Assembly (NCBI GenBank): GCA_020631485.1
Contig: JAHDHC010000008.1
Span: forward strand, 4,199 to 51,093
Length of the DNA stretch: 46,895 nucleotides
Source: Candidatus Altimarinota bacterium
GTDB lineage: Bacteria; Patescibacteriota; Gracilibacteria; BD1-5; UBA6164
Direction of reading: 5' to 3'
This document shows, in pieces, positions 1 through 46,895 of this stretch (positions within the stretch are counted from its first letter, which is position 1; each line of letters begins with the position of its first letter). Under the pieces are notes generated by a model, which had not been told where the DNA came from, ran no database searches, and saw only the letters and a program-made list of their open reading frames with translations. The translations under genes were made by a program, and so were the position numbers.

Positions 1-56
1 AGAAGTGGTCCATCTATATGATTTCGAGCTATTTCTTGTTTTGTATTGAGTTTCAT
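1..56 (-). CDS. UvrD/PcrA-like DNA helicase, N-terminal fragment
   Basis: Only the first 18 or so residues are inside the window, starting at an ATG at 56 and running off the left edge. They read MKLNTKQEIARNHIDGPLL, which matches the start of superfamily 1 UvrD/PcrA/Rep helicases (L-N-x-x-Q-x-x-A ... G-P-L-L, just before Walker A). That Q motif contacts the adenine of ATP. The Walker A motif itself lies outside the window, so this is a family-level call from a short stretch. It could equally be UvrD, PcrA or another AddA/RecB-like helicase. Confidence 0.6.
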   Translation of the reverse strand, partial: MKLNTKQEIARNHIDGPL

Positions 57-174
57 GTACTCAAATATATTTCCTTTTTTTGAAAATGAAATATCAAATA
101 AAAAAATATGTTAAAAAACTTGCTATCAGATCAAAATATGTATGCTTAAAGACAATTATAACTTATAAAAAACA

Positions 175-372
175 ATGTTTAAAATAAAAAAAGTTGAAGA
201 AATGAAGGGAAAAATAAAGATGATGAAATACGCAGCAATAACATTTTGAATTATTTTTATTTTGATGATATGTAATCAGGTTTACCTCAATATAAAAATA
301 CACAAACTTCAAGATAGACAGATGGAAATAATAAACTCTTTCATCGTAAATACTTCTAGCGATAATAGCTAA
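175..372 (+). CDS. small single-pass membrane protein
   Basis: A 65-residue protein of unknown function. A lysine-rich N-terminus (about residues 1-18) is followed by a hydrophobic segment (about 20-40, AAITFGIIFILMIC) and a polar tail. The glycine in the membrane segment is a UGA codon. Its TAA stop at 370-372 directly abuts the ATG of the dihydrofolate reductase gene at 373, so the two are probably co-transcribed. No Shine-Dalgarno site precedes the first ATG; in-frame ATGs at 202 and 220 are alternative starts. Existence is supported by the open frame and the tight junction, not by homology. Confidence 0.5.
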
Positions 373-909
373 ATGAAAATGAAAAAATTTTCAATGATTC
401 TTGCAGTTGATGTAAAAAATGGACTATGAAAAGATAACGATCTTGCCTGGAGGCTTCCAAAGGATATGAAGCATTTTCAAAAGATTACTACTCAGACTGT
501 AGATCCTGAGAAATGTAATGCTGTGATTATGGGAAGGAAAACATGGGAAAGTATTCCACAAAAGTATCGTCCTCTTCCTGGGAGAGTAAACTGTATACTT
601 TCTAGAAAAGCACAGACTGATATAACAGGAGCTGTTGTATACCGTGATTTTGGATTGTGCCTTGAAGAACTGTCACAACAGGAAAATATAGAAAATATCT
701 TCGTTATAGGATGAGCACAGATATATAATAGTCTCCTTTCTCACGAGGCTTTAGAAAAGATCTATCTCACTCAAGTTGAGTCAGACTTTCGCTGTGATGT
801 ATTTTTTGATGGAATTCCTACAGATTTCCAGCTCAAAACTATATCAAGTGCACAGCAGGAATGAGATATAGAATATTATTTTACTGAATATATAAAAAAA
901 GAAATCTAA
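373..909 (+). CDS. folA: dihydrofolate reductase
   Basis: Reduces dihydrofolate to tetrahydrofolate with NADPH. The 178-residue length is normal. Visible motifs are NGLGKDNDLAWRLPKDMKHF (residues 16-35), where D31 is the catalytic acid, MGRKTWESIP in the NADPH site, and FVIGGAQIYNSLL with the GG-x-x-I-Y loop. The usual DLPW is DLAW here. Three glycines, including G19 of the first motif and one of the GG pair, are UGA codons, so the standard code would cut the protein in pieces. It follows the small membrane protein with zero spacing and ends in a bidirectional terminator. No thymidylate synthase or other folate gene is in the window. Confidence 0.95.
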
Positions 910-922
910 TGATTTCTTTTTT
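895..922. terminator. bidirectional terminator after folA
   Basis: A perfect inverted repeat with arms aaaaaagaaatc and gatttctttttt around a taat loop. The A and T runs serve both strands. It lies exactly between folA (+) and the converging minus-strand gene, overlapping both stop codons. Confidence 0.75.
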
Positions 923-1364
923 ATTTGATTCCAGATTCTGTATCGATGGATCACTTTATAGAATCGCCGATTTGTTGGAGCGCATCTCATTTCTCGCTAA
1001 ACTTATCAACAGCTTCTTTTGCTGACTTCACTGTTTCTATAGTAGTATCTATGGTATCCATAGTTTCATTAAAACTCTCCTGAGCTCAAGAAAGAGTCGA
1101 TCTGACACTGTCTATTTTTCACTTTGTTATATCTAAGCCATTTTTTAAACTATCACGTATATCTAAAGCTCAGCTTTTCACTTCTTGAGGAGAAGGGACA
1201 TCAGTAACCGTTGTATCAAACTGAGTTTTTATGTTTCGTATCTTGTCTGTAGTACCTGAAAAACCAAACATTTCTTCTATTTTAGAACTTGTCTCAGGAG
1301 ACAGAAACACAAGTAGGGCGTATATAATAAAAACACTCAGGATGAGGAGAAGAATTTTTTTCAT
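921..1364 (-). CDS. membrane-anchored helical protein, unknown
   Basis: A 147-residue protein of unknown function. An N-terminal hydrophobic anchor (residues about 3-21, KILLLILSVFIIYALLVFL) is followed by a polar, charged body rich in D, K, T and S. The spacing of hydrophobic residues suggests amphipathic helices (repeats of the type TVKSAKEAVDKF and DSLKNGLDI), reminiscent of apolipoprotein-like or chemotaxis-linker helices; that is inference only. Several glycines are UGA. The TAA stop sits in the bidirectional terminator shared with folA. Confidence 0.7.
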
Positions 1365-1370
1365 AAAAAA

Positions 1371-1408
1371 AATAATACTAGTAACGTAGTAGTATTATAG
1401 TATTATTT
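1371..1408 (-). terminator. AT-rich inverted repeat between minus-strand genes
   Basis: aataatacta near 1371 and tagtattatt near 1395 form an inverted repeat followed by a T/A-rich stretch. It is placed downstream of the zinc-ribbon gene and just upstream of the start at 1364, so it may be a weak terminator or a control site for the downstream gene. Confidence 0.4.
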
Positions 1409-1440
1409 TTAAAAAATCAATTTCTGTTATTTAAGGGAGT

Positions 1441-1806
1441 CTAGTTTTTAGAAAAGAGCTCTTGAACTCATGACATTCATTTGAGTTTTTTATTGAGGGA
1501 TACAATCTCTTCATCTTTTATTTGAGATTTTGGAGCTTGAACTATCTCTGATTTAAGATTTTTTATTTTGGATTTAATTTCTTCAGGGACATTCAACGCG
1601 TCTAGTTTTCACAAGTTGATATTTGCCACCTCTGTACGAACCATAGTACTTTTTTGACAGGCTGGACAGTTGATATTTATGTTGAGTGAGCTTCATGCAG
1701 CTCATACGATTTCTATAGATGCTTCATCTACTTTTTCAGTACATGAAGGACATTCAAAGCTTTGTACAAGATTTTCGATTATGTTTTTTAGAATCTGATA
1801 GTTCAT
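1441..1806 (-). CDS. small zinc-ribbon protein
   Basis: A 121-residue soluble protein. Two CxxC pairs, CPSC (C19, C22) and CPAC (C47, C50), separated by 24 residues, form a typical four-cysteine zinc ribbon. The second half is charged and probably helical (EEIKSKIKNLKSEIVQ). Zinc ribbons of this kind bind nucleic acid or protein partners, but nothing in the sequence names a partner. The frame starts at ATG 1806 and stops at TAG 1441-1443. It stands alone between gltX and the membrane-anchored gene. Confidence 0.7.
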
Positions 1807-1861
1807 ATGTTTGAGGTTGATGTATATATTTATAGTAAAACACTACATATATTATACTAGA

Positions 1862-3337
1862 CTATGAAAAATTTTTCAAGACTTTTTCTAAAATCTCTCT
1901 TGACTTTTGTGGTCCGTAGATATGAATCATTTCAAAAGCTCAAGGAGAGAATTCTTCTCCAGATAGCGCAACACGGATGGGCCAGAGAACTTGTCCATTT
2001 TTCATTTCCTTTTCTTTGATACGAGCTATAAAAGTTTCTTTTATCTCGTCTATAGTCGGTACTGAGCTAAATGCAGCCAATATATCTATTCATAAGCTCA
2101 GAGCTTGTTTTACAATGGATTCGTCGTTTATTTTCATCTTTGCATTGAGATACAAGTCCTTAGGTGCTGATGAATGTTCTCTATAGAAAAGCTCAGCAAA
2201 GGTTTTGTATTCTGAAAAGTAACGAATACGAGAACGTAACTCTGAAAAGATTTTTTTGTTGTATTCTTCCCCATGCTTTGATAAAACCTCATAAAACTCG
2301 TGATCATATCTTTTGAGATATATAGACATCTTATGAAAGAGTTGATCAAGGTCTCCTGATCTCAAGTAGTGGCTATTAAAAAAGTCGAGTCTTTCAGTGT
2401 CAAAAACTGCTCATGCCTTTTGTACTTGCGAGAGGTCAAACTTTTCGATAAGTTCTGACATAGAAAAGAACTCTTCTGTCGTTTTTGGGTTCCATCATAA
2501 AAGCGCAAGATAATTTATGAGAGCTTCAACAAGGTATCATTTCTCGAGATACTTTTCTACAGCGACATCTCAGGTTCTTTTACTCAGTTTTTTTCTATCA
2601 GCTCATACAAGAGGAGGGACATGAGAATAGTTAGGTATATCCCATCAAAATGCTTGATACAAAAGTATATGCTTTGGGGTAGAAGGAATCCATTCATCTC
2701 ACCTAATTATGTCTGTGACTCACATATGGTGATCATCTACCACTACAGCAAAGTGATATGTTGGGAAACCATCAGCTTTTATGAGGATCTGATCATCGAT
2801 TTCTTTAGAATTGATTGTTATCTTTCCTCGAACTTCGTCCTTAAACTCTATATCAACATTTTCAGGTACCTTTAAACGAATAGTATATGGAACTCATGCG
2901 GCTAGCTTCTCGTTTATTTCTTCTTGAGTCAGGTATCTACACTTTTTATCATAGCGTGTTGGGAGTTTGAGAGACTCTTGTTCTTCTCTGAGAGCTTGGA
3001 GTCTCTCAGGCGTACAAAAACAATAGTATGCATGACCTGACTCTAATAGTTTATCAATATGTTCTTTGTAGAGATCTAATCTCTCTGACTGGTAATATGG
3101 TCCATTTGTTCAGGGATTATTTGGTCACTCATCTGGTATAAGTCCTATAGAAGCGAGGATCTCTAACATATTATCTACGCTTCCCTCTACAAATCTTGCT
3201 CTATCAGTATCTTCTATTCTCAGCATAAATTTCCCACTATTTTTTTTCGTAAATAGATAGTTAAATAGCACAGTTCTTAGGCTACCTATGTGCAGATAAC
3301 CGGTAGGACTAGGGGCAAAACGTGTAATTACAGTCAT
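1862..3337 (-). CDS. gltX: glutamyl-tRNA synthetase
   Basis: Class I aminoacyl-tRNA synthetase that charges tRNA-Glu (and possibly tRNA-Gln, if the organism uses the transamidation route). 491 residues, the normal length. The N-terminus reads [18 protein letters not shown] with the HIGH-type signature HIGS, followed by [11 protein letters not shown]. The second signature is KKLSKR in place of KMSKS, as in many GltX proteins. The C-terminal half is the helical anticodon-binding region. It starts at ATG 3337 and ends at TAG. It is transcribed away from clpP, with which it shares the 3338-3519 upstream region. Confidence 0.95.
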
Positions 3338-3519
3338 AGAGTTTTGTTAGTATTTATGTGGATTGTATCAAAAATCTTAAAAAATGCAAAAGCATTAGAT
3401 ATTCTTTTTTGAAGTATTTAAGCAAAGAGTCAATCTAAAATTTTAATAGTTCTACAAATTATTTGATAAAATATAGAAGATGATATACTAAAAACAGAAT
3501 ATAATGATAAAAATTTTCT
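3338..3519. promoter_or_regulatory. divergent intergenic region gltX/clpP
   Basis: About 180 AT-rich bases between divergent starts, so promoters for both genes should lie here. On the plus strand ttgata followed by tatact about 30 bases before the clpP start is a possible sigma70-type promoter. A short inverted repeat, aatgc-aaaa-gcatt, lies near the gltX side. I see no reading frame and no ribosome-binding site. Confidence 0.35.
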
Positions 3520-4137
3520 ATGCCTAAAATTATAACGAAAACAAAACAAATACGTGACACTTTAATTCCTACAGTTATTGATAAAACTCCAAGTTGAGAA
3601 AGAGCTTATGATATATACTCGAGACTTTTAGAAGATAGAGTTATTTTCTTGGGAGAAGCTATAGATAGTGCTGTGGCTAATACTGTCATTGCTCAGCTAT
3701 TATTTTTGGAGAAACAAGATCCAAAAGCTCCTATAACTATGTATGTCAATTCTCCAGGTGGGCACGTGACAGCTGGACTTGCAATCTACGATACTATGCA
3801 GTATATAAGTTGTCCTGTTTCGACTGTTTCTATAGGACTTTCAGCATCTATGGGATCTGTGATACTTGCCTGATGAGAAAAGTGAAAAAGATATGCTCTT
3901 CCTCATAGTGAGATTATGATTCATCAACCTCTATGAGGAGCAGAGTGACAAGCTACAGACATAAAACTCGCAGCTGAACACATCGTCAAGACTGGAAAAA
4001 TTCTCTACAAAATCCTTGCAAAACATACAGGACAAACAATTGATCAAATCGAAAAAGACTGTGATAGAGATAATTTCATGTCAGCAGAAGATGCCTTGAA
4101 GTATGGACTCATTGATAAAATAATAAAAAACAAGTAG
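3520..4137 (+). CDS. clpP: ATP-dependent Clp protease proteolytic subunit
   Basis: Serine protease subunit that assembles into the tetradecameric chamber and works with Clp ATPases. 205 residues. The catalytic triad is visible: S110 in GLSASMGS, H135 in IMIHQP and D185 in [12 protein letters not shown]. The strand motif [18 protein letters not shown] is also typical. A run of UGA glycines follows the nucleophile (LAGGEKGKRYALP) and PLGGAEGQATD has UGA too. No Clp ATPase partner is in the window. It converges with the radical SAM gene. Confidence 0.95.
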
Positions 4138-4159
4138 TTTAATAAAAAATACTCGTTAC

Positions 4160-5119
4160 TTAGCTATCCATACAGATGTTGACCTTGTATCTCGAGAGCT
4201 TTTCCTGGAAAAGTGTATATATCTTCTTACGAAATACGAGATCTTCTCTATAAAATCCTGATTTTTCCTTATCGAGTTTGTGCAACAAGTCGAGATAAGG
4301 ATTTTTTTTCAGTATTTGATTATAATCTTCATGGGTAAACATAAGTCCCCCTATAAATATCGAATAAATCTTTGTTATATCTAGCTGATTTATAACAGTA
4401 TTTATAAAATCAGCATATATTTTTTCTGAGTCCTCACAATCAAGCAGTGGTATAAAGCGTATTCATACCTGCCATCAAGCAGCTAAAAGTTTATTTACAG
4501 CTTCGATTCTTTCCTCTAGACTTGGAGTTTTTCGCTCATAGCGATCTATGAGTTTCTGAGGATTGAGTGAAAATGCAATTTCTATATTACTATTTGGAGC
4601 AAGACTCAAGAGACGAGATATGTTTGTAGACTTTGTTCGTATCTCCATCTTTGCATTTTTTTGCTCTGCAAAAAATGGGATAAATTCCTGACAAAAATTC
4701 GTAATATTGTCTGTTGCAAGGTTGTCAGAATAATCAGAACTATAAAACCGATTTGTTTCTTCTTTTGAGCTTTTGATCGTCTCTTGTATTTGTCTTTTTA
4801 TATGATCATAGTTGAGAAAGAAAATATTTTGCTCATTTTTAAATGCTCCCTTGAGATAACAATACGAACAGTCAAAAACACAATTAAGTGAGTTTTTAAA
4901 AAAATATCCTCATCAAGGATGTCCATAGAGAGGTGGGGTTTTTGAGATACTATTGTTTACAGAAGCAAAAACAAGAGACTTTCCAGGTTTTACAGAGATC
5001 TTTTTATCAAAGATATTTTTATAATTATCGATTTCAAGAATCTCAAAGTCTTTATATCTATTATATATTCATTTGGTATATTGATTCTCTCTAAGGGACT
5101 TTTCTATATATATAATCAT
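4160..5119 (-). CDS. spore photoproduct lyase-family radical SAM protein
   Basis: A 319-residue radical SAM enzyme. The cluster motif is CVFDCSYCYLKG (C80, C84, C87; CxxxCxxC), preceded by YGHPGGGYFFKNSLN. This arrangement and the overall length match the SplB/spore-photoproduct-lyase-like family, which repairs thymine photoproducts in spore formers. Here the organism is not expected to sporulate, so the substrate may differ. The ATG at 5119 directly follows the TAG of the polyprenyl synthase gene (5120-5122), suggesting translational coupling. Several glycines in the motif region are UGA. Family call good, substrate unknown. Confidence 0.75.
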
Positions 5120-6034
<915 letters not shown>

Positions 6035-6038
6035 ATAT

Positions 6039-6713
6039 TTATTTTCAAAAATTTCTTTTAGAGCTATTAAATTGTTCTAAGGCTTTGTCCAATTCAGCTT
6101 CATCAAACTCTGGCCATTTCTTTTCAGTGAAATAGTATTCACTGTAGTCTGATTGGTAGAGAAGAAAACCTGAATGACGAATATCTCCTCAAGTTCTTAC
6201 AATAAGATCAGCTGGGGGATATTTTCAAGTATCTAGATAGTTTTCAAAAGACTTTTCATCAAGTTCATTAATGTCTCATCACTCAGAAATAAATCTCTTG
6301 ATTCACCTAATAATCTCGTTTTTTCAACCATATACAAGCGCTAGCACTATGGAGATTCATGTATTTTTTTTTGTCTTTTCAACGAGATAGTTCAGGGCTC
6401 AGAGTGCTACTTTTGGTAATTTGCTTGTATCTCAGATAATCTCTACTTTTCCATTGTTTTCCATTATTTCTTCTAAGTACTTTTTGGCTCAGGACATGAT
6501 CTTAACAAGCTCTATAACCTCAGATGCAGATCTTTTTTCAAGGTTTTCTGTACTGAGTCACCATAAAGTAATGTAGTCTATTCATTTTTTATTTGCACAC
6601 TTTACAATATCAATAGCATTTTGAGCTCCTGCCTGATGTCATTTGTGAGATGGAAGTGACTGAGCAGTTGCCCAGCGTCTGTTTCCATCCATTATTATTG
6701 CGAGATGTTTCAT
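6039..6713 (-). CDS. uppS: undecaprenyl (cis-prenyl) diphosphate synthase
   Basis: Cis-prenyltransferase that makes the C55 lipid carrier for cell-wall and surface polysaccharide synthesis. 224 residues. The N-terminal signature is IIMDGNRRWA with the catalytic D9, and the C-terminal signature is RTGGDIRHSGFLLYQSDYSE, close to the family consensus RTGGE-R-SNFLLWQ. It lies between a membrane protein gene and the polyprenyl synthase in one minus-strand run with 1 to 4 base gaps, so it is very likely one operon. Confidence 0.93.
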
Positions 6714-6714
6714 A

Positions 6715-7476
6715 TTATATACTGTTTTCGTCACGTGCTTGTTTGAGATCTTCTTTTGCTTCTATTTCTAGTTGCCTGAAGATATCTCAGAGATTATCAT
6801 TTCCTGTATGTTTATAGTAGAGATAATAGGCGAGTTCAAATACTCACTTGAAAAAAATACATAAGAAATTTACAAGTGGAAGCATGATAAGCAGCGAGAC
6901 AAGCTTAGCCGTGCCTGAGTCAAAAAATCAAAATACAAGTAAAGCAATAAAACTTGTTATAAGTATGGAACATACTGATGCATAGAGTCATACGAGTATG
7001 TATCTATAGTTTGACAGAATCTCAAGTACAATCATAAGAGTGAAAAAAAGGATGAGAATATGTCCAACAAAAACATACATAATGTTATCGTAGTTCATCA
7101 TTCATGCATAAATATACACTGGTGTAATAAAAAGATATATAAGCGTAGAAATAAACGCTATCTGCGTATAGCTAATACTTGAGCGTTCGTATTTATCAGG
7201 ATCTGTGTAGCTGAGAAAAATATAACTTGCAAATAAAACAATCTCAGTTACCACAAAGGTAATAAATGAGAGGAAAAATGGGAAAAATATGTTTTTCGTA
7301 GAAGAGAGATCTCAGCTACTCGAAAATTCTCCTGGTATGTCATAAAAAGATGAAGATATAAGTACAAATATAAGCAAGAGTATACTTCAGCTTATACCAG
7401 CTATAAAAGTCCCTAGACTGTTTATAAAAATATCTTTAAGACTTATTTCTCTTGGACTGAGAAGATCCTGTAACAT
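6715..7476 (-). CDS. polytopic membrane protein, unknown
   Basis: 253 residues with about six hydrophobic segments, the first near residues 20-40 (ILLLIFVLISSSF) and the last near 205-225. The C-terminal tail is charged and ends REDENSI. I recognise no family; the Yip1/YIF1-like fold is a guess based on size and topology. The ATG at 7476 lies inside the end of lspA (41-base overlap), and the TAA is 1 base before uppS, so it belongs to the envelope operon. An upstream ATG near 7489 runs straight into a TAG, which fixes the start. Confidence 0.65.
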
Positions 7477-7882
7477 AGCTAAAAACTCATAAAATAAAAA
7501 CTCAAACACATATACACACGTCTGCAAAGTTAAACACAGAAAAGTATTTTACTCATATGAAATCCGTAACAGATCCATAGATAATTCTCTCATAGGCATT
7601 TCACAAAGCTCATCAGAGTAAAAGACCATATCATATATTGGTGTATACATTTTTTTTCTCGTGATAGACATAATAATACGAGATAAAAAGTATAAGAAAT
7701 ATGGTAACGACTTTCAGTAAAAGTCAATGAACAGGAAGTGAAAAAGCTATTCCTGGGTTCCTCAAATACTCAAAATACAAGTAATCTCCTAAAATATCAT
7801 ATCTTTCTACATAGTAAAGTTGCACATAAAACTTACTCAGAAGATCTAGAGCAAGAGCTAAAAAAAGTGATAATGGAAACAT
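7436..7882 (-). CDS. lspA: lipoprotein signal peptidase
   Basis: Aspartyl membrane protease (signal peptidase II) that removes signal peptides from prolipoproteins. 148 residues with four hydrophobic segments. The two catalytic aspartates are in GSVTDFIG and FNFADVCI, matching V-V-D-F and F-N-x-A-D of the family. The preceding GNAYERI corresponds to G-N-x-x-D-R with Asp replaced by Glu. RNPGIAFSL is the conserved N-x-G-x-A-F. It starts 1 base after secF stops and its 3' end overlaps the next gene by 41 bases. No Lgt is in the window. Confidence 0.85.
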
Positions 7883-7883
7883 A

Positions 7884-8891
7884 CTATACAACGATTAGAT
7901 CTTCTTGAGACTTTTCATTTTTTTTGTACACCTCAAGCTTTTTATTTTTATTGATTTCGTATATGAGTGGTGAGGCTATAAAAATGGATGAATAGGTTCA
8001 TACAATTGTCCCAAAAATCATAACGAGAGTAAATCAAGAGATGCTTTCAGGTCAGAAGAGTAATATAGCAAACAGTACAAATAAAAGTGTGAGACTCGTA
8101 TAGATACTTCTACTCAGTGTTTCATTTACTGACATATTTACGATTTCTTCTAGATTCTTCTTTTTTCCACCATACATTTTTAGATTTGCTCTGATTCTAT
8201 CAGAAACTACGATTGTATCGTTGATCGAGTATCAAAGTATAGTGAGAAGTGCTGTCACAAAAAATGTATCTATCTTAAACTCTGGAAGTATTTGTGAGAC
8301 TATGATATAAAATCATGTCGCTATAACTACATCATGAAAGAGGGTTATAATTGTCACGATTGCAAAGCTCGTAGAGGTTATTCCTCACACAGACCCAGCA
8401 AAAGCGTATGCTACATAGAGCGATATACCTATGATCGCAATAACAAGGGTTATTTTTGCCGTATCTTTTATATAGTCTCAAAAACTCGCTCATATATTTA
8501 CATATTTTGAAAAGCTGATTGTCTCATCATAGCTTTCTAGATATGTATCTACTTTGTTGCGGAAAGTTTCCTTGTAGCCTTCGATTGCTTCTTCTGTAAA
8601 TCATCTATTAAATCAGGCCTGTACTACAAAAGTTTTTTCTCAAGTGACATTATATACACTTGTAGAATTGATAAGTTCAGTTGGGACATTCATCTTAAAG
8701 GCAATATCTTCTACTTGATTTCAGATTTCTTCTATATCTATTTCATTTGTATAAGTGTATTCTGTTTGTGTCCCTCAGGTAATATCTATTCAAAAATTGA
8801 GCTTTGCAAAAAAGAACATGCACAGAGAAATGACTAAAAATACTATTGAAATAGCAAAATTTCTCTGTCTCTTTGAAACAATATCTAACAT
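7884..8891 (-). CDS. secF: protein translocase subunit SecF
   Basis: Accessory membrane subunit that uses the proton gradient to help Sec-dependent export. 335 residues. TM1 is followed by KLNFGIDITGGTQTEY, the SecF hallmark (F-G-I-D-F-x-G-G-T). The first periplasmic domain follows, then five membrane segments with [19 protein letters not shown], the conserved D-R-I-R-E-N-like element. SecD is not adjacent, so it must be encoded elsewhere or absent. It is the first gene of the minus-strand envelope operon. Confidence 0.92.
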
Positions 8892-9014
8892 TACTGATAT
8901 TTAATAATAATGACACAAAGCTAATAAAAAAAACAAAAAAAGCAAGATAGATCTACAATAAACTTGTAATACAAATGATTTTCCTAATAATACCCACGTT
9001 AATCAAAAAACTAT

Positions 9015-9764
9015 ATGCAAAAAATCATAGATTATGTGATGAAATTTTTCATCACTTTGACCATCGTGCTTGCTGTTCTTGCTTTTGTGAGACCTGATCT
9101 TGTAAAAGCTTTTATAGAATGGATAAGGACTATTGTCGATCTTCTTGGGAACTGGAACTATCTTGTTGTTTTTCTAAGCGGGATGATAGAGAGTTTCCCT
9201 GTTTTATGAATAATAGTTCCATGACAAAATATACTGCTTATCGCAGGATGATTTTTTTGAGAAAGTGATATAGTGAAGCTTTTGCTTGTTATATGTTCAG
9301 CAAGTCTTTGAGCAATTGTTTGAAACTATGTATGATATGTTTTATGAAAAAAATATGGGAAAAGATTCTTCCAGCAGTATGGATTGTGGTTTGGTATAGG
9401 TGAAACTGAAGTTGAGTATCTCGAAAAATGAATAAAAAAATGGTGACCCATATGAATAGTTTTGTGAAAGTTTCACAATCTCGCTCGCGCTTTTATTCCA
9501 TTCATCGCAGGAAGTATGGGGATGAAAAGTCGTAAATTTATGATTTACAATACAATCTGATCAATATTACGGGCACTCATAATAGTACTTTTATGAGTAT
9601 TATTTGCAAAGACATATGAGACATTTATAGACTATCTTGAGTACTTTTTCATATGACTTATTGTATTAATCTGACTCTATATCTATGTATTTAAAAGAAA
9701 TGAGTTTAAGATATACATGCAAAAGAAAAATCAAGAAATCGAAAAGAGAATGATGCAAAAATAA
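9015..9764 (+). CDS. DedA/VTT-family membrane protein
   Basis: 249 residues. SNARE-associated/VTT domain typical of DedA proteins, some of which flip undecaprenyl phosphate or phosphatidylethanolamine. Visible are SGMIESFPVLGIIVPGQN (E and P-G-Q motif), GNYVGYVLGKKYG, and KFHNLARAFIPFIAGSMGM (the R-x-F-x-P-x-x-x-G signature). By hand count 16 of about 25 glycines are UGA, a good illustration of the code. It stands divergent from the UppS/LspA/SecF operon, which fits a role with the undecaprenyl carrier. Confidence 0.9.
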
Positions 9765-9803
9765 TCTTAGTTACAGCAAAATATTGACTACTTAAATTTA
9801 TTG

Positions 9804-9809
9804 TATAAT
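9804..9809 (+). promoter_or_regulatory. possible -10 box upstream of the nucleosidase gene
   Basis: tataat lies about 70 bases before the start at 9881. A ttgact at 9784-9789 is only 14 bases upstream, too close for a canonical pair, so only the -10 element is offered. Confidence 0.3.
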
Positions 9810-9880
9810 ATATTTAAATAGCTCGGAAGATTTGTATTCTGAGTTTTAAATATGAGATTATTATCAATACGGTACCTAAT

Positions 9881-10555
9881 ATGAAAAAATACGCTATACT
9901 TACTTCTAAAAAAGCAGAAGCAGATTGCATCATACGCATGTATAACCTTGATTTTTTTGCAGATACTTGAAATATAAAGTTTTATGAAAATGATGACATA
10001 GTTTTATGTGTTTCTGGTGTAGGGAAAATTCAATCAAGTATTGCAACGAGTTGTCTTATAAGTAGATTTAGTCCAGAATTTCTTATAAATATAGGAATTG
10101 CTTGAAATGCGAGACCAAACAAAGTTCAGATCTGAGATGTAGTACTTGTAACAAGGTGTTCTCAACATGATATATATCTTCCTTTTTGAGGAGAACACAA
10201 TGACTATCTTAAATCTCCGATTCATATAGAGTGACTCGTAGCAGAGGGAAAGAAGTTTGATTTCTGAATCATAGAAGAAGGAAAATGTATAACCTGAGAT
10301 CAGTTTATAGACAACCTTAGTAAAGTGAGAATGCTTTCTCAGATACATGATGCTGATTGTATAGATATGGAAGCTTTTGCTTTCCTCAGTACAGCCCGAG
10401 AACTCTGAGAGCTTGACAAGTGTATCGTGATAAAGTGAATATCAGATAAAGCTGACAGTAGTGCAAAAGAAGATCATGAAAACAATCTCAAGCTTTCCAT
10501 GAATAATGCTCTCAAAGTACTTGAAGAGATAATAGACGTAGAAACTAAAAAATAA
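9881..10555 (+). CDS. mtnN: 5'-methylthioadenosine/S-adenosylhomocysteine nucleosidase
   Basis: Cleaves the glycosidic bond of MTA or SAH, recycling adenine from by-products of SAM chemistry. 224 residues. Typical elements are VSGVGKIQSSIAT, INIGIAGNA, GDVVLVTR, CIDMEAFAFL (purine and ribose contacts) and VIKGISDKAD, where the Asp is the catalytic acid. The nearby rRNA methyltransferase and radical SAM enzyme both generate substrates for it, although this is not an operon link. It is followed after 5 bases by the first YgjV-like gene. Confidence 0.85.
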
Positions 10556-10560
10556 AAAAT

Positions 10561-11100
10561 ATGATTTTGGAACTTATCCAATCAATCTGAGACATCTTTA
10601 TGAAAAATCCTTATGCTCAGACATTAGGATTTATTTGATATGCTCTTTCTATATATGCATTTTGATTTTGTAAAAATACAAAGTTTATAAAGGCTATGGC
10701 TGTCTTATCTATTTTCTGGGCTGCACATTTTTATCTTATCTGAGCACTTTCAGCTTTTATAGTAAATTTTATAGATATTTTTAAGTCTGTATTTGCTCTC
10801 AAATATGGAAAAAACAAAAAAATTGCCTTTGGTTTTTTCTTGACTTACCTCATCGCATGATATTTCTTTTTTGAAAATATCATTTCCTTTCTGCCCATCT
10901 GACTCGCTATATTTTGACTCTATCTAACTTTTTTCGTACGTTGAGTATTTCTCAATTTTTGATATCTTATAATCGTATGCTTGTGGTTTATCTATAACTT
11001 CCATCATGCATCACTCGGTTGAATGATCTCAGATATAACTCTCTTTTTTACAGGTATATACGGAATTATGACTATGTTTATTTTAAAAAAGAAAAAATAA
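10561..11100 (+). CDS. YgjV-like inner membrane protein (copy 1)
   Basis: 179 residues, five to six membrane segments. It resembles the YgjV family of bacterial inner membrane proteins: a short amphipathic start (ELIQSIGDIFMKNPYAQTLG), then paired hydrophobic helices with a conserved basic loop (KNTKFIKAMAVLSIFWAAHF) and FHHASLGGMISDIT. Function is unknown for the family. It begins 5 bases after mtnN and precedes a second, longer homologue. The C-terminus ends abruptly in lysines after the last helix. Confidence 0.75.
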
Positions 11101-11160
11101 GGATTTTTTTGTATAGATTTCTAAAGCATGTTACACTAAATAGCATATCTATAAGGAAAT

Positions 11161-11877
11161 ATGCTAGAATTATTTATTAGAGATTTTATCGATATGTTTG
11201 TAAAAAATCCAATTGCTCAAGCTTTTGGAATTTTATGAATGTGTATCATCCTCTATGGTTTTTTTCAGACTGACGATAAAAAAGCTAAAAGCATTATCGC
11301 TTTTTCAATGCTAGCATGGATCATGCATTTTTTCCTAATGGGGCTTATGACGGCAACTATTGCAACTATTATTTGATTTGTGAGAATGCTTTTGTCCTTA
11401 AAATTTCAAAAAAACAAATACGTATTTTTTGGCATTGTTGTAGTTTCTGTCGCGTTTTGATATTTGAGCTATGAATCAATGTTTCATCTCCTCCCTATAG
11501 TTGCAACGATTGCTTGAGCCTTTTCCTTCATGTTTTTTGAGAAAATACTCTTTCGATTTGCGACTCTTCTCACCACACTTATATGGCTCTATTATAATAT
11601 CAATATATGATCACTTTGATGAGTAACAAACTGAATCCTGACAGAATTCATTCTCATAATCACTATTTTGAGAATGGCCTGACGCGAAGGACATCTGCAT
11701 CATTATAAAGAAATGTTTCATGATATTATCCACAAACATAAGGACGTCGATATGTGAAATATGGTGATTATAAAGGATAGTCATAAAATCATTAAATCTG
11801 AAGGGTATTTTGGAAAAATTTTTAAAAAACTAAAAAACATCAAAGTTTCAGATTGGAAAAATAAGTTTTTTGCCTAA
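11161..11877 (+). CDS. YgjV-like inner membrane protein (copy 2)
   Basis: 238 residues. The N-terminus DFIDMFVKNPIAQAFGILG matches that of the preceding copy, and the central RMLLSLKFQKN and SLGGVTNGILTEF motifs correspond too. Unlike copy 1 it carries an extra cytosolic tail of about 60 residues, rich in H and K (GREGHLHHYKEMFHDIIHKH). It follows copy 1 after 60 bases and is followed closely by the rRNA methyltransferase gene. Function unknown. Confidence 0.75.
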
Positions 11878-11899
11878 TATGTGCTTTTAAACCCAGATT

Positions 11900-12853
11900 A
11901 TGAAGCAATTTCCAGAATATTTCACAAAACTCATTAAACAGATATATACACAAAGCGAGTATGACACAATATCAAAGTGATTCAATACTCTCAAGAGAAA
12001 GACCTGTTTTAGAGTGAATCCACTCCAAGCAAGTGAAAAAAGTGTTCTAAGGGAACTCAAAGCACATGATATAAGATTTGAAGCAAATAGTCCCCTTTTA
12101 TACTCATATAGTCTTTTAGAACTTGATGATGAAAAGAAGCTTTGGGATCTTGATCTCATAAAAAACGGAGCTATATATTTGCAGTCTCTTTCAAGTCAGA
12201 TTGTTGGGCATATAGTAGACATACAACAAGCTCAGAAAATATTAGATCTCTCAGCTGCGCCTTGATGAAAAACTTCTCATCTCGCATCTCTTCGAGACAA
12301 TACATGAGAAATAGTAGCGCTTGATAACAACGCTATTCGTATGGATAAACTCAAATTTACCCTAAAAAGACAGGGGGTAAAAAATACCCAAACTTTCAAG
12401 ATAGATGCAAGAAACTACTCAGAAATTCACATCTGACAGCTCTTTGACTGTATTGTGTTTGATGCTCCGTGCTCAGCAGAATGACGAATAAATCTCAGCA
12501 AAGAAAAGACTTATAGTTTCCTCTCAGAAACCAACAATAAAAGACACTATAAACTTCAAAAACAAATACTTTCAAGCAACCTACAATTGCTCAAACAAGG
12601 CTGAGAACTTATATACTCGACCTGCACTCTTTCTCCTATAGAAAACGAAGCTATAGTCCACTTTTTACTGTGTAATTATCCTGAGTTAAAAATTATTGAA
12701 ATCGACCCAGCTGTGTTTTGAAAGCTTGATATAAAAGACGGAATAACTCACTTCTGAGATCATGCCTTTAAAAAAGAAGTATCTCTGAGTAAGAGAATAC
12801 TTCCATCTGAAAAATCTGAATGATTCTTTATAGCAAAGTTCAAAAAACTATAA
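11900..12853 (+). CDS. RsmB/NOL1/NOP2/Sun-family RNA m5C methyltransferase
   Basis: SAM-dependent cytosine-C5 methyltransferase acting on rRNA. 317 residues. SAM-binding motif I is LDLSAAPGGKTSHLA (about 116-129); the two cysteines of the mechanism are C191 in FDAPCSAEGR (release) and C242 in STCTLSPIENE (the nucleophile). The N-terminus carries the short substrate-binding region (FRVNPLQAS) without a NusB-like domain, so it is closer to RsmF/YebU-type proteins than full RsmB. Its TAA overlaps the TAG of the converging exchanger gene by 6 bases. Confidence 0.9.
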
Positions 12854-13804
12854 TTGGCTCACAAGAAAGCCTAGATAGCTTAAATACAGAATAACAAAAA
12901 ATACTCATTCGATTTTCGTAATTTTTTTGAGAGTCAAAATATAGGCTGTTACGAGGAGTAAAAGTGTTGCAAGAGCATTCACAAGTAAGTCAGCATTGAT
13001 TCATTCATATGCTTGTATAGGAAAAAATAGACTTGTTGCTCATCAGATCCACAATACATTAAAGAGGTTTGAACCAACGACTCCTCCAATAGCCATATCT
13101 GTTTTTTTCTTGAATGCAGCTATGACTGATGCTGCAAGTTCTGGAAGACTTGTTCCTATGGCCACTATAGTCACTCAGACAAAAGCTTCGGAGAGTCAAA
13201 ACTGCAATGCTATACTTACAGCACTATCAACTATCAGTTTCCCTCCCACTATGAGTCATACGAGTCATGCAAATATGTATATACTAGATTTTAGTTTTGT
13301 ATAAACTTCACTTTCAGACTCTTGAGTAGAAGTCTGTTGCCCGGAAATGGTATAAGAATAGTACATAAAACCACAAAACAAGATCAAACAGATAACTCCA
13401 TCCATTCGTGATAAAACTCCATCACTTAAAAAAACAAAAAGAAGTATAGCTATTCACGTCAGAAAGGGGATTTCTTTTTTGACAGTAGAATCGGGCATTA
13501 TGACAGGATAGACTATAGATGTCACTCAAAGTATCAAAAATATGTTTGATATATTGCTTCAGAGTATATTAGATATACTGAGGTCTGTTTTTCCATCACT
13601 TGCAGAAAGCATACTTACAACAAACTCAGGAGCAGAGGTTCCAAAACCGACTATTACTAGTCAGATAACCAGTCAAGAAATACCAAGGTTTTTTGCAAGG
13701 CTTGAGCCACCATCGACCAGAAAGTCAGCTCATTTTATCAAGAAAATAAATCAAATAATCAGAAGAACAAGATCCATAATATCTCTAGTTAAAAAATCTG
13801 ACAT
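12848..13804 (-). CDS. CaCA-family sodium/calcium exchanger
   Basis: 318 residues with about ten membrane segments, encoding cation/Ca2+ exchange across the inner membrane. The two alpha-repeats are visible: [12 protein letters not shown] near the N-terminus and [12 protein letters not shown] in the second half, each with the conserved G-T-S-x-P-E and its glutamate. [12 protein letters not shown] and [12 protein letters not shown] are the second elements of each repeat. An acidic/polar linker (TSTQESESE) lies between halves. Ion specificity cannot be read by eye; CaxA/YrbG-type proteins are the closest match. Confidence 0.9.
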
Positions 13805-13960
13805 GAGTATATGTACAATAGAGAAAAAGCAACAAGAAAAAAGAAAAATATAAAAAAATTTGCGTTTGTTATTTTTCTCATTATATAGGGTTTTATCAGG
13901 CATAAATTCCGTAAATACCAATCGGAATTTGTGTTTTTCTTTTATCTTATTTTTAGCTTT

Positions 13961-14665
13961 ATGGAATCATTCATCTCATATATATGATCATTTGATCGGT
14001 ATGATATTTTGGCACAAAGTTCATGAATCATGGGTGTTTGTATATTGCTATACGGGCTATCTCAAAAAGATGATATTAAATCGATAAAAATAGTAACGAT
14101 CAGTATGATTTTTTGGTCTATTAACTATGCTATGCTTGGCTTATTTTCAGCACTTTTAGTTACAGGAATAGGATTTTTAAGGATGTATTGCTCACTCAAA
14201 TACAAGGGGAATATCTATGCTTTTACTCTCCTTTTATGACTCATATTTCTTGCATGATACTTCAGTTTTGATGGTCAATTTATTACGCTCTTACCAGTAT
14301 TTTCCAGTGTTCTTGGGATAATAGGTTTTCAGCTCTATTCGTGAATAACTATGCGTCTTATCCTCTTATGATGATCTATGCTCTGGCTGGTATACGTGAT
14401 AGCTGTTTGAAATATTCCAGGGATTATCAATGAGGTGCTTGTACAGTGTATCATGATATCTACGATTCTCAGGATCGCATTCTGAGAAGAAGACAAAATC
14501 AGTCTGAGACAAAAAGTCAGGATTTTGCTTAGTAAAAATACCTGAAAGATGAGACCAAGGGTCGATTTTGAAAGATTTCTCATATTCAGAGATCGTAAAA
14601 GGTACCTCAATGATGACTTCACTGCAGTGTATGAGGGAGATGAAAAAATATTTCAAAAAACATAG
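13961..14665 (+). CDS. YgjV-like inner membrane protein (copy 3)
   Basis: 234 residues, clearly related to copy 2: GIMGVCILLYGLSQKDD corresponds to GILGMCIILYGFFQTDD, and FLRMYCSLKYKGN to FVRMLLSLKFQKN. The C-terminal tail of about 60 residues is basic (LRQKVRILLSKNTGKMRP). It is separated from copies 1 and 2 by the methyltransferase and the exchanger. Six UGA glycines or more are in frame. The start at 13961 is the first in-frame ATG after a long AT-rich stretch. Confidence 0.75.
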
Positions 14666-14683
14666 TTTGCTTTTTTATCTTTT

Positions 14684-14713
14684 ATAAGTATTAAATAAAT
14701 ATTGAATACTTAT
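14684..14713. repeat. inverted repeat at the start of a cysteine-rich gene
   Basis: ataagtatt (14684-14692) and aatacttat (14705-14713) are perfect inverted arms with a 12-base loop. The right arm ends one base before the ATG at 14715. It could be a weak terminator for the YgjV-like gene, an operator, or an RNA hairpin covering the start. Confidence 0.45.
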
Positions 14714-14714
14714 A

Positions 14715-14987
14715 ATGCTGAATATGAAAATTGAACTTCCACTTGGACTTGTACAAGTAAAACACGACTGAGAACCTATAACAAAAGATGCTGAAGTTTT
14801 AGCAAAGTGTTTGAAGACTGGATTTAAGGTTACTGTTATTCTTAATACAAGAAACAAAGAGAAGCTGAGAAACTGAGAGTCGGTAATGACCTGATTTAAT
14901 TGTAATGCAAGACAGAAAGACGGATTTTGTAGTTTAGGTGCTAATAGATGAAAGGAATGTCACGTCTTACCTTGAAGAGCAAAATAA
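14715..14987 (+). CDS. small cysteine-rich protein A
   Basis: 90 residues (87 if the second Met at 14724 is used), no recognised family. C32, C63, C72 and C82 follow the pattern C-x30-C-x8-C-x9-C, with GFC at residue 70-72 (CNARQKDGFC). The next gene shows the same C-x8-C with GGFC, so the two look like distant paralogues. No signal peptide or membrane segment. Four cysteines could bind a metal or form disulfides. Four UGA codons lie in frame near the C-terminus, which under the standard code would hide the cysteine motif. Confidence 0.55.
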
Positions 14988-15049
14988 ATAATTTAATTTG
15001 GCGTAACATAATGTTTCTATAAAAACTATAATCTAGATAAAATATACAA

Positions 15050-15355
15050 ATGTCATTTAGAATGTGAACCATCAGAGAAGCAATACTTCCTGAGACCGTA
15101 CAACTCAATCGTGATCCTCATTCGACCATAGATGGGAATAGATTACATCTCATATGTAAAAAATACAAACAATGGTTATCTTTTTTACTACATACAAATG
15201 GAGATATCAAAAAGAAAGATGCTATAGCGCAATGAAAGTATAGGGTACTAGAAATGAGATGTAAGTTCCAAGATACATGAGGTTTTTGTGAAAAAGACTG
15301 AGAAATGTGTCCTGTGAGAGAAGAAATAAAAACGATAATAAAGTGGAAACCCTAA
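15050..15355 (+). CDS. small cysteine-rich protein B
   Basis: 101 residues, unknown. C36, C71, C80 and C87 give C-x34-C-x8-C-x6-C with CKFQDTGGFCEKDGEMC. The N-terminal half is basic and contains KKYKQWLSFLLHTNGD. It follows protein A after 62 bases. Its TAA (15353-15355) shares bases with the TAG (15352-15354) of the converging ABC transporter gene. There is no ribosome-binding site upstream. Confidence 0.55.
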
Positions 15356-17094
15356 AATCCACTCTGTAGATCAAGCATCTGCTTGTAGAGTCCGTTTTGC
15401 TTCACAAGTTCCGCGTGATTTCCACGTTCTACTATTTTTCCACTTTCAATATAGATTATTTCATCTGCATGTTTTACTGTCTGGAGTCTGTGAGCGATGA
15501 CAATGACCGTTCTTCCCTTGAAGAGTCTTTCCATCGCTTCGGCTATTTTTTGTTCAGAGAAACTGTCTAGCGCTGAGGTAGGTTCATCAAGTATGATGAT
15601 GTGTGGATCTTTGAGAAAGATTTTTGCGATAGCAAGTCTCTGTCTCTGTCATCCACTGAGTCGAATTCCCTTCTCTCAGATCTCTGTATCGATTCATTTC
15701 TCAAACTCAAACACAAAATCGCACCCAGCATTTTTCAGTGCTTCATTGAGAGTTTTTTCTTCTACTTCGGCCTTGAGAGCATATGAAAGATTTTCACGAA
15801 TCGTTCCATCAAAGACACTTGGTTCTTGTGTGAGATAGCCTATATGCTTGTAATAACTCTTAAGAGATACATCTGCGAGTGTTTGATCATCTATCACCAC
15901 TTCTCCAGTATTTGCACGTATATATCAAGCTACCAATTTCACAAGTGTAGATTTCCCTCCTCCACTTGGTCATACTAAAGCCGTAACTTTTCATCATTTG
16001 ATTTCTAAATCAAAATTCTCAAACATAAGATTGTTGTCTTCATATCAATAATTTATATTTTTTAAGCCTATATTTCATGCTCATATCTGAAACTCCCCCC
16101 CAGTGTCATATCACTCCATCTCTGGAGTTGTATCAAAAAAATCCCAGAGTTTTTGAACTAGAGCAAATTCTTTTCAGAAATTTTTTACGAAGTCTAACAT
16201 ATTCATAAACTCTTTCTGCATCATCATTATAGCACCCGAAAGTGCAGCTATAATCGATAGAGAAAGATTTCCATCAAAGTATAATTGTGAAAAATAGAAA
16301 AAAGAACCACATAATAGTATCATAACTATACCATTACCTATAAAAAAGAATGGTACAAGAAATACAGCCATTTTTTTGTTGTAGTATATTTGCTTCTCAT
16401 GATTTTCATGAAGTCGATCAATCTCAGTTCCGATTTTTTGTGACTGTAAAATTTCCATTTTTGACATAATGATCTTTACCATTCATCTCGACCAGTCGTT
16501 TGAGAGCTCAATCCTTTTTTTACGAATATCAACAATTTTTACATTAACCAAGTATCAGAGCATTTGTCCTACAAGTAGCAGAAAAACAAATAATATCATG
16601 AGTTTTGCATCTACTTGAAACAAAAAATATATTCATAGAACTATCGATATGAGCATTTGAACAACTTGCATCACTGTTCTATCAAGTAGGCCTCCCCACA
16701 TATTTATTCATCCTGATATGATAGAAATAGCTTTTCCAGTACCAATGGCTTCTAGTTTGTTGGAATCGAGTTTTACATAATTTTTTAAATATTTTTTCTC
16801 AATCGTTGAACGATAGCGATTGTATCAGTAAGCCCAACCAGTATACAATGACAAAAGGAGAACTGTAAGACAAAAAAAGTATAGAATATACTCTTTAAGT
16901 AGTGAGAAAAATAAGGATTTATCACTCAATTCAAAAGCATATACTATATCCTTTAAAAAAAATATAAATAAAACTCAAAACGATGTTTCAGCTATAAAAT
17001 ACACAACATTGAAAATTGTTATAGCTTTATTTTCTGCAATTGGAGATAAAAATCTTTTCGTTTTTTGCCAGAAGTTTTTTTGAGTTTTTTCCAT
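15352..17094 (-). CDS. ABC half-transporter (exporter type, fused membrane and ATPase domains)
   Basis: 580 residues. Residues about 1-320 form a six-helix exporter membrane domain; the C-terminal part is the nucleotide-binding domain with Walker A VGPSGGGKSTL, the Q-loop YLTQEPSVFDGTIRENL, signature IRLSGGQRQRLA, Walker B IIILDEPTSALD and the H-loop IAHRLQT. The second glycine of LSGGQ is UGA (15649-15651). It would act as a homodimer or with a partner encoded elsewhere. There is no N-terminal peptidase domain. Small cysteine-rich genes flank it on both sides. Substrate unknown; lipid, peptide or drug export are all possible. Confidence 0.93.
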
Positions 17095-17158
17095 AAATAG
17101 TTGACTTTAGTGACGAATAAACTATACATATAAAAATATATTTTTCAATATTTGACAC

Positions 17159-17401
17159 ATGATGTATTTTCCTTGCAGAGAATGAAATAATTCAAATAGA
17201 ACTGCACACAATAATGGGAGTGTGCAATATACCAGAGAAATAAAGTGAGCAGAGTGACTCGAGATTGTACTATGTCTTGCGAACTGAAAGTGACTCCCTC
17301 ATCGTGAGATAACACAAGAAAAGTGTTATTGCATACTTACAGGAAAAAAATGCAGTCAGTTTCTGGAAGCTTGAGATGAAAATAGTGAATCTGATATATA
17401 A
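17159..17401 (+). CDS. small cysteine-rich protein C
   Basis: 80 residues, unknown. C6, C39, C56, C58 and C65 occur as PCRE and EKCYCILTGKKC. The tail is acidic (GDENSESDI). The spacing of the first pair (32 residues between) and the final C-x6-C resemble proteins A and B, but general similarity is weak. It is divergent from the ABC transporter gene, starting 64 bases from it, and ends 14 bases before the converging ychF stop. Five UGA codons are in frame, so it is invisible in the standard code. Existence is supported by the open frame and pattern only. Confidence 0.45.
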
Positions 17402-17415
17402 AAATCTGATGATTC

Positions 17416-18501
17416 TTAGTTGTTAAACTTAAAGAGTAACACATCACCATCTTGCACGATGTACTCTTTTCCCTCTAAGCTGACCTTTCATGCTTCACGA
17501 GCCTTTGCCCATCATCCTTGCTCAACAATGTCTTGCCAAAAAACTCTATCAGCTTTGATAAATCATTTCTCAAAATCAGTATGTATTACTCAAGCTGCAA
17601 CTGGTGCGCTTGATCATTTTTTAATAGTCCAGGCACGTACTTCTTGTTCTCATGCAGTGAAATAGTACTCCAGCCCAAGAGCGTCATAACTCGCCCTAAT
17701 TAGATTATCAAGACCAGTTGATATAAGTCACATATCATTAAGGAATTCTTTTTTCTCTTCTTCAGTCATTTCGAGCATATCTTCTTCGAGTTTCGCGCAA
17801 ATAGGAACTACACGGGTATCAGGATTTGTAATTCAGAGGAGTTCTTTGAGCTCGGGCTCTGATGTATCCATCATATCTTCATTGACATTACATGCATAGA
17901 CAAACTTCTTATTGGTGAGCAAATGAGTATCTCTTAAGTGCTCAAGCTCTTCTTCTTCCCATGACCCATTAGAGACAAGCTCTCAAGATTCAAGGAGTTC
18001 AAGAGCCTTTTCAAGAGTGATCAGTTTCGCAGCCAGGTCTTTTTCTTTGCGAGCTTTTTTAGAATCAGAAGCTATGCGTTTTGTCAGAGTTTCAATATCT
18101 GCTAATATAAGCTCCATATTTATAACTTCGATATCACTTTTTGGATCTACTTGGCCATGTACATGAATGATATCATCATTTTCAAATATTCTTACAACTT
18201 GAAGTATCGCATCAGCCTCACGAATATTTGCGAGAAATTTGTTCCCAAGACCTTCTCCAGCACTTGCCCCTTTTACTATACCTGCTATATCGGTAAACTC
18301 GCAGCTTGCTGGGATAGTTTTTGCCCCATTTACAGCAGTACGGATCTGCTCAAGTCTCTCATCGTTGACATTTACAATCCCAACATTGGGTTCAATAGTA
18401 CAAAAGGGGAAGTTTTGTGCATCTGCAGCATAATTTTTTGTAAGAGCATTAAAGAGAGTTGATTTCCCAACATTTGGGAGTCACACGATTCAAATTTTCA
18501 T
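17416..18501 (-). CDS. ychF: YchF/OLA1-type ATPase
   Basis: Ribosome-associated P-loop NTPase of the Obg family with preference for ATP. 361 residues. G1 is [11 protein letters not shown] at residues 7-17, G3 is [10 protein letters not shown], and the NTPase G4 region reads VYACNVNED in place of the GTPase NKxD, as expected for YchF. The coiled-coil insert ([18 protein letters not shown]) and the C-terminal TGS domain ([15 protein letters not shown]) are present. Highly conserved and the length is right. Confidence 0.95.
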
Positions 18502-18559
18502 ATGTTATATTTAAAGATTATTTATATTATTTATACTATTACTGCTACGAAAAAAATGA

Positions 18560-19864
18560 TTAATACACATTTTCTACATATTGGGTATCTACTTTTATGA
18601 GATTGTTTCTTCATAAGATCTCTTTAGTAGAAAAAACACCATTTTGGATGTTGCAATAAGCATTTTCTAGACTCGAAGAGCAAATTTTTTTATATCACTG
18701 CATTGCAAGATCATCAGTCAAGAGATAATCAGCTTTTTGAGTAAGAGATTGGAAATCAGGACTGAGCGATGCGTCAAAAAGTACATGCGCTACCATGAGT
18801 CATCATGAGGTTTTTTTATTTTCGAGATAATAATTAAAAATCTCCATATTTTCCTTTAGATATGCTGTATTATTTGTCATATCTAGTATTCAAATATGTG
18901 AATCTGTAGCTCAAGCTCCATGTCAAGGAAAGTGTTTGAGGTATAGACTTATATCTGTTTCAATTGAAGCAACAATAAATGCATCTATAAGCTCTTTGTA
19001 CTTCCAAGTGTGTTTGGAAAAACTTCTTGAAAACTTGGAAATCGCTGGATTCCCATAATTGAGATCTGCTACAAGTCAGTAAGTATTGATCCCATTATCT
19101 TTGAGGCTTTTGAGTCGCGCGTAGGCCATGATCTCAAGGAACGATTTTTGTAACTGTTTTGTAGATATACTGTCATAGGCTACACCTATAGATCCAAGAC
19201 TTGGAAAATATCCATAACTCTTAGGGAAAAGCCCACGTGTTATAGCCTGATCAGTTGCGTTCATCTGCCCATAACGAGATTTTATAAAGCTTTCTCAAAG
19301 AAGTGTATCTACATGCTCTGCATTCTCAAAATCTACATATCTATTTACATATCCTCATTCTTGATCTATAAATATTTTGAGTTTTGGATTGTACTCACGT
19401 ACTGTATCGGTTATAGTTGTTATCTCATTGAGTGAAAGATCTTTTCAAGCAGTTCTAAAGATAAAAATGGATTGTGCTTTTTTTATCTGATTTTCTGAAC
19501 TCTTTAACACACTCTGATGATTTCATCATCTTGCAAATCTCAATATCAGCGAAGTGTGTGATATATATTTTTCAGACTCTCATTGCTCTACTTGACTTAT
19601 ATTTGATGAATTAGATCTTATCCCTTTAAGGATATAATCTATAAGCTCTTCATTACGAGAATTTTTCTTCTTGTAAAGCTCTCGTGCTAAATATGCATAG
19701 ATCATTTTTTGCCTGAGCTCCGAATAATCTTGTATTTTGACCTGTATCTTTGTAATTCGAGTATCTATGATTGCTTTTTTTTCTTCAGAAAGAGTAGCTG
19801 AACTATCATGAATGCGAGTGAAAATAAATACACTTATTATTAAAAAAACTATTATTTTTTTCAT
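18560..19864 (-). CDS. glycoside hydrolase family 3 (NagZ-like), secreted
   Basis: 434 residues with a signal peptide (residues 1-24, MKKIIVFLIISVFIFTRIHD then SSA). The GH3 acid/base loop LYLKHFPGHGAGATDSH closely matches NagZ KHFPGHG...DSH, with the Asp-His dyad present. LLTDDLAMQ fits the nucleophile Asp region (family S/T-D-D-x-M). ALDQ-type elements IDQEWGYVNRY support substrate binding. NagZ releases N-acetylglucosamine from peptidoglycan fragments. The residues between signature and dyad (AGAT) differ from the common DTxx. A signal peptide suggests action outside the cytoplasm. Confidence 0.75.
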
Positions 19865-19874
19865 TATCTCAGTC

Positions 19875-22559
19875 TTACTGTATTTTTTGAAGTTTTTCTT
19901 GCAACTTTTGGAGTTTCTCTTGTGCTTCAGATTTTTTGTCCATCTCGGCCCTTACAAGTGTTTCAGGTGCGTTTCTGACAAATGATTCGTTTAAGAGTTT
20001 TTTGTCCAGGATAGCTATGTATTCTTTTGTATCTTGGATCTGATCTTTGATCCTCGCTGATTCTTTCTCGGAATCAATAGCATTACTTGTATCTACATAT
20101 ACTTCTATTCATGACTTAATCACATCATACGCAAGTTGTGAAGAACTGATTTTTTTATCAATCACCGTCGTCTCCTCTGATCTCACGATTCATCAGATGA
20201 GTCAGCTTACTTTTTCTAAAAATTCTGCATTTTTATTGCGTGCATATATTTGTAGTTTGATGGTTTTGTTTGGCATGACATTGTTTTCTGCTCTGATATT
20301 TCTCACCGATTTGATGATATCTATCATCAGTTCCTTTTCTTTTTCTATGTCTATATCCCTTTCAAGAAGCACTGGTGACCAAGTACTATCAATCAAATGT
20401 CATTCATAAGCAATTCTTCCAAAAATTTCTTCTGTAACAAACGGTATGTATGGGTGCCAAAGACAAAGAAGCTTAAACAACACATAACTTATAACAGTTT
20501 CACCATGGATTGATTCTGACTTAGTGAGTTTAAACTCTTCGATAAAATAATCACAAAACTCATTTTTTGTAAATGCTTGAAGCTCGATTCCAGCTTCTGA
20601 AAAATTATAGTTTTCCATAGATTCAGTCACAAGATCATGAAGATACCTGATCCTACTAAGAATCCACTTCTCATGAAACATAAGATCATTATAGTTTTTA
20701 AGAAGGGCTTGTTCGAGCTTTTGAGTATTTTTTTCCGCTGTATCAGAAATATTTACGTGGAGGAATCTTGAAGCATTCCACAGCTTATTGATAAATATCT
20801 GATTATTTCACACATTTTCCTCATCAAATTTGAGATTGTTTCCAGGCGTATTTCCTATGACAAGTGTAAGTCTCAGAGCATCGGTCCCATAAGACTCGAT
20901 CATATCTATAGGATCAATCCCATTTCAGAGTGATTTACTCATTTTCGCTCCATGCTTGTCTCTTACAAGTCAGTGAAGATAAATCTTTTCAAATGGAGTT
21001 TGTCCTGTAAACTCATATCAGAACAAAAGCATTCTGATAACCCAGAAAAAGATAATATCATGCCCTGTTTCTAGAACCTGAGCAGGATAAAACTGTTCGT
21101 AAAGCTTACTAGTTTGCTTTTCTGCTCATATATCAAATCATAGTGTAGCAAATGGCCACAAGGCAGAAGAAAACCAAGTATCAAGAGCATCAGTATCACG
21201 AGTAAGTGTGACATCCTTACCATGCACTTCTTGGGCTTTTTGATAAGCCTCTTCTTCGGTTGCTGCGCAAAAGATCTCTCAGTCATCTGTATACCATACT
21301 GGAATCTGATGTCCCCATATCAGCTGTCTACTAATACACCAATCGTTGAGATTATAAATCCAATCCTCAAAAGTCTTGTTAAACTTCTTTGGAATGATCT
21401 CAAAATCTTTAGCTTTGTATCATGCTATTACTTTTTTTACTATTGGGTCTATTTTTACAAACCATTGAGTCGATATAATAGTCTCTATCTTTGCTCCTCA
21501 TCTTTCAGCATATCATACTCTTGAAGTATGATCTTCTACGTTTATGAGGTTTCATTTTGCTTTGAGTAGCTCAACGATGTTACTTCTCGCTGTGAGATAA
21601 TCTTGTCAGGCTAGAATTCAAGCCATTTTTGTCATCTTCCCATCTTTATCCAGAACTACAACATCGAGTGGTAAGTCATGACGTTTGGCTGTAGCAAAAT
21701 CGTTTGCATCATGTGCTGGAGTGATCTTTACAGCACCAGTTCAAAACTCCATATCTACCATCTCATCAGCAATAATTGGTATCTCTTTATTTACAATAGG
21801 AAGTATGAGTTTTTTTTGTCCTTTGATCAGTTTTTTGTATCTCTTGTCTTTAGGGTGAACAGCTACCGCGACATCTCACAAGAGTGTTTCTGGTCTTGTA
21901 GTTGCGATTACTACTTCGTTATCACTTCCAGAGACAAAATAGGTTATGTGATAAAGCTTTGTTTTTTCTTCTTTATAGATAACCTCTTGATCAGAAACAA
22001 CAGTTTTGAGATAGGGGTCGTAGTTTACCATGTATTCCCCTCTGTATATAAGTCATTTATTGTATAGATCTACAAAGGCCTTATTGACTTGCTCATTCAT
22101 GTCAGGATCAAGAGTAAATTTTTCTTTGGTCCAGTCACAGCTCGTTCACATTTTTCTAAACTGATTTTGAATCTGTCAGCTATACTCTTTGTTCCAATCC
22201 CAACAAGCATCCATAAACTCTTCTCTTGATATTGAGTGCTTTGTTTTCCCAGACTCTGCAAGCTTTTCTTCTACTTTTATCTGTGTTGAAATCCCAGCAT
22301 GATCAGTCCCAGGTAATAATAGAGTGCTATCTCATTTCATCCTGTGATAGCGAACCATTATGTCTTCTAGTGTAAGCATTAAACTGTGACCCACATGAAG
22401 TTTTGAAGTAATATTTGGTGGTGGCATAGGGATAAAATAACTGTCTCAGGTTTGAGAAGTTTGAGCTTCAAATTTCTTATTTTTTTCCCACATTTCATAG
22501 ATACTTGTTTCAAAGTCTTTTGGATTATATTTTTTTGGAAAATCGGTATTCATATACAT
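19875..22559 (-). CDS. valS: valyl-tRNA synthetase
   Basis: Class I synthetase with editing domain. About 894 residues from the ATG at 22559 (892 if the ATG at 22553 is used). [17 protein letters not shown] carries the HIGH signature (HVGH), [11 protein letters not shown] is in the editing domain, and AKMSKSLGNG is the KMSKS loop. [17 protein letters not shown] is typical of ValS. The C-terminus ends in a charged coiled coil ([16 protein letters not shown]). UGA glycines are scattered through it. It ends 10 bases before the GH3 gene. Confidence 0.96.
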
Positions 22560-22628
22560 TAATTTAAAATAACTCAAGCTAGTATACAAACAAATATAGC
22601 AATAAGAAATTTATTTTCTCAATATTAT

Positions 22629-22657
22629 TTGACACATAATAAAAATAATGATTTAAT
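22629..22657 (+). promoter_or_regulatory. sigma70-like promoter for small membrane protein
   Basis: ttgaca at 22629-22634, a 17-base spacer, then tttaat at 22652-22657, 33 bases before the ATG at 22690. It lies in the 130-base divergent region with valS. Confidence 0.5.
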
Positions 22658-22689
22658 ATATTTATCATATTATTATTAATTATTTTTAT

Positions 22690-22866
22690 ATGACACATTT
22701 TCATCTAGACTTACATGTAAATAAACACGCAGTAACTACCGTGATTCTCTCAAGTATAGCAGTTATTGGTATAACTATCTTTGAATATACGAATCTCAAC
22801 TCTGCTCTCGCATATGAAAAAGAGACAATTTACGAAACATACCAGATTCAAAAAGACGTTTACTAA
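22690..22866 (+). CDS. small membrane protein, 58 residues
   Basis: A short protein with a polar N-terminus (MTHFHLDLHVNKHAVTT), one hydrophobic segment (VILSSIAVIGITIFEY) and a charged tail (AYEKETIYETYQIQKDVY). No UGA is used. It has a plausible sigma70 promoter upstream and ends inside a perfect bidirectional terminator, both of which argue it is a real monocistronic gene. Function unknown. Confidence 0.6.
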   Translation: MTHFHLDLHVNKHAVTTVILSSIAVIGITIFEYTNLNSALAYEKETIYETYQIQKDVY

Positions 22867-22879
22867 TAAACGTCTTTTT
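22850..22879. terminator. bidirectional terminator
   Basis: Perfect inverted repeat aaaaagacgttta / taaacgtcttttt with a four-base loop, between the small membrane protein gene (+) and dnaB (-). Its left arm contains the last codons of the plus-strand gene. Confidence 0.85.
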
Positions 22880-22887
22880 ATTTTCTT

Positions 22888-24222
22888 CTACATTGGCTCA
22901 TCGTGCATGCCTCTTTCGATTTCGACAAACTTCTGATTGTTTTTTTGAAACATAAGTTCTACGTTTCAAATAGGTCCATTTCTATTTTTCCTCACAAGGA
23001 CATCTGTGACTCATTTTCTTTCTGTAAATTCGTCATAATACTCTTCTCTATAGAGCATCATCACGATATCGGCATCTTGTTCAATAGATCATGATTCACG
23101 TAAATCTGACATGATAGGTCTTTTATCAGGACGAGATTCAAGTCAACGGGATAGCTGTGATAATGCAATAATTGGTACATCAAGTTCTCTTGCAAGAGCC
23201 TTGATTCCACGTGAGATCTCACTTACTTCTTGGACTCTATTGAGAGAGTTTCCATTTGACATGAGTTGGAGATAGTCAATGATCACGAGATCCAAACCAC
23301 TTTCCATCTTAAGTCTTCTTGCCTTACTCTTAAACTCTACAAGACTTCCTCCAGCACTATCATCTATATATATATTTGCATTTGAGAGTTTCTCCATCGC
23401 TTCCCCGATTTTTGAAAACTCATCATCTTCCAGTTCTCACTTTGCAAGTTTCCATGAATTGATCCCCATAGCACTCGCTATCATTCTATCTGTGAGTTGT
23501 TCTTTACTCATTTCTAGTGAAAAAATAGCTATATTTTTTTTGCTAAAACCTATATTTTGTGCAAGATTTAGGGCAAATGCTGTCTTTCACATACTTGGTC
23601 TTGCTGCCAAAATCACCATATCTCAACCTTTGAGTCCTCACATTTTTTCATCCAAGCTCTTATATCAGGTATGGAGCCTGTGGTTTTTTATGAGATCAGG
23701 ATTTTCGTGGATTTCTGAAAACTCTTCGTATCTTTGAGTGAGGATATCGTTTATGTGTACAAGTTTATTTTTCATAAAAACTTGTGTTACCTCAAACAGA
23801 GATTTTTCTGCTTTATCTAATAATTCTGTAAGAATAGTTTCTTCGTCGTATCAACCTGCAACAATCTGGTTTCAGGCTTTTATAAGCTTTCTCAGGACAG
23901 ATTTGTTTTTTACTATTTGTGCATATTCAAAGATGTTTGCAGAAGTCGGAACTACTTCTGTAAGTTCAGCTAGATAGTTAAATCATCCTATAGTGTCTAA
24001 GAGCTTTTTATCATCGAGCTTTTCTTTTACCGTAACCAGATCAATAGCTTTATTTTTCTCATAGAGTTCACGAATAGTTTCAAATATATGAGCATGTCAT
24101 TCATCATAAAAATCTTCTTGAGCTAGAAGATCTCAGATTACGAGAAATCATTCTTTGTCAATGAGCAGACTTCATAATACTGCTTGCTCTGCCTGCTGTG
24201 AGCTTGGTGGGAGTTTTAACAT
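22888..24222 (-). CDS. dnaB: replicative DNA helicase
   Basis: Hexameric helicase that unwinds DNA at the replication fork. 444 residues, normal length. N-terminal domain QAEQAVLGSLLIDKE; Walker A ILAARPSMGKTAFALN; EMSKEQLTDRM; Walker B LVIIDYLQLMS; and the C-terminal LRESGSIEQDADIVMMLYR with the arginine-finger region. The start at 24222 gives MLKLPPSSQQAEQA, the usual opening. It converges with the small membrane protein gene through a shared terminator. Confidence 0.96.
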
Positions 24223-24325
24223 ATAGATACTTTTAAATCTATGAAAATATACAAACGAAAGAAAAAAAGTAAATACAAATACTTACTTTTATGATCAAAA
24301 TATGTGAAGAAAAAATGTTAAAAAA

Positions 24326-25120
24326 CTATTCAGAAAGTGCATTTATTTTTGCATTGATCTTCATGTCGTATGGAATAATCTTTGAGAGTTCTTTATATAT
24401 ATCTAATGCTGCTTCTTTACTATTGGTTTTTTCGTAGGCTTTTGCGAGTATATACATATTATCTGTGCTTTTTGGTGCAATTTTTAGGTATTTTTTCGAA
24501 TATTTAATCGCTCAGAGATAATCTCACACAAAGTAAGTCAGTTGCGAGAGCATGTTGAGTATCTCTTCATCATTTTTTTCTTCTCTATGAGCTTTTTTGT
24601 ATACTTCTATAGCTAGTGGGTATTTTTCTTGTACAGAAAGAACATATCACAATTTTTTCAAAAGCACAGTGTCCTCTGAGTGCACAAGGATAAGGTCTTT
24701 GTATATGTATTCTGCCTTTACATACTCTTCTTCTTCTATATACACATTTGCAAGCTCAAGGTTGAGATCTATATTGAACTTATCAATTGTAAGCCCTTCA
24801 ATAATAGTATTTTTTGCTGTATCAAATTCGCGCTTTGATAAGCTTATTTTTACTTTTTTTAAGAGCTCTTGAAGCTTGAGTTTTTCGCTATTGCTCAGCT
24901 TCTTTTTATTTTTTGTATGTTCTTTTACACTTGAATCATCTGATTTTTGGACTTTGACACTATATTTTTTTTCTTTTACTTTTTTTGCTGTTCATACACC
25001 AAGCATTCTTCTCAAACTGCGTGAACTCTTGAGAGAGATGTAAGCGATGTAGTACAAAATATAACACAAAATAATACATAAAAGTGCGATTTCTATACGG
25101 ATGAGAAGTGAAGCTTCCAT
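24326..25120 (-). CDS. membrane-anchored TPR protein
   Basis: 264 residues from ATG 25120. One hydrophobic anchor near the start (LCIILCYILYYIAYISL), a basic linker (KKVKEKKYSVK), then TPR-like helical repeats, e.g. AEYIYKDLILVHSEDTVLLK, AIEVYKKAHREEKNDEEIL and SAIKYSKKYLKIAPKSTDNM. TPRs form scaffolds for protein complexes; the partner is unknown. A TTG at 25183, directly abutting the dprA stop, would add 21 residues with another hydrophobic stretch and is a real alternative start, since adjacent stop/start junctions occur elsewhere in this window. Confidence 0.75.
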
Positions 25121-25183
25121 GTACTTAAGTGGAATTATAAGAATACTTTTGCAACATGATAGGTAAAATAATATGAAAATCAA

Positions 25184-26269
25184 TTATTTTAACTCGTATT
25201 TTCCCCCTTGGGCTTTATGGATAAATCAACCTATTTCTAAGAGTGAGAGCTTTAATGAGAGTTCACTTATATCTGTGTCAATTTTCTGGAAAAGTTCATC
25301 TATAGTGAGTGGTTCTCTGAGTAAAAGCTCATAAATAGTTTTTTCGAGTTGATCTTTGGGCTCAAACTTCTTTTTTTGATTAGTGTCAGATATATCGCTG
25401 TTGTATGCTACATTGTATTCTGTAAGTATATCTTGAGCATTTCTCACCATTTTAGCCTCGCCTGAGGCAATGAGCGTATTACATCAACCACTATTTTGTT
25501 TAAATATTTCTCACGGACAGGCAAATACTTCTTTTCACAATTCATGTGCAAGATTTGCGGTTATCAGACTGCCTGACTTTTCCTGTGCTTCAACTACGAG
25601 CACTCCGACTGAAAGTCCAGCTACTATCTCGTTTCTGATAGGGAAGTTATGCTTATTTCCAGGCTCTGAAAAAGGAAATATTGAAACTACAGCTCCACCT
25701 TGATCTACTACATCTTTGTAGAGATCTTTGTTGCTCAAAGGATAGCACTCATGAAATCATGTCCCCATGACTACTATTGTTTTTATTTTTTTATCCAGTG
25801 ATATTTTATGAGCAAAAGTATCACAACCAAGTGCTCATCCTGATACTATTTCAAAGTAGTTTCATATTCCTGGTATGATATATTCTATACATTTTTGTCA
25901 GTAGCTTGTGATCTTTCGAGAACCTACGATAGAAAACTTTGGCGAATTATCTAGCTTTCATTGTACATAGATAAGAAATGGTGGATTATGTATGTTTTTT
26001 AGACTTTCAGGATAATGAGTTTCATGATAGTATAAAACATCAACTGTATATTTCTCAAGCGTCTTTTTTATCTTATCGAGAGAGAATTGGTCTTTGTTTT
26101 TGAGAATAAAGTCTATTTGTTTCTGTCTATATCAGTAAGATTCTAGAAGTTCCCTACCGAGTGACTTATACAAGTCTTCCCCATCTGGAAAGTCTTTGTA
26201 TAAAACATGGAGTTTTTTCTGACTTATTCAGAGATTGTGTAGGAGGACAAAGTATATTTTATTTTTCAT
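25184..26269 (-). CDS. dprA: DNA processing protein DprA
   Basis: Binds incoming single-stranded DNA and loads RecA during natural transformation. 361 residues. Rossmann-like core motifs SIVGSRKITSYG, VSGGALGCDTFAH, VVMGTGFHECYP, IFPFSEPGNKHNFPIRNEIVAGLS and VVEAQEKSGSLITANLAHELG are all in family order. A C-terminal winged-helix domain follows (IDELFQKIDTDISELSLKLSLLEIGGFI). It supports DNA uptake in an organism with a small genome, but no com genes are in the window. Confidence 0.94.
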
Positions 26270-26387
26270 AGCTATTTTTTATATACAATATATATACTCA
26301 ATTTATAAGAAATAGCAAAACTAATTTTTTAGTTTGGAGTTTCGAAATATTATTTATACTAGTGCCAAATACCACTAAGCTATACAC

Positions 26388-27770
26388 ATGCCACAGGACA
26401 ATTCATCGGAAATATTTGTAACACAATGATTTTATAAGAGACTCGAAGAAAGCCAGCAAAAATATGCTCATATCATCATGATAGCTACAAAACCAGATAT
26501 CATAAAACAAGCTCCACTCTACAAAGAGCTTAGAGAAAGATGAGAGCTTGTAGTTCTCATACATACCGGACAACACTATGATTTTAACCTCAGTAAGTGA
26601 GTTCTTACTGAGTTTGGAATGGATGTTGATATTAACCTCAATATCTATGGGCAAATCCATAAGAAATTTAGCCTCGTTATCGAACGACTTTGAGATATAC
26701 TGGTAAATATACATGAAAATTATAAAAAAATCCCCGTGCCTTATGTTCACGGAGATACGCTTACAGCCACAACAGCGGATAAGGCAGCCTTTCTCAATAA
26801 GTTTGCAGTAGTACATGTAGAGGCTGGAATCAGGACCTTTACTCCAAACAAAGAGTTTTATCATAAACTCTTTCAAAAGTATGAACAGGGCGAATTTGAC
26901 TGGGATAAGTACTATACTTCACTTCAAGACTTTGATATTTATGAAACTGGAAGTATCGAGCCTTACCCTGAACAATTTGATACTCGTTGAATTGAGGCCT
27001 CTACTGGACTATTTGCCGCACCAGTAGAGCTCTACAGAAAAACTCTGAAAAAAGAGTGATTTCCAAAAGAACATATAAAGGTAGTTGGAAACACTATAGC
27101 TGATGCTATAGAAATATCTCGTGAAAAACTCTCTGGATCTAGCGCTTTTGAAAAGTTTCCCAATATGAAGTGAAAAGACTTTATATTTATAACAATTCAT
27201 AGAAGAGAAAACACTGAAAAAAAAGAACGTTTCCTTGTTATCTATTATGCTATTAAAAAGCTTATAGAAAACTGAGTATATGTCTGTTTCCTTGGTCTTT
27301 ATGCTTCTGAATTTGCTATTGATAACTATTGACTCAGAGAAGATATAGAGATGCTGAGAAAAAAATACAAGGACAATTTTGCATACGGACCAGCACTTGC
27401 ACACCATACGGAAGTAATAGATATGATCTCAAATGCTGGAGCAGTAGTAACAGATAGTGGAAGTATGCAAGAAGAAGCAAATATAGTCTGAGTTCCGTGT
27501 GTCACAGCCAGGTTCTGATCTGACAGAACAGAAACAATCCTTGACGGAGCCAATATCATAGCTCCACCAATAAACTCAAATCTGATTTTCGATATAGTAG
27601 TCTGAGCAATCGATAATAAAAAAATGAGAAAAAAACAACATCTCTACGGAAAGAATGTCTCAGCCAAGATAGTAGACGAAGTCCTAGCTATGCTCAAAAA
27701 AGATGGAAAACTCTTCAAATACGACGACGAACGTCTTGATCTTGAGCAATACTTTGATTGGAAGATATAA
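26388..27770 (+). CDS. wecB: UDP-N-acetylglucosamine 2-epimerase-like protein
   Basis: Interconverts UDP-GlcNAc and UDP-ManNAc for surface polysaccharides. 460 residues against about 370 usual. Signatures present are HTGQHYDFN, VPYVHGDTLTATTADKAA, VHVEAGIRT, TIHRRENTEKK (catalytic His region) and TDSGSMQEEANIVGVP. The extra length is an insertion of about 45 residues after the E-A-G-I-R-T motif (about residues 150-195), rich in Y, E and D (EQGEFDWDKYYTSLQDFD). It lies alone, divergent from dprA and convergent with a membrane protein gene. Confidence 0.88.
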
Positions 27771-27776
27771 AAAAAT

Positions 27777-27809
27777 TCTCCAAGACCCACATTTCTGTGA
27801 ATTTGGAGA
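27777..27809 (-). terminator. hairpin terminator, cassette element 1
   Basis: tctccaa and ttggaga pair around a second short helix (ccaca/tgtg). On the minus strand it is followed by a run of T (the A run at 27769-27775). It lies 3' of the minus-strand membrane gene 27826-28146. It is related to the elements at 29076 and 28248, with paired bases changed together. Confidence 0.7.
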
Positions 27810-27825
27810 TTATTGTCTAGGGGTA

Positions 27826-28146
27826 CTACGAGAGTAACCCATAAAAACTCAATACCAACAATCCGAACCACAGAATAGGTACAAAATTCAATATCCTCTG
27901 CCCAGACAGTTTTAGTTCTATTATAGAAAAAATAGCTGCCAGGATTAATAATCCTAAGACTACTTTAATTGCTATAAAGCGAAAACTCTCAACTGAGATA
28001 AAAGTCATTAATCCAATACAAAGCACTACTATTGCGATAGTGGTAAAAAATACTGTTTTAGCTAGATCCCAACCCTTTACAATATTCATTGCTATTGAGA
28101 AGAGTACAGCTACAGTTGCGAGTATAAATCCAATTGTAATTGCCAT
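27826..28146 (-). CDS. small membrane protein M1 of UGA-free cassette
   Basis: 106 residues, three to four membrane segments (ITIGFILATVAVLFSIAM, VFFTTIAIVVLCIGLMTFI, AIKVVLGLLILAAIFSIIE, and a final hydrophobic stretch). Family unknown. The start is set by a clear Shine-Dalgarno-type AGGAG in TATAGGAGAATCT, 11 bases before ATG 28146; an upstream in-frame start at 28176 precedes that site and is less likely. All seven glycines use GGN codons. It has its own promoter and terminator. Confidence 0.8.
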   Translation of the reverse strand: MAITIGFILATVAVLFSIAMNIVKGWDLAKTVFFTTIAIVVLCIGLMTFISVESFRFIAIKVVLGLLILAAIFSIIELKLSGQRILNFVPILWFGLLVLSFYGLLS

Positions 28147-28179
28147 ATACTTAGATTCTCCTATATTGAGTAACACAAT

Positions 28180-28206
28180 TCTATAGATATCTCAATTTTT
28201 GTCCAA
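28180..28206 (-). promoter_or_regulatory. promoter for M1
   Basis: On the minus strand TTGGAC, a 15-base spacer and TATAGA, ending 34 bases before ATG 28146. It is followed by a leader containing TCAATATAGGAGAAT (28155-28169), a 15-base sequence also found before M2. Confidence 0.5.
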
Positions 28207-28247
28207 TCTTGTAAATTAGCTTTAATAATTATAATTATATAAAAAAT

Positions 28248-28277
28248 GCCTCAGCACCCACATGTTGGGCGCGAGGC
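28248..28277 (-). terminator. GC-rich hairpin terminator, cassette element 3
   Basis: gcctcagcaccca and tgttgggcgcgaggc form a strong stem; the minus strand continues into a T run (A run at 28241-28246). It sits between M2 and M1, so the two genes are probably separate transcripts. Confidence 0.8.
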
Positions 28278-28330
28278 TAAGTAGTAACTCTCTACAACAC
28301 TGATGCTAGCAAGCATGGTTATATGAGAAA

Positions 28331-28741
28331 CTATGTCAAAGCAGGAAGACTAAGGTAAACGTTGTATGTAGCTAGCACTGCAACATAACCTACCATAATT
28401 CCAAAAGATAAATATATCAATCCCGATAAAATACATGCAAATCCTTCGTGTCTTTCCTTATATGATTCATATGCCTCAGTTAAAAAACTAATAGTACATA
28501 TAAGAAATCCCCAACTTAAACATGAATAGATAATGACATACTCAGATACTGGAATTATTTCACGCTTCATAAAAGCTGAAAGTATGCAGATTACACCTGC
28601 ATATACTAGAGTTGTCCACCAGTAGATTGGAGGTATTTTAGATACTTTACTCTCCCTTCCTCTTTTCACTGATAATAAAACCAAAGCACATACAATTGCT
28701 ATTACAATAGCCGCAAACATTACTCCTGAAACCCACTGCAT
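28331..28741 (-). CDS. small membrane protein M2 of UGA-free cassette
   Basis: 136 residues with four membrane segments: about 6-25 (GVMFAAIVIAIVCALVLL), 42-58, 68-88 and 105-128. Loops contain KRGRESKVSK and LTEAYESYKERHEG. Family unknown; layout and the ending (YLSLPALT) resemble M3 (ELSPPVS). ATG 28741 is preceded by TATAGGAGAATAACG, a well-placed AGGAG. All eight glycines are GGN. The gene ends in TAG, and the GC-rich terminator follows after 53 bases. Confidence 0.85.
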   Translation of the reverse strand: MQWVSGVMFAAIVIAIVCALVLLSVKRGRESKVSKIPPIYWWTTLVYAGVICILSAFMKREIIPVSEYVIIYSCLSWGFLICTISFLTEAYESYKERHEGFACILSGLIYLSFGIMVGYVAVLATYNVYLSLPALT

Positions 28742-28770
28742 CGTTATTCTCCTATATTGATGACTCGTTT

Positions 28771-28798
28771 ATTATAATATTTTCTTGTAAATATACAA
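28771..28798 (-). promoter_or_regulatory. promoter for M2
   Basis: Minus strand TTGTAT, 16-base spacer, TATAAT, 30 bases before ATG 28741. The same -35 hexamer and spacer length occur before M3. It overlaps a plus-strand promoter for the cysteine-rich gene. Confidence 0.55.
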
Positions 28799-28812
28799 TT
28801 ATTTTGTATGAT
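28785..28812 (+). promoter_or_regulatory. promoter for cysteine-rich gene
   Basis: TTGTAA, 16-base spacer, TATGAT, 33 bases before ATG 28846. It overlaps the M2 promoter face to face, so the two genes may exclude each other or be co-regulated. Confidence 0.4.
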
Positions 28813-28845
28813 ATAAGAAATTAATAAATTATAAATTCTTCCCAA

Positions 28846-29070
28846 ATGGATACAAAGTCAGCACTATTATCTGCAGTACTTGCAGCTTCTCAGACTTGAA
28901 ATGCAGAAGAAGGTCCAACATACACATGCGATCCTAATCATTATTTGTGTCCAGCTATTACTGAATGCTTGGAAACTACTCGTCTTAGCTACGACCAGTG
29001 CCTTGATAAAGTAATTGTCAATATTCAGCACTGTCCCTGGATAACACCTAGTGATGATATCCCGACATAA
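28846..29070 (+). CDS. small cysteine-rich protein, possibly exported
   Basis: 74 residues with five cysteines (C28, C35, C41, C52, C63; YTCDPNHYLCPAITECL...SYDQCL...HCPW). The start MDTKSALLSAVLAASQTGNA is mildly hydrophobic and could be a weak signal peptide with cleavage near ASQTGNA-EE. One UGA (G18) is in frame, so unlike its three neighbours it needs the alternative code. No Shine-Dalgarno site. The stop codon TAA directly adjoins cassette hairpin element 2. Family unknown; the cysteine density suggests disulfides or metal binding. Confidence 0.6.
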
Positions 29071-29075
29071 AAAAT

Positions 29076-29108
29076 ACCCCCAGTATCCACTCCTTGTGAA
29101 TCTGGGGT
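29076..29108. terminator. hairpin terminator, cassette element 2
   Basis: ccccag and ctgggg pair, with inner atccac/gtgaat pairing. The minus strand runs into TATTTTTT. It lies between the converging cysteine-rich gene (+) and M3 (-). Comparison with element 1 shows the same inner TGTGAATyTGG but CTCCAA/TTGGAG in the outer stem: compensating changes. Confidence 0.75.
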
Positions 29109-29156
29109 TAATTAATTTCCCTAATTATTAACATCTCCTTAGAGCAGAAGCAATAA

Positions 29157-29558
29157 TTAAGATACTGGTGGGGATAATTCAATCCCAGCCATAACGAAAA
29201 AATACAGTGCAGCAAGGGCAATAATAAATGAAATAACTGCCCACCCCCATAGAATTGGATTGAAGGGGTCATCCTGCTTTGTTTCTTGAAACTTAAGTAC
29301 AAATCTGCTTCCAGTGTAAACTAGCGGTAAAGCAAACAGACTACTGTAAATAAAGTAATCCAATGCTTGATACGAGACTTCTACTACTTTTTTATGCATA
29401 GAGATCGAAAATCCACCTATTATGAGGAAGTAGAAGATGGATACAGCTATATAGCAAATGTGTATGAGATTAATTTTCTCTCTAGTAAGAACTCTACTAA
29501 TAAGAAGAAACCATGCTATGGAAATACCTATGAATGAGGTTACTGTATACGTCAACAT
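29157..29558 (-). CDS. small membrane protein M3 of UGA-free cassette
   Basis: 133 residues, four membrane segments (TSFIGISIAWFLLISRV, ICYIAVSIFYFLIIGGF, DYFIYSSLFALPLVYTG, WGWAVISFIIALAALYFFV). Polar loops hold LTREKINL and KFQETKQDD. Family unknown; topology and ending resemble M2. AAAGGAGGATGACAA gives a near-perfect Shine-Dalgarno sequence 7 bases before ATG 29558, the strongest in the window. All six glycines are GGN. TAA at 29157. Confidence 0.85.
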   Translation of the reverse strand: MLTYTVTSFIGISIAWFLLISRVLTREKINLIHICYIAVSIFYFLIIGGFSISMHKKVVEVSYQALDYFIYSSLFALPLVYTGSRFVLKFQETKQDDPFNPILWGWAVISFIIALAALYFFVMAGIELSPPVS

Positions 29559-29590
29559 TTGTCATCCTCCTTTAAAATCATGACATTTAC

Positions 29591-29618
29591 AATATATAAT
29601 TTTATTGAAAAGATACAA
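29591..29618 (-). promoter_or_regulatory. promoter for M3
   Basis: Minus strand TTGTAT, 16-base spacer, TATATT, 33 bases before ATG 29558; same design as the M2 promoter. Confidence 0.55.
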
Positions 29619-29670
29619 TATTTTTGTGTAATATATCAATATAAAACCAGAAATAATTCTGATTCACAGT

Positions 29671-29700
29671 AAAACAAGTCCTCAATTAAGGACTTGTTTT
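29671..29700. terminator. bidirectional terminator after topA
   Basis: Perfect arms aaaacaagtcct and aggacttgtttt around caatta, just downstream of the topA stop on the minus strand. Confidence 0.85.
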
Positions 29701-29702
29701 GT

Positions 29703-31994
29703 TTAAGCTTCTGCTTCTTCTCAAGCTTTTTCTGCGAGTTGCTTGTTTACTTCATCCCAGACATCTTTTGGGATATTCTTCGCGATTTTCACATCTGGAT
29801 AGCGCTTAGCAGCGAGAAAAGGCCCACGACGAGAGTTTTTGACTACCATTTCTTCTCCTGACTCTTCATCTATCAAAAGACCTTTTTCCTCGAGAATTGC
29901 TTCGAGTATTTCTTCCTTTTCGTTTTTGATCTTCCCTATCCATTTTACTTTTGGATACTCACTTGAAGCGAGAAATGGACCATAACGTCCAGTTTTTACA
30001 ACAATAGTTCAGTCTACCCCATCGGGACAAGGTTTTCCTTCATATTTTGCTCTAAGGGCATCTAGCGCGTCTTTTTCTTCTTTTGGCTGTTCTATATGCT
30101 TACATTCAGGGTAATTACTACATCCTATAAATTTTCAGGCTTTTGAGAATTTATAGACTAGTTCACTAGAACACTCAGGACATTTTTTCCCGACAAGTTG
30201 TACTACTTTTTCAGCCTTTTCTCCGGCATTATCAAGATCCTTTTTGAGACTTCCTTCCCAAAAGCGTGAGAGCATCGTCTCATACTTCTCTTTCCCTTCT
30301 GAGATTTTATCAAAATCTTCTTCTACTTCTTTTGTGAACTTGTACTGCATCATGGTAGAAAAATATTGCTCTAAAAACTCTGTTACGACAAATGCTATCT
30401 CTGTTGGGCTAAGATGCTTTGTTGGAAGCTTTTCTATATAACCTCTATCGATGATCGTAGAAATAGTTGGAGCGTAAGTAGATGGTCTCCCGATTCACTC
30501 TGATTCGAGTTTTTTTACAAGTGAGGCTTCTGTATATCTCGCAGGGGGTCTTGAAAAGAGCTGTTGTGCGCGAATCAAAGTCGATTCTACTGTATCTCAA
30601 GTTTTGAGATCTGGAAGGATTCACTCTTTTCATTCGTCAGTTTCTACTTCATCATCAGTTCCTTCTATATACAGTTTCATAAAACCATCAAACTTGATTA
30701 CTTCTCATTTTGTGATCCACTCTTGACTTGTTGCAGTTTCTGGAGAAAAAGTAAAAGTTGTGACTTCTACGAGTGCTTCTTTCATCTGAGAAGCAAGAGT
30801 TCTGTTGTAGATAAGAGTGTATAGTTTAAGTTGTCCAGCATCAAGAACATTTTTGAGACTTGCAGGGCTTCTGCTTACTTCTGTTGGTCTGATAGCCTCA
30901 TGTGCTTCTTGCGCTCATGCCGATTTTGTGGTAAATGAACGTGCTGCATAATACTCTTTTCAGTGATCTTTTTCGATAACAGATTTACAGTCAGACTTTG
31001 CCTTGTCAGAGAGATGAACACTATCTGTTCTCATATAAGTAATGAGTCCTTCCCTCTCACCATTTCACAAATCCATTCATTCATAAAGTTTTTGTGCGAT
31101 GGTCATAGTTTGCTTTACTCAAAAACCATATTTTCTCGCAGCTTCTTGCTGGAGAGTAGAGGTAGTAAATGGAGCTCATGGTTTTCTTTTGCTCTCCTTT
31201 TTTACGATATCTTTGAGGGAAAATTGTATTTTTACAGTTTTTTCAAGTACTATTGCTCACTTCTTGTCTTTTGTCTCTTGTATATCTTCAAGTCATCAAA
31301 ATAGAGTTGAGAGAAGTTTTTCAGCGTCTTCACGGCTTTTACATTTTTTTACTTTACCAGAAATCTTTGAAAACTGAGCGTTGAATTTTGATTTTCCACT
31401 TGTTAGTTCAGTTGTGAGCTTCCATGACTCTTCTGGCTTATGGTTTCTGATCTCTATTTCTTTTTCTACGATAAGTTTGACTGCAACTGATTGTACTCTT
31501 CCCGCAGAAAGTCATTTTCTGATTTTTTGCCAGAGGATAGGACTCACTTTGTATCACACAAGCCTATCAAGCACTCTTCTTGCTTGCTGAGCGTCTACGA
31601 GGTTTATATCGACAGTACGAGGAGACTCAACGGCTTTAGTGATTGCTGTTTTGGTGATCTCGTGAAAAACTATTCTTTTGGCCTTTTTTGGATCAAGCTT
31701 GAGTACATTACACAAATGCCATCCTATAGCCTCTCATTCACGATCCTCATCCGTCGCTATCCATACTTCGTTTGCTTCTTTTGCCATCTTTTTGAGTCAG
31801 CTCACGGTCTTTTTTTTGTCATCACTGACTCAGTACTCTGGTGCAAACTTGTTTTCTATATCTATTCAGAGACTCTTGACTGGCAGATCTCTGATGTGCC
31901 CCATACTCGCGACTACTTTATAGTCAGGTCCGAGAAACTTTTCTATCGTCTTCCCTTTTGCAGGAGACTCCACTATTACTAAATTTTTTGCCAT
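29703..31994 (-). CDS. topA: DNA topoisomerase I
   Basis: Type IA topoisomerase that relaxes negative supercoils. 763 residues. Toprim elements [17 protein letters not shown] and [14 protein letters not shown]; active-site LITYMRTDS with the catalytic Tyr; [29 protein letters not shown]. The C-terminus carries a four-cysteine zinc finger ([16 protein letters not shown]...CSNYPEC) and two or more TOPRIM C-terminal repeats ([29 protein letters not shown]). The tail is acidic (EKAGEEAEA). Glycines of DREGEAIG and others are UGA. Confidence 0.96.
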
Positions 31995-32078
31995 TGTTTG
32001 AATTATTTTTCTAATAACTTCCTCCCACTGTATAAAAATGTATTTCTAAGTCAAAAAAAAGAGACACTGATATTTTAT

Positions 32079-32107
32079 TTGACTTTTTATAGCTTTTCAA
32101 TTATATA
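32079..32107 (+). promoter_or_regulatory. sigma70-like promoter
   Basis: TTGACT at 32079-32084, a 17-base spacer, TATATA at 32102-32107, 29 bases before the ATG at 32137. Confidence 0.55.
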
Positions 32108-32136
32108 TAAAAATATACTTTTTTAAAGAGTGAAAA

Positions 32137-32403
32137 ATGACGCAATGGAAAAACAAATCAAAATGAAGCCCAGATATTCATCACACGGAAGCGATTGTTG
32201 ACAATAATGGTGTTCTTTCATCAAATAAATCGAGAGTAAATGAAGTACTGAGAAGTAATTCATCGCTCACATACCATAAAAAAAATGCAGAATGAGAATG
32301 TATCTATACTAAGTGAATGTCTAAAGAAATACCTGAATACAGGTGACTTACACCGAAACAAGTTGTAATGAAAATTGAAGAGGCATTAAAATGAGACAGA
32401 TAA
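32137..32403 (+). CDS. small basic protein, unknown
   Basis: 88 residues, no membrane segment or known family. Regions include KNKSKGSPDIHHTEAIVDN, SNKSRVNEVLRSNSSLTYHK and a C-terminal helix LTPKQVVMKIEEALKGDR. One cysteine. Four or more UGA codons are in frame. A good promoter and downstream terminator support a real monocistronic gene. The layout resembles small basic phage-like or nucleic-acid-binding proteins, but this is guesswork. Confidence 0.55.
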
Positions 32404-32510
32404 GCTCGTACAAATCCTTTTTCAACTCTTTTGTAAAACAAGGACTATATTTATAATGTTAGCTGATTTTAAGTATATTATTTTTAATATGTTGTAGAAA
32501 ATTTTAATAC
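32404..32510. other. intergenic, nothing seen
   Basis: AT-rich stretch between the stop of the small basic protein and the terminator at 32511. I see no reading frame. Confidence 0.4.
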
Positions 32511-32540
32511 AAAAAAACTCTTGATCTAAAGAGTTTTTTT
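32511..32540. terminator. bidirectional terminator
   Basis: aaaaaaactc and gagttttttt around a ten-base loop, between two converging small genes. Confidence 0.75.
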
Positions 32541-32553
32541 GGAGTTTATCTAT

Positions 32554-32853
32554 TTAGTTTTCTCAGGTAGATTTCGCATGAACTCAACTATCGTTTTTTA
32601 TTATATTAAACACTTTAGCTTGTGGAGATCATAAAGCTGTGTGTAATCTTTCTAAGTTATCATAAGATAGTCAAGAATTAGCTTTCAAGAATCTTCATAT
32701 AGTAGCTTCGTCACCTAGTATAGTTGCTATTCTTACACCCACTGGATCTGTGATTCATGCATTATTAAACTTCTCTTGTAAATTTTTGTATAGTTCTTGT
32801 AAGTCATTTGATAGGTCTGCAACTCTTACCTCTTCAGGTATTCAGTTGTTCAT
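32554..32853 (-). CDS. orphan protein of 99 residues
   Basis: Unknown, soluble and probably all-helical: VRVADLSNDLQELYKNLQEKF, VGVRIATILGDEATIGRFLK and LSYDNLERLHTAL are amphipathic. The LG-DEAT-I-RFLKA-S-LSY-NLERL pattern loosely recalls small helix-turn-helix proteins but lacks a convincing match. GGAG lies 6 bases before ATG 32853, favouring it over the in-frame ATG at 32868. About seven UGA codons in frame. It ends at a terminator. Confidence 0.55.
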
Positions 32854-32930
32854 TTTAACTCCAGTCATACATTATGTTTTAAGTGATAATACTTTATATT
32901 AAACTTGTTTTTTATATTAAATCAAGTTTT

Positions 32931-33437
32931 TTATACTTCAAAGACATTTTTAACGAGGCTTTTGTTATCGTATGGGAACTTATAGTTTTCGAGGTAGCGA
33001 GCAATCGTATAGAATACGTCCCATTCATTTTCTAGTTCATACATAAAACTGTTTCATTCAGATTTTGCGGCATTGTAATCTGAGAGAACTGTTCCAAGGG
33101 AGTTATTTTTTGGTATCACTGGAACGACTCAGTTCTTGAGATAGTTTCAGATTTGAAGCATTTGAGAATCTCATACTACAAAGTCGAATCAGAGAAGCTC
33201 AAAATCAGGAGCTTTGTGAGTAAAGCTTATGTTTTGGTGAGCTGATACCTTATCTGTGTTTACAACCACCACAAAATTCGCAGGGAGATTTGAGAGTCAT
33301 TCAGAAAGTTTGTCGAGCAAAACTTCGTTTTGTATATATATGAGCCCAAGTGCTTTATTTTTTACTGGGAATCTATATTTCTTTTTTATATTTTTTGCTA
33401 TATTTTGCTTTTCTTTCATAAGTTCTGGAATCGACAT
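32931..33437 (-). CDS. short glycosyltransferase-like protein (GT-B C-terminal type)
   Basis: 168 residues. KALGLIYIQNEVLLDKLSEGLSNLP and FVVVVN, then ELLGFDFVVGDSQMLQIGNYLKNGVVPVIPK and NSFMYELENEWDVFYTIARY, follow the order of the C-terminal half of glycogen synthase/GT4-GT5 enzymes (G-L-x-x-Q-K, P-S-x-x-E-x-x-G-x-x-x-x-Y-G-x-x-P-I). The N-terminal Rossmann half is missing, and the E-x7-E motif is degenerate, so it may be a non-catalytic remnant or regulator. Stands alone. Confidence 0.45.
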
Positions 33438-33613
33438 GTTTTGTTTTTATATTTATAAGACTGTATACATGATATCATAGCTTAATAAATTATTAAAATA
33501 TTACTTATTGACTTTTATAGAAATAAGTATCAAAATACATAAAAGATAATATTTCCTTGAAAAATATTTTTCTTTTTATATATTGTGCTGACCTCAAAAA
33601 AACAAACAACACT
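33438..33613. other. divergent intergenic region
   Basis: About 175 AT-rich bases before the Dus gene. ttgact at 33508-33513 could be a -35 box but no good -10 is spaced from it. A TTG at 33557 is in frame with the Dus gene and would add 19 hydrophobic residues; I prefer the ATG at 33614. Confidence 0.35.
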
Positions 33614-34621
33614 ATGAAAGATTTTTGGAAAAAACAGATAGAAAAACATGAAAAACTTGTCTTTCTGGCACCGATGGATGGATACGGTGACAGTGCCTAC
33701 AGACAGGCGATGAAGCGTGTAGCTCCTGATATATTTTGTATATCTGAGTTTTATAGTGCTGATGGACTTGTGTATTCGAAGTTTCTTGCGGATTCTGTAC
33801 TTCCTCATACCGAGATAGAAACACCTCTTGTAGTACAGATATTTTGAAAGGATCCTGAAATGTTTGCACGTGCAGCAAAAATCATAGACAATCCAAAGTA
33901 TAATATACGTGGGATTGATATAAATATGTGATGTCCAGCTAAAAAAGTAGTCAGAAGTGGTCATGGAAGTAGCCTTCTCATAAACGAAGATACTGCCTTT
34001 AGGATCGTAGAAGCTCTCAATAAAGCTACACATCTCCCCGTTTCAGTGAAAACACGTCGTAGTTTTGATGGGAACCAAGATCTCATAAAATTTGCAAAAT
34101 GACTCGAATCTGCTGGTTGTTCCCTCCTCACGATTCATGGAAGAACCTCAAAACAAGCCTACACATGATTTGCTGATCACACAGATACCTATGAGCTCAA
34201 GAATCATCTCAAAATACCTGTTATCTGTAACGGTGATATTCTCAATTATGATGACGGAATGAAAAAGGTGAAAGAGCTTGATGGTTTTATGATTGGACGT
34301 GGGAGTTTTTGAAACCCTTGGGCCTTCCTCAAGTGAGGATATGAACCCTCTCTCAGTGAGCTTTTGGAGGCTATGGAGTTTCATGCACTCAAACTTGTTG
34401 AAACAAAAGGAGAGAGAAAAGGAAATCTCGAGATTAGGAAACATCTTGTACAGTATCTGAGAAATTTTCCAGGAGTAAAAGCCTATAGAAAAAGACTTGT
34501 CACAACTGAGAGTTTTGAAAATACCCAATCAATCATCACTGAAATCAGAACTGATTTTTCTGAATTTCTCGATAAAAAACCATGACTCTGAGAGATAGAA
34601 AAAGAAGACCTAGAATCCTAA
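33614..34621 (+). CDS. dus: tRNA-dihydrouridine synthase
   Basis: FMN-dependent enzyme that reduces uridine to dihydrouridine in tRNA. 335 residues. Motifs are LVFLAPMDGYGDSAYR (FMN), VVQIFGKDPEMF, GIDINMGCPAKKVVRSGHGSSLL (active-site cysteine region), SVKTRRSFDG, TIHGRTSKQAY, VICNGDIL and FMIGRGSFGNPWAF. DusB-like in the NMGCPAKKV signature. The C-terminal tail is helical and charged. Its TAA overlaps the TAG of the converging orphan gene by 12 bases. Confidence 0.93.
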
Positions 34622-34903
34622 GGCATTTTTATGATTTTGATCTGCTTCTAACTGCTCAACTACATCTTGTAAACATCTTCAAAACTCTTCAAGGTGGGAA
34701 GGAATACATTCTGGGACTGCCTGACCTGCTGAGAGAAGATAAACACTCGCAAATCATGCTAAGATCTCATTTACTCAGTGCTGTACAAAAGTTTTCTCTA
34801 TTTCTAGTGCTGTTCAAGAATCTGGAAAAGATTCTTGCTTTAAAGCCAGTTTTGATATCTCAATTGCATTTTGAAGAGCTATATTCTGGGATTTATTCAT
34901 CAT
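34610..34903 (-). CDS. orphan protein of 97 residues
   Basis: Soluble, probably helical: SQNIALQNAIEISKLALKQE, KTFVQHGVNEILAGFASVYLL, then LEEFGRCLQDVVEQLEADQ. Five UGA codons in frame, and the minus-strand frame alone is open through the region. Its stop lies inside the 3' end of the dus gene. Function unknown. A plus-strand frame across the same region also stays open for about 100 codons but starts inside dus and shows no protein-like pattern, so I prefer this one. Confidence 0.55.
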
Positions 34904-35020
34904 AGACTATGTATCATTACTCATTCTATAATATCCTGCAACAAAATAATTATAAGCTATTGATTATTATAGATTTTTTTATATATTATAACCAATAATA
35001 TAAAATGTAAATAGAAAAGA

Positions 35021-36490
35021 TTGTATCTCCCAAGCAAAGCTCCAAGTATTACTTCATCCCCACCTTTCAAAGATAGAAATATTGATTCTTCTGAAAAAGA
35101 AATCTTTGAGAGAAAGGCAGTTACAGGGATAGCTATAGACAGTCGTTATACACGTGATAAAGATGATGCAATATATGCTGAAAAACTAGAGAACGGTACC
35201 TGGAAGCTACAAGTCCATATAGCTGACGTAAATAGTTATCTCACTGAGTGATCGAATCTTGACAAATATGCACTAGGAAGAAGCTGTACAGCGTATATGG
35301 AGGAGTATACAAATCATATGATTTGTGAAGAGCTTGCAACTGATGTATTGTCACTCAATCCAAACACTACAAAAGCTACTCTCAGCTATGAAGCTACAGT
35401 TCATGATTCATGAATCATACTCCAAGAAGATGTGTACAGATCGAGCTTCACAAGTCTCACTGAGTGTTATTATGATGATTTTGATTGATTAAAAGATAGC
35501 TTTCCTGATCTACATGAAGCACTGAAAAACAGTTCTATAGTCATTCGAAAAATCATCGGAAACGTACATGAACATGACGATGGTATGGTTCATAATGAGC
35601 CTTACTATAGCCACCATCAGTGATCACAAAAAATAGTTGAATCATTTATGCTTTTTGCAAATACCCAAATAGCAAAACACTTGCAGGCCAATTTTGATGT
35701 ACGAATTTTTAGAAATCAACTCACGCTCTGAGCTCCTGCTGAATACAACGGAGTCACTCAATGACACGCATCACTCTGATTTGATTATTATACCCACTTT
35801 ACTTCGCCGATTCGAAGATATGTTGATATCATGGTACATAGAATACTTCATGGGTATACTTATGGCCAAAAAGAGATCGAAGAGTTTTGCGAATACATAA
35901 ATAGACGAGTACAAGAAGTAAAATATGAAATACGTAAGAAGTCTTATGAAGACAAATATATTCGTAAGAAACGACAGTTAAAAGCAGCAAATAAAGAAAA
36001 TCGAGAAATCCAGTTTGAGCACATGACAAGAAAGGAATTGATTTTTCACACATTAGAGTTTTGACACTCAGACTTATTATCCAAATGAAGAAAAAATAGG
36101 CTCATACATGCATTAGAGTTATGTATAAGCAGTAGAGAGTTCGAACTTCCTCGAGAATTATTTCTCTATCTTTTTTTGACTTGAGATGCTTCGTATAAAT
36201 CACTTGCTTATAAGTACTTTAGTCAAGAAAAAAGAAACAATGATGTAGATATCGCAAACTCTATACTTGAAGTTTGCGATAAAGAAGTAGACGAATCTTG
36301 ATATATCGGTATATATTCAGACAAATTTCATAGTGAACCAGAATTGCGTATAGCTTGTCTCTACAATATTCATTGAGCAAAAAGGGAATATTATATTTCG
36401 AGACAAGAAAAAATGATACTTGTAGAGCAGATTATGCGAGAAGAAGTTATATTTGAAAGAGAAGCAATCAGAAAAAAGCTCGAGTTATAA
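35021..36490 (+). CDS. short RNase II/R-family exoribonuclease (RNB domain)
   Basis: 489 residues, starting from TTG at 35021 (a TAG precedes it in frame). The catalytic aspartate cluster is [18 protein letters not shown] followed by [12 protein letters not shown], and the downstream signature is [20 protein letters not shown]. The N-terminal OB/cold-shock domains of RNase II and R are absent: the RNB signature begins within about 40 residues of the start. The C-terminal half after the RNB core is an unfamiliar helical, charged region (about 320-489). It degrades RNA 3' to 5' by family. Confidence 0.85.
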
Positions 36491-36566
36491 TAACTAAAAA
36501 TACATCAGTTTGATTTATTCTCAGAGAAACATATGATAACTGGGGTACATATTTACAAAATACTTG

Positions 36567-37232
36567 ATGATACAAATAGAAAAAAGCTGGCTCAAATACC
36601 TTGGCTTGGAGTTTGAGAAACAATATATGAAAGACATAAAAAAGTTCCTCAAAAATGAGATCCAATCATGAAAGATTATATATCCTCACCCAAAAGATAT
36701 CTTCAACGCTCTCAATAGCTGTAGTTTTGATGACACAAAAGTCGTTATACTCGGCCAAGATCCCTATCACGGACCATGACAGGCGCATGGATTGAGTTTT
36801 TCGGTACAACAGTGAGTAAAAGTCCCTCCGAGTTTGCAAAATATATACAAAGAGCTCGAAGACGAATTTGGGATAAGAAAAGACTTTTCAAATGGAAATC
36901 TTGAAGCTTGGGCTCAGCAATGAGTCTTGCTCCTCAACTCAGTCCTAACGGTAGAAGCTGGCTCACCAGCAAGTCATAGCAAAATCGGATGGCAACAGTT
37001 CACTGATACTATCATAGAAACTCTCTCAAGAGAAAAGAGCTGACTTGTCTTCTTGCTCTGGGGAGCTTACGCTATAGGAAAAAAAGATCTGATAGATCCA
37101 CAAAAACATCTCATCCTCACCAGTCCTCATCCTTCACCATTTTCCGTACACAAGTGATTTTTCTGAAATATGCATTTTCTCGAGTGCAATGAATATCTAC
37201 AAGAACAAAACAAAAAAGAAATAATCTGGTAG
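36567..37232 (+). CDS. ung: uracil-DNA glycosylase
   Basis: Excises uracil from DNA as the first step of base-excision repair. 221 residues. The water-activating motif is [19 protein letters not shown] with D65 (one glycine in it is UGA), and the Leu-loop motif is [17 protein letters not shown] with the catalytic His. [17 protein letters not shown] is also typical. It starts 77 bases after the RNB gene and is followed by a terminator. Confidence 0.95.
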
Positions 37233-37253
37233 ATAGAGTTTTAAGTATGATTT

Positions 37254-37285
37254 AAAAAACAGCAAGAATCATTGCTGCTTATTTT
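37254..37285. terminator. terminator after ung
   Basis: cagcaa and ttgctg (37260-37277) form a short stem with A-rich left and T-rich right flanks; it can serve ung and the converging orphan gene. Confidence 0.65.
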
Positions 37286-37310
37286 AAAACTCATTTTTAC
37301 ACAAGATTCT

Positions 37311-37613
37311 CTAAATATCCTCATCACTAAGGGGATTTTCTTTTGCCTTGAGCGATATTGGAGTTTCTACTTTTTTAAGTACTCTAATAAGTCTTACTAC
37401 ACTTTCGTCTATTACAGATCATACAGATTCTGGTAAATATACACGTAGAGCATCAATATCTCATTGCTCGAATCGGTTATTTATTGTTACGCTAGTGAGA
37501 ATTCTGTCAATAATTGAGACGGTTCATGTATAAGGGATACCCTGTATCTCAGCTTCAATTTGTTTTTTGAGTACGAGATCTCTTGGATCATCAGCGAGCT
37601 CTAAATCTGTCAT
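37311..37613 (-). CDS. orphan protein of 100 residues (a)
   Basis: Soluble, acidic at both ends (MTDLELADDPRD and NPLSDEDI). Middle: GTVSIIDRILTSVTINNRFEQGDIDALRVYLPESVGSV, then ESVVRLIRVLKKVE. No family recognised. Three UGA codons in frame. It is exactly as long as the next gene upstream, which also encodes 100 residues, though the sequences do not obviously align. Confidence 0.6.
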
Positions 37614-37655
37614 AATATTTTATTAATGTGTAAGTTTTTTTATTATATATTCAGG

Positions 37656-37958
37656 CTATGCTGCTTCACTTTTACGCGCCTGAAGTGCCTGAATAAGTTG
37701 ATCACGACCTACAGAACCATAAGCATTTAGGGTGATAAGTATTTGATCAACATGAATTGCTACAAGATCGTCAGAAACAGTTGAAGATCCATTAGGAGTA
37801 GCATCATTTAAAATATCGCAACATGTAATTCTCTTGTCATTTACTAGCTTATCAATTAGCTTATTTAATTTATTGGGATCTTTAGTTGATGATAAATGAT
37901 CTACAAGAGCATCAAAAACTGCTTTATCTTCTGAATGGTTATTAGGCGTAGTTTGCAT
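37656..37958 (-). CDS. orphan protein of 100 residues (b)
   Basis: Soluble, with NKLNKLIDKLVNDKRITCC and DDLVAIHVDQILITLNAYG. No UGA is used, but only three glycines are present. Function unknown. It lies 42 bases upstream of the other 100-residue gene and may be in the same transcript. No ribosome-binding site. Confidence 0.65.
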   Translation of the reverse strand: MQTTPNNHSEDKAVFDALVDHLSSTKDPNKLNKLIDKLVNDKRITCCDILNDATPNGSSTVSDDLVAIHVDQILITLNAYGSVGRDQLIQALQARKSEAA

Positions 37959-38020
37959 GCTTGTGGAAGTTTATGTGTAATATGTAATAACAATTATAAA
38001 TATATTTATAATTTGTCAAG

Positions 38021-39676
38021 TTATTTTGATATATGTGTAGTATCAAGCTCACTTGGAGAACTGAGTCATGCTATGGCTCAAACTTGAATAAGTCAAGCAT
38101 TGTGTGCTCTGATAAAGTTTGACACTTGTTCTACCTTTTTATCCCATGCTTGTCTAAATCATCTCCTATTTGCCTTTTTCATAGTTGCAATCCCCACTGG
38201 ACAAGCTCAGTGCTCTCATGAACACTTTGCTGCACGTATACAACCTGCTGAAATCATTATAGATCTTGCATTTCAGATAGCATCTGCTCAGAGTGCAAGT
38301 GCTTTTGCTGACATATAGGGTGTGTAGAGTTTCGCTGCTGCAAAGATCTTTATATTCTCTCTGACTTTATGCTTCCTCAGAACTTTGTCAGCTGTTTCAA
38401 GTGCTGCGTAGATACGCTTTCAAAATAAAACTGAGAGTGCTACTGGTGCTGTTCCAGAACCTCCATCTCCTCAATCGATTGTGATAAAATCTGGAGCTAT
38501 TTCTGGTGTTTTTGCGATCTGCTCAGCTAGTGGCTCTATATTGGACATATCGGATATAACAATCTTACAGCCTACTGGTTTTCCTCATGATTCGTCAGAT
38601 ATTTTTTGCATAAACTCAAAAAACTCTTTTTCCTTTCAGGGATTATAAAAAGGAAATCTGTTGGGTGAGAGTATATCATGTCATGGCTCTACTCAACGGA
38701 TCTCGGCTACAGCTGGAGTATTTTTTACAGCTTTAAGTATTCAGCCACTTTGTTTTGCTCATTGTGCCAGCTTAATCTCAAATGCCCTACAAAAAGACGC
38801 TATCTTTTTGAATCTATCCCAGTTATATTCTATACTTCCATCAGCTTTGTGTTTCCTAAGACCATATAATCCAGATCAAATCTGAAAAATTATATGTCAG
38901 AAGTCATCTGTTAGCTCTCATGGTTTCGGAAAAACATCGAGTGGTGCTGACCAATCTATTGTGTAAAATACTTTATTTAGCATGCAGTAGAGGTAGAGAT
39001 CTTCGGTTCATTTTTTTACCTTTCTCTTCAAGAAAAAATCTAAAATTCTATTTTTTAAACGGACTCAAGGCATGATTGTATAACATATATTTCAGAGAGT
39101 TCATAACTCTATATATTTGAAAAATTTCTTCTCTTTTGAAAATCTCACTCGGGGTATATGATGAACGGAAAAACCTCATTCTCAAGTATTGAATGGAGCT
39201 TGTACATCCGTGCATCATGCAGCCATAGCTGCCGTTGCCTCAAAACCTATAGCTCAGAGACTCATGGCACTTCTGTATATATATGATTGGAATTGAAATG
39301 GAAAGGCTCTTTTTTCTCCCACTAAGGGATATCTCGGATCGACTTCATCAGCATTTTTCGGTGTAGCAGAGTGAATCATATCATATTCCCCATCGTGTAG
39401 TTTCTGAGAAGAATCAAATACATCAAAGGAAAAATACCCACTTTTATTATTTGAGACATTGAGTATCCAATCTATAGCTATCCTATTCACAAAGTCATTG
39501 TCATCGAAAAAGTACTGACGTATAAAGGGGCGCAATTCATGCATGACATATCTCATCCTTCAAATAAGTGGGAAGTTTGCATAGACTAAGTTCTTCTTTT
39601 GAAAAAACCTGTCATATATTCAGATTCAAATGCAGAGACTTACGAGTCATCCTATGATAATCAAGATAAGATTCAT
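38021..39676 (-). CDS. membrane-anchored FMN-dependent glutamate-synthase-like protein
   Basis: 551 residues. One N-terminal membrane helix (NLILIIIGGLVSLCIGIGIY), then a domain like the FMN-binding synthase domain of GltB: YPLVGEKRAFPFQFQS, MAAGCTDVQAPFNTGEGGFSV, FITIDGGDGGSGTAPVALS and AICNARSIMISAGCIRAAKC. The last cysteines (AGCIRAAKCSGEHCPVG) match the Fe-S cluster motif C-x5-C-x4-C of glutamate synthase. YerD/GltB2-type proteins fit. The redox partner is unknown. First in a row with the VTT-like gene. Confidence 0.85.
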
Positions 39677-39685
39677 AATATATTT

Positions 39686-40237
39686 TTAAAGACTAATATT
39701 TACTAGAAGCGCTATTCCATGAATATACATTGTAGTTGTTATAATTGTCCCCAATCACATTCAAAGCAATATGTTTTTTAGATCAATCTTTTGAATTGAG
39801 AGATAATACGCAAGACCATTCATTGAAATACCAGGTATAAAACACAAGCTCATAATATACAGAAGCTGCCACCTCTCCTTCTTGGGCTTAAAATCCATTA
39901 GTTTTTTTGGTATTTGGAAATCTAAAAGCTTACTATACTTATAGATGATAAGCGTATACAAAAAAATAGCAATTTCTACGGCCACTATAACATATAGCTT
40001 CGGAAATATAAGAACACCTGCAAAAAGCAAAGGAGTTCCTGGAAAGAGTGTGAGTCAACGGAGGGTCAAAAAAAAGACATAAAGAAGAAGAGCTATTACT
40101 AAATGAGGTCATTGTAAGTAGTCACGAATATGCTCTATATTTATAAAGTTATGATCTGTAAATGAAAAATATAAAAGTCAGGCTATATTTATAAGCAAGA
40201 AAATATAGAGTATATTTCTCGCAAGTTTTTTAGTCAT
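39686..40237 (-). CDS. VTT/TVP38-like membrane protein
   Basis: 183 residues, four or five membrane segments. LRGLTLFPGTPLLFAGVLIF resembles the P-G-x-x-x-x-x-A-G of DedA/TVP38/VTT proteins. QIPKKLMDFKPKKERW is a cytosolic loop. Its ATG at 40237 overlaps the stop of the next gene upstream by 8 bases (ATGACTAA), and its stop is 9 bases before the glutamate-synthase-like start, so the genes are co-transcribed. Role in lipid transport is inferred only. Confidence 0.6.
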
Positions 40238-40610
40238 TTTTCATTTTTGATAGGAAATACTTCAATATAAAAATAGAGCTAAAGATTCCAAGCGATATAA
40301 AACACATAGGTATCCCAGAGCTTGTTTTAGGGCACTCTAGGTCTCAAAACACCTGGAATACACTTCCATAAAGTGCTATAGCAATCGGAACCATATTTAT
40401 AATATAAAAATAGATATTTTTTAGCTTAAATATGTGTGAGATCAAAAGTGCGAGAAAACAACTCAATATAACATAACACGCAGGTACTCCAAACAATAGT
40501 GGACAAATGCTCCCATATCGTAGTTCCTCTCATACTAAAAATCAAGATCATATGATTCCAAAAACCAAGAGTCAATAGAAGTGGAGGGATAATATGAACT
40601 TTTTATTCAT
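40230..40610 (-). CDS. small membrane protein with paired cysteine motifs
   Basis: 126 residues, four membrane segments. Two similar cysteine loops at equal depth: GSICPLLFGVPACYVI and DLECPKTSSGIPMCFISL, i.e. C-P-x3-4-G-[VI]-P-x-C. The pattern suggests internal duplication with a disulfide or redox pair in each half. Family not recognised; a DsbB/VKOR-like role is possible but those families have different spacing. Overlaps both neighbours by 8 bases (ATGAATAA, ATGACTAA). Confidence 0.6.
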
Positions 40611-42228
40611 AATCTTTCATTTTATAAGTGGTATTTATTTTTGGTGGAAGAGAAATTTCTAAACCATCTACAAGTCTTACTGTTATCTCTTGAATATTTT
40701 TTGATTCTCATAATCAAAAATGAAGAGTATTTGACTGATCAGCTGCGAGTCATTCTCAGATAATGTAGGCATCATATAAACTCGTTCCATCATCGAGAAT
40801 AATAGTTACTGCAGCTCAAATATACTGAGCTGTTTCAGGAAAAGAAATATTTATATAAGAATTTTTATTTGTTTTTTCTTGGATATACGCATAAGAGCTC
40901 CCTGCTATATTTACCCAAACAAGATCTTGAAGTCAGTCATTGTTAAAATCAGATATAAGTGGTGTGATTCAATAATGACTATTCTCAACACCCGATTTTT
41001 TTCAGGCTGCTGCAAATGTTTGATCCCCTTTTTGTAAAAGAAATCTTCATGGCAATGGAAAATACTTGTGAAAAGCTAGATCTACATAATTTTCAGCAAC
41101 TATTAGATCTTGCAAACTATCATTATTCATATCGTGAAAAACAGCTCACCAAGAAAATTCATAGTCTCTGAGCTTAGTTATGTCAGCAACATCTTTAAAG
41201 TGGAAGTCTCCATTATTTTCAAATAAAAACCATCAGAGTTCTAAATCTCTTGTAGTTTCTAAATCTCATTTTACCATAAATTTTGGAAGACTTGATCCTA
41301 TGTTTGAGAAAAATATATCACTATCTCCATCGTTGTCATAGTCCCCCACAGCTATTCACATAGGATAAGAAAACTTATCAGTATACGGATTTTTTTGGAA
41401 TGAGAAGCTAAGATCACCATTATTTTTATATATTCTTGGTTCTCAAGTATCATATGCCACTACAAGATCAAGCCAGCTATCATTATTCAAATCTACAAAT
41501 ATTCACTGAAAAGTGTTGTGAGTATATTCAAGTCACGCAAGAGCATTAATGTTTGAAAAGCTTTTATCACCGTTGTTCAACAGCAAAGCGCTCATTCCCC
41601 CGTATCATGCAGAAAAGTTTGTCAAACCATTCATTTGATCTTTTTTAATATATCAGGCTACAAAAATATCGAGGTCTCCATCCTTATCAATATCTCAAAA
41701 AGTGAGTCATAGTGGCGAAGTTCTATTATTCATTCATGTATTTATTCTTCTTTTTATGAATCATTTTCACAGATTAAAATAAGCAAAGACTCAATTGTCT
41801 CTTGATACTATTAAATCAGAAAATCCATTGTTATCTAGATCTACCGAACTAGCTGCAAGTGTATTTTCATTTACTTCTTTTGATAGCCTAAATTGAGAAG
41901 ATATGTCTATAAATTCATCTCATCAGTATTGATAGATCTGGTCTTCTTGTCATGCTCAGCCTCACAAAAAGATTTCATCCACTCAATCATTATTTATATC
42001 TATAAGCGTAGATCATCGCATAGGAAGAGAGACTTCCCCACTAAAACTGTGTCATTTATCGATACGCATCTGTGTGAATCTTGGTATTTTTTCACTCGAT
42101 ATTGCATTGTTATATGGATCTCGCGTATCGTTCCATAATAAAAAAACAATAACTCCTATCAACAATAATCAGATAAAAAATATACAAGCAAGTATCAATA
42201 ATACGATTTTTTTATGATTTTTCCCCAT
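40603..42228 (-). CDS. FG-GAP/VCBS repeat protein with ASPIC/UnbV C-terminal domain
   Basis: 541 residues. N-terminal membrane anchor (KIVLLILACIFFIGLLLIG), then seven Asp-rich repeats: DINNDGVDEI, DLDNNGFSDL, DIDKDGDLDI, DLNNDSWLDL, DYDNDGDSDI, DMNNDSLQDL and DFNNDGLQDL, each fitting a Ca2+-binding beta-propeller blade. The C-terminus has the UnbV/ASPIC pattern (IGAAVTIILDDGTSLYDAYI...LHFGLGESKNIQEITVRL). CRTAC1-like. Extracellular, probably adhesion or surface display. A GAAxT..L and FGLG match the family. Overlaps both neighbouring genes. Confidence 0.88.
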
Positions 42229-42871
42229 CTGAAATCTTAAAGACAAAATAAAGTGAAAAGCTAAACAATATAAAGTGTGCTATATTCAAAGCAATCGGAA
42301 CAAGAAATTTTCAAATTACAGGGATAGCCAAAGTCATAAAAACTGAAAGCAAGACAACAACTGGACTCAAAAGTGCCATAAATTTAGAATATTGTGTTTT
42401 TCAGCTTAGTATGAGGTATATCCAGATTCAAGATATAGGAAAGATTAATATACGGAGTATTTGCAACAAATTATCAAAATAGTACAAATATCTCTCTGTC
42501 AAGACTTCATACACCCACGGGGCAATATTTCATTCTAATTGTACAATTGTTCCTATATATCAACGAGTAGCAATCCAAATACCTCAGTATAAAAATGCTA
42601 CTATCGCAAGAAAATAAAAAAGCCTCGCAATTTTTTCTGATGCAGGTCTGAGCATAAGATAAAAATGGTAGTATCCTATAAAGTACAAGGGGATTCCTAT
42701 AAGTACGAATATATGCCCAATGGCAAAGTTCTGGCTTGGAACAGCAGACAAGAACTCAAAAGGAGCGCCGAGTTCTAAAACATTTGGGCTATAATGAAGT
42801 AAGAATTCTCAAGTTCATACAAGTATGCTTGCTAAAATACCTGCTATTCAAGATTGTTTAAGTGTGAACAT
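42212..42871 (-). CDS. polytopic membrane protein, unknown
   Basis: 219 residues with about six membrane segments. It opens MFTLKQSGIAGILASILVGTG and has HYSPNVLELGAPFEFL, ALFYFLAIVAFLYGGIWIAT, a histidine-rich turn (GYYHFYLML) and a last helix LNIAHFILFSLSLYFVF. Resembles uncharacterised DUF6796-type proteins. Its stop overlaps the FG-GAP start by 17 bases. Several UGA glycines. Function unknown. Confidence 0.65.
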
Positions 42872-42937
42872 GTGCTTTTATTTTAGAACCTGAGTACTAT
42901 TTATCCTACTGTATAGGAAAATACAGAAAATGCGAAT

Positions 42938-44668
42938 TTAAAAAAGTCATTTTCATGATATCTCTAATGCATCAAGCTTTGCGTAAAGTGCTTTCATATC
43001 AGGGGGATTTCCACATCTTGGAACTGTATGCATCTTAAGATATGGACGTGAGTTAAGCTCTAGAAAAATAACTTTTTGTGTATCAAAGTCGTACTCTATT
43101 CCCTGCTCCATAATAACGTCAATTCCAAAAATATTTGCTCCAAACTCATCAAGGATCATTTGAAAAAGCTTCTTATTTTTTTCAGTAATAGTATCTGTAT
43201 CAACCGTATACAAAACTCCACCTGGAGCGAGTGCTACTCTATGATATAAATCGATTTTTTTTCCTTTTTCAAGTATACTTGAGAAGTTATATCACTGTTT
43301 TTTGAGATGTTTTTTTATGAGTTTTGATTTCTGGATCTCATGAATAATCGGAGGAAGCTTCATAGCTACTCTCTGAGCATTTTCTTCATCTATCAGATCT
43401 GAAATGTATTTTTCCCCGTCTCATATTATGGTAGGTGGTGTTCTTTGCATCGCGATATCTACACTGTCTTTTGTCACTACCACTCTATAGTTCTTTCAAA
43501 GAAGATAGGTCTCAATCACCGTACTTGGCCACCAGACTTTTGCGAGAAAAGTTGCTTTAAAAAGATCTGTGTAGTTTTGTATAGGAAAATAACTTCCTCG
43601 AGAATATCCTCAGATATTTGGCTTAATAACTACTGGAAATCAATGTTTCTTTACAAAAGTATATGCCTTGTACGGATTTATAAAAACCTCTCCCTGAGCG
43701 TGTGGGATATTGTGTTTTTGAAACATTTCTCTTGCTTGTTTTTTTGATCTACAAGCTCTTCGAACTTCTAGTGAGTTATAGTCCGAGCAACCGTTCATAA
43801 ATTTGTTTTCTATAAAGCTATAGAGTCCTTTCTTTATTGATCTAAACATAGGGTTTTGTGATAATTTTATTTTATAGTGGAGAAATATCTTCCTAAAAAA
43901 GACTTCTTTATACGGTCTTTTCTCTCGATGTTTAGTGAGAAGTGCCATATTTTTCGTGTATTGTTTTAAGAAATCTGATTTTTCTTGTTTTCATACATTT
44001 TCTGCTAAGAGTGTCAGTGGTAATGGAATGAATATATTGATTTCGAAAATCTTAAGATCTCAACTCAACAGCATATCTAGAGAATCTGCCTTGATTCCAA
44101 TTCTTGCTATTTTGAAGTCCTGAAGTTTCTTGATGAAGAGTTCTAGAGTTTTTAGATCTTTTCCTGAAAGGTCTCTTATACGCTCTGTATATATACTCTT
44201 ACCATGAATACTATTTATCCCAGTATCATCAGTATTGACAGACTCTACAAGAGACCAAACTCGAATATTTCAGCTATGATCTTTTGTAAAACTGAGTTCA
44301 TATTCTTTTTTCTTATCACTATATTTTTGGTAAATATACCCGATTTCATCATCCTTTATTTCATGGAGCGATTTTTTGAGATCAAGAGAATTTGTTATGA
44401 GTCTGACACCATGAGCATTTTGTCACCATTCTGGTTTCAATATACACGGAAATCATACATTTTTTTCTATAGATTTTATTGTGTCAGCAGATGTAACTTT
44501 GTAACTCTTGAGTCTCCACTTTTCTGGGATAAGTTTATCTAGGTCGTATTTAGAGTATATTCATTGTTTTTCATCAAAAAAATCAGAATGGATTTGAAAA
44601 AAAAACCGAGGGTTAGTCCTGATTTTTATACAGTAAAAAATAAAGTAAAAAACTATTTTTTGTCTCAT
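42938..44668 (-). CDS. double ATP-grasp ligase-like protein
   Basis: 576 residues with two ATP-grasp modules. N-terminal: FPCILKPEWGQNAHGVRLI, YIYQKYSDKKKEYELSFTKD and metal-site FEINIFIPLPLTLL. C-terminal: FPVVIKPNIGGYSRGSYFP, VIETYLLGKNYRVVVTKD, ANIFGIDVIM and FLELNSRPYLKMHTVP, whose E and N are metal ligands. ATP-grasp enzymes join a carboxylate to an amine or thiol through an acyl phosphate. Cyanophycin-synthetase-like and carbamoyl-phosphate-synthase-like pairs also have two, but no match is clear. It starts at ATG 44668, 8 bases after the stop of the DoxX-like gene. Confidence 0.7.
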
Positions 44669-44676
44669 GAATAGCT

Positions 44677-45144
44677 CTAGGATGATTTCTGTAATGACTT
44701 GATGTGCACAAGTCACAATATAGCTCATATAATGACAATACTCACAGCAGCTCTAAAGAGACTTCCTCCATCTCCATTTACCGCAATTCATAGTGGAGTA
44801 AAAAGATGAAAAAATACAGCTCATATCATCAGAAGCATCGCTCAGATTCATCATAGTGCAAATGCTTGGTCTGATTTTTTCTCTTGCTTTCTGATAGTGA
44901 AGTATATCGCTCAGATGAGAACACAAGAAATAATGAGTTCTCATCCTCCTATAACAAATGCCCCATAGTTTGAAAACCCCTCTCAGATTGTTGAGCCGAG
45001 AATTCACTTCATCCATTCTCAAATCGTTCAAAATATAAATTGTGTATGTTCATGTCCTGAAAATTTATATGGGAGTGATCAGAGGAAAATGTACATTATC
45101 CAGAGAGATCCAAGTATTTTCAAAATATTTCCTATCTTTTTCAT
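44677..45144 (-). CDS. DoxX-like membrane protein
   Basis: 155 residues, four membrane segments. The N-terminus ILKILGSLWIMYIFLGSLPYKFSGHEHTQ matches DoxX/DUF417-type proteins (L-x-x-x-F-x-x-G-x-x-K-F-T-G), and FSNYGAFVIGGGELIISCVLI is the next helix. Function of the family is uncertain; some take part in thiosulfate oxidation or redox. Start at ATG 45144 chosen over 45096 because it adds a hydrophobic stretch usual in the family. It is followed by the ATP-grasp gene. Confidence 0.65.
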
Positions 45145-45243
45145 AATTTATATTTTTAGTGTCAAAGATTATCTTAATCCGATTTTAGCTCAGGTCAAAG
45201 CGATTATCTTTTCCGACCTTAAAACAACACAAAATGAAAAAGT

Positions 45244-46206
45244 TTATGATGAAAGTATACAGAGCTCTAGTGCGTCTTTTAGAGGGGCTTGTGAAAAAGA
45301 AGAAAGCTTTCCCTGCTTCATTTTTGTATCAAGCTCTATAAGATCTATGTAGAGTTTCATGATATGCTGCATATCAGACTTTGCATATTTTTCTACCAGA
45401 AATGCTCTTTTTCATAATTGTAGATTATGCGATATTTCTTGAGGACGATTCCCCTGGTCAAGTTCTAAGCAGATATAAAATGCAGTTCTCATATTTGAAA
45501 GTAATCAATAGTACACAGACATGATATCTGATTGCTCGAGTATAATACTCAGGGTTCTAAGAGCTTGTCTTTTATTTTTAGAAGTGAGCTGATCTATAAA
45601 AACAAAAATACTCTCTTCCAGCTCTGGAACGATTTCTTGTTGTACAAGAGCTTTTGACACCTCTGTATGGGCAATATAGAGTTTCTCAAGCTCTGAGACG
45701 CTTTTCTCGAGATTCCCTGATTTTATCTGGAGCATGTACATGAGAACATTCTGCTGGATTTTCGGGAATTTCATCTGAAGGTATTGAATACTTTTTGATG
45801 CATCAGAGACACTATATTCTTTTGCTATAAGCTTGGAGTTGTCCTTTGCGAGCTTCATGAGATACTTATAAAACTTCCCTCTCTTGTCTGGAAGATAGGC
45901 TGAGAAAACAATGATAGTATCATCTCCCTTTCGTTCCAAAAGGCCTCAAAGTCTGTCTTGAAATGCAAGAGAGTCTTTCCCTTTTTCTCAAGTTTTCATG
46001 GTAACATTATCGAGGATTATGAGTTTCTTTGGAGAGAACATTCACACAGAGACGATATTATCTTCGATCCCATATTCTTGGATCTGTCAAAACTCTCGTA
46101 CATGAAATAACTGAGCATCACCGTATTTTTCTAGAAACTGCTGTTTCCATTTTTTGAGATTCTCAGCAAGCAGGTATTCACTATTTCCATAAAAAAAATA
46201 TATCAT
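45244..46206 (-). CDS. holA: DNA polymerase III delta subunit
   Basis: Clamp-loader subunit that opens the sliding clamp. 320 residues. MIYFFYGNSEYLLAENLKKW is the typical opening, SVGMFSPKKLIILDN and FSAYLPDKRGKFYKYL follow, and the C-terminal domain is helical (ALRTLSIILEQSD, KRAFLVEKYAKS). It starts 2 bases after the MutS stop, so the two are co-transcribed. Divergent homologue, but the layout is right. Confidence 0.85.
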
Positions 46207-46208
46207 AA

Positions 46209-46895
46209 CTACGATTTAAAGATATCTTTCAGGACACTATTCTTGCTTTTTTCTATGAGAGCTATTGCATCACATAGAGACTTGAGACTTTCTTTGAGGT
46301 TCAAAAGATCTTTTGGTACAGCGCGTCAAATGGACAAGCGTGTAATAATCGCGTCTATATCTGAAATCTTTCAAAGATGCTTTTGGAGATCCCTTAATAA
46401 AACTCGATCTTTTATAAGTTCAGTAATCATATCATGCCTTTTTTCGATAGATACTTGATCAGCATAAGGCCTAACTATATTTTTGCGTATGAGTCTTTTT
46501 CACATTGCTGTTTTTGTCTGATCAAGAACTCAGAGAAGTGTCCCCTCTTTTTGTGAGTTTGTTGCAAAGTTGTACAATAAATCTAGGTTTTTTATAGTGG
46601 CTTCGTCGAGTTCCAAATATCCATCAAAGCTCGTAAAACTGAGTGATTGCAAGTGATCAAGTTTTGATTTTTGATGGTGTGAGAGATACTCAAGCATGGT
46701 TGCAGAGGCCGTTACACAAGCTGCTTTATCTTCTATTCAAAATCCATGAAGATTCTTTGTCGAAAAATGATCTAAAAGAGTTTTTCTCGGTCTTTTTGTT
46801 ATATCAAAATAATAAACATTAAGGGAGAATTTCTTTTGTAAAATAGACTGCAACTGCGTATGTTCAAAGAGATTTTTCGAGAGAATGATCTCTTT
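46209..46895 (-). CDS. mutS: MutS-like mismatch repair protein, partial, lacking the ATPase region
   Basis: The right window edge cuts the N-terminus; 228 residues are visible. LDEATIKNLDLLYN, KEGTLLGVLDQTKTAMGKRLIRKNIVRPY and DIDAIITRLSIGRAVPKDLLNLK match MutS domain III (core/lever). The frame then ends in a TAG at 46209-46211, directly before holA. The clamp and Walker A/B ATPase domains that normally follow are absent. There is no sign of a frameshift: all frames beyond read into holA. A split gene, an N-terminal-only MutS, or a truncation are all possible. Confidence 0.8.

Follow-up and report, generated by a model that had tools for sequence, protein, structure and literature searches.

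UGA-free, Shine-Dalgarno-led genes for small membrane proteins beside topA in a code-25 Gracilibacteria genome: probable recent imports from a standard-code source

UGA is a glycine codon in genetic code 25 and a stop codon in the standard code. For Vampirococcus lugosii (Absconditabacteria/Gracilibacteria), 126 horizontally transferred genes were inferred by phylogeny, and UGA recoding has been proposed to isolate these bacteria or to prevent incoming DNA from being expressed, via stop read-through (PMC8080830). Phages without in-frame TGA, readable in both codes, were predicted for Gracilibacteria (PMC10746230), and the authors of PMC6851277 detected prfB in none of the BD1-5 genomes that they had. 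The locus described here resembles the first case in its probable lineage-specific horizontal gains by a bacterium of the Candidate Phyla Radiation with few genes and code 25, and the code-11-compatible phages in its UGA-free genes, which give the same product in codes 11 and 25. It differs from V. lugosii, where transfer was read from gene trees, in that the evidence consists of UGA absence, Shine-Dalgarno (SD) leaders and apparent donor stops, and extends to homologue-free genes. Unlike in the phages, no phage gene or match was found, and comparable patches elsewhere in the genome hold metabolic genes and terminal UGA codons. An incomplete literature search returned no paper in which UGA-free, SD-led genes with terminal UGA were used as a label for recent import.

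The window, i.e., the whole stretch of DNA analyzed (46,895 nucleotides), corresponds to positions 4199-51093 of contig C4 of a draft genome (G000; 1.21 Mb, 27 contigs). UGA accounts for 0.51 (51%) of the glycine codons in the window and for 0.474 (47.4%) genome-wide (1147 ORFs). A motif search of the genome revealed a single release factor with a conserved GGQ motif, which is RF1-like, and a tRNA with anticodon UCA was found (labeled tRNA-SeC by ARAGORN), both as code 25 predicts. The features of the interval and its flanks are the following:

26388-27770, forward strand: wecB-like gene, UGA-rich native flank
27771-29702, no strand: lineage-specific interval from the wecB-like gene to topA; M genes missing from all relatives examined
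27777-27809, reverse strand: M1 terminator hairpin, then T7; -16 kcal/mol, z -2.4
27826-28146, reverse strand: M1 (106 aa, stop TAG), highly hydrophobic with probably 3-4 transmembrane helices; no UGA among its 7 Gly
28155-28169, reverse strand: SD-containing leader of M1, TCAATATAGGAGAAT, the same as that of M2
28248-28277, reverse strand: M2 terminator hairpin, then T6; -23 kcal/mol, z -4.5
28331-28741, reverse strand: M2 (136 aa, stop TAG), with four predicted helices; no UGA among its 8 Gly
28746-28760, reverse strand: SD-containing leader of M2, TCAATATAGGAGAAT, matching that of M1 over all 15 nt
28846-29070, forward strand: M4, a divergent ORF of 74 aa that contains Cys and may have a signal peptide; lacks an SD; one of its 2 Gly is UGA
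29078-29107, reverse strand: M3 terminator hairpin, then T6; -18.3 kcal/mol, z -2.6
29157-29558, reverse strand: M3 (133 aa, stop TAA), with four predicted helices; no UGA among its 6 Gly
29566-29573, reverse strand: M3 SD AAAGGAGG, 7 nt upstream of the ATG
29703-31994, reverse strand: topA, UGA-rich native flank

An earlier note, made from the letters of this DNA, had remarked that the 21 glycines of M1-M3 include no UGA codon and that the genes would be intact under the standard code. Both statements hold. None of the 21 glycine codons (M1 7, M2 8, M3 6) is UGA, compared to 47% genome-wide; the chance of this is 0.526^21 ~ 1.4e-6, assuming codon independence. Small hydrophobic ORFs in general show no shortage of UGA (UGA share 0.488). 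The reading frames are intact under the standard code, with the stops TAG, TAG, and TAA. As they hold no in-frame UGA and end in TAA or TAG, the proteins would be unchanged under code 25. In the codon-usage comparison that the note had called for, UGA deviated strongly and the other codons looked weakly foreign. The non-glycine codons of M1-M3 leaned weakly to those of the patch genes described below, a set chosen partly on low UGA, so that comparisons using it are not independent. Since 769 of 20,000 random native triples equaled the score, this weak signal was dropped as independent proof of import.

The SD sequences are TATAGGAGAAT for M1 and M2 and AAAGGAGGATGA for M3. With a strong SD defined as AGGAG or GGAGG 3-12 nt from an ATG start, M1, M2, and M3 were the only carriers among the window ORFs of at least 80 aa (3/52), in agreement with the note's observation that AGGAG-type sites are nearly absent from other starts. 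Genome-wide, an SD was found in 4 of 775 native-type genes (UGA/Gly ≥ 0.3; offset control, 8/775) and in 6 of 21 low-UGA genes (offset control, 0/21). Native genes show no detectable SD use, their counts not being above background. The 3' end of the 16S rRNA, ...CTATCTCCTTATT, retains the anti-SD core CTCCTT (CUCCUU in RNA). The 16S gene lies at contig C22:2128-3601 (L080) with the 3' end GGATGGACTATCTCCTTATT; the core is kept there despite the missing native SD signal. A leader of the form TCAATA(G)TAGGAGAAT is common to M1, M2, and the UGA-free gene C11:29133, where it is nearly identical.

The claim that each gene has its own promoter and terminator was confirmed for the terminators and not for the promoters. 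A hairpin with a T-run follows each of M1, M2, and M3 (z -2.4, -4.5, and -2.6), and these hairpins were not among the listed sites of a consensus terminator scan. Consensus-like promoter sites numbered 18, against 12.9 +/- 3.3 in shuffles; promoters of M1-M3 are only plausible, with no excess of sites over shuffles. M4, inside the block, looks native-like or is no gene.

By hydropathy, M1-M3 are polytopic, and single-sequence AlphaFold2 models of M2 and M3 gave four helices each at low confidence (pLDDT 62 for M3 and 69 for M2). Hydropathy and these low-confidence models point to small inner-membrane proteins. A role in transport or the envelope is a low-confidence guess from composition. Profile searches against Pfam, PHROGs, NCBIfam, and PADLOC and sequence searches against the PDB yielded no family for M1-M3. 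The best PHROGs hit (M2, partial, E 0.003) was not counted as phage similarity, the PADLOC anti-phage defence models gave no match up to E 1, and Foldseek of the M2 model against the PDB returned nothing with E < 0.65. Two assignments of M3 were rejected, namely PF07695 (7TMR-DISM_7TM; 23.7 bits vs. a gathering cut-off of 29, E 5e-5) and PF00892 (EamA; 16.2 bits vs. 28.2, E 0.013). Both matches are local and weak and reflect generic helix composition; M3 is a member of neither family.

The earlier note had also seen in M1-M3 its best candidate for an undescribed system. Paralogy among them was ruled out (best mutual score 5.7 bits), and no shared function or kinship tying them together was found. 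Because the genes are separated by their own terminators, mutually unrelated, and functionally unlinked, they are not shown to be one system.

No homologue of M2 was found in 47 genomes of the same family, in 333 genomes of the phylum, or in a scan of the genome contigs, and the search of 242 genomes of the class gave none for M1 or M3. Each of the three was without a match in viral contigs, phages, and plasmids, the collections that covered M1 and M3 beyond their class. Searches with joined proteins are no valid negatives for M1-M3, as the source genome itself matched two joined parts only. Weak matches (E 0.001-0.01) were set aside as composition-driven. The same type of search found topA in 45 of the 47 family genomes, so the method works.

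Synteny within the family extends over topA and two upstream genes. Locally, topA and valS are separated by M3-M1, wecB, dprA, another ORF, and dnaB; in three relatives (G006, G022, G035) topA is followed by one small ORF and then valS, and other relatives have different genes there. M1-M3 occurred in none of the 12 topA neighborhoods read. The presence of the block in relatives, which the earlier note had proposed to check, thus came out as absence at this locus, and the pattern named there as refuting, code-25 homologues that have UGA at matching glycine columns, was found in none of the relatives searched. No tRNA, flanking repeats, or recognizable integrase or transposase mark the interval as an integrative element. 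In one relative (G028), a 291-aa ORF with 0 UGA in 14 glycine codons lies directly downstream of topA (L133:2390-3265). Given this UGA-free ORF, the 3' side of topA may be a repeated insertion spot.

The UGA-poor genes of the genome form two groups. The first consists of highly expressed native genes that keep some internal UGA, such as those for EF-Tu (6 UGA in 39 Gly), DnaK, EF-Ts (1/18), and a probable surface protein. The latter (C20:39326-42898) is a 1190-aa secreted protein with extreme codon bias and 4 UGA in 109 glycine codons, and is probably highly expressed. The second group comprises scattered, often SD-led, UGA-free genes. The genome scan found about a dozen such patches besides M1-M3 amid UGA-rich native genes; patch-bearing contigs with UGA-rich native flanks are C4, C6, C11, C13, C18, C19, and C26. 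The patches include:

contig C6:5656-7042 (L008): pyrE/pyrF; 0 UGA in 36 Gly; AGGAGG and GAGGAG leaders; UGA-rich flanks
contig C18:6128-8231 (L020): pyrD-like/pyrC pair; UGA-free save one terminal UGA each
contig C18: subtilase-like secreted protein and C18:15886; UGA-free patch set
contig C11:15619-16689 (L013): dapD-like gene; 42 of its glycines are GGN, and its one UGA stands 11 codons from the end
contig C11:29133-30102 (L040): two tandem UGA-poor genes, one with the M1/M2-type leader, the other with a UGA 16 codons before the end
contigs C19 and C26: small membrane proteins; UGA-free patch set
contig C13: secreted protein; UGA-free patch set
contigs C8 and C16: C8:2173 and C16:64; UGA-free patch set

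The dapD-like gene has a TTGACT/TATAAA-like promoter and a strong terminator hairpin.

Exactly one UGA occurs in four patch genes, each time at the very 3' end: at codon 346 of 353 in pyrC, 347 of 352 in pyrD, 346 of 356 in dapD, and 142 of 157 in C11:29629 (product of the four tail fractions, ~1e-6). Read in the standard code, each gene stops at this UGA, and the next TAA or TAG follows 6, 8, 11, or 16 codons on, counting the UGA. From their position, the terminal UGAs appear to be stops of the donor that presumably encode glycine now; the four imports would thus seem to have kept the donor stop, with a readthrough of 5-15 residues. The nearest relative of the pyrD-like protein (L138, standard code) ends 3 residues before the local UGA, and its start coincides with an SD-led internal start of the local gene.

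The pyrD-like protein had 16 matches in other, standard-code classes of the phylum, none with an in-frame UGA, and no match among the sampled members of its own class. These relatives came from the genome search; a scan of the genome contigs with the same query found none. At several of the relatives' loci pyrC or pyrF is also present, and both pyrD and pyrC occur at several. For C16:64, a 53% relative turned up in another class. Judging from these matches, at least two patches (pyrD-like and C16:64) probably came from standard-code Patescibacteria. As they have relatives there, our best guess for the donor of M1-M3, by analogy, is other standard-code Patescibacteria.

We infer the transfer of M1-M3, its recency, and their expression from the features described above. 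The reading that we favor, with a probability of roughly 0.83, is that M1-M3 were recently acquired by horizontal transfer as stand-alone, SD-led genes from a source in which UGA is a stop. One or more such bacteria would have supplied three genes for small inner-membrane proteins, which were inserted beside topA, each as a unit with its SD leader, its terminator hairpin, and presumably a promoter. The CUCCUU core of the native 16S rRNA could still pair with their leaders, and the time since transfer would have been too short for UGA to enter their glycine positions. The recent acquisition from a standard-code source suggested in the earlier note is thus well supported by the UGA-free, SD-led genes, their absence in relatives, and the sister patches with their apparent donor UGA stops. 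Counting against import are the native-looking M4 inside the block, the weakly foreign non-glycine codons, the absence of insertion marks, and the lack of any M1-M3 homologue, which leaves the donor unproven. The note's other suggestion, selection of the module for a function beyond its own cell, gained no support, since housekeeping genes (pyrE, pyrF, pyrC, pyrD, and dapD), for which working elsewhere would make no sense, share the signature and recent transfer explains it.

A code-neutral vehicle, such as a Gracilibacteria phage readable in both codes or a plasmid, would also have delivered genes without UGA and with TAA or TAG stops, as M1-M3 are, and phages of this kind are those predicted in PMC10746230. 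We consider it unlikely: M1, M2, and M3 matched no phage or plasmid, no phage or mobility gene was recognized in the interval, and the sister patches carry terminal UGA, unexpected for such a vehicle, as well as genes for making pyrimidines and lysine. It is very improbable that M1-M3 are native and avoid UGA on account of high expression. UGA is indeed scarcer in highly expressed native genes (the counts for EF-Tu, EF-Ts, and C20:39326 are given above), but these genes keep some internal UGA and show no SD. The codon profile of highly expressed genes gives M1, M2, and M3 scores of -35, -22, and -26 bits, and relatives lack M1-M3. An assembly chimera or bin contamination is scarcely credible, even for a draft genome of 27 contigs, as the block is flanked on both sides by UGA-rich native genes, UGA-free patches recur on several contigs amid native genes, and a single-contig code-25 genome (G035) also has SD-led UGA-free genes.

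Within 400 kb of G035, SD-led UGA-free ORFs are present, so the pattern is not private to the genome studied here; two UGA-free ORFs there have their UGA 1-2 codons before a TAA or TAG. In 400 kb of another genome (G012), few such ORFs occurred. With import as the favored reading, the block exemplifies an ordinary process of wider reach whose signature is unusually clear here, and gene flow does cross the genetic-code barrier in this genome. UGA content and SD leaders together would label recent imports, even homologue-free genes, and the strength of the code barrier would become measurable in any code-25 genome, the M block being a natural test that also adds three orphan membrane proteins. 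Elsewhere in the window, at 10561-11877 and 13931-14665, three look-alike membrane proteins share an N-terminal motif (~A-Q-x-x-G-x-x-G) and are possible paralogues.
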